Shown: positions 1 to 64,000 of the stretch, piece by piece
Layout of the letters: each line of letters begins with the position of its first letter
How positions within the stretch are numbered: the stretch's first letter is position 1
DNA from: Gibbula magus
Taxonomy: Eukaryota > Mollusca > Gastropoda > Trochida > Trochidae
Length of the DNA: 64,000 nt
Assembly (NCBI GenBank): GCA_936450465.1
Contig: OW388300.1
Span: 49,837,378-49,901,377 of the forward strand
Direction: 5' to 3'
Position numbers and translations under genes: made by a program
The notes under the pieces: model-generated
Seen by the model: only the letters and a program-made list of their open reading frames with translations
Database searches by the model: none
What the model was told of the DNA's origin: nothing

Positions 1-404
1 TGTTGATAAATACAACTCATACTCAACCTGTAATTACACCAAATTTATGAAATTTTGGTCAAGTTGTCATTTACTGATTGATTAGACTTTGTCCCTATTA
101 TTGATACCTCCATTTTGCCAATGAGGAGAACAAATTTTAAAAAATGATAATGCTTACAATATCCAATACCAGCTTCTGTCAAATGTATAGAAAAAACACA
201 CATTGTCCTTAATTATGTCTTTGTATATATTGATCTATGTTATGTAAATCTTTCATGCCATGTACATGTACAAAACAAATAAAGGAGTTTTAAAAAAAAG
301 AAGAAAAAAAGTGTCGCTGATTCGTTTCCCCACTTCTGGCTAGGTTGAAGGCAAGGTAAAAAATGGAGGGATCTCGATACATTTTCACCTTGCCCTGGGA
401 AGAT
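1..404. other. AT-rich stretch without a recognised gene
   Basis: I see only AT-rich sequence and an A/G-rich run near 289-310. Short open frames here have no recognisable motif. Confidence 0.5.
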
Positions 405-900
405 GAACAGGAATAGGAGACTTGGTATATCTGCCTGTTCAATGTACAAAGATAAAATGCCACATCTACATTTGGATAAAGTACGGAAATGTTCTCAATC
501 CATTATATTCTTACCATAATTTTGAACAAAGGGGTTGTCTTATTAAAACTATAAGTGCGCATCTTATTGTCATTTACCTTTCCAACATCATTTCACAAAG
601 AGGTTTGTCAATCACCTACATCTTGTTTTTTTTTAGAAATTTCTCTAAATAATCAGAGCAACGTTTAGAGCCTCAATCCGCACGATATGAATAGTACAAG
701 TTATAATGAGATAACAACATGAATCTCTATAATTAAACGAAATTTGTTTTGCAAACAACCATACCTGCTCAATGTTTTATATGCTACTGTTATGAATAGA
801 TGTAAGTATAAATATATGACGAAAACGTTCGACTTATTGTAAAACCAAAGCCAAAATCCCTTCTTGGAGCATTTACAGGAGCATGTTTCCAAATCCAAGA
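405..900 (-). mobile_element. LINE 3'-end fragment, copy 1
   Basis: The stretch aligns by eye with the better preserved copy at about 1440-2050 in the same orientation. Shared landmarks are the cyt-gttcaatgtacaa region near 432 and the aaacatgctcctgtaaatg region near 877, which in one minus frame reads KHAPVNAPRRDFG, a degraded form of the GKNAPVKYLRGDMGW motif in copy 2. That motif lies after the reverse transcriptase domain in the LINE family whose larger copy occupies 54.4-60.0 kb. Many frame breaks and stops mean it is dead. The 5' part is missing, as expected of a truncated insertion. Confidence 0.6.
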
Positions 901-1024
901 AGCTTTCTACATGCCCTATGTTAAACTGCTTTTACTTATATTTATATATATTTATTTATATTCATATATTTATTCATATTCATATTCAAGTTTTCATAAA
1001 ATAATATAAGGAGTAGAAGTATAT
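901..1024. repeat. AT-rich simple repeat (TTTATA/TTCATA type)
   Basis: Repeated tttatat and attcatat words fill the gap between two LINE fragments. No coding potential is visible. Confidence 0.5.
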
Positions 1025-2056
1025 TTTTTATTTAAGAGTCACACGCACTTTAACATGTTATATACAAACATACATTTTACAGCACTATAAAAACAGTGCG
1101 TCGAGCCACAAACTGGCTTATGAGACACTAAAAGAACATCATTATATTACAATAATAATACAAAATAAATAACAAATATGAATATTTAGATACAACATAT
1201 ACAAAATTGACATTTCACGACGTTTAAACATACTTAAAATTGTAGAAGCTACAATAGTTTTAAATATTCATTCATAAGAAATAAAAAATGACATTATTAT
1301 CATTTAAGTCATGAAAAAGGCAGCTTTAAAAAGAATAAAACGTGAATCATCATAAAAGTTACATACCATTAAAAAGGGATATTCATCTTCAACCAAATGG
1401 TTATTTTACATTGTAATTTTACAATGCCTTTATAAGAGAGGAACAGATGGCTTGGCATATCTGCCGTTTCAATGTACAAGGGTAAAACACCACATCTAAT
1501 TTTGATAAAATACGACGATGATCTCTATACATAAAATGTTTAACATACTTTTCAACAAAGGGAGTATGTTTATACAAACGATTCCACAAGGAGGCCTTCC
1601 AATGATCTACAGATTTGTAAATTTGTTGCATTCTGTATTGTATATGAATTGTGTATCCCTGTACATGTATTTGGGCCCAGGGACCTACATACTTGAAATG
1701 AAGATGATTGATTGACATCCTGTCTTTTAAGAATATACTTAATATAAGCGATACAAAGTTTGGAACCCCAGTCATTAAAAAGTCAAACTCATAATTATTA
1801 TTAAATAACAACGTTAACATTCTAAAATCAAATCAACTTCTTTTTTGTCTGGACCATCGGTTTGTAAATTTTGGAATGCGACTGCTGCACAAAGACTTAA
1901 TTCTAAAAATATAACGCAAACATTCGACCTTCTGTGCAACATTAACAGAATACCAACCCATATCCCCTCTTAAATACTTAACAGGAGCATTTTTACCAAT
2001 ACCAGTTAATGATATAGTTAATGAAATCGTCTTTGGGATCTCAAAACATGTCACAC
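1025..2056 (-). mobile_element. LINE 3' end, copy 2 (truncated, with 3' UTR)
   Basis: On the minus strand, 2054-1833 encodes the post-RT motif GKNAPVKYLRGDMGW, followed in another frame (1820-1419) by the C-terminal region with SLWNRLYKHT and EKYVKHF. The same order (GEMGW, then KLRTYRLFKHT) is found in the larger LINE at 59.1-59.5 kb, so these belong to one clade. The lower-coordinate part (1025-1400) is the 3' UTR: its minus strand carries agtgtctcataagcc, matched by agtgtctcatagg at 59.93 kb and by the copy at 62.4 kb. Frame breaks between the two open stretches show it is not functional. It begins abruptly at about 2056. Confidence 0.65.
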
Positions 2057-2325
2057 AAAATACTTACCTAAAAATAATATTATGCGTTTTCTTCTCAGTT
2101 TTGATAAAATAAAAAATGGAACATTAAAAAACGATAATAAATATTAAAAAGATTTTCCAACAGGCACATTTGGATAACTTGTCATGATCAAGTTTTATAA
2201 GGGACAGATATCATAGTGTTGTCATTAAATAAGTTTCCACATGTGTATCCCTGTATTCAAAATCGGATTTAATCTGCACATTCTGCCAATTTTGATGATC
2301 ATGTTAAAATATGTGGGTTTTTTTG

Positions 2326-2805
2326 CAGATTTGGAGCCTGCCAAGTCCTACTGTCAGAGAGCTCTTCGATATCGTCGCTACTGACCAGGCCATGACATCA
2401 CCGTACCACCCCCAGACCAACGGCCTGACAGAGAGATTCAACCAGACCATAACCACCCAGCTGATGAAGATGGTCAACGACGACGCCAACGACTGGGACG
2501 AGTACCTTCAGCCCATTGCCTTCGCCTACAGGACCAACATTCAGGCCTCAACGAAGACCAAGCCCTTCCAGTTGCTGTACGGACAGAAGGCCCGCCTGCC
2601 CATCGACCTGCAAGCCTCCAGTACAGTTTCCACCTGGGAGTCGGATCTGGAGACGGTTGCTGCTAGGATGAAGGCGCTGTCCGACGCTGTCCCCGCCGCC
2701 AGAGATGCAGCCCGGACCAACATCGGGAAGGCCCAGGCGAGGTAGAAACAGCGTTACGACCTGAAGCACGCGTCGCCATTCTACCAGGGGAGTACTCATA
2801 GACTA
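2326..2805 (+). pseudogene. Ty3/Gypsy-type integrase C-terminal fragment
   Basis: The open frame contains SPYHPQTNGLTERFNQTI, the end of the retroviral-type integrase catalytic core, with the third acidic residue of the DDE triad (the E of TERFN), then WDEYLQPIAFAYRT and PFQLLYGQKARLP, all standard for Ty3/Gypsy (or Ginger-type) integrases. The first two catalytic aspartates and the whole RT/RNase H part are absent. A TAG at 2743 breaks the frame just before KQRYDLKHASPF, and similarity ends near 2790. The piece is much richer in G and C than its flanks. It opens right after tttttttgcag, which looks like a splice acceptor, so a captured exon is possible; an insertion remnant is more likely. 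Confidence 0.75.
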
Positions 2806-3420
2806 GGACAGATTATGGATATTTCAAATTTCACAAAAAAAATGGTAGCTTATCACATTTTTTTCGTTTAATCTCTACATGTTAAAAAGTGATCATGATT
2901 AGGTTGGAAACCAAGTTAGACTTTCTCCGACGTCTTATAAATGCTGGTTACAAATAAATAAGATATTAACTGAATAAAATTGTTTTCACCTTCAAAATTG
3001 AAAAACAAAATGGCCGCAAAACTAGCTTTTTAAACTGATTATCTGAAGTTGTTGTATCCTTACAGCTATTGTCATGTACTATAATATATATATAACAGAT
3101 ATTGATGAATATTTTTTATCATTTAACTCATGTTGATAGACAGAACAGTGTCAAAAAATCAACAGTATATCATCTGAAAGGTACAATCATAATGTTGAAT
3201 CATATATGAATCAGAATTCTTTTCAAACTAGATACACACTAGGGACACCGCAAAAGCAGAGCAGCCCCGAAACTTAGGGTCACGCCTTTCCCTGTTCCGC
3301 CTTCCCGTCAGCATCAATAAAAGGGAATTGTTTTTAACAATTTGTATTTATTATTCGAGTTATTACTAACAAGTTGAATCATCACTTGGGTCACTTTTCA
3401 CAAGTTTGTTCTTAAAATCT
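2806..3420. other. Intergenic, nothing recognised
   Basis: AT-rich sequence with a short GC-richer island at about 3240-3320. I found no gene, RNA or repeat structure that I can name. Confidence 0.4.
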
Positions 3421-3422
3421 AG

Positions 3423-3745
3423 GGGGCGGGATACCGCAGTGGTTAGCGCGTTCGGCTTCGGATCAAGAGGTCCGAATCACAAGAGGTTCGAATCCCGCCA
3501 GGGGCACGGCAACTTTGTCTGCAGTAGAGAACTGTTCTACACTCAGTCAGGTTTGGGTGCAATGCTACACTGAATTTCAGTGCAGTACCACCCATGGTTC
3601 GCTAGTTCCAGCCGTTGCTCGCAGGTTTCGCCGCAATGCATAGCCACATGGTGTTGCGGGCTTTCTCCCTGCCATAATACTAGCAGCCGTGATATAAGTG
3701 AAATACTCTTGAAAGCGGCGTTACACCTCACTCACTCACTTTTAA
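3423..3745 (+). mobile_element. tRNA-derived SINE with ACTC tail
   Basis: The head carries a pol III A-box-like segment (accgcagtggttagcgc, near 3433) and a good B box (ggttcgaatccc, near 3485). A tRNA-unrelated body of about 230 bases follows and ends in the simple repeat cactcactcact at 3728-3742. The body recurs in reverse orientation at 47.08-47.34 kb, including a shared stretch around caactttgtctgc and tgaatttcagtgcagt, which proves it is dispersed. I call it a SINE rather than a tRNA gene because of the long conserved body and the second copy. Confidence 0.8.
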
Positions 3746-3784
3746 AACCTATTTATGATTTCAAAATTGGATCAAAGGATTAAC

Positions 3785-4880
3785 GTGGCCTTAACCAATA
3801 TATCTTGACCTTGAACTTTGACCTTCAAGGTCACACCATCAATGATCACCTTTCATTGTGCATATATATAACATTCATGCAATGACTCAAACTGTTAATA
3901 GTTAAAATAAGACATATTCACAAAAGCATGCTTAAGTTGTGACCTCGGTGTGACCTTGACCTTTGACAGATTTTAGCGAAAATCTGTTCAAATATTGGTC
4001 TTTATCCATAGTTATATACCAAATAAGAGCCTGATAGCAAAAAAAAGTGTTTGAAGTTATCGTGTTTACAAGGATTGTTGTAGTGATTTCAGAACTGATG
4101 ACCTTGACCTTTGACCTTGAATGTGAACATGGCAAAATCATTCACCAGGTTTATAAGATAGAGGCTATGTATATAAGGTGTTAATACCTCGTGACCTTGA
4201 CCTTTGATCTTCAAGGTCACACAGTCAATGATCACTTTTCATTGTGAATAACAATCATGTAATGATTTCAATTGTTTATAGTTGAAATAAGACATTTCGC
4301 AAAAGCATGCCTAAGTCGTGCCTCGCTGTGACCTTGAACTTTGACGGATGTTAGCAAAAACCTTTTCAAATATTGGCCTTTCTCAATAGTTGAAGTACAC
4401 AAAATAAGAGCCTGATAGCACAAATATTGTTCAAGTAATTGTGTTTACAAGGATTTTTTTTAGTGATTTCAGAACTTATGTTCACATTTAAGGTCAAAGG
4501 TCAAGGTCATGTCAAAAATCATTCACCAGATTTATAAGAAAGAAGCTATGTATATAAGGTGTTAATAACTTGTAACATAACATATTTTGTGACCTTGACC
4601 TTTAAAATTCAAGGTCACACAATCAGTGATCACTTTTTATTGTGTAAAACCTTTTCAAATTTTGGCCTTTCTCCATAGTTGATATACACCAAATAAGAGC
4701 CTGATAGCACAAATATTTTTCAAGTTATCGTGTTTACAAGGATTTTTTTTAGCGATTTCAAAACTCGTGACCTTGACCTTTGACCTTGAATGTGAACATG
4801 TTAAAAAACATTCCCCAGGGATATAAGTAAAAAGTTATGTATATGAGTTCTCATAACCTTCTAGGAAAAAAATTATAGCC
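3785..4880. repeat. Tandem array of about three 370-400-bp units rich in TGACCTT motifs
   Basis: Each unit carries, in order, tgatcacctttcattgtg, agcctgatagca, cgtgtttacaaggat, and a cluster of the form gaccttgacctttgacctt. Units start near 3785, 4180 and 4570; the last is shortened. The cluster contains direct repeats of TGACCT separated by one base, which is the DR1 layout used by HNF4/RXR-type nuclear receptors. Whether these sites bind anything is unknown. The array is non-coding; open frames in it are chance. Confidence 0.7.
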
Positions 4881-4889
4881 AATACAAAA

Positions 4890-4891
4890 CG

Positions 4892-4923
<32 letters not shown>

Positions 4924-4925
4924 GT
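4890..4925. repeat. CGG trinucleotide repeat
   Basis: About nine uninterrupted CGG/GGC triplets followed by ggtggcggtg. It closes the TGACCTT array and stands out in AT-rich DNA. Confidence 0.9.
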
Positions 4926-4947
4926 CGGAAACTCCGCAAAAACTGAT

Positions 4948-4974
4948 AGCAGTCCTGACTAAGTCGGGACTGCT
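4948..4974. repeat. Short hairpin at the end of the CGG-tailed repeat
   Basis: agcagtcctgac is followed, after a 3-base loop, by gtcgggactgct, a 12-bp stem with one mismatch. It may be the terminal hairpin of a Helitron-like or other repeat ending here; that is inference. Confidence 0.45.
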
Positions 4975-4979
4975 AATTA

Positions 4980-5406
4980 TGCTTAGTATTTTGGTTAACA
5001 CACAATCACACAAACAGGTTTGAATTTAAATTCAGATATTTCTAAAACCCGTTTTTTCAACTTTCATTCATAGAACATTATCAATACATTTAAGTACACA
5101 TTTGGATTGTCAATTGAAACAACTCATGTCATCACGAGGCTTTCTGCAGCCACACGCAGAGGTGCAAGGATGTCTTAAAACATGCATTATAGCGCAAATG
5201 CTGACATTATGTGCGTAATGCACATGTGGTGAGTGCAAGATATGCTTCAGGGATGGGGTCTAAAGACATCAGTAGGTGTTGTAGACCTTTGTTTATTCTT
5301 GTCCAACTCATCACTGTGACCACTGGCAGTTGTGGAATGCTTTCACAGGCTTTATTCCTGATCATTGTTTCGTAATTGACACGCTTGTTGGAGGCATCAA
5401 CTGAGT
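4980..5406. other. Intergenic, nothing secure
   Basis: A 90-residue minus-strand open frame (5479-5207) overlaps the protease fragment and has no recognisable motif. I treat it as chance. The protease homology does not clearly continue here. Confidence 0.4.
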
Positions 5407-5409
5407 TAG

Positions 5410-5886
5410 AATATAGAAGCCGCTTCCACACTCCTACGCCGCGAAACAGGAATAACCAACAAGACAACGCTCTTATCACAGACGAAATTTCTACCTACTA
5501 CGGACACACAACGAACGGTTCAAGTACTTCATGATAAGGATCATTGGGTGACGATTGCAGGGACGGAGACCAACATCATGTACTGTGATAGCTTGAAGAG
5601 GACAGTGAGCGGACACTTAAAGAAACAGATTCGGGAAATATTCGGACAACAAGGACCTATCACCGTTGAACTCCTGTCCTGCATCCTACAGGGAAACGGA
5701 TCCGATTGTGGAGTTTATGCAATAGCTAACGCTATAGATCTTGCTTGTGGGCGTTCGTCATCGGGCTGCACTTATGAAAAAACATTGATGAGAGACCATT
5801 TGATGAAGATGCTGGAACCAGAACGTGTGCTCCCGTTCCCCAAGAGAGCGACCAGCCGCCCCAAGTCGCGATTCATGAAATTGTAA
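5410..5886 (+). CDS. Ulp1-type (C48) cysteine protease C-terminal domain, 5' end missing
   Basis: The frame is open from the TAG at 5407 to the TAA at 5884, 158 codons. It shows the Ulp1/SENP catalytic layout: TLLSQT, then His in HDKDHWVTI, Asp in MYCDSL, Gln in ILQGNG and Cys in SDCGVYAIANA. Family members cleave SUMO or similar isopeptide bonds, but animal transposons also carry orphan versions. The N-terminal substrate-binding part is absent and the first in-frame ATG (about 5575, within the IMY segment) falls between the catalytic His and Asp, so this is an internal exon or a truncated copy. The basic C-terminus (PKRATSRPKSRF) is unusual. All four catalytic residues are present, so decay is recent or the exon is used. 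No flanking exon was identified. Confidence 0.7.
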   Translation, partial: NIEAASTLLRRETGITNKTTLLSQTKFLPTTDTQRTVQVLHDKDHWVTIAGTETNIMYCDSLKRTVSGHLKKQIREIFGQQGPITVELLSCILQGNGSDCGVYAIANAIDLACGRSSSGCTYEKTLMRDHLMKMLEPERVLPFPKRATSRPKSRFMKL

Positions 5887-6002
5887 ATAGAATAATAATT
5901 GTTAAAAGGAATTGTTATATGATTGTATAAAGTGGTTCACATGTACCAGTTGTCTTGTACTTATTTACAAACCACTGTCCGAAAACCAAGCAAACCGTGA
6001 AT

Positions 6003-6345
6003 GTTCTCACCCAGTATAGATCCTCCCAGCTCGACATGTATATAAGTATATAGTTCACACCAAATATAGATCTTCCCCCTCTACATGCATATACGTACGT
6101 AGTTCACACCCAGTATATATCCTCCCCCTCTAAATGTATATACGTATGTAGTTCACACCCAGTATAGATCCTCTCCCTCTAAATGTATATAAGTATGTAG
6201 TTCACACCCAGTATAGATCCTCCCCCTCTAAATGTATATACGTATGTAGTTCACACCCAGTATAGATCCTCTCCCTCTAAATGTATATGAGTATGTAGTT
6301 CACAACAAGTATATATCCTCCTCCTCTACATGCATATAATATAAT
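6003..6345. repeat. 49-bp minisatellite, about 7 copies
   Basis: The unit runs gttcacacccagtatagatc plus a CT-rich and a tgtatata segment, 49 bases in all. Copies differ by a few substitutions and the last is degenerate. Confidence 0.85.
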
Positions 6346-7091
6346 TAATATAATTTACCAACTGATTATTATCTAAAATTGATATTAATTTTAGTATGAA
6401 GATGATTAACACTTACACGTCAGTTTCTACTCCATTCATTAGACCCTATGAAGGTATACAATATATTGGCACGATAGCATGTCAGCATCAATGGTTACAC
6501 CACACTGAAGAATATTTATTTCATTTACCACATAACTTTTTGATATACTCAAATGGCCCGTCTTCTTCCAAAAGTCTCTGCCGTCCTGTTCTATTTGATG
6601 ATTTAGAACTTGCTTTTGATGATCAGGTTGATAGGATCTTCTGGCTTTTCTGAGCTATTTATCATATGATTTTCGTTATTTCAGGTATGCTTCTTTGTCA
6701 GTCCTTTTGTAATTTGTCTTCTCATTTACACACACATTATTCCACAATAACTGAAAGTTTCCTGTCCAATATGGTTGGTGTCTCTGTGAATGTATTTTTG
6801 TGTTAGAAGATTTTTCCCCATTCGTATGAGTGAATTCATGCAGCAAATAAAAGCACCCATTAAGTACGGTATTCTGAGAGTTCTACTTCAATCCTATCTA
6901 CAAGGTCCCTTATCATTTTAAGAATCTCATCAGCCAAGACGTTCGCAGGTAGTATGAACACATTGCATTGAGGTTAACGGACGTTTCCTAGTGTGAATGT
7001 CAGGTATAACATAGAGTGGTCACGTGTGTTACACGTTAAGTTCAAATTGTATGACACATTTGCTCTAAAATATATATATTGCACACTGCGC
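6346..7091. other. 3' flank of the lectin gene
   Basis: AT-rich sequence downstream of the minus-strand lectin stop codon. A TTTATT near 6508 would read AATAAA on the minus strand, a possible polyadenylation signal, but other cleavage sites are equally possible. The 85-residue plus-strand frame at 6396 has no motif. Confidence 0.35.
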
Positions 7092-10000
7092 TCAAGCAGG
7101 TTTCATTTTCATCTCCACCCATTTCAAGGAATAAGATGGCCCATGCCACGCGTACCACGTTATCCCGGAATCATAGGACGTGACGCCATACCCTCCGTTA
7201 AGATGGCAGTTTGTACAATCAGAGTACCACCAAGCTCCACTGTACGACGTGGCGCAATTGACTCCACTCCAGGTGTCCTGATCTCGATCTCTCGTACTGT
7301 ACCTTTTGCCATTGTGACCACTTAGAGAGTTTCCTGGAACCGAAAACACTTTTAGAGCAGGTGATGAAATGCCTCTAATAGAGTTTGTTGATCTACAGGG
7401 AAGGAGGATTGGAAGCGACGGCTTCTATATAAGCTTCAAATATTTAGCGTACTTTGATGATATTAATAATAATAGTCCATTTATATAGCGCATTTAGCGC
7501 ACATAGAATGCCCAAATCGTAGGCCTACTTATTACCCATTGTCAACGAATACAAAACATTCCCTGAGGAGAATACAACCAGTCTTCTGTCAGACCGGGTA
7601 CCCAGTTTTCTGCTGGGTAGATAGAGGTAAAATTGTGCAACAGTGACTTTTTACCGAATAAATGGAAATACAGTGTAAGAGTAAGACCACAAGTAACAGA
7701 ATATATCATGATAGGTTAGAGGGCAGACAACTGCTGTGCGGTACCTACCTCTATCACCGTCATAGCCAGTGGCTGTGAGACGATATCCGTCTGCCTCATC
7801 GTTTATGTTGAATGTCGAGTACGTGGCGTACCCTGTATTGTCATCCTGGTCTTTCATGTCTAACCTCAGCTTAGAAGCACGTCCAGCTATTATACGGCGA
7901 ATATTCTCAAAACCTACATTTTAGAAATATAAGGATGACTAAAACAGATGTTTATTCTCATTATTGTGCAATGTCACTCATATCTTGTGTACAATAACCA
8001 ATGTACAAATTGTCCACTGGGTCATTGTTATTTTCATTCTAACATTAAAATAATAAAACATATTAAACCTTTTTTTTTAAAACTGATATTTAAAAACCAA
8101 CTTAAAGAACTTTGTTTGAGACTGCCCCATGACTTAAACTTAAATTTGGCTTTTATTTGTTTTAATTATTTATTGTCAGCCCAAGAGTCAGATGTTGCAA
8201 GTTGATACATTCCTCCCCGGACTGTCTAATCTACAGGAACAGAGAATGTTATATTATATCCCCCTGATATTTGTGATGATAACTTTTCAAAATGTTTTAA
8301 ATGGTTAAACAAGGTCCATTTATGAGAAGAGTGTTTGTCCGATACATTCCAACAAGTGATGCGTGAAGTCGCGCCTAGACGTTCGGGGCATGCACGTGCA
8401 ACATGCTCGAGGATCACAAAAAGCAGTATGGCACAACTGCATTTGCTGGTATGTAACGTTGCTTTCCATAGCCATTCAGCAAACAAATGTATCTATTGAA
8501 CATGGCACGAAGACGATTGTCAATGGATCTCAGAAATCGAGTTATTGGTATGCACACTGCAGGAATGTCCTTTATAGGACGAAATCGGGGCTACCATTAC
8601 ACTGTTGTTAGACGTTTAGTCCGGAAGCATGCGCAGACAGGAAGTGCAATCGACCGTCCAAGGTCTGAAAGACCTACTGTCACTACACCTCGAGAGGACC
8701 GGCACCTTCTTCGACATGTACGCCGAGAACCCTTTCTGACAAGTCCTCATCTGAAACATCTGTGGTTACCAAATCGAAACATCAGCACTAGACTAGTCAA
8801 CTGTTGCATGTTGAGGTGGCTCTGTTATTGTATGGGGATGCCTGCCCCATGACTGCAAGCTGGATTTGGTAACCATCAGGGGCAACTTAACGGGAGCTCA
8901 ATACATCCGGGACGTGCTACAGCCGGTTCCTGTTCCTCATTTCGATAACCATGCACTTGCTGCACGACCACTGTACATGGACGACAACGCCCGGCCTCAC
9001 CGATCACGTGCCGTTGTCGAATACATGCGAGCCTAAGCAGTGACAACTTTACCCTGTCCAGCAGTAAGCCCAGATCTGAGCCCTCTGGAGCATATGTGGG
9101 ATATTCTAGGGCGGCTACTCCAGGCTCGGAAGCCTCCGGTACATAATGTACATGAGTTGGAGGCAGCTCTGCACGCTGAGTGGATGTCATTGACACAGGA
9201 ACAGATCCGACGTCCGACTGGAGGCATGAGACGTAGGGTGCAGTGTGTCATCCGGGTACGTTGAGATCCTACCGATACTGATCATTCTTATTGAACATGT
9301 ACACTAGGACTGTTTGAGAGGCATTCTAGAAGTTGGTGTGATATAAAAACAATGAATTATGGATCAGTTGATACGACTTGATACTGGTATAAAGATCTAT
9401 ACCGAAACGTCGCCATTGTGAAATAAAGAAGTTGAACATCCATAATTCCTAGTCTTTATCTGTACACTAGGGTCTACAAAGAACATTTAGAAGTGACAAT
9501 ACCAATGCGAATGTGTTTTGTTTCACTTGCAACTCCATACTTTTGTGGACATGGTTTCATGGTAAAAACAGTACCTGTGTTAACATGACGTCATCGCTAT
9601 TAAATAATGATATTATACTGTATTATTATTGATGTAATAATGTACTATGTACCACTGTGAGTGATTTTAGTGAATAAAGAACTTGAACTTGAACAGCTAC
9701 ATATTGTTGCGTTTCTGTCTTGCCAGATGGCTGTTCTATCTGAGAGAAAAAATAATTTTAAACTTATTTAGGGTCATAGCAGAGCTAACTTGTTTCTGCT
9801 TTCAGCTACATGAAAATATCAGGGGGTGCTAAACATTTTTCTTTGTGTGTATATATTCACGTCTCACTTCAAATTGCATAAACAATATATTTGCAACACT
9901 AAAAGAGTCACTCCTTTTGCAGTTAAAAGAGGCGAAACATAGTGTACAATACAGTGTAAACAGATCACAGTATACCATAACACGAAACAAATTCTAAATT

Positions 10001-13000
10001 ATTAACTCTATATAAACTATCTTTACGTATAATGTCACTTGCAAGAACAACATGGGGACTGGCCTAAAATAAAACATAACTTGATCATTTTGTTGATTAA
10101 AATCATTATATTTTCATTATCATATTTTTATATTTAAGTTCATTACGATCATCAATACGAACTTGACATTTAAGAAAATAGGTGTACACTCTTGTGATTG
10201 TATGATCTGCACTTGGTGGTTATTGTAGTGGTTACTGTATTTACTCCTATGAAAAGTCTCATGAATAACATGGATAATCATCTTATACTCTTGCAAGTGT
10301 GTCACTTACGCGAAGGTCGTACAAAATGAGTTTTGGACCTCACTCTCATTCAGGCAACAACATGATTCACACTCGATCCCTATGTTGTGACTGGATTGTA
10401 TTTCTTGATTCTAACAAATTCCCAAGAGGTGAAAGTCGTACCGAGGATTCTCTCCCTTATTTCTACCCAAAGGAAATCGTGTTTTACATTGACTTACATC
10501 GAGTAATTACTTCAAAGGTATTGTCAATTGACAAAAAAAGCTATTTCAAAGCTACATGTAAGCACTTTGAATATCTTTGATATGAATCACACAAATAAAC
10601 TATTTAACGTGTTTGTCTCGTACTTGGTCTTCTCTATGTATCAGCATGTTTGCGGTTATTTTTTTCACAATTTGAAAGAGAATACATTAAGGATCACACA
10701 TTAAAAGAGGGATCGTTTATGCAACGTTTCCGTTTTCAAAAAGACCATGATAACTTGTCATTCGCAAATGATCATTGTAGACACGACGTCACTGATTGCA
10801 AAACTAACTATGAATACAACCAATCAAAATGCTCTATTTCGGGCAAATATAGCGCTCCACCTGCACCATGGGTTACAATGGAAGACTGACTCGAGTAATC
10901 TCTGTGGGGAGAGAATGATGTGACGTGAAAATGCAAACAAATAAATTTAAGAACAGAGCATTTGATTTTGACGTCGCATACTACAATCCATAACAATCGA
11001 AAATGTAATAACAGATTCAAAGTGTACTTTGTACCAACCTAGCCAGAATTCACCACCAGCGTTGCCAAAGCCATACTTGTAATCAGTCCAATATTTGTAG
11101 AAGTCCACACTGCCATCTTCGCGTCTTTGAAACACCTGGTAGCACAATTGCATACATTATCATTTATGTTTATGTTATGTTCCGCAGATAGATATCTTCT
11201 ATACCCGTGTTATATTTACCCTGCCTTAGCCTGCTTGGCAGCTGTTTAAGTATACATTTGGGTATTAATCCAACAAAACCCTAGTTTGTAAAATGAAATG
11301 CGGGGATTGTTAGGGTAAATTGATTGATTTCATCACTCATAACTTAATGCTTATTCATGGACTAATTCATTGAAATAAAACAAATTTAAAATGTTAATAA
11401 AATATTAGGAAAATGTGAGGGTACTTAATTTTTTAATTATTTAGAGAAAGTATACGAACAAATTCAGAATCAATTCATTGTAGACAACATCTTCGATACC
11501 AAGTTGACATTCAAACACCAAAACATATTTTATCAACCATGATAAGAAACTAGCCTGCAGACATTAACTTTTCAGGTCTTTTTTAAACAATAATTGAGAA
11601 AAAGTCTACAAACATACATGTAGAATCTGTGAATATATTTGAGATAATTTGAGTTCAATCTGTTAATCCAACACTTAAGATAGGCAAATACCGTAAGTAC
11701 TGACCACATTTGTTTATTAAAGCAATTTTATTGAATTTTACAGTTTCAGGATTGTGTGAGTTTGAAGGTGCCTACTGCTTTAACGAATGACTTATATTAA
11801 CTTAAAAAGTAAGGTGTCATTACACTAGCTAGTCACACAACAACAACAAATACTGATTTTCATTTTCCATAAGGGATCTTGGATTTTGACACTAAAATAC
11901 CAAGCTATTGTAAAGCCGGTTTCCATATACAGTGAACCGTTTAACTTTCCTTTCCACTCTGCTGCATGATTGCTTTACCTAATATCAAACATTGTTTTTC
12001 TGACACGTTGTCTTCTTCCTTGTTGGAACAAAATGTTGGTGTTGGTTAATTAGTTTCCAACAATTTCAGTTTTGTTGGCCTTTAGAGACAATGTGTAACT
12101 ATGTTCCCCTCGTGTTCATCACGCTATTGTTTCCTATACCTATTGTTTCTATCGCAGATTTCTATAGATAATGTTCTACTTGTCAGGCAGTCCAATAAGT
12201 TAAGTGATTTTTGCTCTTGATTTCCTTGACACTTTCATTTATTCTGACATGGTTTAACACATTAGATATGCACACGCATTAAGATTTCACGGGTATTCCA
12301 TTGTTGATACACAGGTGAACAACTCATCAATACAATCAATGTCTTGCCGTTTCAACTTCTCGTCACTAATTGATATCTAACGGCTTGTAACCAGTGTCAT
12401 ACAGCATCAAACTACTCCCAGCAGAGTGGAACGTCAATAATGACGATTTACAAGAATGCCCTTTCCTGAATGGTCCATTGGGCATGCCTTTTCCTTGCCA
12501 AACTCAAAACCATCGATTGTCATTGTCAAACTGCCATTATCAATCATAGAACTGAGTTTTGAACTTGAGTACAAACTTAAGTTTGTGTCGAGAAATCGGG
12601 GCCAGAAAATTGAGGAGAGATGGGATATTAGAAAACAAGGGATCATCGGTGCACCTTTTGAGTACAGTACCTTCTAAAGGAAAGGAAATAGGAGTTTGCG
12701 AGAAGCAATGTCAAATTTGTTCAACGTTTTATAGAATTAAAGCCCTTTGTTGGCCAAGGTTAATAAACCAGCGGGATTTCTATGGTAATTAATTGAAGAT
12801 TACCGTCCATCCACCTCCATCAGTGGTCATGTCACAGGAGACTCTGAAGTGACCCGAACCACCCGGGTTGATGAAGTACACTCCACTTGGTGCATCGGGA
12901 TCCCGACTTCTAATGTCTGCACAGTCCTGTGTGGTCGTCCATACACTGACACTGGCGGGCATGTCACAGTAGACTCTGGCAGGCCCTTCTCCATCTTCAG

Positions 13001-14691
13001 GGTCGATGATGTACACTCCGTCTAGAGACTTCGGATGAATGATATGTACGTCTGAACATGCTCTTTTATCTGTAAATAGGTAAATACATTCTCATGTAAA
13101 CTTAAACTGTCATTTATAAACCTACAATCATGACTGGCATTATTCGGAGAATATACCGTTAATACATTTATTGCATTTTATATTTTATTATGTTCCTCAC
13201 CTTATTATAAATGCATGTATAGAGGTAACAAATGGGAAAAGTCTAAATAGAATTAAACATAATATTAAGTATGAGGTAAATGAGGGTATTGAGTCAGGAG
13301 AGAATGACATGCACTCGTTGTTTTATACACTAATTTGTTCTACTATTCATCAATAGAACGATTGGTAACAAATAGAGAGTGTCCTCTGATATCAAACATA
13401 TCAACGCGAATTGATCAACGTCACAATATCCAGGTTTGCAGAATTCATCCGAATTCATTATGTCATAACAGTGACTTGATGGGGCAAAACATTGTGATTA
13501 CAAATGACCGTGACGAGGCACTGTGCAAAAATATCTCCTAGATGTTATCGCTTGATCTCACACAAGCTATATCTCCTAGGTGTTATCGCTTGATCTCACA
13601 TAAGCTAAATCTCCTGCAGAACACGGTTTTGATTGATTCAAATTCAGTTTTCATAACATTTACATGATGAACTTTCAAAAACGAAATGTTTAGATATAAA
13701 TTAGATATTGGTACAAAAATCCTGTTTCATACATTATTCCTCTCCGTTGGTATATAAGCATTCAATACGTAAATATAACTATATCTTACGACTACTCTGT
13801 GTTACATATCACTTTGCGTAATGAAGTGCAAGACGCGTCACTGTAGAATACGAAACGGATAACACCTGAATGCAAGGGCGTTCTAGCGAAAGGCCCCTCT
13901 TTGCTGGAACACCTGAGGATGAGGGTGTTATCTATTATATAACGACAAAAACAAAAACAAACTAACTGAGTGCAGTTGTCTAAATGTTTACTGCAGGTGG
14001 TCCAAGTAGATTACAGCATACATAAAATATCATGGAAGTTCTCTGGAAACTCTCTGAAACTTGGACTTTTTTTTGATTGATTACCTTACCAAATGGGACT
14101 TAGAATTGTTTGGGTGTAAATAATTTTACTTGGAGGGCCATATACTGGATACTACCCACTTGGAAAGGTTATTATTCTGTTATACCCACTTGGAAGGTTA
14201 TTATTCTGGATAATACCCGTGCGGGGTATTATCCAGTATAAGGCCTTCTCAAAAGAAACTGTAAAGCCCTAGTTGCTTTCGTAGGGAAGTTCTCCTGGAC
14301 AAACAACTGAATTCAAAAAGTGTTAAATGGGCGTTGAGGTATATAAATAGAAATATCACTCACGGAGAAGCAGAGTGAAGTACACAGATCCTTGTTGCAC
14401 AGTGCTGTCCTGAGTGGAAGTCCACCTGATAGCGTGTCCACTACACACATCCGTCTGGGAGTTGTAGAAGAAGGAAATACACTGGGTGTCCAGGGCACAT
14501 GTGTCGGCACACACCAGCGTGGATCCAGTTCCCGATTTTGACCAAAGAGAAAGTTTCGATATTATTTTGTTTTGGAAAGAATCAATACGATTGAATCTCT
14601 CATTATAACAGTAGTTACATTGTCCGTGACCTGCTAGGAGTGTGAGGACAACTGTGACAGTAACTGTGACAGTGAGATACTTTAAGATCAT
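7092..14691 (-). CDS. Secreted apple/PAN plus fibrinogen-related domain protein (five exons)
   Basis: Exons on the minus strand: 14691-14364, 13069-12804, 11135-11039, 7913-7749 and 7333-7092; all introns are GT-AG and every split codon fits, giving 365 residues. Residues 1-25 are a signal peptide (ATG at 14691, hydrophobic [13 protein letters not shown]). A cysteine-rich apple/PAN-like domain follows (about 26-100, [11 protein letters not shown]). Residues 114-153 repeat the start of a fibrinogen domain, and 158-365 form a full C-terminal fibrinogen domain: [23 protein letters not shown], the calcium-site-like [13 protein letters not shown], and [11 protein letters not shown] at the end. Such proteins are secreted lectins that bind acetylated sugars and act in mollusc innate immunity (family knowledge). 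An upstream in-frame ATG at 14787 would destroy the signal peptide and is rejected. No break was seen, so it is probably functional. Confidence 0.9.
7334..7748 (-). other. Intron 4 of the lectin gene
   Basis: Donor GTAGGT at 7748, acceptor ttccag ending at 7334. It contains a dispersed-looking segment (aataataatagtccatttatatagcgc near 7460 onward) typical of invertebrate interspersed repeats, not assigned to a family. Confidence 0.6.
8487..9264 (+). pseudogene. Tc1-like transposase, dead copy inside intron 3
   Basis: The N-terminal DNA-binding part starts at 8502 ([16 protein letters not shown]) and reaches the linker [16 protein letters not shown]. The frame then breaks, and the region holding the first catalytic aspartate is gone: the sequence jumps from NRNISTRLV to a reading like VIVWG-CL. 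The second aspartate ([11 protein letters not shown]) and third acidic region ([15 protein letters not shown]) remain in other frames. A TAG/TAA-type stop follows VEYMRA. The strand is opposite to the host gene. I could not identify terminal inverted repeats. The copy cannot make an active enzyme. Confidence 0.8.
9265..11038. other. Rest of lectin intron 3
   Basis: A segment at 9335-9460 has an imperfect inverted pair around gaattatggat and ends with tgtacactagg, which also occurs at 9298; it looks like debris of another repeat. The remainder is AT-rich with no recognised feature; the open frames at 10299-10889 carry no motif. Confidence 0.45.
11136..12803. other. Lectin intron 2
   Basis: Donor GTAATC at 12803 and acceptor ctaccag at 11136. 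The overlapping open frames at 12434-12792 on both strands have no recognisable motif and sit in the intron, so I do not call them genes. Confidence 0.5.
13070..14363. other. Lectin intron 1
   Basis: Donor GTGAGT at 14363, acceptor ttacag at 13070. It holds a two-copy direct repeat of about 42 bases (atctcctaggtgttatcgct type, 13530-13615) and, at 14150-14245, two copies of tacccacttgg with ttattattct and an inverted pair around ggataatacccg / cggggtattatcc. Confidence 0.55.
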
Positions 14692-14729
14692 TTTCACACC
14701 GGGTGTTACAATATAGCACAGTTCCAATA

Positions 14730-15155
14730 TCAACGTCTGGTACAATATAGCACAGTTCAAATCATCAATGTCTGGTACGATGTTCAAATCATCAACGTCT
14801 GGTACAATGGAACACAGTTCAAATCATCAACGTCTGGTACAATGTAACACAGTTCAAATCATCAACGTTTGGTACAATGTAACACAGTTCAAATCATCAA
14901 CGTCTGGTACAATGCAACACAGTTCAAATCATCAACGTTTGGTACAATGTAACACAGTTCAAATCATCAACGTTTGGTACAATGTAACACAGTTCAAATC
15001 ATCAACGTCTGGTACAATGTAACACAGTTCAAATCATCAACGTCTGGTACAATGTAACACAGTTCAAATCATCAACGTCTGGTACAATGTAACACAGGTC
15101 AAATCATCAACGTCTGGTACAATGTAACACAGTTCAAATCATCAACGTCTGACAC
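14730..15155. repeat. 35-bp minisatellite just upstream of the lectin start codon
   Basis: About 12 copies of a 35-base unit containing cgtctggtacaatgtaacac and agttcaaatcatcaa; starts at 14831 and 14866 give the period. It begins about 40 bases upstream of the lectin ATG, so it occupies the 5' UTR or proximal promoter. Open frames across it are artefacts. Confidence 0.9.
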
Positions 15156-16200
15156 AGGATAGCACTCTCTACCATCAACAACTCACTCAATGTAGTACAG
15201 CAACATCCAATCAAAAAGCGGCACTTATAGTCACATTGTCCCACAATAATGTCTCCGAGTCACGTGATATGATGTATCAAAGCGCATGAATGTGTATGAC
15301 CCTGATTCATCCGTGGAGGCTGTAAATACGACGGTCTGTTGTTGAGCAGATCAAGGTTTTCCCAAAAGGGCTTGGTGAAAAAGCCATTTACTTAGAGGTA
15401 TTGTTTACATGATGTTTGATATAGGGAGAGAGATTGTTCCACATTTATTATTTATTAAATGATGTAGTGTCTGCCGTCAGTTCAGTGAGTCTCAATCGTG
15501 GCTAAAGGTAAGGGAGTATCTCAATGATATGTCGGAACTGGTCATCTGCAATGTTTCGTTGCTCGTTGATAATGCTGAAGAAACGATACCAACTTTCCAA
15601 CAGAGTCGAACACACAATATTTCTGCTGGATAAAAAGATATACAAAATAATTATTTCATTCATGAGAGTACGATACTATATAGTTCATATATGTTCAAAC
15701 ACACATAGGCTACTAAAAGTTTCACAGGTTGTTTTATGTAAATAATGTTGTTAGTAGAAGATTATGTCAGAATAATATACCTTCTTGGAAGTTAAATAAA
15801 TGTCGCATCGTTGCTGTATGACGTCATAATGAAACCGCTCGCTCAGATTTCAATATGACGATTTCTTAAATGCCTTGTTTTTCAAAAACATGAACAGAAC
15901 ATGTTTAAAACATTACAAATTAAGTTGGCTTGACGAGACATGCTGTAACAATGTGTCAGTCGTATTTGTCCCGCGTGGAGTAAAATATGTGGCATTTTGT
16001 ATTGGTATTGTGTTGTTTTGCCCCCAGATGTATAAGCTTCTGTCACGTGTCAAAGGGTATACAAATAAAGCATACATTGCTTATACGGCTGCTAACATAC
16101 AAACTCACTACCGAAAACATCATGTAAATGTTATGTGACAACGCTCCCAAGGGCATAATTGCCATTTGGTTTATATTGTACTCAAGTGCCACGTACATGT
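15156..16200. other. Upstream flank of the lectin gene, nothing recognised
   Basis: AT-rich sequence. Any distal promoter of the lectin gene should be here or within the minisatellite, but I can point to no convincing TATA box or binding-site cluster. Open frames at 15524 and 15875 lack motifs. Confidence 0.35.
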
Positions 16201-16214
16201 TTATGCAAATGGGT

Positions 16215-16320
16215 ACTAGAGTTCTGCTCGGGGAAACGAAATGATTACGGATGGACCGACAGACGGACAGGAGGACGACTATATCCTACGGTATTACATA
16301 CGATTTGGGGTAAAAAGTCT
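16215..16320 (+). repeat. End fragment of a dispersed repeat with GGACGGAC motif
   Basis: gaaacgaaatgattacgga, a gacagacggac run and gactatatcc-acggtattaca match the end of the satellite at 27.06-27.17 kb in the same order, showing a dispersed family. Confidence 0.65.
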
Positions 16321-16680
16321 TTTGTTTAACCCGACACGATAAGTGAGGTATGCATTGTTCATGAATTCGAACTCTTTAAATGATTAATGGCAAATATTTA
16401 AATCGGGGAACCTCAAAGGAGTAGCAAAACTTAGATCAATCATAGAATAATGCGGTGAAACCAAGTACAGCCGTAACGATTCAATGAACAGAAATAAAAG
16501 TTAGTACACTCATGTGTGATTTATGATGGTTTATTTAGAATACACCTCAGAGGATAACGTTCACAATACATTGCCATAGTGAGCAATATCATCTTCAAGC
16601 ATAGTGTGTTGTTCCTGCACATCGATCTCATAATGCAAAAACAAAGATTCAAAGAGTCTTTGGTAGTATACAATAAAAAA

Positions 16681-16867
16681 AATGTAATTTATGTCGGTTG
16701 AGCAGAGCGAATTAGAAATAAATTAATTTCGCTCCGGGAGAGACAGATAAAAGGGAGGTAATATATGGATAGAGGGCGCATATGTGGAGGGTATAAATGT
16801 GACGTCATATGGCGCGTAGTTCATTCTCGACTGCGGCTTCAACAAGCTTACATTAGCTTTTTGTTTT
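16681..16867 (+). repeat. DIRS split direct repeat A1
   Basis: Left end of the element. It contains gagcagagcgaattagaaat, a tataaa-like word at about 16791 and ends in ctttttgtttt. Same length as A2 (187 bases) with only a few differences. It precedes the first ORF and may hold the promoter. Confidence 0.9.
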
Positions 16868-16886
16868 AGTAGTTCCACTTGTCAAT

Positions 16887-19289
16887 ATGGCCGAGCAATT
16901 AGATATCACGAACAGACTAGACGATATACTTAAAAAGATAGAGGACTCTAAGGTTGATATAAATCGATCGGTTGATGCGAAATTACAGGGGCTTGTTGAT
17001 AGTTATTCCAAAACGTCAAAAGAGGTAACTCGTTTAAAGACTGAAAAAGATTTTACATGGAAGCACGAGGGTCACAGAATCCAATATGCTTTTAATGCCG
17101 ACTCAATTGACAATCTTAAGCAGATGAAATTTGCATTGGAGTACGGGAAGACAGAGTATTTAAATGAGCTTTTAGAGTCTTAGTTAGAGCGCATTGAGAA
17201 GAGAAATAAACTGATCAGGATTGCAGACACCTCAGATGGAGGCTGGCAGACCGTTCGCGAATACGCGGCTAATTCGCTTGCAGCAGATTCAGATGATGAG
17301 AAAAGGATTCAGCGAGCCGACGCAAGGGCCTGTAAAAAACTGGAGAAGAAAAAACCCAAGCCCTCCCGTTTTCACCCTTTTTCCAGGCTGACAGCGACTG
17401 TTACACAGTCTTCTTCTGGTATGCGCCCTTCTTCTCTGCCGTCGTCTACCCAGCAGCCCTTTCGAGTGCAGAGGCGAGGTACATGCAGTCCGCGTCCCAC
17501 TGGAGGCGAGATTGTCCCACACTCACCGGGCGTTACATACAGCGAGACGGCGGATCCAGCGAGGAACGAAAGTCCTTCTAGACAAGGTAATTGTGATTTT
17601 TCGTTCTTGACCGAGGATTTCTATGAATATGAACAAGGTTCGGCAGAAATCAGAGTGAGAGGGCGTTTACGACGGTGTTTGTCATTTTGGCGGGAAATCG
17701 GGTCTACTGATTTTGTTGTGGATGTGATAAAAGATGGGTACAAGATTCCTTTTCATTCAACCCCACCATCTATGTGTTTGAATAACAATAAATCAGCTAT
17801 CATGCATTCAAGTTTTGTGTGTGAGGCCATCACGGATCTATTACGTAAAGATCTTATTGTTGAATGTGCTGACCCTCCTTTTGTAGTCAATCCTTTATCC
17901 GTCTCCATTCAGTCATCGGGGAAGAAAAGATTGATCCTTGATCTTTCGGTTGTTAATAAGCATATTTACAAGCAATCTGTGAAATACGAAGATTGGAGAA
18001 CTACTCTTATGTATATAAATGACAATGATTGGCTGGTAAAGTTCGACATTCACTCTGCCTATCACCATTTAGAAGTGTTTTGTGAACATACATCCTTCCT
18101 GGGATTTTCATGGCAGTTTCCATCAGGACAAAAGTTTTTCAAATTCCTTGTTTTACCTTTTGGTTTGACATCTGCACCCTACATTTTTACTAAAGTTACA
18201 AGACAGTAAGTGAAATCATGGAGAATGCAAGGCATTCGATGTGTAACTTTTCTAGATGACGGGCTTTTGTCAGAATCTTCAGAAAATGAGTGTTTAGTTG
18301 TAGCTATGAAGGTTAAGAATGATTTGATCAAATCTGGATTTGTACCCAAAGATGAGAAATCGCTTTGGGTGCCATCGCAAACACTCGAGTGGTTAGGTTT
18401 TATTGTTGACACATCACGTTTAGTGATGTCAGTGCCTCACCGCAAGATTATCAAGGTCAAGGACGCTATCAGTTGCTTGCTAGCTGGAGGAAAGGTCAAG
18501 GTCAGAGTGCACGTTAGAAAACTAGCTTCGGTTGTAGGACAAATAATTTCAATGAAGCTCGTTCTTGGAAGTGTGAGTCAGTTAATGACAAGAGCTCTGT
18601 CTGTTGACATTTTGAAAGCTCAGAATTGGAACGATAAAGTTCTTCTGTCTCCAGAAAGTATTGAGCAACTCAGATTTTGGTTGTCGATGGTTACCAAATA
18701 CACTTAAAGAGCTTTGTGTGCAGATAGTTCCCCGACTAGGGTTGTGTATAGCGATGCAAGCAGCACAGGTTACGGGGGTTATTGTGTACAATTCGGAGGT
18801 AGAGAATCGCATGGCGTGTGGTCACAGGGCGAGATGAAAATGAGCTCAACATGGCGAGAGCTAAAAGCTGTAGCTATGATTTTGCAAAGTTTCGTGACCT
18901 TCCTTTCAGATCACATGGTCAAATGGTTTACTGATAACCAGAACGTTGTGGCAGTAGTTCAGAAGGGCAGCATGAAAGGTCATGTACAGGGTTTGGCTCT
19001 AGAAATATTTCACATATGCTTGCAGCATAACATTATGTTGGAGGTTGAGTGGATTCCCCGTGGGGAGAATGAGCAAGCAGATTACCTCAGCAGAATTGTT
19101 GATACAGATGATTGGGGAGTTTCTCATGATGTGTTTGAATTGGTTGACAAAAAGTGGGGACCCTACACTGTAGATCGCTTTGCTTCTTATTACAACAGGA
19201 AAGTGGAGCGATTTGATTCCCGTTACTGGAATCCAGGCTGTGAGTCTGTTGACACATTTACTGTCAACTGGAAAGGTGAGATGAACTAG
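16887..19289 (+). pseudogene. DIRS gag-like, reverse transcriptase and RNase H frame with three internal stops
   Basis: Starting at the ATG at 16887, one frame runs to the stop at 19287 and is interrupted only at 17181 (TAG), 18207 (TAA) and 18705 (TAA). The first part (MAEQLDITNRLDD, coiled-coil-like) is gag-like. The RT follows: KRLILDLSVVNKHI, the first catalytic Asp in VKFDIHSAYHH, LPFGLTSAPYIF, and FLDD as the YxDD-box variant near 18250. RNase H residues are seen in YSDASSTGYGG, the Glu of WRELKAV, TDNQNVV and EQADYLSR. Between gag and RT is a Ser/Pro/Arg-rich linker. Whether the first stop is a natural gag/pol boundary is open; the two inside pol are probably mutations. Confidence 0.85.
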
Positions 19290-19530
19290 GTTGTGCCCCC
19301 TGTCTACCTTGTAGCCAGAGTGTTAAATCATATGAGAATGTAAAGCTAAGGGCACTTTGGTCATACCAAGGTGGAATTCTGCCAGCTTCTGGCCTTTGTT
19401 GTGTCCGAATGATGCGTCTTCCCACATGTAAAGAGGGTTACGTACCCAGTCGTTGCGGTGGGAATATGTTTGGTGTTGTGGATCTGAAATTCGTTATGTT
19501 AGCTTTGTTTCTTGATTTTACTGAATGATT

Positions 19531-20538
19531 TAATCCAAGTATTCTTCCTTATGTTTCAGGTATCATTCAATCTGTATACCATGATGCTGTAAGTAAGCTC
19601 CCTGCGAGTTTAAGGGGCGAGATATCGTCTCTAGCAGATCTACTTGGTGAGGCCAGGGCGTCTTCCACAACTCGATCTTACGTTAATGGGTTTGAACGCT
19701 TCAAGGTTTGGTCGTTATCGCACGGAGTTCCGGTTGATCTCCCTATCCCCCCTCTAAACTGTGCTTTATACTTGCTTTCTGTTATTCAGAGTAGTTCAAC
19801 CATTTCGCCTGCAACTAATGCTTTCTATAGCATAAGATATGCTCACAATATCGTTGGTTTGCCAAGTCCGACTGATAATAGTCTGGTAAAAAATGTGTTG
19901 GAGGCAGGGCGGAGAAGATTAGCAAAGCCTACTCTGAAAAAAGAACCAATTACAGTTGACCAAATAAGAAATTTGTTTTTGGCTTCTGACAAGAATTGCT
20001 TAAAAGATAGCCGAATATTAACTATGGTTATTATCGCTTACTGTGGTTTTCTACGTTCTGACGAACTTTTGCATATTCGCCGGTCAGATATTGTTTTCTA
20101 TGAGCAGTATATGTCAATCTTTGTCGAAAAGTCAAAAACAGATGTATATCGTGATGGAGCATGGCTTGTTATTTCTTCAATTTCATCTGAACTGTGTCCT
20201 GTGAAACAACTAAAGTTGTATTTGCAATTGGCAGGGATAAGGGATGATTCTGACGAGTATGTGTTTAGATCCATTTCCAAGTTTGGGGAGGATTATAAAT
20301 GTCATACACAGCTTTACACGAGACATTCCTCGCAGCTTTGACGCCGTTTGTAAATAATGTTTCCAAATATGGGTTACATAGTTTGAGGTCAGGTGGGGCC
20401 ACAGCAGCAGCAAATAATGGAATTCCAGACAGGATGTTCAAGCGTCACGGGCGCTGGAAGAGCGATAGGGCGAAAGATGGCTATGTAAAAGACGATTTGA
20501 GTGCAAGGTTGCGTGTATCAAAATCTCTTGGTCTTTGA
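19531..20538 (+). pseudogene. DIRS tyrosine recombinase, frameshifted
   Basis: The enzyme joins the element's circular DNA to the target. The N-terminal SAM-like part includes TTRSYVNGFERFKVW. The catalytic domain shows the first Arg in GFLRSDELLHIR, then HSLRSGG (His-x-x-Arg), HGRW and the nucleophile Tyr in DGYVKDD. The frame shifts near 20298: the frame from the N-terminal side runs into a stop at 20339, while a second frame starting SYTALHETF carries on to the stop at 20536. All catalytic residues are otherwise present. A TGA at about 19525 precedes the open stretch. Confidence 0.85.
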
Positions 20539-20586
20539 CCTTTTATTTATTAAAATGGTCAAGAGTTCTTGCCCTTTCTTTTTCAT

Positions 20587-20655
20587 CTCGACAAATGCCG
20601 CAGGGGAAAGCCATTGTGTGTTTGTTGTTTTATCTGGTGGTAGATGTAGAGAGAA
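20587..20655 (+). repeat. DIRS split direct repeat B1
   Basis: 69 bases beginning ctcgacaaatgccgcagggg, matched by B2. It joins directly to A2 at 20655. Confidence 0.88.
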
Positions 20656-20841
20656 ATGTAATTTATTGCGGTTGAGCAGAGCGAATTAGAAATAAATTAA
20701 TTTCTCTCCGGGAGAGACAGATAAAAGGGAGGTAATATATGGATAGAGGGCGCATATGTGGAGGGTATAAATGTGACATCATATGGCGCGTAGTTCATTC
20801 TCGACTGCGGCTTCAACAAGCTTACATTAGCTTTTTGTTTT
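20655..20841 (+). repeat. DIRS split direct repeat A2
   Basis: Second copy of A1, located inside the right end between B1 and B2, which is the arrangement seen in PAT/Ngaro-type elements. Confidence 0.9.
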
Positions 20842-21241
20842 TTAGAACGAAGTATGAAAGGAATTTACGCAGTTTTCAACTGTTGTGATGTAATTTAATA
20901 CGGTATTTATGACCGGTTGGACGTTGGCACCATGTGCTGGAATATTTCACTGCTGCAGTGATATGCCTACCTTGTGGGCCAGAGATGTTACCTAACATCG
21001 AAAGTTTTCTGTTTTGGTGAAGGATTGGCCCATCTTGTGGGTTTGGTAAATGCTACAGTAGCATGCGTTATTTCTTAAATGTTGGTTTACCTACGAGGAC
21101 GAGATGTTACTGTAGCATCATATTTATGAAGTGACTTTATTTCAGATTGACATGTGAAAACCTGATGTTTGCTTGGAACTAGCTGGAGAGGCGTGAACTG
21201 TTTTTGTATACAATGTATACGTATGTTTTTCTATTAAACGC

Positions 21242-21310
21242 CTCGACAAATGCCGCAGGGGAAAGCCATTGTGTGTTTGTTGTTTTATCTGGTGGTAGAT
21301 GTAGAGAGAA
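21242..21310 (+). repeat. DIRS split direct repeat B2 (right end)
   Basis: Matches B1 from ctcgacaaatg to gtagagagaa; similarity stops at 21310, defining the right boundary. Confidence 0.88.
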
Positions 21311-21444
21311 TAGCAATACATGTTGTTCTAAAAGCCGAAATAAGTGACCAATTTGCAAATTACGAATTTCTTGGTACGTGTAAGGTCAGTCGCACCCTAG
21401 ATACTATGATACATGTATTTCACCAACTTCCAAACGCACGTCAA

Positions 21445-21625
21445 AACTCTTGCCAGTCTGCATTACTGGCTGATTTAACCCTTGCGGTATTTCCCTCGCT
21501 TTGTTTTGTCAAGATAGTGAATCGCTGCACCAGAAATCCATAGCGGGCCTGGATTTCTAAACACAGACTTCTTAAGGAAATACTGCAAGGCCTAAATCAG
21601 CTAGTAATGAAGACTGGCAAGAGTT
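21445..21625. mobile_element. Foldback (MITE-like) element, about 50-bp arms
   Basis: aactcttgccagtctgcatt at 21445 is the inverse complement (one or two mismatches) of the sequence ending at 21625; the imperfect stem extends about 50 bases to around the ggtatttcc/ggaaatac pair. The loop holds a second palindrome (agaaatcca ... tggatttct). It lies between the DIRS element and the LINE. Confidence 0.7.
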
Positions 21626-23617
21626 ATGATTGAAATCATGGACTATACTGAAACATTCCAAGGTCCAAGGCCTGTTGTGCCGATTGATTTTAAAAAGGCA
21701 TTTGATTCAGTGGATACAAATTTAATAATGAATGTTCTGACGTTTTTCAATTTTGGACCCAGTTTACAAAAATGGATTTCAATTCTCCTTCACGACATAG
21801 AATCATGTGCTCTAGTAAATGGATTTGGAAGTTCTTTCTTCAAGATAACAAGAGGTTGCAGACAAGGATATCCGGTGTCACCGTCTTTATTTATTTTGTG
21901 TGTAGAAATTTTGTCGCTTCTGATAAGAAAAGATAAAAGGATAAAGGAGATTAAGATGGGGAATAATGAAAATATTTTAGCTCAATTTGCGGATGTTACT
22001 CTTTGACCTTAGATGGAACTGAATGCAGTTATATGCAGTTTTAAATGTTTTAAGCTTTTTTGCAAGATGTTCTGGACTGGAGTAAATACCGAAAAACTAG
22101 ACTGATATGGATAGGTTCCAAAAAGAGATCTAGATCTACGCTATGTAAGGAGTACACTCTTGATTGGTCACAATCACAATTCAATCTTTTGGGCATTAAG
22201 TTTGATGTTGACCTAGAACTAATGGTAGACATAAACTATTCTGAGAAATTGGACAAAATAGAGACCATTAAAACCAATGGGTAGGAATGTAGTTTTGAAA
22301 TCTCTACTGCTTTCAAAACTAAATCATATTTTTTCATCAATACCTAACCCACCAGACAATGTAGTACAAGCTTTCCAGAAAATATGTTTTGAATTTATCT
22401 GGAAGGGTAAGAGGGATAAAATAAAAATAAATATTATAATATCTACCGCTGAATATGGATGAATCAGTATTCCAAATTATAGAAAAATATTATCAAATCT
22501 CAAAAACTAACATGGGTGAAACGATTGCTCTGTGATAACTCTACATGGATTGATAATGCATCATTTTGTATTCCAAATATTGAGAGACTATGGGTTGCTG
22601 ATGGATTATATATCAGACAAATGGTGCTTCCAAATATTTCAAACATATTTTGGAGGGATGTTGTAGAGACATGGTCATATTATTTAACAATATGCTATCA
22701 AACCGAATTTTCTAATGTTGAAGTTTTAAATCAATCTGTGTGGCACAATAGCAATATTTTGATTGGTGGGAAAACAGTATTGTTTAGAAATTGGGAAAGA
22801 AAAGGTATAACGTATTTGAGTAATATTACTAACGAAGATGGTAATATACTGACATTGGAACAATTGAATAGTAAATATGATATACAAGTTGACTTTCTTA
22901 CATACCAAGGTGATGAAAGAGCTTTGAATGTATATTTAAAAAAGAGAAATTTCATTTTCAACAATTTGGAGGAATCGTATGCATACCCTATCTTGCCATA
23001 CAGTATTTCTAAAATAACAAACCGTAAATATTTTTTATAAAGCACTATGCCAACTGAGCTTTATTAATCCAACGGCCAATTAAAATGGGAAAAGATATTT
23101 AGAAAAGAGCTTCAACAGAATGAATGGGAAAACATAAATTTGATGGCGAGTAGATGTGCTCAAAGTGTCAATTTGAAATGGTTACATTACAAAATAAGTC
23201 ATTACATCTTGACGACAAATACATATTTATATAAACAAAGGATAGATTGATTCACCTATATGTTCCTTTTGTAACCAGGTGTCTGAGAGTTTTGTCCATT
23301 TATTGTGTGATTGTATCCATTCTAAGAAAGCGTGGAACGAGTTTGCGAAATGGCTAGGAAAATTGGCAGAAGGAAGTATTGACCTTACAACAGAAAATAT
23401 TATTTTTGGTTTTAAAGGAAGAAATAATAATCCTCTTAATACCATTTGTTTGTTGGTAAAACATAACATATACAATACTAGTAGAAAGGGGGAAAATGAA
23501 GTAATGAAATATTACCAGGCTTGTAAATGTATTGCCTTTACAAACAATACCAAGCCTAATTTTTTTGCATTTTGGTCATCTCTCCACCCATTATTTGTAG
23601 ATCTATTAGAAGAGTGA
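21626..23617 (+). pseudogene. L1/Tx1-like LINE ORF2, RT to C-terminus, broken
   Basis: The RT core begins at 21680 with IDFKKAFDSVDTNLI (motif with the first catalytic Asp), then FFNFGPSLQKWI, RGCRQGYPVSPSLFIL and QFADVTL, where the FADD box has its second Asp changed to Val. After several frame changes the thumb and C-terminal parts follow (FCIPNIERLWVAD, IRIGGK-like ILIGGKTVLF, GITYLSNI). The end carries a zinc-knuckle-like segment reading CSFCNQ in another frame, then ESFVHLLCDCIHSKKAWN. The order and motifs are those of Tx1/L1-clade LINEs. The 5' endonuclease half is missing. Frame breaks and the altered catalytic box make it inactive. Confidence 0.82.
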
Positions 23618-23714
23618 TTATAAACCTTTGTAGTCCAGAATTTGTGAGCCTCGCATGAATTAAATACAGCTGTACCTGCAATAACCTGTGGGAACCTTTG
23701 CTTATATTTTTTAA

Positions 23715-24069
23715 AGGGGCAGTAGCACGTTTTTTCGCTCAAAAAAGTCGATGACATGTATTTGAAAAATAATGTCACCAATAGTAAAACACCCTTCTCT
23801 CTTCAAAAAATCAAGTTAAAAATGAAAATACATGGTTTGGTAAAACCGTAGGAATCGTTTTTGCACTTCGAAATATTTAAATGTGTTCACAATAAAATGG
23901 CCGCCATGCAATTTTTGTTTTATACACAACATCGTTATTACCACTACGGATAATTGGTTGGTTTAATAACATGTTTTACCCTCTAAAATAGATATAAATG
24001 ACATAAACTATCATTATAAATGGGAAATTAAAAAAAATTAAATTTGCAAAAAAACGTGCTACTGCCCCT
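23715..24069. mobile_element. TTAA-flanked MITE (Kolobok or piggyBac type), 355 bp
   Basis: Terminal inverted repeats AGGGGCAGTAGCACG (left, 23715) and its complement (right, ending 24069) are flanked by TTAA at 23711-23714 and 24070-24073. The TTAA duplication is shared by Kolobok and piggyBac transposons; the AGGG start favours Kolobok. No transposase is encoded. It sits in the 3' region of the Tx1-like LINE. Inside is gccgccat preceded by aaaatg, resembling a YY1 site. A diverged relative lies at 27.99-28.41 kb. Confidence 0.85.
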
Positions 24070-24177
24070 TTAAGAACAATCTTGAATGTTTACAACATAT
24101 TGTCTGTTGATACTTATGTATATTGGAACAACTGATTGAGAAATAAAAATATAAATATAATAAAACATTTTAAAAAG

Positions 24178-24480
24178 TTATGCCTTGCATTGGGAAGTTG
24201 GTCTTTCACGTGCACACGAAACAGACAATAACGAATACAGACATACAGGTTCGTCGAGTCGATAATGGCCAGTCATGTCCAAAAATGTGCACGGAGGTAC
24301 CGAGTCAACAGATGAGTACGGTGCACGAATAGCAAGATTATCGGGGGACAGGAACACAGAATCTGGTAAACAGTGTATAAGAAGTTGCCGATGTAGAATG
24401 TAAAGCCGAACCAACTGAAGTGCATACGAGTGCCGCTTGCGAATAAACAGCAGTGGAAGAAGCGCCGTAAAATCAGCCAT
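24178..24480 (-). CDS. Unrecognised 100-residue open frame
   Basis: Starts with ATG at 24480 (MADFTALLPLLFIRKRHSYA) and runs to a stop at 24178. The first 40 residues are rich in Leu, Ile and Arg; no domain is recognised. Its composition is more protein-like than nearby chance frames, and it could be a first exon of a transposon or host gene reading towards lower coordinates, but I found no partner exon. Treat as hypothetical. Confidence 0.25.
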   Translation of the reverse strand: MADFTALLPLLFIRKRHSYALQLVRLYILHRQLLIHCLPDSVFLSPDNLAIRAPYSSVDSVPPCTFLDMTGHYRLDEPVCLYSLLSVSCARERPTSQCKA

Positions 24481-24646
24481 TACAACACTATGTGCCGAAT
24501 CAGAACTCGCTAATGAAGCAGGGGGAGCTGTTGTGTCCCTTACGAGTGGAAGTTATGGAAACAAACTTATTTTAAATTTCTGACAAACACAACGATCGAG
24601 ACAGAAATACAGAGAATGAAAGGAAGCTTCCAAAGAGTGTTTTTAA

Positions 24647-25543
24647 GGAGAGATGGGACGAAGAAATCGAACTCACTTCCGGTAACATTTTGCGACAACA
24701 ATTTAATGCTGTGAATAAGTCTCAAAATATATGCATTAAATCAACGTATTTCTAACGGCCATTTTACGACATGCCGCATGTCGTTACCTTCAGCTTTATT
24801 CGCGGTAAAAGTCTTATTATGTGTGTTATTTCAATTACATACATATCTCCTGTAAGTGATGAATATAAATCGCTTTGTATAATTAACTGATAGTTGTTCT
24901 TCCACCAAGCACGCTTAGATTGATAGTATAATATTATTCAATAATAATTACACGATAGGCCGTCAAAGTTACACTTGAATTGATCAAAACTGCCGTGACG
25001 TCAGGTTTTTAACTTTTGTAGGTAATTTAAAAAAAGACGTTTAAGTGATGAAAAACTTTCGGTGACCCCCTATTATTATTTCGGAATGTGTTTGTTTATT
25101 CAACTGCGCACACCATATTACAGTTTTAGCAATATCTAAAATACATGTATGTGTGTCACTGAAAAATCCTGTTGAATATATGCGAAAAACTATGATAAAA
25201 ATGCCGTTTTTTATGTTAAAACTTCTTAATTTTATTTTATTGCCCTTAACAATGTCATTTATTTTGTAATATAAACTTGCTATGTATCCACCTTTTTGAT
25301 AAAATTGTATCTGAAAGGATTCTGAGTTTAATCATTGAATGCGCGCACTTTATTTCAGTAGGTGAAATCGGTCAGAAATAGCTTAATTTGCTGACAGGGG
25401 TGTTACTATGGATACTGATAACTCTTTAAATCATTCGGTGACCCCCCAATTTTCCTACATTTTTTGGCAAAAGACATGATAAACTTGCTATTTTGAAAAA
25501 ATAAGCAAATTCTAAAATATTCGTTTCATCGTCCCATCTCTCC
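24647..25543. mobile_element. TTAA-flanked non-autonomous DNA transposon, 897 bp
   Basis: GGAGAGATGGGACGA at 24647 is repeated in inverse complement ending at 25543, and both ends are flanked by TTAA (24643-24646, 25544-25547). The similarity of the ends continues for about 20 bases with mismatches. The interior has no transposase, but a short motif cggtgaccccc occurs twice (25060 and 25438). The terminal repeats differ from those of the 355-bp element, so this is a separate family using the same target. Confidence 0.82.
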
Positions 25544-25547
25544 TTAA

Positions 25548-25980
25548 GCTCAGCACAGAAAAGAAATGCAGAATTGGAAAGAACCTATGGTTGAATAGTA
25601 GCAACAGGACAAGACAAGAAATCGTCAAGGGATTAAAATATGACAAAAATAAAGAATCATACAGTAAGCCAGAAAGAAAAGTTGTACATTTAAGAGAAAG
25701 AGGCTCCTTGGTAAACAGTAAAGCGGTCCACAAGCGAAACACTACCAGACTTTAATACAGAAGGTATACTTCGGACGAAATTAAAAGCAAACAAAACCCT
25801 GATATTTACAGATTATAGTTTAGCAGATTAATATACATTGAACAATATTATCATCCAAGACCTGCAACATAAATTCTATACCTACCAGAACAAGAGTCAT
25901 CAGAAGATGACATATCCCACCGGTTCCACAAAATTTGTAAAACACATCTTTAACAGATACTTGTGTATCTACTACCGTAC
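25548..25980. other. Intergenic, nothing recognised
   Basis: A-rich sequence with open frames on both strands lacking motifs. Confidence 0.35.
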
Positions 25981-25984
25981 TTCA

Positions 25985-27170
25985 GTTAGTGGGTATTACA
26001 GATTTTCAGGAATGTTAAGGATTTTAGACTTCTGCTCCAGAAGCAGTCAAAATCACCAACAACCCTCTCATGTTTCTATGGAAACAGAAACAAATAAATT
26101 TTTCAGAAAAAATCTGATAATATCAAAAGGCACCACTTCAGTCAATGGGTAATACACATACACATACGCAAAGTTTCAGGAAGATATGATGAACGGTTTT
26201 GGAGCTGTGCTCCGGAAACGAACCTGTCTCTGAACAAAGTCCAACTTCAACATGTTTCTATGGAAACGAAAAAAAAATTTTTTTTCAGAAATCTGAAAAT
26301 ATCAAAAGGCACCACTTCAGTTAGTGGGTGATACACATGCAAAGTTTCAGGAAGATATGATGAACGGTTTTGGAGCTGTGCTCCGGAAACGAACCTGTCT
26401 CTGAACAAAGTCCAACTTCAACATGTTTCTATGGAAACGAAAAAAAATAAAATTTTCAGAAATCTGAAAATATCAAAAGGCACCACTTCAGTTAGTGGGT
26501 GATACACATGCAAAGTTTCAGGAAGATATGATGAACGGTTTTGGAGCTGTGCTCCGGAAACGAACCTGTCTCTGAACAAAGTCCAACTTCAACATGTTTC
26601 TATGGAAACGAAAAAAAATAAAATTTTCAGAAATCTGAAAATATCAAAAGGCACCACATCAGTTAGTGGGTAATACATATGTAAAGTTTCAGGAAGATAT
26701 GATGAACGGTTTTGGAGCTGTGCTCCGGAAACGAACCTGTCTCTGAACAAAGTCCAACTTCAACATGTTTCTATTGAAACGAAAAAAAATAAAATTTTCA
26801 GAAATCTGAAAATATCAAAAGGCACCACTTCAGTTAGTGGGTAATACACATGCAAAGTTTCAGGAAGATTGATGAACGTTTTTGGAGCTGTGCTCCGGAA
26901 ACGAACCTGTCTCTGAACAAAGTCCAACTTCAACATGTTTCTATGGAAACGAAAAAAAATAAAAAAATTCAGAAATCTAAAAATATCAAAAGGCACCACT
27001 TCAGTTGGTGGGTAATACACATGCAAAGTTTCAGAAAGATATCATGAATGGTTTTCGAGTTCTGCTCCGGAAACGAAATGATTACGGACGGACGGACAGA
27101 CGGACGGACGGACAGACGGACGGGGCGATGACTATATCCCACGGTATTACATACCGGTGGGATAATAAAG
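25985..27170 (+). repeat. 171-bp satellite, about 6.5 copies, with GGACGGAC tail
   Basis: Copies of accacttcagttagtgggt start at 26132, 26311, 26482, 26653, 26824 and 26995, so the period is 171 bases (179 for the first). Each unit holds tgtgctccggaaacgaacct and an A-rich run. The array ends in ggacggacggacagacggac and gactatatcccacggtatta, also found at 16.3 kb. Open frames in it are artefacts. Confidence 0.88.
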
Positions 27171-27790
27171 GACTCATATAACTTTGTGGCGACTTAATTC
27201 AGGATGTGGTGCTAACATGATAGCATAAAAGGAGTTGACGAAATACAACTAAGGGAAATATTTGACCCATTCATTTATTCCAATGGAGAAAGCATGATTG
27301 ATTTCAAGACAGGAAGAGGCCCGTGTATGCCAACGTGAAGGGTCGAATATGAAGATTATACTTATGTTAGTGAACAGGGTAGACCTGTAGCGACCTGAGT
27401 CCTCACACCCTGTGAAGAATTACATTATGTTGACGATTACAATGTACAGACGATCACAGACATAATTAACATAATTGACTGAAAGTTAGTTAAATGTAAA
27501 AATACTTATGATCTGAAACACACCTTAACCTTAACAATAATTCTACAACAAAAGAGCATCCATTAAATATGAATTTAGGAGTGTCTATATGACAACTAAA
27601 CTGTGAAATCTCTCCAAGAAAAATCACGAACCTGGAAGAATGTAATACGCACCAAAGAGTCATATATATGCAAACATACGAGCGTATATCCTGGTGACCA
27701 TGAAGTTCTTAATCAACCGGTAAGTGAAACCGAAATTACTACAGCTATCATACTTACTAAGTGAACAGATTCCCAGGGATCGATTATATC
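27171..27790. other. Degraded sequence upstream of LINE fragment
   Basis: Possibly the further decayed 5' part of the LINE whose RT is visible from 27.8 kb; I see no motif that proves it. Confidence 0.3.
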
Positions 27791-27794
27791 TAAG

Positions 27795-28505
27795 CTGAAA
27801 TTTCAAAGAACTCAACAACATGTTTAACCTTATGTTTAAAACTGGACTGGAATCTGACATCTTGTGGAGTGAAAGTATTAATCCTATCCCAGAGTCCGGG
27901 AAAGGTGAACCAAGAGCATCAACAAGCTATATGGGCATTGCATTGTTGTGCGTTCTTTACCAAGTATATGCAAACGTTCAACTGAGTCATTGAAATTTAT
28001 TTGAAAAATAATGTCACTGAGCATCTTAAGCAGCATCTCGCAATTGAGCAGTTAAGCGCTCATGTATATATATATACATGCATACATAAAACATAATAAA
28101 ACATGTTCACATTCACAATGGCCGCCATGCAATTTCTGCTTTATAAGCAATAACGTTATTACTACTACAGATCATTGGTTAGTGCAATAAGTTGTTTTAC
28201 GATCTAAAGTAAATATTGATGACACAACTATCATTATAAATGGGAAATAATAAAACATGTTCACATTCACAATGGCCGCCATGCAATTTCTGCTTTATAA
28301 GCAATAACCGTTATTACTACTGCAGATCATTGGTTTGTGCAATAAGTTGTTTTACGATCTAAAATAAATATTGATGACACAACTATCATTATAAATGGGA
28401 AATTTAACATGAGGCTAAGTAATTGGTTAGAAAACAGCAGTTATTTGTTAGGTTTAAAACATGGATTTCGCAAAGGGCGTTCATGTCAAGACCACTTACA
28501 GTCTT
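27795..28505 (+). pseudogene. LINE RT fragment split by a MITE-like insertion
   Basis: 27795-27985 reads FKELNNMFNLMFKTGLESDI and WSESINPIPESGKGEPRAST, the RT fingers region of the LINE clade seen at 56.4-56.5 kb. After an insertion, 28407-28505 continues with RLSNWLENSS and HGFRKGRSCQDH, the next conserved block. The two halves sit in the normal order, so the 420-base insert at 27.99-28.41 kb interrupted an existing LINE. Short and without catalytic residues. Confidence 0.7.
27990..28406. mobile_element. MITE relative with a 154-bp internal tandem duplication
   Basis: The segment from aataaaacatgttcacattc to tataaatgggaaat occurs twice, at 28095 and 28249 (period 154), and matches the interior of the 355-bp MITE at 23.9-24.0 kb. 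The words atttgaaaaataatgtcac at 27997 match the left part of that MITE. The AGGGGCAG ends are absent, so it is a derivative or a different subfamily. Both copies keep the aatggccgccat motif (about 28119 and 28271). Confidence 0.75.
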
Positions 28506-28740
28506 TAACAAAATGTTGGTGACATGGTCGTGCTTGCAAGCGAGTGACACAATCTTTGCTGCAGTATTTTGTACTCGCTGCACAGCAGTGGCTCAAGCAA
28601 TCAGACTATTGCAGTAGTCCATCCTCGTCATCAATAGGGACAATACGAGAATGATGGAGGATTCTTTGGTCAAGAACTTCGGATGGTGCTGATGTTCCCC
28701 AACTGTAGGAAACAGTTCTTGATTATATGACTGATCTGAC
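28505..28740 (-). pseudogene. CR1-like LINE RT C-terminal fragment
   Basis: The minus strand reads LMTRMDYCNSLIA, a stop, then QRVQNTAAKIVS and KHDHVTNIL, the conserved post-RT block of CR1-type LINEs (RLDYCNSLL, RVQNAAARL, HI-PVL). It abuts the plus-strand LINE fragment at about 28505. Too short and broken to be functional. Confidence 0.7.
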
Positions 28741-28795
28741 CCAATGTTATGATTCTTGTGATAATAGTTTATGTATATTATTTATGTATATATGT

Positions 28796-28915
28796 ATATT
28801 ATGTATGTATGTATGTATGTATGTCTGTATGTCTGTATGTCTGTCTGTATGTATGTATGTATGTATGTATGCATGTGTGTATGTATGTGTGTATGTACGT
28901 ATGTATTATGAATGT
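28796..28915. repeat. TATG tetranucleotide microsatellite
   Basis: Runs of tatg with tctg and tgtg interruptions. The 106-residue open frame across it is an artefact. Confidence 0.95.
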
Positions 28916-28983
28916 ATGTTCAAAGTGTCATTATTGGCTCGGTGTTAAATGTATTTTATGGTGTACAACACATCCCACTATTA

Positions 28984-28985
28984 CA

Positions 28986-29029
<44 letters not shown>

Positions 29030-29062
29030 TTACTACTACTACTACCACTACTACTACTACTT
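28984..29062. repeat. CTA trinucleotide microsatellite
   Basis: About 23 triplets of cta/act with two substitutions, followed by T-rich sequence and then the GIY-YIG fragment. Confidence 0.95.
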
Positions 29063-29123
29063 TTATTAGTAGTATTATTTTTATTTTATTGTTATCATTA
29101 TTACAATAATTATTTTATAAACT

Positions 29124-29642
29124 TTGACAGGTATCAAACACATATTAACTAGGACTACATTTGATCAGTCTAGTCAGGATGACAAATCGGTAAGAAGGTG
29201 TGAACTACCAAATTATGATACTTGCACGTACTTATTACGAGGGAAAGAATGTAATTTTAAAAGCGGCATTTTATTTCATTTACGGGAAAATATGACATGC
29301 CCATCGCAAGATCAGATTTATGTTATCAAATGCAGTGGATGTAGCGAGGATAACATTGGCCAAACGGGGGATACACTCAGGTCAAGAGTGGGGGTCCACA
29401 AGCAGAAAATAAGTGAGAGATATACCCATACTGTTCCGAGTACATTGACGAAGCACAAGCAAGGGGAAAAGTGTAGAGTATCATTTGATACACGAGGAAA
29501 AGTATGCGATTGGGTATATCTGTCTTTTACCCCACTTACGGTCGAGTGTAAACGGATACTATTTCATAATATTTCTAAAGAAATACAGCTGTACACAAGC
29601 TTTTGGATGAAACCCATAACCCAAATGGGGCCTCATCTGTGA
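29124..29642 (+). CDS. Penelope-like element GIY-YIG endonuclease domain
   Basis: The 172-residue frame carries a Cys-rich linker (RRCELPNYDTC, GKECNFKSG, MTCPS) then QIYVIKCSGCSEDNIGQTGD, LRSRVGVHKQKI, the GIY-YIG nuclease core as found at the C-terminus of Penelope-like retroelements: IYV for GIY, NIG for YIG, the catalytic Arg of LRSR and a His. In the element the nuclease nicks target DNA for priming. The RT that should precede it is absent, so the copy is 5'-truncated; the open frame starts right after a CTA microsatellite. The expected catalytic Glu is not obvious (a candidate lies in TVECKRI). Open throughout, so relatively young. Confidence 0.75.
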   Translation: MTGIKHILTRTTFDQSSQDDKSVRRCELPNYDTCTYLLRGKECNFKSGILFHLRENMTCPSQDQIYVIKCSGCSEDNIGQTGDTLRSRVGVHKQKISERYTHTVPSTLTKHKQGEKCRVSFDTRGKVCDWVYLSFTPLTVECKRILFHNISKEIQLYTSFWMKPITQMGPHL

Positions 29643-30240
29643 CATCTCCCGGGTACCCTCAGCCCGTGCTGCGTTATATGGTTACCCATGTTTGGGGCTC
29701 GAAATCTTAAGTGATATGGTCCAATGACGGAATTGTCAACGAAGACAACATGCATGTTGTTGAAATGAATAGCTAACACCATAAACTGCACTGCTAATGT
29801 CAACATGACCAAAAGTTTAGAGAAAACAGAACCAACTTTCAGTATGTTAAGACATTTCGCATCCTAAATAACATAACATTCGTACATAAAAATAAATTGA
29901 TGATATTATATCACGCATTATAAGAACCTTATTCATTTGGTTCTTTCAACTTGCCTCGTGGAATACCGGTTCGTTTGTTAGACTAATGGAGGGCTAATAC
30001 ACCTACACTTGTAACAAAAGAAACCATAGCAACGAGACCGAAAGTGGGGTATAAGGGACCCCTCCTGCCGCTGTATGCCACTAAGTGGACATATATACAC
30101 AATTCCAACTTGTAGAATATTCCCATTCTACAAAGTCATGTTGGCCAGCGACGAAAAGAGAAAAATAAGAAGAAAAGTATTTCATTATATGACATGGTTA
30201 TATTTGGGATAAGACTACCTTCAATAGTACAAATTCTTGT
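29643..30240. other. 3' tail of Penelope fragment and intergenic sequence
   Basis: tgacatctcccgggtaccct follows the stop codon; beyond it I see no coding or repeat structure until the tRNA-like SINE. Confidence 0.35.
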
Positions 30241-30249
30241 ATTTTTTTC

Positions 30250-30350
30250 GGGCCGAGTCCCATTGGGAGTCGAACCCGGGCCCTCAGAGTAAGGCAACTG
30301 TCGCCAGCATTGACTGTACTAACAGCTTACCACACGACCATTTCGCCTCG
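30250..30350 (-). mobile_element. tRNA-like SINE head (second family)
   Basis: On the minus strand, tggtcgtgtggtaagctg (30340-30323) resembles an A box and gggttcgactccc (about 30279-30267) is a good B box at near-tRNA spacing. It is longer than a tRNA between boxes and lacks a convincing acceptor stem, so a SINE is more likely than a tRNA gene. Confidence 0.5.
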
Positions 30351-30450
30351 ATAGAGATCGAGTTCCAACAATCGATAGTTAAGCTAATTTTACATTCAAT
30401 ATCCCTCGGACAGACGTAAATTTGGCTCAGCTCCCTAGGCTGAATGCATA

Positions 30451-30554
30451 AGAAATACTTGCCATTTAGATAGTGAAGAAATATAACATGGTTATATTTC
30501 ATCCCAAATATAACCATGTTATATTTCTTCACTATCTAAATGGCAAGTATTTCT
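30451..30554. repeat. Perfect palindrome, 49-bp arms and 6-base loop
   Basis: agaaatacttgccatttaga begins the left arm at 30451; its exact inverse complement ends at 30554. Arms 30451-30499 and 30506-30554 match at all 49 positions; the loop is catccc. A related atggttatatttggga word lies at 30194. The structure could extrude as a cruciform or fold in RNA; it may be one end of a foldback element. Confidence 0.92.
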
Positions 30555-32200
30555 ATTTCATTATACTCTTCGCGCCTCGATTAGATAAAAACAATGTCAC
30601 CTAACACTGTCAATATACAAGTTGCCAAACTGTTTTAATGTGTATGTGACGTACACCCATGACGTCATTCATAGGTGGGTTATTGTTATGCGCTCTTTGT
30701 TCTGTGATGTCATAGCATATTATAAAGACCCAATAATGATCACTGCATAGTGTTAAACCGATCGGGGATTCAAAACATTTCCAGCCTTTTATTTGTTAAA
30801 TCTATCACTTGGGCTATGAAGAAGGTTGCTTATGTTTATATATACTCGTGTACTAAAAACAACTGTGCCAAAATGTTCACCTAATTGTACATGTATCAAT
30901 GTGACATGATTTGTAATTAATTTTTTACTTATTCAAACACTATTTAGAGGCTGGTTATACAATTATTTAATCTCGACGATAACCTGGCTATATTAAAACA
31001 GATATGAGGAAGAGATCGATTGCTCCACATGCATACACTAAGCTAATTTGGAAGTAATGATTTGTTTTGGACAGTAACAAATATCTATTTTCATCAATCG
31101 CTACACGACCGTCCTTTATCCCCATTCACGGTTACTGCATCTCTCGCTGTATACAATCATGACCACTTGAAACATTCAGCTGGAGTGTATAATAGTAATA
31201 TTAAACTGAGCTGCGCCGCTCATGAAACATCCTTTGTCCGTCGCACTTGATGATATAAACAGAACATGTGTATTATGAATGTACCATTCCATCCCTGTGC
31301 TCATTCATTTGAAATACTACAACAGTAGAAGTAGTGATCCAACATTCTTCCAGGAGACACTCGTTTATCTTCCTGGCATATCTGAGAGATACTGTGTCTT
31401 TCCCCTCGACTTCATTTCTCCGTCCATTGGAATTGGGCACGTTATTGATGACTATGCCAATGTTGTGATGTACTGGAAGTGTTCTGAGAATACGGACATT
31501 TATTAGTTCCGTCCAAACCATACAAAGACCAGAACGTGAGAGTATTAAGCTTTGTCTTCTCTTGTCATCAGAAACAAACTATGGGTTCCTCGCGTACCAC
31601 GTTCTGACGACGACTCTCAGATGGTAATCCAAAATGGCTGACTAACGATGAAAAACACAGGTTTTAATGGACGTTCTAACTGTGAAAATAGTCATTGATT
31701 TGTATCAGTATTTCAACATTTTAAAATTTATAAAGGCACACGTATTAAATTAGACATCAATGTTTCACTGTCACAGTTCTCAATTTCCCATTTTACATTT
31801 TACGAAATTTCAATTTGCTATCAACTAAGAGAGGTGATTGTGATACAACAAACTTGCAAACGTGTAACCTGAACAATGCATGTTATTATGTGTCACGGAA
31901 GAATGATTCTACACCATCATGGGGACAGCCTAAGGAAAGACGGGCTGAATAAATAACTTGCATTGTGCAGCGTTCCAGTGATGAACACTATCTTGCTTTC
32001 TTATTCACCTTCATTTTAGAATATAATTTGTTCATTTAGTTTTCAAAGTAAACATTCCCTTTTTATTCCCATTTATCAACAGCTTATCTTATCCTTCTAC
32101 TACACTTTTGAATGCATTGTTAAACGATATGTTTGGGACATGACATTAAAGAAACAAAACACCCATAACCTGTACATCTCTATCCCTGATGAGGTGACCA
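30555..32200. other. Intergenic, nothing recognised
   Basis: Overlapping open frames on both strands at 31273-31521 look protein-like but match no family I know. The rest is AT-rich. Confidence 0.35.
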
Positions 32201-32202
32201 TT

Positions 32203-35200
32203 GTGTACTTAGTGTTCATTAGGTTTCCGTAGTGTACTAAGTATTCATTAGGTTTCCGTAGTGTACTTAGTGTTCATTGGATTTCCGTAGTGTACTTAGT
32301 GTTCATTGGTTTTCCGTGGTGTACTTAGTGTTCATTGGTTTTCCGTACTGTACTAAGTGTTCATTAGGTTTCCGTAGTGTACTTAGTGTCCATTGGTTGT
32401 CCGTACTGTACTAAGTGTTCATTAGGTTTCCGTGGTGTACTTAGTGTTCATTGGTTTTCCGTACTGTACTAAGTGTTCATTAGGTTTCCGTAGTGTACTT
32501 AATGTTCATTAGGTTTCCGTAGTGTACTTAGTGTTCATTGGTTGTCCGTACTGTACTTAGTATCCAGTAGGTTTCCGTAGTGTACTTAATGTTCATTAGG
32601 TTTCCGTAGTGTACTTAGTGTTCATTGGTTGTCCGTACTGTACTTAGTATCCAGTAGGTTTCCGTAGTGTACTTAATGTTCATTAGGTTTCCGTAGTGTA
32701 CTTAGTGTTCATTAGGTTTCCTTAGTGTTCATTGGTTGTCCGTACTGTACTTAGTATCCAGTAGGTTTCCGTAGTGTACTTAATGTTCATTAGGTTTCCG
32801 TAGTGTACTTAGTGTTCATTGGTTGTCCGTACTGTACTTAGTATCCAGTAGGTTTCCGTAGTGTACTTAATGTTCATTAGGTTTCCGTAGTGTACTTAGT
32901 GTTCATTAGGTTTCCTTAGTGTACTTAGTGTTCATTAGGTTTCCTTAGTGTTCATTGGTTGTCCGTACTGTACTTAGTATCCAGTAGGTTTCCGTAGTGT
33001 ACTTAATGTTCATTAGGTTTCCGTAGTGTACTTAATGTTCATTAGGTTTCCGTAGTGTACTTAGTGTTCATTAGGTTTCCTTAGTGTTCATTGGTTGTCC
33101 GTACTGTACTTAGTATCCAGTAGGTTTCCGTAGTGTACTTAATGTTCATTAGGTTTCCGTAGTGTACTTAGTGTTCATTGGTTGTCCGTACTGTACTTAG
33201 TATCCAGTAGGTTTCCGTAGTGTACTTAATGTTCATTAGGTTTCCGTAGTGTACTTAGTGTTCATTGGTTGTCCGTACTGTACTTAGTATCCAGTAGGTT
33301 TCCGTAGTGTACTTAATGTTCATTAGGTTTCCGTAGTGTATTTAGTGTTCATTGGTTGTCCGTACTGTACTTAGTGTTCATTAGGTTTCCGTAGTGTACT
33401 TAATGTTCATCAGGTTTCCGTAGTGTATTTAGTGTTCATTAGGTTTCCGTAGTGTACTTAGAGTTCATTAGGTTTCCGTAGTGTACTAAGTGTTCATCAG
33501 GTTTCCATAGTGTACTTAGTGATCATTAGGTTTCCGCAGTGTACTTAGTATTCATCAGTTTTCCGTAGTGTACTTGATATTCATAAGTTTCCGTAGTGTT
33601 TTTAGTATTCATTAGGTTTCCGCAGTGTTCATGATATTCATAAGTTTCCGTAGTGTTTTTAGTATTCATTTGGTTTCCGCAGTGTACTGCATGTTCATCA
33701 GGTTTCCGTAGAGTACTTAGTGTTCATCAGGTTTCCGTAGTGTACTAAGTGTTCATCAGGTTTCCGTAGTGTTCTTTGTGTTCATTATGTATCCGAAGTG
33801 TACAAAGTGTTCATTAGGTGTCCGTAGTGTACTTAGTGTTCATCAGGTTTCTGTAGTGTACTTAGTGTTCATCAGGTTTCTGTAGTGTACTTAGTGTTCA
33901 TCAGGTTTCCGTAGTGTACTTAGTGTTCATTTGGTTTCCGTAGTGTACTTAGTGTTCATCAGGCTTCCGTAGTGTACTTAGTGTTCATCAGGTTTCCATA
34001 GTGTACTTTGTGTTCATTAGGTTTCCGTAGTGATCTTAGTGTTTGTTACGTTTCCGTAGTGTACTAAGTATTCATCAGGCTTCCGTAGTGTACTTAGTGT
34101 TAATCAGGTTTCCATAGTGTACTTAGTGTTCATCAGGTTTCCGTAGTGTACTAAGTATTCATCAGGTTTCCGTAGTGTACTTAGTGTTCTTTCGGTTTAC
34201 GTAGTGTTCTTAGTGGTCATTAGGTTTCCGTAGTGTACTTAGTCTTCATTAGGTTCGGTAGTGTACTTAGTGTTCATTAGTTTTCCGTAGTGTACTTAGT
34301 GTTCATTAGTTTACCATAGTGTACTTAGTGTTCATCAGGTTTCGGTAGTGTACTTAGTGTTCATCAGGTTTCCGTAGTGTACTTAGTGTTCATTAGGTTT
34401 CCGTAGTGTACTTAGTGTTCATCAGATTTCCGTAGTGTACTTAGTGTTTATCAGGTTTCCGTAGTGTTTTTAGTATTCATTAGGTTTCCGTAGTGTACTT
34501 AGTGTTCATTAGGTGTCCGTAGTGTACTTAGTTTTCATTAGGTTTCCGTAGTGTACTTACTGTTCATCAGGTTTCCGTAGTGTACTTAGTGTTCATCAGG
34601 TTTCCGTAGTGTTTTTAGTATTCATTAGGTTTCCGTAGTGTACTTACTGTTCATCGGGTTTCCGTAGTGTACTTAATGTTCATTAGTTTACCATAGTGTA
34701 CTTAGTGTTCATCAGGTTTCGGTAGTGTACTTAGTGTTCATCAGGTTTCCGTAGTGTACTTAGTGTTCATTAGGTTTCCGTAGTGTACTTAGTGTTCATC
34801 AGATTTCCGTAGTGTACTTAGTGTTTATCAGGTTTCCGTAGTGTTTTTAGTATTCATTAGGTTTCCGTAGTGTACTTAGTGTTCATTAGGTGTCCGTAGT
34901 GTACTTAGTTTTCATTAGGTTTCCGTAGTGTACTTACTGTTCATCAGGTTTCCGTAGTGTACTTAGTGTTCATCAGGTTTCCGTAGTGTTTTTAGTATTC
35001 ATTAGGTTTCCGTAGTGTACTTACTGTTCATCGGGTTTCCGTAGTGTACTTAGTGATCATTATGTTTCCGCAGTGTACTTAGTATTCATCAGGTTACCGT
35101 AGTGTACTTGTTATTCATAAGTTTCCGTAGTGTTTTTAGTATTCATTAGGTTTCCGCAGTGTACTTGATATTCATATGTTTCCGTAGTGTTTTTAGTATT

Positions 35201-35463
35201 CATTAGGTTTCCGCAGTGTACTGAATGTTCATCAGGTTTTCGTAGAGTACTTAGTGCTCATCAGGTTTCCGTAGTGTACTTAGTGTTCATCAGGTTTCCG
35301 TAGTGTACTTAATATTCATTAGTTTCCGTAGTGTTTTTATTATTCATTAGGTTTCCGCAGTGTACTGAATGTTCATCAGGTTTCCGTAGTGTACTTAGTG
35401 TTAATCAGGTTTCCGTAGAGTACTTCGTGTTCATCAGGTTTCCGTAGTGTACTAGTGTTCATT
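32203..35463. repeat. 29-bp minisatellite, about 112 copies, with higher-order units
   Basis: The unit is gtgtacttagtgttcatta followed by ggtttccgta, 29 bases. The array is continuous for 3.26 kb. Between about 32.5 and 33.4 kb three variant units alternate as an 87-base trimer (markers gtccgtactgtac, tatccagtag, cttaatgttc). From 34304 a block of 13 units (377 bases) is followed by a near-identical copy from 34681. Variants with tttttagtattc appear only in the right half. No gene lies inside. Confidence 0.95.
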
Positions 35464-35465
35464 AA

Positions 35466-36640
35466 AAACAAGTATTGGAAATAACTCACAAGTTTTCCAT
35501 ACTGCTGTACAGATCTCAGGGTGTATGGTAGAACATGGAATGTACATAGACCTATATACTGGGGGATGGGAAGCAATAATCATTTATCCTCAGGACGCAA
35601 TGCATACATTCATGGCTAGTAAATGAACATAGAGCCCTTGATAAGTATATAATGAATGTTTAAATGGTCAATCATGCCAAATTGGTCACACTGAGATGCA
35701 AATGACCGCTACAAACATGCTCACTGACATGCAGTGTAAGTAACAACTATTTTAGGACAATAACATGTCAGATGTGTATAGATTAAATGAGAAATGGGTA
35801 TACCAAAATACCAACACATTTGTATCTCTGTAAATGTGATTAATTGACAGCTGTTTAATATTGACAAGGGTAAAATGATAATGTTAGTGATTTGAAAAAG
35901 GCAAATCATCATGTCTTTTGTTAGAGGACAGAGATTGTAGAATAACTATATACATAAGTCTTCACCCGAACATGGTTATAAGAACTGAGAGAGCGACACT
36001 GAAAACTCAGTGGTCATTTCCTTTATTACATAATGCGTTCTTATATTCAGAAATGTAATACAATGGGCCGATTAATGTAAATTCTTGAAATGCCCTACAC
36101 TGTATTTGCTGGAACGATGAATAACATTTTCTGAAATGTCATTTGATAATGGTTTTACATAATTTCAGACAGTAATACTAGAATTGAATTTATTCTAATC
36201 CTTCAATTAACATACATACACCGTTTGAGGTACATATCCGATATTAGATGTGTTTAATGAAATGTGTTTAATGAAACTTGAAAGATGTCATTATGGTTGA
36301 AAAAGTATCTGAAATATTGTAGTTAGGATATCCTACACGGCAATCAGTTTACGTTATGCAGCAATTGTTTTTTACATAAGAGAGAGAGACATTGTTAACT
36401 AGTCATAAAGGTCAAACACGCTCTTGTTACCATGGAAAGAAGTGACCCTGGTGTAAAATAAAGGTCATTTAACTACACGTAACTACATAAAATTGGAAGA
36501 CGTCCAGTATAGTGAGTTTGCCCTGCAGAAAATGTGATTGATTCATCTGTTTTCACGCTCAGAGATTATATGTGACAGTTGTTTTCAACAGTAAAATACA
36601 AAAAGAATATTAATCTTCACACATTTTATTTGCCCCGTTT
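35466..36640. other. Intergenic; downstream flank of the PC4/BIR cassette
   Basis: AT-rich without clear features. A TTTATT near 36626 reads AATAAA on the minus strand, about 70 bases past the end of the cassette, a plausible polyadenylation signal for its last ORF. Confidence 0.4.
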
Positions 36641-36645
36641 CAATG

Positions 36646-36683
36646 AGAAGACTTAAGGCTAGGAACACTCCCTAAGTCTTCTT
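36646..36683. repeat. Inverted repeat at the cassette's 3' end
   Basis: agaagactta (about 36645) and taagtcttct (about 36674) form a 10-bp stem around an 18-20-base loop, just downstream of the last minus-strand ORF. It may be a terminator-like hairpin or part of the element's end. Confidence 0.5.
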
Positions 36684-36801
36684 TACAACCACGAATGTCT
36701 ATTGAGCTACTTCTTCTTCTTCTTCTTCATCATCATCCTCATTACCGTCTTCATCAGACATCATGTCATCATCATCTTCGATCAAGTCTTCTACCCAAGA
36801 T

Positions 36802-37401
36802 TTATATTTGTACAGTTTGGAAAACACACTGTGATATATCATTAGTGTCTTGCGCCTCCTTCAATATTCCTTGTGTCATTGGCCCCCATTGCAAATGATA
36901 CAGATGGGTAAAAAATCTCGCATACATTTCTTTAAAAGCTCTCCATTTTAACTTCTTCAGTTTGTCATCTATCATTTCTTCAGACAGAACTCTTTTCAAA
37001 TAAAGTTGTCTCTTTTCATCCAAAAAGTCGTTATTGATCTCGCATGCACGTTTATACATTTGTATTATACCTTGCTTTTCGAGATTAGCTTGTTGATTTT
37101 GTTTCTGGATACCCTTGGTAAAAGTGTCAATGTCTTCAACACCTTCATTTTCATCATCCTTTTCCACTTCTGGGCATTGCTTATCGTGGAGATGTTTCTG
37201 TAAACAAATACTATTTAGAAACACCTGTCCACAATAACAACAGCTTTCTAGAGATTTTTTTGGGGGAAAGGCGTCATCAAACTTTCGTTTCGTTGGCTCA
37301 TTGGCAAATCCTGGAGGTGGAATATGTCTTGAAACACACTGGACAGGAGTACATTTTGACAGCTCAGTGTTTGATATCCAACTAAATAGAAGTTCCTTCA
37401 T
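36802..37401 (-). CDS. C2HC zinc-finger protein of the PC4/BIR cassette
   Basis: The 199-residue frame starts MKELLFSWISN. Residues 54-76 form a zinc-finger-like motif (CCYCGQVF, then H70 and C76: C-x2-C-x12-H-x5-C). The middle is charged and helical (QGIIQMYKRACEINNDF). The frame stops at 36802, but a different frame stays open directly after it, from about 36820 to a TAG at 36699, and encodes a run of Asp and Glu typical of an acidic tail, so a one-base shift near 36820 has probably cut the protein short. It follows the 37430-37804 ORF by 28 bases on the same strand. Function unknown; nucleic-acid binding is inference. Confidence 0.6.
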   Translation of the reverse strand: MKELLFSWISNTELSKCTPVQCVSRHIPPPGFANEPTKRKFDDAFPPKKSLESCCYCGQVFLNSICLQKHLHDKQCPEVEKDDENEGVEDIDTFTKGIQKQNQQANLEKQGIIQMYKRACEINNDFLDEKRQLYLKRVLSEEMIDDKLKKLKWRAFKEMYARFFTHLYHLQWGPMTQGILKEAQDTNDISQCVFQTVQI

Positions 37402-37429
37402 TGGGGCATTTTATATCACTTGTAAATGG

Positions 37430-37804
37430 TTAAAAACTTCTTTTCAATCGTTTCCTTGGACCTCCTCTCACTTTGATTTCCTTTAACTGTTTTAAATTTG
37501 CCTGTACTCTTTTTTCCTGAGCTTGGGCTTGCTCAACGACTTGTTGGGTTGGAAAGACAAAGGTAATTTTGGGTTGCTCACAATAAGGCATGGCCAGTGC
37601 TTGTTCTTTTCGCTTCCTTTCTTCCAAAATTTTAGACCATTCCGGATCGTAAAGCTCCAGTGTTCTGTCAACTGACATGATGCCGTGCCGTTCACATTTA
37701 CCCTGGACTTGCAACATATAATAGCAAGTCCATTTCTCGGTGTCTTGCACAAATAGTTTATACTGACTCATGTTGATGCGTCCTTCCTGAGTGTTCTGAA
37801 GCAA
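37430..37804 (-). CDS. Small basic protein of the PC4/BIR cassette, function unknown
   Basis: 124 residues from the ATG at 37804; an internal ATG twelve codons on (MSQYKLFVQ) may be the real start. The N-terminal half has paired cysteines and aromatic residues (KWTCYYMLQVQGKC); the C-terminal half is a long charged helix (EQAQAQEKRVQANLKQLKE) ending in a basic patch (GGPRKRLKRSF) that resembles a nuclear-localisation or nucleic-acid-binding tail. I recognise no family. Tight spacing to the next ORF and shared strand argue it belongs to the same element. Confidence 0.5.
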   Translation of the reverse strand: MLQNTQEGRINMSQYKLFVQDTEKWTCYYMLQVQGKCERHGIMSVDRTLELYDPEWSKILEERKRKEQALAMPYCEQPKITFVFPTQQVVEQAQAQEKRVQANLKQLKEIKVRGGPRKRLKRSF

Positions 37805-37843
37805 ATAAGTTAAGCATGATGTTGGTCTTTTATATAAGTTCTG

Positions 37844-38045
37844 TCAACCTATATTGAATTCAGTTCCCATATCAGTCTGATAAATACCAAGTATACGATA
37901 TTGTGTTTTTCTGTCAAGGCTTTTACCACCTTTGGTAGACTTGAGTGGATAGACCCAAAGATAGCGGGGAAATGGGTCTGGCATAACTACCCGCATGTTT
38001 TGGATCATAATAAATATCATGTAAGTAGTCTTCCCAAGGTGCCAT
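37844..38045 (-). pseudogene. Maverick/adintovirus-type integrase remnant
   Basis: The start at 38045 reads MAPWEDYLHDIYYDPKHAGS, matching the characteristic N-terminal segment of the integrases carried by Maverick/Polinton elements, adintoviruses and their genomic relatives. It stops at 37923, but another frame overlapping it reads YLWVYPLKSTKGG and then QTDMGTEF, blocks of the catalytic core including its second Asp. The roughly 100 residues normally between the N-terminus and these blocks are missing, and the C-terminal half including the catalytic Glu is absent. It is therefore an internally deleted, frameshifted relic; no reconstruction is offered. Confidence 0.65.
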
Positions 38046-38159
38046 GATGGGTAAATGGGCCTATCCTATTGATTTCACTCTATTTATATATCTACAAAAA
38101 GAGGACCAACACAAGGAAAATACATACAGTATGTTTATTACAATATCATGATATACCAA

Positions 38160-38582
38160 TCACACTGTTGAACCAAGGTAACATGTTTTGCCAGCAGTAT
38201 CACTCTTTTGGTTAGGTTGTCCTACCATATACAAATAGTCACAGTCTGGGCACCACCTCTTATGTTCAAGACAAGGGTCATCAGTAGAGGTCCAGTCCTT
38301 GAGACGAATACCACATTTAAAACAAATACACGAGTCACCACGGCTCAGTCCTGCATGAGCCAAATCTCTAGGATTTTGTTTCATGTGCAAAGGCCAGCCC
38401 TTGAAAGAATCAAGTCGCTTCTCAAATGAAGTGTAACCAGGCCTAGTTTGTAATAAACCACTGCAATCAGCAACAACAATCTCATATCCATAGGAATCCA
38501 TGCTATAAGAGAGATTGTCAAAACACGTCTTTACAGTTCGAAGTCTAGAACTAGACTGAACTTCACCAGTTGATATAGTCAC
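38160..38582 (-). CDS. BIR-domain protein (inhibitor-of-apoptosis type)
   Basis: 140 residues as listed from a first ATG-like position at 38582 (GTG in the DNA; the frame is open further upstream, so the true start is uncertain). Residues 47-120 form one BIR domain: FEKRLDSFKGWP, LAHAGLSRGD, then the zinc ligands Cys87, Cys90, His107 and Cys114 with the exact C-x2-C-x16-H-x6-C spacing and the DDP-x3-H signature. BIR proteins bind caspases or other apoptosis regulators. No RING finger follows and the frame ends 26 residues after the domain, unlike most cellular IAPs but like several viral ones. All ligands are intact. Confidence 0.82.
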   Translation of the reverse strand: MTISTGEVQSSSRLRTVKTCFDNLSYSMDSYGYEIVVADCSGLLQTRPGYTSFEKRLDSFKGWPLHMKQNPRDLAHAGLSRGDSCICFKCGIRLKDWTSTDDPCLEHKRWCPDCDYLYMVGQPNQKSDTAGKTCYLGSTV

Positions 38583-38642
38583 TAGGATTACATTTCGAAC
38601 ATTGCAAATGCTCCATTAGACCTTGATGAAAATGTTCATCAT

Positions 38643-39347
38643 CTACACCAAGATCATCATCGTCAACACTATTATCATTATTACCATCATCAGCAAATTG
38701 TGGTAAATCGGGGTACATTGGCGGCGATTCATCTGATGTATTGAAAGATGTTGCAAACTCATATTGTGGTCTTCCATCAGCTGTGTTCTTTCTTCTTTCT
38801 TCATTTTCTTTACCTCAGATGTAGTGTCTTCTCCACAATGGTTTCGTTTCAGATGAACATTTGAACACATGTCCAAGGATACAAAGGGTACAAAGTCTGG
38901 TATCACATCACAACAGTCTCTCAATTTCTTCCACTGATCTTGGGATAGTAGAATACCTTTTGAGGAAGGTACTAGTTTATCATGATTAAACTCCCAGTGT
39001 CTGAGATCCACACCATGATCTTCCACAGTGGCATAGACACTGGTTCCAACATGTGTATAGAAACTTGTCTTACCATACTCCTCTAAGAACTTGAACACTC
39101 CTGGTAGTTCTGACCAGTGTTTCAGGGTCAACATAATCCCTCGTTTGGTAGGATAGCTCTTGCCATTAGGGAAAGCATCATACTTCCGGATATGTATACT
39201 TAACATTCCATTCCAAGTCTGAGCAGTCACATACACATCTCCACCCAAGTCCAAATGACAACAAGGATCCTGCAGCTCTGTCAACTGCTTATCTGCCATA
39301 GTGCCTAGTCCATATCTCTCCATAGGGTCCTGGGGTAATTTTGCCAT
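38643..39347 (-). CDS. Protein with two tandem PC4-like (p15 coactivator) domains
   Basis: Start at 39347 (MAKLPQDPMERYG). Residues 31-83 (GGDVYVTAQTWNGMLSIHIR, then GIMLTLKHWSEL) match the four-strand plus helix pattern of the PC4 single-strand DNA-binding domain; residues 96-148 (TSVYATVEDHGVDLRHWEF, GILLSQDQWKKL) repeat it with a weaker core. PC4 domains bind single-stranded DNA and act in transcription or replication. The last 45 residues look out of frame: from about 38800 another frame gives a cleaner acidic, Asp-rich sequence that runs to a TGA near 38576. A frameshift there is likely. It is the first ORF of the cassette, 60 bases before the BIR frame. Confidence 0.75.
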   Translation of the reverse strand: MAKLPQDPMERYGLGTMADKQLTELQDPCCHLDLGGDVYVTAQTWNGMLSIHIRKYDAFPNGKSYPTKRGIMLTLKHWSELPGVFKFLEEYGKTSFYTHVGTSVYATVEDHGVDLRHWEFNHDKLVPSSKGILLSQDQWKKLRDCCDVIPDFVPFVSLDMCSNVHLKRNHCGEDTTSEVKKMKKEERTQLMEDHNMSLQHLSIHQMNRRQCTPIYHNLLMMVIMIIVLTMMILV

Positions 39348-39494
39348 TTTCTATCTTCGAGGTAAACAGCACTGAGCACCAATAGCGTCAAGAACATAAG
39401 AACACTTCTCAAGATCCAACTGAGAATGATTTTTTTCATGGAACAAAGGGGCCTTTTATCATACCTCAAGGTGAAAGAAAATAGGTCAACTAAA

Positions 39495-39612
39495 GGCGGG
39501 AAAAAATGAGGTCAAAGTCAGTTACCGTATTTCAGTATCTATAGGGAATAAATGAGGTCAACTGACCTAGAAAACTGTTAAAATGGGCGGGGAAAAATAG
39601 ATGAGGTAAACA
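39495..39612 (-). promoter_or_regulatory. Repeated AGGTCA/GC-box-like motifs upstream of the cassette
   Basis: Three copies of atgaggt(caa) and two of ggcggg(g)aaaaa are spaced through 115 bases. At 39555-39568 AGGTCA and TGACCT face each other with two bases between, an inverted-repeat nuclear-receptor layout. A TATA-like word (tgataaaagg on the minus strand, about 39455) lies between this cluster and the PC4 start. Promoter function is inference. Confidence 0.4.
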
Positions 39613-40494
39613 TATGTACAACAGGTGTTGTGATATGTTTTTATTTCTGTAGTTTCACTCTGCGGTTCGAATCTGCCGATTCATAGGTGCTGTCAACATT
39701 GCTGGAACAATTTTAAAAGGTAAGTTTTCGATGATTTTCGTGAGCGTCGAAATTGGCTTGAAAATTTGGAAGTACCGATATACACACTGTTTAGTCTCAT
39801 AGCTTTTGGAATAATGATCCGATTGTAACCATTTATAGCTCATTTTGTTGGGAAATCATTTAGCCTTCGTATCGTAGTTATCAACTGTGCCGTAAAAAAT
39901 GTTGATGCTAAATATAACTTTGAATGAGCATTGGGTGGTTTCGTCGTTATATAGTAATAGGGTAGGGTCTATATAGGTATATATCTTGTAATCGCTATTT
40001 TTAAGCGATACACGCCCCTGTGTTTTACAATACATATTTTACATTTAACGTAAATAAACCAAAGCATTCACAGTGCACAGTAAATGATATCCTAGACCAA
40101 ACACATGGAAAATCGGACTTGTCAATTTACGGGTATTCATTGTCAATCAACAAAGGGAAATGTTCAACCAATCAGAATCAAGGATACACCGAAGTCATGT
40201 ACAATCATCCTGGCGTAATCAATATTCGCGCTACCAACACGTTACAATTGGCTGTGCGGAAACAACATAACACACAATGATAAAAATTCATAAAAAACAT
40301 TTTTTTAAGTCTTTATAAAAACGTACATTTCGATTGTTGACATAATCACTATCGTAGCGGGAGAAGCCATTTTGAAGTCGGCACTATCTGGGTCAGATGT
40401 GCGCTACATCATCAATAGTCGTGATAGTTATAATCCGGGCAAAGAGTGTGGTGCCCGGTTACATTTGGGCAAATGACATCGATATATTATTGAA
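39613..40494. other. Intergenic, nothing recognised
   Basis: AT-rich. A small hairpin (aatcgctatttttaagcgat, about 39991) is visible. The open frames have no motif. Confidence 0.35.
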
Positions 40495-40665
40495 GCTTAT
40501 ATCCTAATGTATCAAAAGTGTTTGCCATGTTATATCCTTATGTATCACAAGTGTTTGCCATGTTATATCCTAATGTATCACAAGTGTTTGCCATGTTATA
40601 TCCTAATGTATCACAAGTGTTTGTCATGTTATAACCTAATGTATCACAAGTGTTTGCCACTAACA
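40495..40665. repeat. 33-bp minisatellite, five copies
   Basis: Unit: tgtatcacaagtgtttgcca plus tgttatatcctaa. Because 33 is a multiple of three it creates a spurious repetitive open frame. Confidence 0.92.
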
Positions 40666-40759
40666 TGGCAATGTCCCCCGCCTACATTAACGTTGAGTCA
40701 TGTAAGACACATTTTCTAAATGTGGTTCTTCTTATATTGCATTTCTGGTAAACATGTCT

Positions 40760-41555
40760 TTATGACATCAAATGTGAAGACATTGGGTGCTAAGGTTCAT
40801 GACATACCATTAACAAGAATGTTATGCACTAAAAGTTGACTGGTGTCTGCATAATTCCCTAATGACAGATGTCACAAAATTTCAAGATAATGGGTGCAAA
40901 GGGTTAATAACAAGAGGCTGAAACCCGGTCAAAGTGCCGTGGTGAAAATATGGTCAAGGTCACCCAATTCGACTGGTATCTGCATGGTCACCTATTTTAG
41001 CCTTGTAAAAAATTGAAGACATTGGGTGTAGGGTTCATGAGATATCGCGTTAACAAGAGGCTGAAAAACTATCAAAGTGCCGTGGTACGTGACCTTGTAA
41101 ATAAGGTCAAGGTCATGCAATTTGAGTGGTGTCTGCATAGTTACACATTGTAGGCTTGTACAAAAATTGAAGACACTGGGTCCATCAGGTAATGATATAT
41201 CGTGTTAACAAGAGTTCGAAAAATGGTCAATTCAAAGTGTTGTGGTGACCTTAAAAACAAGGTCAAGGTTACCAAAATCGACTGGTGTCTGCGCCTAACC
41301 CCAATAAGATACAATGCTTCATGAGATATCGCGTTAACAAGAGCCTGAAAGCCGGTCAAAGTGCCGTGGTGACCTTGAAAATAAGGTCACGGTCAAGGTC
41401 GACTGATGTCTGCATAGTCCCCCATTGTAGGCTGGTACAAACATTGAAGACACTGGATGCAACGGTTCATGAGATATCGCGTAAACAAGAAATATGACGT
41501 ATGGCCGTACGGACGCAGCTGAATACATAGTCCCCATTGCGGCGGGGGACAAAAA
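40760..41555. repeat. About five units of a 140-155-bp repeat with AAGGTCA motifs
   Basis: Recurrent words are gaagacattgggtg, ttcatgagatatcgcgttaa, caagaggctgaaa, aagtgccgtggtgacctt and aaggtcaaggtcac. The last unit ends with a ccgtacggacgcagctga tail. It is distinct from the 3.8-kb array but again carries tandem TGACCTT half sites. Confidence 0.8.
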
Positions 41556-41965
41556 CATATTTTTTTTATCAATGATGTATAATAAACAGTTCTACGATAA
41601 AAAAAACAAATGAAGTTAAATTCACTTTTCATTGACATCACATTAGTAAACATACGTATACTGAACAGCAAAAGTCCACAGTGACAATTTCGTAATTACT
41701 GATAACGCTGTATTGAGCAAATTTATAATGTCAGAGCATTCACATTTTGTTGACATGATGTTAATAACGTGTGGAACAAGATGCAGATATAACGAACAGT
41801 CAGTACTGGTGTAGAACTTCTGCAGAGCATCATCTTCTGCCATAGTCATTCTCTGGGAAAACAGCCACATTCCTGTTTAGATGGTGAAGAACCCGATGAG
41901 CTTTTAAATGCAATTGGAACGTGTGCAACCACTCTCATGAAATTGTTTGATGCAAAAACCCTGCT
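41556..41965. other. Intergenic, nothing recognised
   Basis: Sequence with short open frames on the minus strand that overlap the preceding repeat; no motif. Confidence 0.3.
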
Positions 41966-41969
41966 TTGC

Positions 41970-42265
41970 TTATGTTTGACTTGACGTTATGACGTCATCT
42001 TCAATTTTATTCAGAATGATTCTATGGGTCTCATTTTGGTAAAACTTCAGGGTATTGCATTCTTTGTCGGTACCAAAGTGTTCCACGAGCACATTTACAG
42101 TCCTTGCAAAATATTCAGCATGCAATCGGCCAATATCCAAGTTTCCGAAAATGTCAAGTTTTTTGGCCAAGCATAACTTCTTAAACTTTGAGGCTGGAGT
42201 CACAATTTGGGGTCTTTGACAGGGCAAGTCTCGGATTACAGCACGAGTGATTTGAATTTTCCCAG
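41970..42265 (-). CDS. Orphan exon or gene fragment, unknown protein
   Basis: The minus frame is open from a TAG just beyond 42265 to the TAA at 41970. It reads ITRAVIRDLPCQRPQIVTPA, KKLCLAKKLDIFGNLDIGRL and TVNVLVEHFGTDKECNTLKF, with balanced, protein-like composition. The upstream edge atcagcattag|cctgg looks like a splice acceptor, so this may be a last exon. I do not recognise the family and found no upstream exon within the window. Confidence 0.45.
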
Positions 42266-42599
42266 GCTAATGCTGATCATGTTACCATGACCACATGTGA
42301 CGTGCATTTTCGCGAACTGATACCCTTTGATGGTAACCATCTGTACTCTACAGTACCAATAGCTCAACATGTTTTCTTACATTTACTAATGATATTACAA
42401 ACCATGGACTGTTTTGCAAACAGAAACTATAATCATTTAGACAGGCGTTTCTTTTGCTGTTCTGTATATTGGCATGGTCAAAACAAATATTCTGTGCCGC
42501 CAAGGGCGGGTAATTTGAGGACAGATTTCTTTGATAAGGTTTCCCATGGGTGATATAGTGGAGAGTAACGGAGCATATATAAAACAATTGGTAACCGAG

Positions 42600-43198
42600 G
42601 ATGGTTGAATGCCTTTAATCATTAAAGACACATACCAACCACTAAGGGTCTCCGATCTTTATAAAAAGGTTTGAACAATGATTACGCTCTACATTACAAT
42701 GCAAATATCGTTGTGGAGTTGAAGACATTCAACATTTCATCTTTTTGGAAATGTTTGTTTTATTAGATATATATTTCATAACTGTTATTATTTCTTCTTT
42801 TACGTCGTGTATAAGGTACTATTGCCATTTAGTTATACTAAGGATGTCTAATTATTTATTTGCATTCATTTTCTTTATCATCTTCCTTCTAATAAGAATA
42901 ATTCAAACTTTTATTGATTCAAGAAAGATACCTTCCTTATATATGAACATCTTACTACATTAGGTACATGTGTATGTGATAGGTATACTATCCAGGAAGT
43001 TCATATCAAAAAGGTTTAAATAATGCTGACTAACTGTCGGTGTCATGAGAAACTGTTTTGGAGATGCGTTCTGTCATTGTTATAAGTATCTGACTTAATT
43101 TGTGTAATCAATGTCATTGAGGTGTCATTTTGTAATTACATCATTGTTATTAATGATAATGTAAACTGTGTAGATAGGAGTCTCAAATAAACATATCT
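42600..43198 (+). pseudogene. LINE C-terminal fragment with 3' UTR
   Basis: Around 42690-42750 one frame reads CKYRCGVEDIQHFIF, a form of the C-x-C-G-x-x-EDT-x-HF motif near the end of many non-LTR retrotransposon polyproteins; TFIDSRKI at about 42915 fits the end of such proteins. After the stop at 42961 a UTR-like stretch ends with caaataaacatatctg. Very degenerate, so moderate confidence. Confidence 0.45.
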
Positions 43199-44410
43199 GA
43201 ATTCACATCACAAACTTTTTTGTGTCCTGGACAAAGTTCCAGTTACTATGATTTTAAAGAGAAACAGCTGAAAAGCTTCGGTTCTTGTTTTCACACCAAT
43301 ATTTTATAATTAGCTATGTCTCTTCTGATGAGTATTCTCAGTTGCTGGTGAATGTGTTGTGATGGAAACGTTAAGTAAGTTGGAAAATATGTTGCTTTAT
43401 AATGGTGGTATATGTAAGAGACAGGTTATATAGCGAATGTTTTCGTGGTAATTCGTCCTTACAAATCGAATCTTCATTTGTTAGTTCTGTTGTTCATATA
43501 AAACATAGCGTTTATTCCAACGATACAAGTTTTACTCTACAGTTGAGATTCTGTTCATGTCACAGATTTGTCAAATTAAACCTTTCTAATCTCATGACCA
43601 ATTTGTTATGTTTTGAGCACGCCAAAGAATGTTTGTTTGCAAATAATTTGGTATATTTTTCATGAGAATAATTCTAGGTTTACTGCAATATATAATTTCT
43701 AAGGAGGCGATGCATTAAAGGTCACCTGGCACACATAAATATAGGAACACACGTTTGTTATCAATTTATAAACGTGTAGTGCCCTCACGTCTTTGTCAAC
43801 GTGGGTGCTTCGACAGGATAAACCTCTCTATTTATTTCTATGTAGCTTTAAGAGGAATAACGCAGCCCAACCCATTCAGCTTAGGCGCTGTTGTAAAACT
43901 TTCTACATTGTATTCGAGTCAAGCATATTTTCCTGCCTTTATTCAAGGCCTTTATTGCATCAGAAAAACGATTCCCGGTAATTTATTTTTTTAAATTCAA
44001 CGAATTGCCGTATGTTGTATTTAGTCGTATTATTTATTGTCCAAAACTTTTGCAAAAAAAAACATTCTGCAAATTCTTTTCAGCTTTTCTGTAATAATAT
44101 AATAACAATAATAAACCTAACACTCACAACCTTCATTATAATTGTAATTCAACACTGCACATTTCATAGTAATGTTAAAGAAGAATAAGTTTTAAAACTG
44201 TGAAAATAATTTAGATCTAAGAAAATGTCAAAGTACAAAATACAGAATTTCGTAAGAAATTCATAAATTCACAAAATGTCTTGCAATTGGACATTGCACC
44301 TTTCCTCGTATAAAGAAGAATATTTTATTTTTTTGACAGACGAAATGACGGACGGATGGAATTCTAGGTACTACTGTCTACCACGGAACCATTTTTCAGA
44401 TATTTTATTA
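43199..44410. other. Intergenic, upstream of the sulfotransferase-like gene
   Basis: AT-rich. A possible splice acceptor (tattatttcag at 44406-44416) directly precedes the sulfotransferase start codon region, so a 5' UTR intron could lie here. No coding exon recognised. Confidence 0.4.
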
Positions 44411-44423
44411 TTTCAGGTTCACC

Positions 44424-45667
44424 ATGGCTTCGATGTTATCTTTAATGGGATCGACTCTTTTGATCATGTCTATAAGTGTTCTAAAAACAGTATATGGCCT
44501 AATTCAGCAGCCCACGTGGTATATTAATGGCATTCCATCACATCGTGACAAGACCTGCAACGAACGTTCAGTGCACGTGCAGAAGGTCGTATGGGGCAGG
44601 AAACTGTTCCATCGTCAACCAAGCTCCTCAAGTGAATTTATAACATCCCATGTTGAATATCCCCATCCAAAGATCCTCTTAGATCCAAACATATCCTTGT
44701 ATGAACTGGACAAGAAAGAAGCTACTTTCCTTAAGACTAAGAATAGTGTTGATATTTTCAGCTCTGACACACACCCTTTCATGAAGTGGGCACAAGCGAA
44801 TAATTCTGAAATGGTTTACACAATTCCCATTTGCGCCTTCAACAGGTTCGCTGAAGAGGTGGGCGATCCTGCGTTACCAGTTATATGGATATCAAACATG
44901 GCACGGTGCGGGTCTACACTGTTTTGGACAAGTCTTCGAGAAATTACCGGGAACCGTTTCTCTTGGAGAACTTGATGCAATAAAGGCCTTGACATTCTTA
45001 TATAAAAGCGGGAAAATATCTAAACACGAAGCATGTGATCTTCTCCGAAGTGTGATTCTGCCTGGAGCTCAGATGATAGTTCTGAAGACAGCGACGGAGA
45101 CATTTGCCGAGGTTAATGATATCTGTGCCATATTTCCCAAAATCAAACATGTTTTTCTGTACCGAAAAATCTTACCGTATGCAAAGTCTGTAAAGGGAAT
45201 GTTGCATTCAGACGCAATGAATATCGTAATGAAGAAAATCCTTGACTGGAGTTCATTCCATCAAAATGTGATGTATATAGAGCAACTGCGCATCGACCGT
45301 GATAATCATTTCTTGGAAGATTTCGTAGCAACTCTTAATTTCGTTGGCTTGTGGGTTTTGCATGCTGCTGCAATCATCCAACGCTACAAAGAGTTTGCTA
45401 ACCAAGGTACAATGTATACCGATTTTCGCGATCCTTTACAATGATCTGATTATGCATAAGGAAGAACTGATCACAGAAATGTTTCGAAGGCTTGATATCC
45501 CTTATAAATATGTTTTAAATCGCTTGAAAGGGTTTGAAAAAGATTCTCAAAGAAACTCGTCTTTCAGCAAGAAGAACATAGGCGACAGGAGAGAGTTGTC
45601 CCCTCGGGAGATGTCCGACACCAACGAAATTCTCTGCAGATATGACTTTCCGCCGTGTGATGTGTAG
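44424..45667 (+). pseudogene. Sulfotransferase-like gene, single exon, two frameshifts
   Basis: Sulfotransferases of this P-loop family move sulfate from PAPS to carbohydrate or protein, usually in the Golgi. The start (ATG 44424) is followed by a hydrophobic anchor (LSLMGSTLLIMSISVL), fitting a type II membrane protein. The 5'-phosphosulfate loop is NMARCGSTLFW (about 44900) and the 3'-phosphate region is KHVFLYRKILPYAKS (about 45150). The frame is lost twice: in the tttt run at about 44920 the following homologous sequence (KLPGTVSLGELDAI) moves to another frame, and near 45405 it moves again to CIPIFAILYNDL and on to the stop at 45665. Each looks like one extra base. No other stop occurs, so loss is recent, or these are sequencing errors. 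Intronless coding also allows a retrocopy. Confidence 0.7.
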
Positions 45668-47079
45668 TAATTGATGTCCCGAATAGGATTTCACCTTCAT
45701 GACTGAGAACACTCTACGAAATCTCACTCCTCTGAAATAATTATCTATACGTAAATATCTCTCGATTCATGTATTACTTCATAACCTATGTAATGTCATG
45801 TCAGTATTCCTACTTTGCCACATAAACGAAAAATCTTGATTAGATTCCTCATTCACCTTCCTCAAAATTGTTAATCTTCTGTATAAATAAACTCAAGGGT
45901 AAAGGAAACTATACCAACATTTATTTTGTGTTATCAACTTTTAAGGCTTTTAAATAAAGCGGTATTCGTTTGTTAAATAATTTATTTGACCATGTTTTGT
46001 TCAGTTTCATAACCTCTTTTACAAATCGATGTACATAGATAGATGGTGTTATTGGAGATGTGCGATTTGATTGGGTGCGTGAATATGTGAATAGTGATAG
46101 CGGATTTTGTCCTCCTTATTTGTCAATGCAGATGATTCAACAAAAGCTTGAAGGGTGATAAGTCGGACATTCTTGCAAGATAATGACATTATCCACAGAA
46201 AAGACGTCTCTTGTGATATTGGCTGTATGGGGGTTATGTTGTCAGGGAGCATCCTGCAGAAAGGCCTGTAGCATTGAATACTGTGTTTCAAAACACGACT
46301 GCTAACTGTCTTTCTGTTGGCCTCAATATGTTAGGCCAATGCTGTCGATAACGTCACGGTGACGACATGATTACGCTAATGTACAGTACTGCGTATCCAA
46401 CTTGGCTGTAGCCTAGGTATTGCGATTTGGCCACATTCAACGATGCAACCTAGGTCTGTCTTGCTCCAAACTGCAGGGTACACATTTCCCTCTCTCGCCC
46501 TCGTGCTGCAGTCTTGGTAGGTAAGATTGTTGCCGTGACGACAGTGGCGTGTAACATGCTGATTGGTGGTTTTTATACCGTTTGGAACCCTTCTTGTCAT
46601 TGTTAGATGTAAAAAAAAATGCTTCAAAGTCAATATTAGGCAAGGTACACAAGCGATGTTGTTAAATAATGAAATTCGCAATGGAGACGATTATTTGATA
46701 TTTTTGGAAAATATTTTGGTCAAGTTATATCCCACCTTGTTATACCCCAAATTTAACCTGATCAGTGATCATTTACAAGTTTTATACATTATGAATATTA
46801 AATATATAACAACCAAAGTTTGCACAGTGCTCGGCACATAATCTTTCACAATATACAGTCATTGTTTTGCTCTTGTGGACGACTGCATCTGTTGCAAAGC
46901 TGCTATAAATGCAGTGCCTAGTGTTACAACCATGAACATTTATCACTTCCCACCGCCTTGACATGGACTGTAAGAGCTGTCGATTCTAGCACCTTCTTGC
47001 CAACAATTCGTATCCAGACATCCTTGACTCGGTAGTGCTGAATTATGTTTCCATTTTCAAAGATGAAAAACTGGATGAC
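45668..47079. other. Intergenic, nothing recognised
   Basis: AATAAA words near 45886 and 45954 could polyadenylate the upstream gene. The overlapping open frames at 46376-46681 have no motif. Confidence 0.35.
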
Positions 47080-47336
47080 TTAGTCATGTTCCCGATCTCT
47101 GTCAATCTCGTGCCATGGTGGCTATTCAATGCGGTAGAACCAACGAGCATTGGCTGGAACTAGCCAACCATTGATAGCACTGCACTGAAATTCAGTGTTG
47201 AATTGTACCCAAACCTTACTGCTAGTGGAACAGTTCTCCACAGCAGACAAAGTTGCCAATCCCCTGGTGGGAATCGAAACCCCAGGCCTCTTAGATCTTA
47301 TCATGCTAATTACTACGTTATCCCGCCCCTACAGTT
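47080..47336 (-). mobile_element. tRNA-derived SINE, second copy of the 3.4-kb family
   Basis: Reverse orientation. Minus-strand landmarks: ggggcgggataacgtagt at the head (47335), B-box-like ggtttcgattccc (about 47278), aactttgtctgc, tgaatttcagtgcagt, tggctagttccagcc. More diverged than the other copy, and the ACTC tail is missing. Confidence 0.75.
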
Positions 47337-47339
47337 TTT

Positions 47340-47992
47340 GGTCAGAATACAAGGATGCATTTAATGATCATATGTACGATTCATATCATCTTTTATTGTA
47401 TCTCCTGAATATTCGTATTTATTTATATATTGTTAAGTGTAATCCATTTAGTATAATTATGTTAACCTCTGCACAATGAATATTTCATCATCATGTTAAC
47501 ATATTTTACCTATTGCAATTTTAAATCATAGTTTCATTTTTTGAGCTCATAGCAGTGTGTCAAAAGGTTGATATAGTTATTTATGTTATATCAGTTTCCT
47601 ACATCGATCCTTTACCCAGATGATAAACACGCATTCACATCAATGATACGCAATGCTCAAATGTGCTTCAGTTTGATTAAAACTTACCATTTTCTGATGA
47701 ATAAAAGTTACAAAATAGTGCATCTACTGGTATAAGAACTCTTATCGTTCGGAGGTTTCCTCGCCAAACCATCTGATAGCAGTTCATAGGTTCACATTCT
47801 TTTTAAAACTTTGCATGTTTGATTTTGAAATTATGATCACAGTAAAATGTTTCCTTTTTCTTTTGTTTCATCAATAATATATTTTATTAGGTACACGTTA
47901 CACAGTATGTTATTGGAGAAGTATACCTGCAAGGGTCACCACTTTCCTTTGAGTGAAATGAGTAACTATATAAAATTAATTTTTTGAATATG

Positions 47993-48038
<46 letters not shown>

Positions 48039-50130
48039 ATTCTGAACTGAAAAACAAAGTATAGGTTTCCGTTTTCTCCAAGCCCCGATAGACTAAATTC
48101 ATCACACTTAAAACTATATTTGCACACGAGTAGGTGGGATACATATATCGAACATCTTACTTGTGCATTTGGATCGTTTGTATTGAACGAAAGGATGCCA
48201 TGAAGCGGAGTTCTATATTTATTATATACCCTTTTTTAGGCAAATTGTTTTTAAACAAATTATTTGATCAACTGTACTAGGCCGGCGTACCGCACATTGA
48301 TACACCGACGTCTGTTCGACCAGCTCGACTGATGATTTAATATATAAATAACAGCTTTATTTTCAGCCCATGATCAGCCCAGTAAAGCTTTATGTGAAAT
48401 GTTTTAAGTGCGTTAACACAATGAAAACATCAAACTTGCTTGAAATAAAATGTAATTCAAAAGAAATGAAAATTAGAAACAACATTCTGGATTCCGTCCT
48501 TGCTTCTTTCTAATGACGAAACCATGGAAATGGTGTCACAGTCATAAACGGTTGTGACGTTAGGGACGTAGGGAAGCCTTCGAAAATGCTTTCTGATTCC
48601 CTTAGCACTGCGCTTTTTGCCTTATAAATAATCAAATCAAATCAAATCCAGGATAACAAATTTACTATTTGAAAGGTTATTTCCAGTGTGATGAAAACAT
48701 AAATTACGAAGGATTGAATTGAAGAAACATTATTGCATACGGAAAGTAGCAAACCTGCTGAAGTTGAGAGAAAGTAGAACCATCAGTCGTGCATTACGGA
48801 ATTCATTGTGCACTACGAAAATCGCCCATGCGAACCATATTGCACGATTGTATTACTATTTTAAGTTTAAATGGGTATATACTAAAGTTTAAAACGACAG
48901 CTAACATTAATATATCAAAAAAATGTTTAAACTGTCGTGAAAGAAATATAAGGAACAACAAACTCCATCTAATGTTTTCTCTACTTTTTAATGTTAAGTA
49001 TGCCCCCATCAATCAATATGATATTTACCCCCACAGTGAGTTTACATTTTACATTCAATAACCTTTGCATCTGCATGATATGCCCATACCATTTGGTGGT
49101 TTCCTACAGCAAAGTGTTTGTGATTACATGATGATGAAACCTTGCACACTCGAATCATGAGCGGTGAAGCCATTAAGTATGAAACCGTATACTGAATGAA
49201 ATATTGCAGGATGCATGTTTAATTTTAAACTCCAATATGCAGAGAAACGTATTACAAAGTAATACAATATATGTGTATCAATAATTATTATATTATGAAT
49301 TATATAAAACGACTTTCAATGGCATCTGACCTATAATTCGTATCTAATGAGAACGAATGACGCAAATATAAAATTATATTCGTCTCAAATGAATGATGCA
49401 AAAATAGAATTTTGGTCACATTTAATTTGGAGATTTGAAACTGCCACTGAACAGAAATTTGAACATAGATCAAAGCATGAGACCTATGAGATCATTTCCT
49501 TCATATAAATCCCAAATTACAATATGTGCTGATTAAGGTTATATCTTCTTACTCGACTTTCAATTGCTTAAAATATCACATCTCTAGGAAAACCATGGAA
49601 GGGACTCGTACATGCGTAGAAGCCGACACTTATGGCTCCTTCTCACGTTTTTACTCGTCATGAGACCTATTAAACGCTATAGAAGCAAATCTGTCTTCTA
49701 ATCTACTTTATTAAAATTTCCAAATTTACATTTGACTTAATGGCTGCAAAAAAGGTCCATTGTCTGGTCTTCCATCAGGACCACAACTTTGAATGGTTGT
49801 ACTTTCGTTATACTTAACTGATTGGACTAAAACTGGTTAGTTTCGGTTTCAATTAATGATTAATGATTATGTCCCTGTAAAAAGGAAAGTTTGGGGGCAC
49901 TTGAGTAGACTAGTGGATCGAACATGCGGGGTTGAGTTTTTGTGAATATCTGTGTTCGATTAAGAGGCAAGTTGGTGGATCTCTGACAATGCATAATATT
50001 TGCTAGTTTAGTGGGAAGTTTAAGAAAAAACTGACAGTAATGTCTATAATTGTCATTAAAATAAACCCATGATTGATCACTAGTTTAACTTGAGAAATGA
50101 AACATGTTGTTTAACTTTATCATATGAAGA
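47340..50130. other. Long intergenic stretch
   Basis: No gene recognised. Apart from the AT repeat at 48.0 kb it is AT-rich unique sequence; a minor caaatcaaatcaaat run lies at 48632. The 90-residue frame at 48789 has no motif. Confidence 0.4.
47999..48036. repeat. AT dinucleotide microsatellite
   Basis: Nineteen uninterrupted AT units. Confidence 0.97.
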
Positions 50131-50139
50131 AGATAACTA

Positions 50140-51632
50140 AACTAAAGGGCAAAAGAAACTATAGGTCGGAAAAGTTGATCTTTTCACAACCCTCTACATG
50201 TGTAGTTAAAATTACAATGCTTACAATGTTAACCCAAGTGCCAAGAAGGGAAACACAACGCACAAACGCAACAAGTACCTACACCGACGTTGCTGACGTC
50301 ACAATTGAGAAAAACACGTTTTCACAGCTAGAACGCAATTCAAGTGCATGAATTCGCTATAAGAGACATGCCACGACTGACGCGAGAGCAGAGAGAGAGG
50401 GCGATAGGCATGTCTGAAATGGGATCAACCAACGTCATAATTTCGAGGACGTTTCGATGCACGCCATTGACTATCGCAAATGTGTTCAGACGATTCAGGC
50501 AGACAGGACGAACTCAGGACAGGCCTAGGAGTGGACGTCCACGCATAACTACTGCACAGGAAGATCGGTACATACGTACCATACACCTACGAAATAGATT
50601 CGAAACGTCAACGTCAACTGCCGAGACAGATTAGTCAACGAACAGTCTCCAGACGCTTGCGGGCAGCTGGTTTATGTTGCCACCGACCCTTCCGTTGAAT
50701 GGCCTTGACCCCACAACAACACCTTGAGAGACTGCGATGGGCAAGACGAGTTTTCCAATGGCAAGCACGTGATTGGCGTAGGGTCCTTTTCACGGATGAG
50801 AGTCGTTTCTGTATTCACCACACTGACGGCCGAGTGCGTGTATACAGACGAAGGGGTGAAGATTGGCAGCTGCATGCCTTCAAGAAGTCCATGCCTATGG
50901 AGGAGGCAGTATAATGGTATCTGGTGGAATTATTGACAATCAAACAACACCATTGGTCGGTATTCAGGGAAATCTCAATGCCAATCAATATCGAGACCAG
51001 GTCTTGCAGCCTGTTGTCATACCGTTCATCAACAATTAACCACAAGGCATACTATTTCAACAAGACAATGCGACACCTCATACTGCAATTGCTACTCGAA
51101 ACTTTCTTCAGCAAAACAACGTCAATGTTCTGCCCTGGCCGTCTCGATCCCCGGATATGAATCCCATAGAGCATCTGTGGGATCATATATATGGGAAGAC
51201 AAATCCGTCGTCGACATCAACCTCCACAGACTAGACGACAGTTAGAAGTAGCATTTAGGGAGGAATGGCAGCGACTGCCAAATGACGTAATCCGGTGCTT
51301 GACGTCATCAACGCGACGACGTGCGAGAGCTTGTATTGATGCTGGTGGTCGACACACACGTTACTGACATTCCAATTATCCCTCGAATAACTTTTACGTC
51401 TTCCATTTGCCGACTCTTGCCCATGAAATCTCAGTGTAACTTTCACTTTTGACCCCTAAGTAATTTGAATGCAAATTAAAGCTTATCCTTATGTGATTTT
51501 GTCATTTTGTGTACACCGTTAGATTCGCAATTGAATTTACTACAAATTACATGTAATTCATTAAAAATATCATGTGTTGTGTATTTTGTACAGGTCAATA
51601 AAACGACCTATAGTTTCTTTTGCCCGGTAGTT
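50140..51632 (+). mobile_element. Tc1-like transposon with complete terminal repeats, 1.49 kb
   Basis: The ends share GGGCAAAAGAAACTATAGG as inverse complements (left at 50147, right ending near 51625) within about 29-bp terminal repeats starting AACTA. TA dinucleotides at 50138-50139 and 51633-51634 flank the element, the target duplication of the Tc1/mariner group. It contains one decayed transposase gene. The ends are intact, so it could still be moved by an enzyme from elsewhere. Confidence 0.85.
50368..51367 (+). pseudogene. Tc1-like transposase, decayed
   Basis: Begins MPRLTREQRERAIGM at 50368 with a helix-turn-helix region and the GRPR-type linker (RPRSGRPRITT). The frame shifts near 50605, an in-frame TGA sits at about 50696, and further shifts occur near 50915. 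The catalytic residues survive in separate pieces: Asp in VLFTDESRFC, Asp in QQDNATPHTA and the last acidic region in SPDMNPIEHLWD, the last followed by a shift. The C-terminus ends RARACIDAGGRHTRY. Not functional. Confidence 0.85.
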
Positions 51633-51634
51633 TA

Positions 51635-52595
51635 TACTCTGTCAACTTCCACTTAACATGTGACATGGACATATTTAATTTCAATAAAAGGTCCTTATAT
51701 CTACCTTTGATTTCTCAACATATTATTCCATTTTGTAATGGCCACTCTAATTCGAAATCAAATCTAAACACACAGAGTAAGCGTTACCTCATGCACGTAC
51801 CTTCCTGTAAAAGCCTGTCTATTAACCGTCTATTTTCACTTTCAGGTTAATGCATGTCTTATAATATCCTCTATGTAGGTTCCACCCATGTTATTCATAA
51901 AATCGATAGTTTATATATCCTCATTTAACCTCCTATCATCTCTCCAAGATATTACACAAATATAAACTGGCAGGGAAAAGAAAGTGAACACCTCTTTTTA
52001 AATCACTATAAATAAAAAAATAAATATGGTAGTAGTTTGAGTTAAGGTATATTGGATAGTTCATTCATTTCGGAATACATTAAAATCATAAACTTTGACG
52101 TTTAATTAGCCAGTTTTGCACTCAAGAAATCCAAAAGATGTAGGGGTAAAAAAAACACAACCAAACCAAAACAAAACCAAACCAAAACCAAACAAGTCGT
52201 TCAATTCGTAAAATGTGCCACATGGATGCCAAATGTGGTCGATTCATGTGTCAGTGCATTATGAAATGAGAATTTAAAATGTCTCCTGACGTCCCCTGAC
52301 AGCTGTTTCTGTGTTCATGCAAAACCTGCATCGATGCTTGTTCATTAACTGGAGGTTGTGGTTTGATCCTAACACGCCATTGTGGACCGTCTGCCAGTTG
52401 TCCAATCAGCGACAAGTCTTGAGAAAATATAAACTATTGTAAAGCTGTAACAAACCCACGTTGTCACAGCCATCATGACATAGGTCATACATCAAAGTTC
52501 AGCGGCAAGTCCCTGTCTATTGAGCAGTCGAAAAACTTCGACTCTATCACTTCAAAGTCTTCTGGTTCACGTGTGTGTAGTGACACGCGCATCTA
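51635..52595. other. Intergenic, with a CCAAA-rich run
   Basis: A low-complexity aaccaaaccaaaacaaaacc run lies at 52155-52195. Nothing coding recognised. Confidence 0.4.
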
Positions 52596-52599
52596 TGGT

Positions 52600-52692
52600 G
52601 GTCGCCGGCAATGACGTCACTCAGAGATGGCGGCGTCTACTTCCTCCTACAGTCTTAACAAAACAAATTTATGCACCAGTGGTTATTGCTAA
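52600..52692 (+). promoter_or_regulatory. Possible CRE/YY1/ETS promoter with short first coding exon
   Basis: A perfect CRE (TGACGTCA, 52612-52619) is followed by gatggcggc (52626-52634), the core of YY1 sites that overlap start codons, and by an ETS-like acttcc at 52639. The ATG at 52627 opens MAASTSSYSLNKTNL and stops at 52692. The segment is richer in C and G than its flanks. It resembles a housekeeping promoter; no downstream exon or splice donor was identified, so this is tentative. Confidence 0.35.
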
Positions 52693-52739
52693 CGCGTTGC
52701 CATTGACCTTATATCCCAAACCATGAAATAGACTGTTCA

Positions 52740-54085
52740 AAACAATTGTTATTAAGAAATTAGATGTTTTGTCTTTATTTTCAATTACATCAATATTCAA
52801 CAAAATTTCAACAGAATCTGTAGATCTTTATAGAAAGAATGCAATAACATTAATGCCTGACCTTGTAATGAATGATTAAATCTGATGATTCTCTCAAACA
52901 GTTAGGATTGACTTTACAAAACGATGGCCAGTGGAATATACATATTGATAATATTTTGATTGTATCTGGAACAGCTGTACAATTACGCAGTTTAGTTTTA
53001 ATCACATACCCATTGCGGCTAGTTTTCAGAGTAACCACATGATAACAGAAGTCTTGTTTCAATATTACATGATTTGATGATTTATAAGATAATATATTTT
53101 ATTTGTTGATATAATATTCACATATACTGAATTTTCACATTACAAATATGGAATATAATAGACAGACACAGCCAAGAAATAAGATACAAGAAACCTTATT
53201 AGAAAAAAATCATGTTGATGAGGTCAAATATATGTCCGATGTTATACTGTGTGTTATTTAATTCAGAATTATCAACTTTAACCGAAAATAACCAGTTTAC
53301 GGTCAATCAGTTCAGTATAAGGAAAATACAACCGAAAACCGGACAATGGATCTGGATATATGGGGTGTAGGCCATACGAGGACAGACCATATCAGTACAC
53401 TACTATTGAGTAGGATGCACTATTTCACTGTTCCATTTCAGTCATGGATGTTGCGTTAATTAATGTGATTCTCCACTGTCTTAGAACTGGCTGACAAATG
53501 ACTGTCTGGAGAATGGGAGATATGAACCTTCTGTATTTTTCTGCAGATGTTTCTGTTGGAACTATGATAATTTCAATGACTAATAAAACTACAATTGGTC
53601 GATCTATTACTATTGCGTAATCGCAGTGACCGGTTAGTTGTGTAATAGCTCGCCCGTCCGTTAATTAGCGTTGATCCGAATGAACACACAACTGGTATGT
53701 CCACAGATGTCGTCAACACATAATCATATGGTCTAGTATGGTTGAGTATCCATTTCCTGTTTATTGTTAAAAAAAATTTAAAAGTTATTGGTTTGAGAAA
53801 ACTTAATTTTAAACAAATCTGTTCAGTTAAATCAGCATCATATATGTTCGTGTTGTGTAGTGATAGTAATGGGAACTATTTACGTACCGATGAATAACAC
53901 CAATGATAATGTTTGCATTTTTATAATCACGAAAGAAAGAGGTCGGGGTTGGGGAGTTGAAGTGGAAATGACCCACTGCAAATGCAATACACACAGCGGC
54001 TACATGTTTTATATGTCAATATTAATTATAATACGGCATGTGACACGTTGATATAATAACATTATTATTCTTCCTTCTTCCTTCT
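52740..54085. other. Intergenic, nothing recognised
   Basis: AT-rich; ends in a cttcttccttcttcttct run at 54070-54091 that also resembles the sequence just beyond the LINE's 3' end. Confidence 0.35.
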
Positions 54086-54394
54086 TCTTCTAATGACCCA
54101 CCCACTGTTAGATTGTTGTCAGCAGTGAAGGGGTACATGCAAAGTCTATATTAAAATTTTAACATCATTTGATTTGTTTACCATTCCGGCCGCTCTCTCA
54201 ATACGATACACTGTTTTTCCAAAACATCTTACGATTTTGACGGATATTTTTGACCTTCCCCTAACAACATATATTGAGTTGAGTAGATATGAAGTAACGT
54301 TTTGTATAGACGTTTCCACAGTATACTATTCTCTAAAATATTCACTTTATTGAAATGTTGACTCTTGAAATAATGTTAAAAGTGATATAGGAAA

Positions 54395-54770
54395 GCTATC
54401 CGGGAAAGTGCACGAACTCGAAAGTAGCTTCTCGGAAACCGTGTCTAAAACTCAAGTTCACGAAGTTGCATGTAGTGTTGTGATACGAAACCTGCCAGCT
54501 CGCGGGTAAACTTATCCGGGACTGACTGAAGATGACGGATGTCCGCGTCATGAAACATGAAAGGAAGAAGCGGAAAGACAACAAACCAGGTGTGATTATT
54601 GCACCTGTTGAAACACCGGAGCAGAAGTCGAAGCTGTTGAAACACAAACGACACTTGAGAGAAAGCAGAGACTATTCTCGAGTATCATGTATATATTGAC
54701 ACTGCCCTCTCCCGGGAGGAGTTGATGGCCATAGGAAACCGTGCGGCTAGGATTTTGGAACTCCGGTGGA
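54395..54770 (+). pseudogene. LINE ORF1-like remnant
   Basis: One frame gives HELESSFSETVSKTQVHEVA and VVIRNLPA, a coiled coil followed by an RRM-like start; another, from the ATG at 54532, gives VRVMKHERKKRKDNKPGVII and KSKLLKHKRHLRESRDYSRV, and a third YIDTALSREELMAIG. The order fits the RNA-binding ORF1 protein of L1-type elements, with two frame changes. Its end overlaps the beginning of the endonuclease frame. Confidence 0.55.
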
Positions 54771-56868
54771 TGGACAGAGAAAGATTGCTATAATAGACAA
54801 TTTCGCGAATCTGTCACTAATGAACTCCATTTTGATATATTTGGGGTCTGTGAAACGTTTTTACAGAATGATGACAAACTTTCACTAAATGGATATAAAT
54901 GGTATGGCAATAACAGACAACATGTTCATAAAAACGCAAAACGTGGTTCTGGTGGCGTTGGTGCCTTTTTTAGAGACTCATTTTAAAAAAAAACTTTGAT
55001 ATCACTTTATTAGATCAAGAACATGAAGATATAATGTGGTTTAAGTTAACTTCACGTTCAAACACGGACTATAATATTGTACTTTGTGTTTGCAATCCTT
55101 CACCTGAGTGCTCATCTAGAGTGAGAGATGCTGAACTGTTTTCTGATACATTACTAGTACAACTTTATCAATACCAAAATGATGGTCTCATATATGTATG
55201 TGGTGATTCTAACTTTCGAATTGGTGATATGTGTGATTTTATTGAAGGTGTGGACGATATCCCCGACAGATCAGTTATTAATTTTAAAGTAAATAAGTAT
55301 GGTGATTTGTTTATTGACTTTTTAACTCAGTGCAATTTATGTGTTTTAAATGGTCGTGTTAGACCAAAACAAAATGATTTTACCTATATAAAAAAATGGC
55401 TCATCAGTTGTTGACTATATTATAACCTCTCGTGAACATTTAAGTTACTGCATAGATTTTTCAGTTATAAGAACATCGACGTTAGTCACGGCAAGCAACG
55501 TGCCAGACAACCTACCTGACCACTCCATACTTACCTAGGAAGGTGCACTGCCTCCAATGAGTTTACAGCAGGAACATTCAACTGATGTCAACAACATACA
55601 GAAAACTCACCGACGGTATGATGCAAGTAATTTAACAAACTCGTTTTTATCGGATAATGATGTCTTAATGGTAAAAGATTTCATAAAAGAATTAGAATCC
55701 AAACTGACAGTTTCTAATGATATCAACACTGCATACAGTGATTGTGTTTCCTTCATGCACAGAGAACTTGATAAAGTGTGTCTTACAAACTGTTCAAGGT
55801 ACAAGAACCCTAGTGCTAAGTCCTTATATAAACCTTACTGGTGCGAAGATCTCCAAAGACAGTGGGATCAAGTTTGTGAAGCGGAGCGTCGTTGGACAAA
55901 GGCAAAGTGTCGGGGTGAGAAGAGACGTCTGAAAGAACTATATACTGGTGAGAGAAAAGCTTTTGACAAACTACACCGAAAATATAAACGTTCCTATCAG
56001 TTTATCGAACAACAACGACTGCTGGATAAATTTAAAGGTAGAGACTCAAGATCATTATGGAAGGCAATTGGTAAAATCGGGATAAATAATGACAGAGAAA
56101 CAGGGGTTCCGTGAGAGGTTTTAATAAATGATGAAATGTGTTCTGACAGACAGGTTGTTCTTAAAAAGTGGAGATCCGATTACAGCTCACTTTTCAAAGA
56201 TGCAAGTTCACCATGTTTTGATGAAGCACACCTTGTTGATGTCATGGGGGGTGTTAACAACGGTCACGTGACCAACCAGGGTCACGATACTACAGACCTA
56301 GATTCGTCCGTCACCCGACATGAGGTCGAAGCCGCAGTTTTACGTTCGAAGCGAGGGATGTCAGTCGGTCCGGATGATATACATGCCGAGTCGATGAAGA
56401 ATCAACATTGAATTGACATTTTGTTTACATTGATATCACATTGTTTTGACAGCAATACTTGTCCTGATATATGGCGATCAAGTATAATCAACCCTATTAA
56501 GAAGCCCGATATGGACCATCGTGACCCTTTAGGCTAAAGAGGCATCTCTCTCTTGTCAGTACCATGTAAGATTTATGCTGATATCCTTTATCAACGACTT
56601 AGTCACTTGAAGATAATGATATCCTTGCCAACGAACAGAACGGCTTCCGCTCCCATAAGGGAACTCAAGAACACATCTATATACAAAAAAATATCAAGAC
56701 AGTCTACGTATGTATGTTTCATTGATGCAAAGGAAGCTTTTGACAGTGTTAATCGCCAGTGTCTGTGGTTTAAGCTTCAACAACTTAGTATACAAGGTAA
56801 ATTCCTGAACGCAGTCCAAGCCATGTATGATAACACTTGGTCAAGTGTTCATGTGAATGACCGTCTAA
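54741..56868 (+). pseudogene. LINE ORF2, endonuclease and first half of RT
   Basis: RLGFWNSGGWTEK opens the AP-like endonuclease (54741), with the E of GVCETF, then after a shift YVCGDSNFRIGDMCDFIEG (catalytic Asp/Asn), VNKYGDLFIDFL, and, in another frame, SSVVDYIITSRE and PDHSIL (catalytic His). The linker (55557-56114) is basic. The RT starts with SSIINPIKKPDMDHRDPLG and has the first catalytic Asp in CFIDAKEAFDSVNR. Several shifts and stops (for example TGA at 56112, TAA after PLG at 56534) inactivate it. The frame is cut at 56868 by the transposon. Confidence 0.82.
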
Positions 56869-58510
56869 AGGCCCCTTTACACAGAGCCGCGTCCTTCGTA
56901 CGACCATTGCACGACCACAAAAATGGACAGGACACTCAATGGTCGGCTGATTTCGCGAAATCCTATTTCTGTGTAAATGCTCCTACTATCTTCTTGCGTC
57001 ATTTGTACGACCTAAATTGCAATTAACGATAATTTCCATGACGATCTTTGAACGACCTGCACGTTAACGGAGCCTCCACACTGCCTTCGCTCGGCGTTCA
57101 CTGTGCAACCCTAACAACATTCCAGCATCAAGGGCGATCCCCGTACAACCCGTCAGCCACCTCTGTGCCTCCTCTGTGCTTCCTTTGTGCCTTCGCTGTG
57201 CCACCATTGACGACTATGGCGACAGTTGGCCGACCATGCCGCAACACTTCTGCCTCCTCTGCGATCCCTGTGAGAGTTCGGCAACCTGGATAGACTGGGT
57301 CTATAATAAGCTGCATTAGTCTCTATTTGTTTCAGTACCATTCCAACAGTCAAAAATAACCAACCAATTAGCTTTTGCAGCTGCAATAAAAGACAACAAG
57401 CTCTCCTGCTTAACAACACAGGTCATTGTTTTTTGCAGAAGAATATGATATTTATTTTAAAAAACTAAATAAATAAATATAAAAAAATGAAATTATTAAA
57501 TCAACGGGTAAACATACGAATGAAACAGGGCTTCATCATTCTCCAGAAGTCAAATGGGTTAAATTTAAATTTATGAAACATTATCTGTTCATATTTCTGA
57601 AAATCATGCCTACTAAAAACCTTTTAAAATCTTCCTGGGAGATATAGGAGAGTAAAATAACGCTGGGACCTTTTGGCTTGTTTTACGATGTCCTACCGTG
57701 ACGAGGCTTCAATTTGAGAGTTTATAATTAAAGTTAGAGGGATAAAATAGGTCGCCAACAACTTTTATTAATTAATTTTCGTTATTTCGTAACTAAATTA
57801 CCCAACATTCTGACCAAAATCCATGTTGAAAAGCTATTGCAACACCCGTATGTGTTTGAATGAAATTGTGTGTACTTCTTTACAAAACTTTTTTATTATC
57901 AAACACATTTAAAATCGACTTTATCCGACAGCTGCATTCCAGTTGTTATTGTTAAATATGTGATTGCGTTTCTTTACAAGTGAGTTTATACATCTTTATT
58001 TGTTTGACTTTTCTGTTGTCTTGCTCCTTTTTGGTGCCATAGTCTTATCAATGGTTTGCCAACAGAAACAAGGAAACATGTGAGAATCGATCATCTATTT
58101 TTTGGAGAATTTACGAGGACGCTCACAGAAGGCTGAGTGAATGCAGAAAGAAGGCACACAACTCGTCATGGTCGCACAAAGGTTGTCGTGATCTCTGCAT
58201 GAAGGCAGAACGGTCGTGATATAAACGGCTCTGGTTGCACAGAGAACGCAGTAGGAAGGAACAAGGGAGGCAGAGGCATCGCCCAACGTTAGCGAATTTT
58301 GTACATGGCGATCATTGAGCGTCCTTTGCGACCTCAGAACGTCCATAGAACGTCCTTGGCGATCAATCGCGATGTCTCAACATCCCATGTGCCACCTCCT
58401 CACGACCTTAGCAACCATTCTGCCTCCTTTGAGCGTCCAACGGCGATCTGTTATGTTTTTTGGTCGCACAGAGGACACACAAAGGTCTTTATGTCTGTGT
58501 AAAGGGGCCT
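56869..58510. mobile_element. Harbinger-like non-autonomous transposon, 1,642 bp
   Basis: AGGCCCCTTTACACAGA at 56869 is matched exactly in inverse complement ending at 58510 (17-bp terminal repeats), and TAA flanks both ends (56866-56868, 58511-58513). A three-base TAA/TTA target and such ends are typical of PIF/Harbinger. Joining the flanks without one TAA makes the LINE RT frame continuous (DRLTDSFPV), which fixes the boundaries. The interior is richer in C and G near both ends, with repeated cgtgcaa/tgcgacc-like words, and encodes no recognisable transposase. Confidence 0.9.
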
Positions 58511-59803
58511 TAACAGACTCGTTCCCAGTGTTATCAGGAGTACGTCAGGGCTGTGTTCTATCACCATCTCTCTCTTTTCTACGGAAGTAAACAACTTGGA
58601 CTGTGGTATGAAAATCGACAATAATATACTTAGTATTCTATTATACGCTGATGACATCGCTGTAATTACTCCTACTGAAGAATCTCTCCAACGTATGCTG
58701 GACTGTATAGCGAAATGCTGATCCAGATGGCGATTACAAATCAACGTAAAGAAAACGAAAGTAGTTCACTACCGTACCCCGTCTACACCTCGGTCGTCGT
58801 ATCCATTTAAAATAGGAAAAGATGACATTGAAGTAAGCCACGCCTACAAGTACCTCGGCATTTGGTTACAAGAGCATATCGTTCTTAACTTTACAACAAA
58901 GGAAATCGCAAAGTCAGCAAATAAAGCCCTTGGTGTAATAATATGAAAATTTAAAGCGTCTGGTGGAATGGCGTACGATGTTTTTACTTCATTATATAAC
59001 AACTTGGTTCAGCCAATACTTTCTTATGGATCCGCTTTATTGGGAACAAGAGAATATTCATCAATTAATGCAATACAGAACAAAGCCTGTCGCTTCTTCC
59101 TAGCTGTTGGACGAAAAACACCGAATCTGTCTTTACGAGGTGAAATGGGTTGGACGGCGCCCTCCACAAGTCACAAGATTGAATCTATCAAGTTCTGGCG
59201 CAAACTATGTATTATGAACTCGCTTGTTAAATCAACCATTGGTCAAGCAAGTATCGTAAATCATGGCATAACAAAATCAAAGACTTTTTGAGCTCGCAAT
59301 TTACATGTTATGACATATATGCTATTACAGATAATGAATACTTATATGTTAAAGACTGGCTTATATTGAAGGATCACAATGACTGGCTTGCTGGGCTGTG
59401 GAAAGATCATAGCCTTCGGAATGGCAACAAACTACGAACATATCGTCTTTTCAAGCACACTCTATCTGTAGAGCATTATGTTGAAGTTATTCTTAACCGA
59501 AGTGTTTTCAGCAAGCTGCGATGCGGATCATTAACACTTGAAGTTGAAGTCGCATGCTTCACACGGCCTGTGAAACCATTGGATAACCGTATCTGCAACA
59601 GTGATTCAATCGAAGATGAGGTTAATTTTCTCGCTGAGTGTAGTTTTTATAATAATATCAGAAGGGAGATTGTCAATAAACTCAGCGCCTATGACACGTC
59701 ATTTAACAGTTTATCACCAGTCAATAAATCAAATAGATTTACTCTCCAACAGGATTCATATCAAATCCATCGCCGCAACGGTATACAAAATGATAACTGT
59801 TAG
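58511..59803 (+). pseudogene. LINE ORF2, second half of RT and C-terminus
   Basis: Resumes with LTDSFPVLSGVRQGCVLSPS, then LLYADDIAVI with the intact YADD box at 58644-58655, AYKYLGIWLQ, and LVQPILSYGSALLGTRE. The post-RT part reads NLSLRGEMGWTAP, and, after a stop at 59289, WLILKDHNDWLAGLW, NGNKLRTYRLFKHTLSVEHY and a zinc-knuckle-like AECSFYNNIRREIV. Stops at 58719 and 58945 and a shift near 58590 break it. The catalytic box itself is not damaged. Confidence 0.82.
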
Positions 59804-59998
59804 AAATATGAGCCATTAATGTTATATTTTACCATTATAGATGTACTATTTTATTGTATGCTATTACAGGTACAAACTTATATGATATCTCTGTTGATAA
59901 TTTTCTATTTATAATATGCATCATGATGATTTTAGTGTCTCATAGGTCATCTTGGCCGGACACTTTTATGTGTGTGACACTTAAATAAAATATTTTTC

Positions 59999-62345
59999 TT
60001 CTTCTGTAATTACAGGTGGCGGGAATGACCATTAACTAAGTATCATGTACCCACCCTTACTTAATTGTTTGTGTATCTCGTACCAGACCATAAGGGGTGG
60101 CCAACATTTCGACACGTTCAAATGTTCTTATAGATCTAACGCACAGTATAATATAACATGCGGTTTTGGAAGGCAGTAATGAAACTTCAATTATCATGTA
60201 CTGTAACAGTTTGTGAATTGTAAACACTCAATCGATTATCGTATCGATGTATATAGGCAATCATATATGATTATTTTATTGTGTTCTGTATAAATCAACA
60301 CAGAAAACACATACATTCGCTGTTGGAAAGAGTTATTTAGTAGCTCCACATGTAAGGTTGTGATGTATGATGTCATTTAAAGGTGCATCCATTGTGTTTC
60401 ATAAACTTTTATTTGGCTTTAATACGTTCCAACACACCATATGTGCTGTTTACGATACAAACAAATTCACTCAGCTTGTGTATTCATTCCCAATCGCCAA
60501 ACATGTCATAATTACTAGTTTCCAATAACAAGTAACATCATTATGCATGTGCAGAAACCGAAAGTGCACGTCCTATTTACATGCACAGTAGTTATATGGC
60601 CTATTGAACATTATCAACCCAAATTTGTTATTTTGTCTGGTTTAAATAAGATTCCAAAATTACGTTTGACTCATTGGCGCGCGCCACACGCGATGCATTG
60701 TCCGGTTTTCGATCAGAAATCGATAACTTTACCTTCATATCGTCAATATACTAAGTCGAGTATCATCAAAGTAGTTTTTGGTAACAGTTGGTACTTCTCG
60801 ATAAAATAAGACCATTTATAACGTTTGTCATATTTGACCCCCAACTACACAATGGATGTACCTTTAAACCGCTGCCTTTGAAATTTGTCAACTTCAACAT
60901 AGAACTTTTCACAGAAATATTGATATAATAAATAGAATATCTGTCAATTCTTGACAAATACCATGTTCACCTCATCTCGATAGTGTATGATAACTTGATA
61001 AGATACATTCTTTCAAATTATTTATTGCAATATGAATTCGAAATACAAATGTGTAGCAAGCAATGTTTATGTAACTACATTGGCATTTAGCTATTACAAT
61101 ATTTACAATATACACAATATTTGAAACATAATATATGTTGTTAACCGTTAAATATCATAAACAAAGTCATGACATCTGCCTGTCTACTTTACTTGAATCT
61201 CAAACTGTCTTGTAGAAAACCTATTAAACTATTACCGCGCTGTATTTACACTTACATTATGCAACATTGTCAACTTAGAATTAAAAACAAAATACATGTA
61301 AATTGTTCATTAAGCTCTCAAACAAAATTTGAAATGAACCAGTATGTATACAGTACAGTACTGTAGTATCTAATTACCATCATTAGTCATCCTATGAGGA
61401 GCCAAGTCGCGCTCTTAACGAGCTAAATGGTATATGATGGCCTGGATATACTGGGATAAGTGTGTATTGCAAGGGGGAAGTTTGTTTTGGTATTACCATA
61501 AACCAATATAAATACGTATATATGTGTATTGTTGCCAATACTGTTATTTCAATCGGAGTGTTTTGACACGTGCGTATTTGACTCAGAGATACACACAAGT
61601 GGTCACTGGGATGTTCAGGAGATACGGTCCACTGACTTGATGGTTAAACACTAAGGAATGTTCTGAGATTTTAGAAAAGAGTGGTATATTCATGTTTGAT
61701 TATTTTCATTTGAATGCAAACCAGAGAGTATATTGTGGAAACGTCTGGTTAAAAACTGACTACATATCTATGAACATAAAGATCTAAGCTGGAGACTAAT
61801 TGCAAGAGTTCGAATTAATTAAAATGTGTAGGGTACTGGCGAATTTGATAACGTAACAAATGAGGACATTCTGAATTCATTACATCACTACATTTCTAAA
61901 AGTAAAACGTTTCGCTGATTATTGAAACAAACGAATAATAAATAGATTAGATCAGTGTTCATAATATTTGCGAAGTAATCCCTTGTTCAAAAGAGGCAAT
62001 GCAGTATTTTGATGCTAGGGACAACTGAGCACTACCATAAATACATGTATGTATATACGTATGTATGTTAAAACCGCTCGAAATCGAATCAAACAAGTGA
62101 GGTAAGAAATGGACTGTTTTATGTTCGTAATTGACAACTACCTTGTGCTTTTTGTTCACTCATCCATGTAATAAAGGCTTTTTGCTAGGCCAGAGCCGTT
62201 GAACTGGTAATTGATTACCTGTCGGTCTTAATTAGTTGAAACTTCTGTGATGGGTTAGTTGACGGAATACACATGTTACGTAATACCATGGCATGCTCGT
62301 TACATAGACATGGTGTTCTGATACACATACATACACAAGTCTAAT
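59999..62345. other. Intergenic, nothing recognised
   Basis: AT-rich sequence with a short GC-rich spot (ggcgcgcgccacacgcg, 60676). No gene or structured repeat is supported. A tatgtatgta-like run lies near 62045. Confidence 0.4.
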
Positions 62346-62349
62346 ATAG

Positions 62350-62995
62350 ACAGACAGACAGATATGGTTTATTATAGTGTCACATGTATGTACACATAAA
62401 ATACATAATATTTACAAAGGTAAAATATACATACACCCAGCCTACAAAGGCTTATGAGACACTGTTAGATAAACATATCAATAAAACAGGGGCAAATAGT
62501 AAAAATGGATGTTAAAAATGTAAAATGTAAAACATTAAGAAAACCTTTCTCTCCTTTTAAACATATCACTAACAGAAATTAATAAAATAGCTAAAGTAGG
62601 GGGACCTGACAACATAAAAGCATTTAATAGTTGTACATCGTTGTTAAACATTGAAATATCTAAAAGGTATAACAAAATTAAATCTCAGGTCATGATAAAA
62701 GTGGCAATTTAAAAGGAAGTGAATTTCATCTTCTATATTCTTACAAAAAGGGCAAACTCTCTCAGGCAGATGGGTGGGGGCTTGTTGTATCGTCCTGTTT
62801 CAATGTGGAGAGCAAGGTTGCCTCAACGTAATTTGGTGAGGTTTCGTCTTGTGTTCTTGTTGACTATAGTCTTTAAGTATAATTCGGGTCTACGATCTTT
62901 CTTAAACAGTCTGTAAGTTCTGAGCTTGTTGCAATTGACATTTCTCTTATCATCCCATAGATCTTTGAACCACTCTTCTTATCAAACGTCTCTTC
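62350..62995 (-). mobile_element. LINE 3' end, third copy of the family
   Basis: On the minus strand: WFKDLWDDKRNVNCNKLRTY and RLFKKDRRPELYL, then LALHIETGRYNK, RVCPFCKNIEDEIHFLLNCH (the C-x2-C ... H ... C knuckle), then the UTR with agtgtctcataagcc. It matches the C-terminus of the LINE at 59.3-59.7 kb. It is 5'-truncated near 62995. An acagacagacagat microsatellite lies at 62350 beside its 3' end. Confidence 0.75.
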
Positions 62996-63169
62996 ATGTC
63001 TCTTATTGCTTTCCTAGGAGTCTCAACAATATCGATATCTAATATATCATATATCTGTAACCTGCACTTAGTTGTGCATAAATCATCAGTCTCGGTGACT
63101 GTTGTACATGTATTGTGGGCAACAGCGTAGTCAAATGATCTAATACTTACTGTTTGAAACGCGCTACTT

Positions 63170-64000
63170 TAGCCAGACATTAGTGTTTTCAAAATGTCAT
63201 TAAATTCAAACTTCAACAATGCCAATAAATATGTCAAAGTCAATATGTCACAAAAGTTAATCTTTTAAAAGTCAACAATTCACTAAACTCAAAATATCTT
63301 CTCAAAGTCAATATGTCACAAAAGTTAACATATCATTAAAGATAAACTTTCACCAAAGTCAACCAATAGTTCCAAAGTCAACATGTCATCAAACTCGATA
63401 TATCTTTTCAAGTCAACATTTCACCAAAGTCAATATTTTATTAAAGTAAAACTTCCACTAAAGTCAACCAATATTTCCGAAGTCAACATTTCACCAACAT
63501 TATAATTTTTTCAAAGTCAACATTTCACCAAAGTGGTATCAATTTCAAAATATCCATTTCACCAAACTCAATATATATTATCGAAGTCAACATTTCAACC
63601 ATCACCAAAGTCAATAAAATATAAATATTAATATTTCATGATATAAGCATACTTCACCAAAGTCAATAAATTAACATAACAAAATTAATATAAGTCAACA
63701 ATTCGCTTAACTCAAAATATATTTTAAAAGTCAACATTTCACCAAAGTGGTATCAATTTCAAAATATCCATTTCACCAAACTCAATATATATTATCAAAG
63801 TCAACATTTCAACCATCACCAACGTCAATAAAATAGAAATATTAATATTTCATGATATAAGCATACTTCACCAAAGTCAATAAATTAACATAACATAATT
63901 CATATAAGTAAACAATTCGCTTAACTCAAAATATATTTTAAAAGTCAACATTTCACCAGAGTCATTATGTGATCGAAGTCAATATTTCATAAAATTCAAA
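63170..64000. repeat. AAAGTCAACATTTCACC-rich repeat, 214-bp higher-order period
   Basis: Short words of the form aaagtcaacatttcaccaaa recur every 20-30 bases from 63170. From 63516 a 214-base block repeats at 63730 and begins again at 63944, running into the window end. Non-coding. Confidence 0.85.

Follow-up and report, generated by a model that had tools for sequence, protein, structure and literature searches.

A probable internally deleted Maverick derivative with PC4 and BIR genes in the gastropod Gibbula magus

Maverick elements replicate by means of a protein-primed polymerase, and we know of no single-stranded DNA (ssDNA)-binding protein named for them so far. The adenovirus DNA-binding protein coats the ssDNA exposed during strand-displacement replication. 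Vertebrate Mavericks (Polintons) have been described as having intronless genes under purifying selection, terminal inverted repeats (TIRs), (AGT)2//(ACT)2 ends, 6-bp target site duplications (TSDs) and accessory genes in their flanks, with the integrase and the polymerase (PolB) on opposite strands, pointing inwards; apoptosis is not mentioned in the part of that text available to us (PMC8097293). Likewise, the available part of a text on adintoviruses, which combine PolB with a chromodomain integrase, mentions neither PC4 nor a BIR domain (PMC11071296). A PC4 homologue of bacteriophage T5 has been implicated in recombination-dependent replication, according to a title cited in PMC9600219. 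Bivalve inhibitor-of-apoptosis (IAP) genes are expanded, with intronless, single-exon BIR regions, and scattered over chromosomes, which has been partly ascribed to retroposition; the surroundings of hard-clam IAP genes are enriched in DNA transposons, not in LINEs, LTRs or SINEs, and neither Maverick nor Polinton appears in the available parts of these texts (PMC7831173 and PMC8917759). The available part of a further study assigns 1.7 to 1.9% of the hard-clam genome to Mavericks and confirms the IAP expansion, and does not link the two (PMC8905726). Literature searches returned nothing to the point on Mavericks or polintons with PC4 or BIR, adintoviruses with an inhibitor of apoptosis or PC4 domains together with viruses and integrases; for polintons and apoptosis, no title or abstract beginning was recognizably about a Maverick-borne IAP, and two other papers, in the parts available, have no bearing on the PC4-BIR-Maverick combination (PMC10294476 and PMC4028283), and a third contains none of the terms looked for (PMC11071308).

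We analyzed a 64,000-nt stretch (the window) of the 1.47-Gb G. magus genome. Five pieces were found on its minus strand, with no introns seen: a protein carrying two PC4 domains, one with a BIR domain, the relic of an integrase, and two open reading frames (ORFs), one small and basic and the other with zinc fingers (Table 1). All of them are where a first-pass annotation of the sequence had put them, and each of the five was found again elsewhere in the genome. We consider it very probable that this copy is a decayed, internally deleted derivative of a Maverick/Polinton, a virus-like, protein-primed DNA element. Its likely cargo is a cell-death inhibitor and an ssDNA-binding protein, both predicted from their domains.

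Table 1. Features of the element copy, in window positions
Feature	Position	Strand	Basis
Decayed element copy, footprint	36045..39466 (about)	-	blastn vs L014/L017/L018
PC4 gene: two PC4 domains and acidic C-terminal tail	38566..39347	-	Pfam PF02229, E 8e-19, whole ORF
PC4 domain 1	39105..39251	-	42.4 bits, curated cut-off 25
PC4 domain 2 (stretch searched)	38868..39080	-	30.9 bits, cut-off 25
BIR-only inhibitor-of-apoptosis-type gene, open frame	38160..38501	-	PF00653, 56.9 bits vs cut-off 22.9
Integrase relic: gene start and part of catalytic core	37787..38042	-	tblastn with L037 integrase
Small basic ORF, 113 aa, 'MSQYKLF'	37430..37771	-	tblastn vs L014 ORF, 86% over 90 aa, E 2e-41
Zinc-finger/packaging-ATPase fusion, C-terminal part (C2HC fingers and following region)	36795..37401	-	tblastn
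Acidic C-terminal tail of fusion gene, other frame (frame broken)	36699..36860	-	stop-to-stop frame

At the DNA level, the copy is homologous to ~7-kb family members of the same genome. With loci L014, L017 and L018, blastn aligned blocks at 36045-36389 (90% identity), 36379-37322 (79%), 37429-38300 (79%), 38565-38783 (90 to 92%) and 38887-39466 (96%), and one weak 72% block begins at 35,996; the resulting footprint differs slightly from the extent of 36,646 to 39,612 first assigned. The ends and terminal repeats are not preserved, and the exact end motifs that were tried are all absent from 34 to 44 kb. Reading frames are broken in two genes, near 38.8 kb in the PC4 gene and near the acidic tail in the zinc-finger gene, and the genes recognized in this copy include neither PolB nor a capsid gene. 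Other transposon remains are also present in the window.

Both PC4 domains exceed the Pfam cut-off, as expected from the two-domain reading of the first-pass annotation, and both keep the tryptophan aligned with that of human PC4; domain 1 additionally matched three PDB sequences of PC4 (E 0.0007 to 0.0012). Compared with its relatives, the gene carries an internal loss besides the frameshift: by tblastn, residues 1-185 align at 39347-38790 and residues 265-342 at 38793-38566. While the domain signature is that of the PC4/Sub1 ssDNA-binding proteins, the protein differs from those described in the available part of PMC9600219 in its two domains per chain, long acidic tail and Maverick context. 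The BIR ORF matched NAIP, DIAP1 and XIAP chains with phmmer (E down to 4e-24) and is 80% identical to the L002 copy. The correct zinc-ligand spacing attributed to it is borne out by a five-row alignment in which the ligands CxxC...H...C (C87, C90, H107 and C114) are invariant, as are the core residues W97, D101 and P103. Among the Pfam families reported at E values up to 1 (window ORF) or up to 0.1-0.5 (relatives), there was no RING domain.

The integrase pieces gave no Pfam match up to E 1. They were nevertheless recognized correctly as a Maverick-type relic, since two blocks align with the integrase of L037, a single 402-aa frame: residues 1-23 at 38042-37974 (E 8e-7) and residues 98-171 at 37990-37787 (E 1e-7). 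The 74 residues between the blocks are missing, so the gene is an internally deleted relic; the central part and the C-terminal half, including the chromodomain, are lost. In the L020 integrase, the chromodomain scored 35.0 bits (cut-off 25.1) and the rve domain came as two pieces of 16.9 and 20.9 bits, both below the cut-off of 32.6.

The small basic protein was confirmed by its match in L014. Its gene sits between the integrase and ATPase genes in relatives; no Pfam family exceeded the cut-off, and a single-sequence structure model was poor (mean pLDDT 54.7). The C2HC fingers were also confirmed, but not as a separate protein. The zinc-finger ORF matched residues 239-424 of the subfamily 1 query (463 residues, starting at the ATPase region; E 4e-49), which marks it as the C-terminal remainder of a larger protein with zinc fingers and an ATPase; with the subfamily 2 query, the match covered residues 262-437 (E 6e-52). 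The N-terminal finger and the ATPase domain are gone from the window gene, and a tail comparable to its acidic tail closes the intact 558- and 565-aa proteins of relatives. Thus, the first-pass statement that no ATPase is seen holds for the domain, but the remnant of the fusion implies that an ATPase gene was formerly present. The ATPase of L014 scored 23.2 bits with Adeno_IVa2 (cut-off 21); that of L018 scored 19.6 with Adeno_IVa2 and 20.7 with Pox_A32 (cut-off 22.8), both below cut-off. The ATPase domain had no match to PDB sequences up to E 0.1, and NCBIfam and PHROGs gave nothing useful.

The genes of the family are under purifying selection. The dN/dS ratio was 0.18-0.59 for BIR (ten pairs) and 0.09-0.43 for the basic ORF (ten pairs from five copies); between L014 and the second subfamily, it was 0.38-0.39 for PC4 (three copies) and 0.19 for the ATPase gene (one copy, dS saturated).

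In the better-preserved relatives L020 and L037, the order is PC4, BIR, integrase with chromodomain, small ORFs and basic ORF, and L020 continues from there into the zinc-finger/packaging-ATPase fusion. Among 17 further loci, all chosen as PC4 matches, 14 keep the order PC4-basic ORF-ATPase gene, 13 have whole or partial BIR matches and 12 have integrase matches. Chance or nesting could have brought together three unrelated relics, namely the retrogene of a host IAP, a copy of host PC4 and a fragment of a Maverick integrase; this would sit well with the other transposon remains in the window and with the unequal divergence of the pieces from any one relative (72 to 96% identity). However, recurrence in the same order elsewhere makes chance untenable, and co-location in the genome is far above random; we rejected this explanation as having practically no probability.

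Copies of the family have TIRs of ~120 to 200 bp. Five left ends (L009-L012 and L019) carry the sequence AGTAGTA and a single right end (L014) carries TACTACT, which the L012 and L013 stretches did not show. These AGTAGTA...TACTACT ends belong to one subfamily, and the end of the second differs (TGTTGTACAGGG). A 6-bp TSD is perfect in two of three copies (ATGGAT and ATTAAG), the third (ATATAC) having an irregularity of 1 to 2 bases at the ends; these TIR/TSD pairs come from three derivatives of ~7 to 8 kb, not from an insertion with PC4, BIR, integrase and PolB together. Inside TIR-bounded relatives the genes are single unbroken frames, and on this sequence evidence PC4 and BIR are unlikely to be exons of spliced host genes, an alternative that the first-pass annotation had raised against itself.

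Smaller derivatives of ~7 kb exist and have multiplied: at least 32 ATPase matches, among them that at the locus of the query itself, tie at the top score, and the first 46 among the matches listed are 100% identical. L014 and L018 hold only three long ORFs. It could be argued from the many near-identical copies and the three-ORF content that these are a distinct, autonomous ~7-kb family rather than Maverick derivatives, with PC4, the basic protein and the zinc-finger/ATPase protein as its own machinery and BIR and integrase as passengers. We regard this as improbable: the ORF listings of L014 and L018 contain no integrase or other transposase, a ~600-bp gap in the 7-kb copies retains shortened BIR and integrase remnants, and the same order is also found with an intact-frame integrase, family integrases adjoining BIR and PolB. 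Of the two options named at first, a partial copy or a different, smaller element, the former stands, in the shape of an internal-deletion derivative; the latter was right in that ~7-kb derivatives exist, but probably not as an independent family.

Genome-wide, an integrase lies 0.1 to 1.8 kb downstream on the same strand for at least 59 of 150 listed BIR matches (random mean, 0.01), and for at least 91 of the 150 scored BIR copies a Maverick gene (integrase or ATPase) follows directly downstream. For PC4, at least 37 of 150 listed domain matches have an integrase 0.6 to 1.75 kb downstream (35 integrases), and none of the matches listed has an integrase upstream, or on the other strand, within 3 kb. 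PolB (PF03175) occupies 74 hand-merged places, at least 42 of which have a convergent integrase match within 25 kb, 26 of these also with BIR. A convergent PolB lies within 25 kb of at least 12 of the 150 listed PC4 matches, a same-strand PolB near none; many loci have PolB 8 to 15 kb away on the other strand, and at least two loci combine PC4, BIR, integrase and PolB. The unlinked shares, counted among the matches listed, are upper bounds: 59/150 BIR matches with neither integrase nor ATPase downstream, 46/102 integrases used with no BIR upstream, 113/150 PC4 matches with no integrase downstream and 32/74 PolB places with no integrase. The homologues do, then, co-occur elsewhere, in the same order, the point on which the single-element reading had been made to depend. 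A decaying, Maverick-related, virus-like element with an anti-apoptosis gene, as first proposed, is thus supported by features of the relatives' sequences: TIRs, TSDs, chromodomain integrase, packaging-type ATPase and convergent PolB.

BIR genes occur in nimaviruses, malacoherpesviruses and ascovirus-like viruses, and an integrated fragment of such a large DNA virus would account for the BIR gene. The Maverick-type chromodomain integrase, IVa2/A32-type ATPase, 6-bp TSDs and opposite-strand PolB all argue against that origin, which we rejected as highly improbable; among the genes recognized in TIR-bounded copies, none was a core gene of herpes- or nimavirus type. The suggested search for same-order loci and viral relatives yielded PolB loci and terminal repeats, but in IMG/VR no relative was confirmed: the PC4 ORF, BIR ORF, integrase piece, integrase DNA motif, and BIR and PC4 alignments gave 15, 0, 1, 0, 600 and 16 pattern-matching stretches, respectively.

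The Maverick family described here resembles vertebrate Mavericks in its intronless genes, TIRs, AGT-type ends, 6-bp TSDs, inward-facing integrase and PolB, purifying selection and accessory genes. In contrast to them, as far as the available text goes, this family has its ATPase joined to zinc fingers and encoded on the same strand as the integrase rather than in the PolB module, and its integrase is preceded by PC4 and by one or two BIR genes (PMC8097293). The pairing of PolB with a chromodomain integrase is shared with adintoviruses (PMC11071296, available part). The BIR gene is single exon and intronless like bivalve IAP genes, but, unlike in the retroposition account given in the available parts of those texts, many BIR genes here travel in Mavericks (PMC7831173 and PMC8917759).

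The relatives have the PC4-BIR-integrase block at one end. Small ORFs come next and then, where a copy that was read extends far enough, the zinc-finger/ATPase gene; many loci have PolB on the opposite strand, pointing towards the block. In the model we propose, the PC4 protein would coat the ssDNA exposed by protein-primed strand-displacement replication and/or boost transcription of the element, while the BIR-only protein would bind pro-apoptotic or caspase partners and delay the death of the cell hosting replication. The integrase would insert the linear DNA, producing the 6-bp duplication, and the ATPase would package DNA in capsid-bearing elements. Internal-deletion derivatives of ~7 kb retain the TIRs together with the PC4, basic-ORF and ATPase genes but have lost the integrase and BIR core; they may spread via enzymes that other copies provide in trans. 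The window copy is presumably a derivative with a different set of deletions.

Even distantly related Maverick lineages of the same genome have PC4 ahead of the integrase, a new point from gene order that suggests a replication role through ssDNA binding and makes PC4 a concrete candidate for the Maverick ssDNA-binding protein. Since so many of the scored BIR copies adjoin Maverick genes, the scattered intronless mollusc IAP genes published as retrogenes may be Maverick cargo, which would fit the DNA-transposon enrichment around hard-clam IAP genes (PMC7831173 and PMC8917759, available parts). It is conceivable, if somewhat doubtful, that aquatic-invertebrate Mavericks generally share a standard block for replication and immune evasion, PC4-BIR(-BIR)-integrase, with PC4 as their ssDNA-binding replication protein, and that intronless single-BIR mollusc IAPs are largely their cargo. 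Mavericks could then be a hidden source of many scattered shellfish cell-death-inhibitor genes, and the IAP counts cited for host stress adaptation would include virus genes. The identity of the Maverick ssDNA-binding protein and the origin of mollusc IAP expansions are both now directly testable.

The ORF following the integrase (L020:5127-5546) matched no family and has only weak PDB matches (best E 0.04); that it is a minor capsid protein is our guess. The adenain-type protease PF00770 had one match in the genome (60 candidates), whose distance from the closest family match listed was ~50 kb by eye, and divergent proteases could escape such a search. Many PolB frames are ~1.7 kaa long, leaving room for an extra domain.

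The five minus-strand pieces that the first-pass annotation had placed at 36.6 to 39.6 kb of the window are real, as judged from profile matches and alignment to relatives. Both domains of the two-domain PC4 protein exceed the Pfam cut-off; the BIR domain, singled out for its zinc-ligand spacing, scores 56.9 bits in Pfam, with all four zinc ligands conserved in the alignment. Two blocks of the proposed integrase relic, too short for a Pfam match, align to the integrase of a related locus, L037, relative to which the middle and the C-terminal half are missing. Taken alone, the small basic ORF and the zinc-finger ORF matched no Pfam family above cut-off.

The window's own assembly (1.47 Gb, 140 contigs) was searched for relatives. 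The PC4 ORF gave at least 151 matches, from 576 candidates of which 150 were scored. By eye, about 50 of those listed show a 340- to 345-aa open frame and 79 to 84% identity, and the remaining listed matches include more divergent groups (56 to 71%). About 10 kb was examined at each of 17 further loci (L020 to L036), all chosen from PC4 matches. The order PC4, basic ORF, zinc-finger/ATPase gene was found at 14 of the 17, the basic ORF not being found in the stretch examined at L023, L024, and L033. Among these PC4-chosen loci, 13 have a whole or partial BIR match and 12 an integrase; the BIR is nearly whole at L020, L031, L034 (a tandem pair), and L036. L020 begins with PC4, BIR, and an integrase broken into two frames (rve halves of 16.9 and 20.9 bits, both under the cut-off of 32.6) with its chromodomain (35.0 bits; cut-off, 25.1), after which come a small ORF of membrane type, another of ~145 aa, and short ones, with the basic ORF and then the zinc-finger/ATPase gene beyond them. 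L037 carries the end of PC4, the BIR, and a whole integrase with chromodomain in a single 402-aa frame, and then the small ORFs of L020 (one split over two frames) and the first part of the basic ORF. The ATPase of L014 passed the Adeno_IVa2 cut-off (23.2 versus 21), while that of L018 stayed under cut-off for both Adeno_IVa2 (19.6) and Pox_A32 (20.7). Family copies lie in inverted pairs at L026 and L029 and in tandem at L025, an arrangement that intermediates of replication or recombination might leave.

Linkage of these genes recurs across the genome; the linked counts for BIR, PC4, integrase, PolB, and ATPase are lower bounds. At least 59 of 150 BIR matches have an integrase 0.1 to 1.8 kb downstream on the same strand, whereas randomised integrase positions (200 trials) linked a mean of 0.01 BIR and a maximum of 1. 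A BIR lies upstream of at least 56 of the 102 integrases used and downstream of at least 38 of the 77 PC4 matches used, and there are at least 14 PC4-BIR-integrase triples. Counted on 150 Pfam PC4 domain matches, at least 37 have an integrase 0.6 to 1.75 kb downstream, before 35 integrases, 18 of which are only 37 to 39% identical to the integrase query; among the integrases listed, none lies within 3 kb upstream or on the opposite strand. With ATPase matches added (61 integrases used), a Maverick integrase or ATPase lies downstream of at least 91 of 150 BIR matches, and 59 have neither a listed integrase nor a listed ATPase there; at least 6 have an ATPase within 8 kb on the other strand. Of the 150 BIR matches, 40 are followed 1.5 to 3.6 kb downstream by the ATPase gene with no listed integrase between, pointing to a second derivative class that spreads the BIR. 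The BIR-integrase spacings, about 0.45 to 0.5 and 0.9 kb, suggest that further copies besides L034 also have two BIRs.

A better-preserved integrase, used as query, gave at least 151 matches, with 150 of its 645 candidates scored; open frames of 379 to 426 aa are common among the matches. PF03175 (PolB) gave 144 matches, merged by hand into 74 places, with many frames exceeding 1,700 aa. At least 42 of the 74 have an integrase within 25 kb, on the opposite strand in all 42 and mostly 8 to 10 kb off, and in at least 26 of those 42 a BIR lies beyond the integrase (a count drawing on just 40 of 150 BIR matches). A convergent PolB lies within 25 kb of at least 12 of 150 PC4 matches, and a same-strand PolB near none among those listed. 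PC4, BIR, integrase, and PolB are co-located at two loci or more (contigs C5 and C17), and individual genes with intact frames exist in the genome.

The abundant family copies are ~7 kb long, with inverted terminal repeats. In the first subfamily the left end, AGTAGTA, was seen five times (L009 to L012 and L019) and the right end, TACTACT, once (L014); TACTACT was sought and not found at L012 and L013. The AGTAGTA/TACTACT copy examined at both ends has a 6-bp duplication, ATTAAG. The second subfamily has the left end TGTTGTACAGGG; one copy has the duplication ATGGAT, and a further copy, slightly irregular at its ends, has ATATAC. Vertebrate Mavericks are described with (AGT)2//(ACT)2 ends and 6-bp duplications (PMC8097293, in the part consulted). 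The ~7-kb copies L014 and L018 keep PC4, the basic ORF, and the ATPase gene, with only shrunken BIR and integrase remnants between PC4 and the basic ORF, as also at several of L020 to L036. We read them as internal-deletion derivatives. That they amplified without the BIR core argues that their own spread does not require it, the BIR being for them supplied in trans or dispensable. The window copy, which retains the BIR, lacks the ATPase domain and the greater part of the integrase, and has no exact end motif left within 34 to 44 kb, is on this reading another internal-deletion derivative, its deletions unlike those of the ~7-kb copies.

Purifying selection acts on the element genes (Nei-Gojobori estimates). 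For PC4, dN/dS is 0.38 to 0.39 between L014 and three second-subfamily members and 0.05 to 1.51 when seven copies are compared in all 21 pairings, the lowest and the highest value each coming from a near-identical pair that differs at few sites. It is 0.19 (dS saturated) and 0.16 in two ATPase pairs, a third not being computable, and in ten pairs each 0.09 to 0.43 for the basic ORF and 0.18 to 0.59 for the BIR. PC4 dS of 0.009 to 0.024 in four near-identical pairs, together with at least 32 ATPase matches tied at the top score (the query's own locus among them), show that the family multiplied recently.

TIR-bounded copies, an integrase, a packaging-type ATPase, and, at many loci, a nearby PolB are in place. 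PolB would copy linear element DNA by strand displacement and so leave single strands bare. The PC4 domain binds single-stranded DNA according to PMC9600219, which cites a T5 phage homologue implicated in recombination-dependent replication; given exposed single strands, the element PC4 would be the best candidate for the single-stranded-DNA-binding protein of such replication. Alternatively, it could activate transcription. The BIR keeps its zinc core and, in alignment with NAIP and DIAP1-type domains, a tryptophan and an acidic position, which we take to line the peptide groove. With these features kept and no RING domain seen in the protein, it probably binds death-promoting partners instead of ubiquitinating them.

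By the features tested other than the protease (terminal repeats, 6-bp duplications, chromodomain integrase, PolB, and packaging-type ATPase), the element is a Maverick/Polinton. It differs from vertebrate Mavericks in that the zinc-finger/ATPase fusion sits on the integrase strand and PC4 and BIR precede the integrase. Anti-apoptotic genes are mentioned for adintoviruses in the portion of PMC11071296 seen, so the notion of such cargo has a precedent; a literature search combining PC4 with Maverick terms found no report. In the hard clam, 51 IAPs out of 159 have no introns, which was interpreted as retroposition, and the surroundings of IAPs are enriched in DNA transposons (PMC7831173, excerpted text). 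Neither the text available of that paper nor that of an oyster IAP paper (PMC8917759) matched Maverick or Polinton. We propose as a candidate reading that intronless IAPs of both bivalves may be Maverick cargo.

Further features of the window and of related loci
Location	Strand	Feature
window 2308-2742	+	retroelement-type integrase fragment (rve_3, 26.7 bits; cut-off, 26.5), separate from the element
window 5410-5883	+	Ulp1-type (C48) cysteine protease ORF (20.2; Pfam cut-off, 20.7), perhaps derived from a DNA transposon
window 17184-20338	+	long open frames, by eye resembling a tyrosine-recombinase retroelement
window 30443-30562		near-perfect palindrome (two arms of 57 nt, 95% complementary, around a 6-nt loop)
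window 32203-35464		tandem array, 29-bp unit, ~114 copies, adjoining the element relic
window 40497-40659		tandem array, 33-bp unit, ~5 copies
L034:2058-2853		tandem of two distinct BIR genes within one element copy
G000 C10:2130548-2130808		adenain-type protease (PF00770), sole match in the genome although Maverick-type PolB is common
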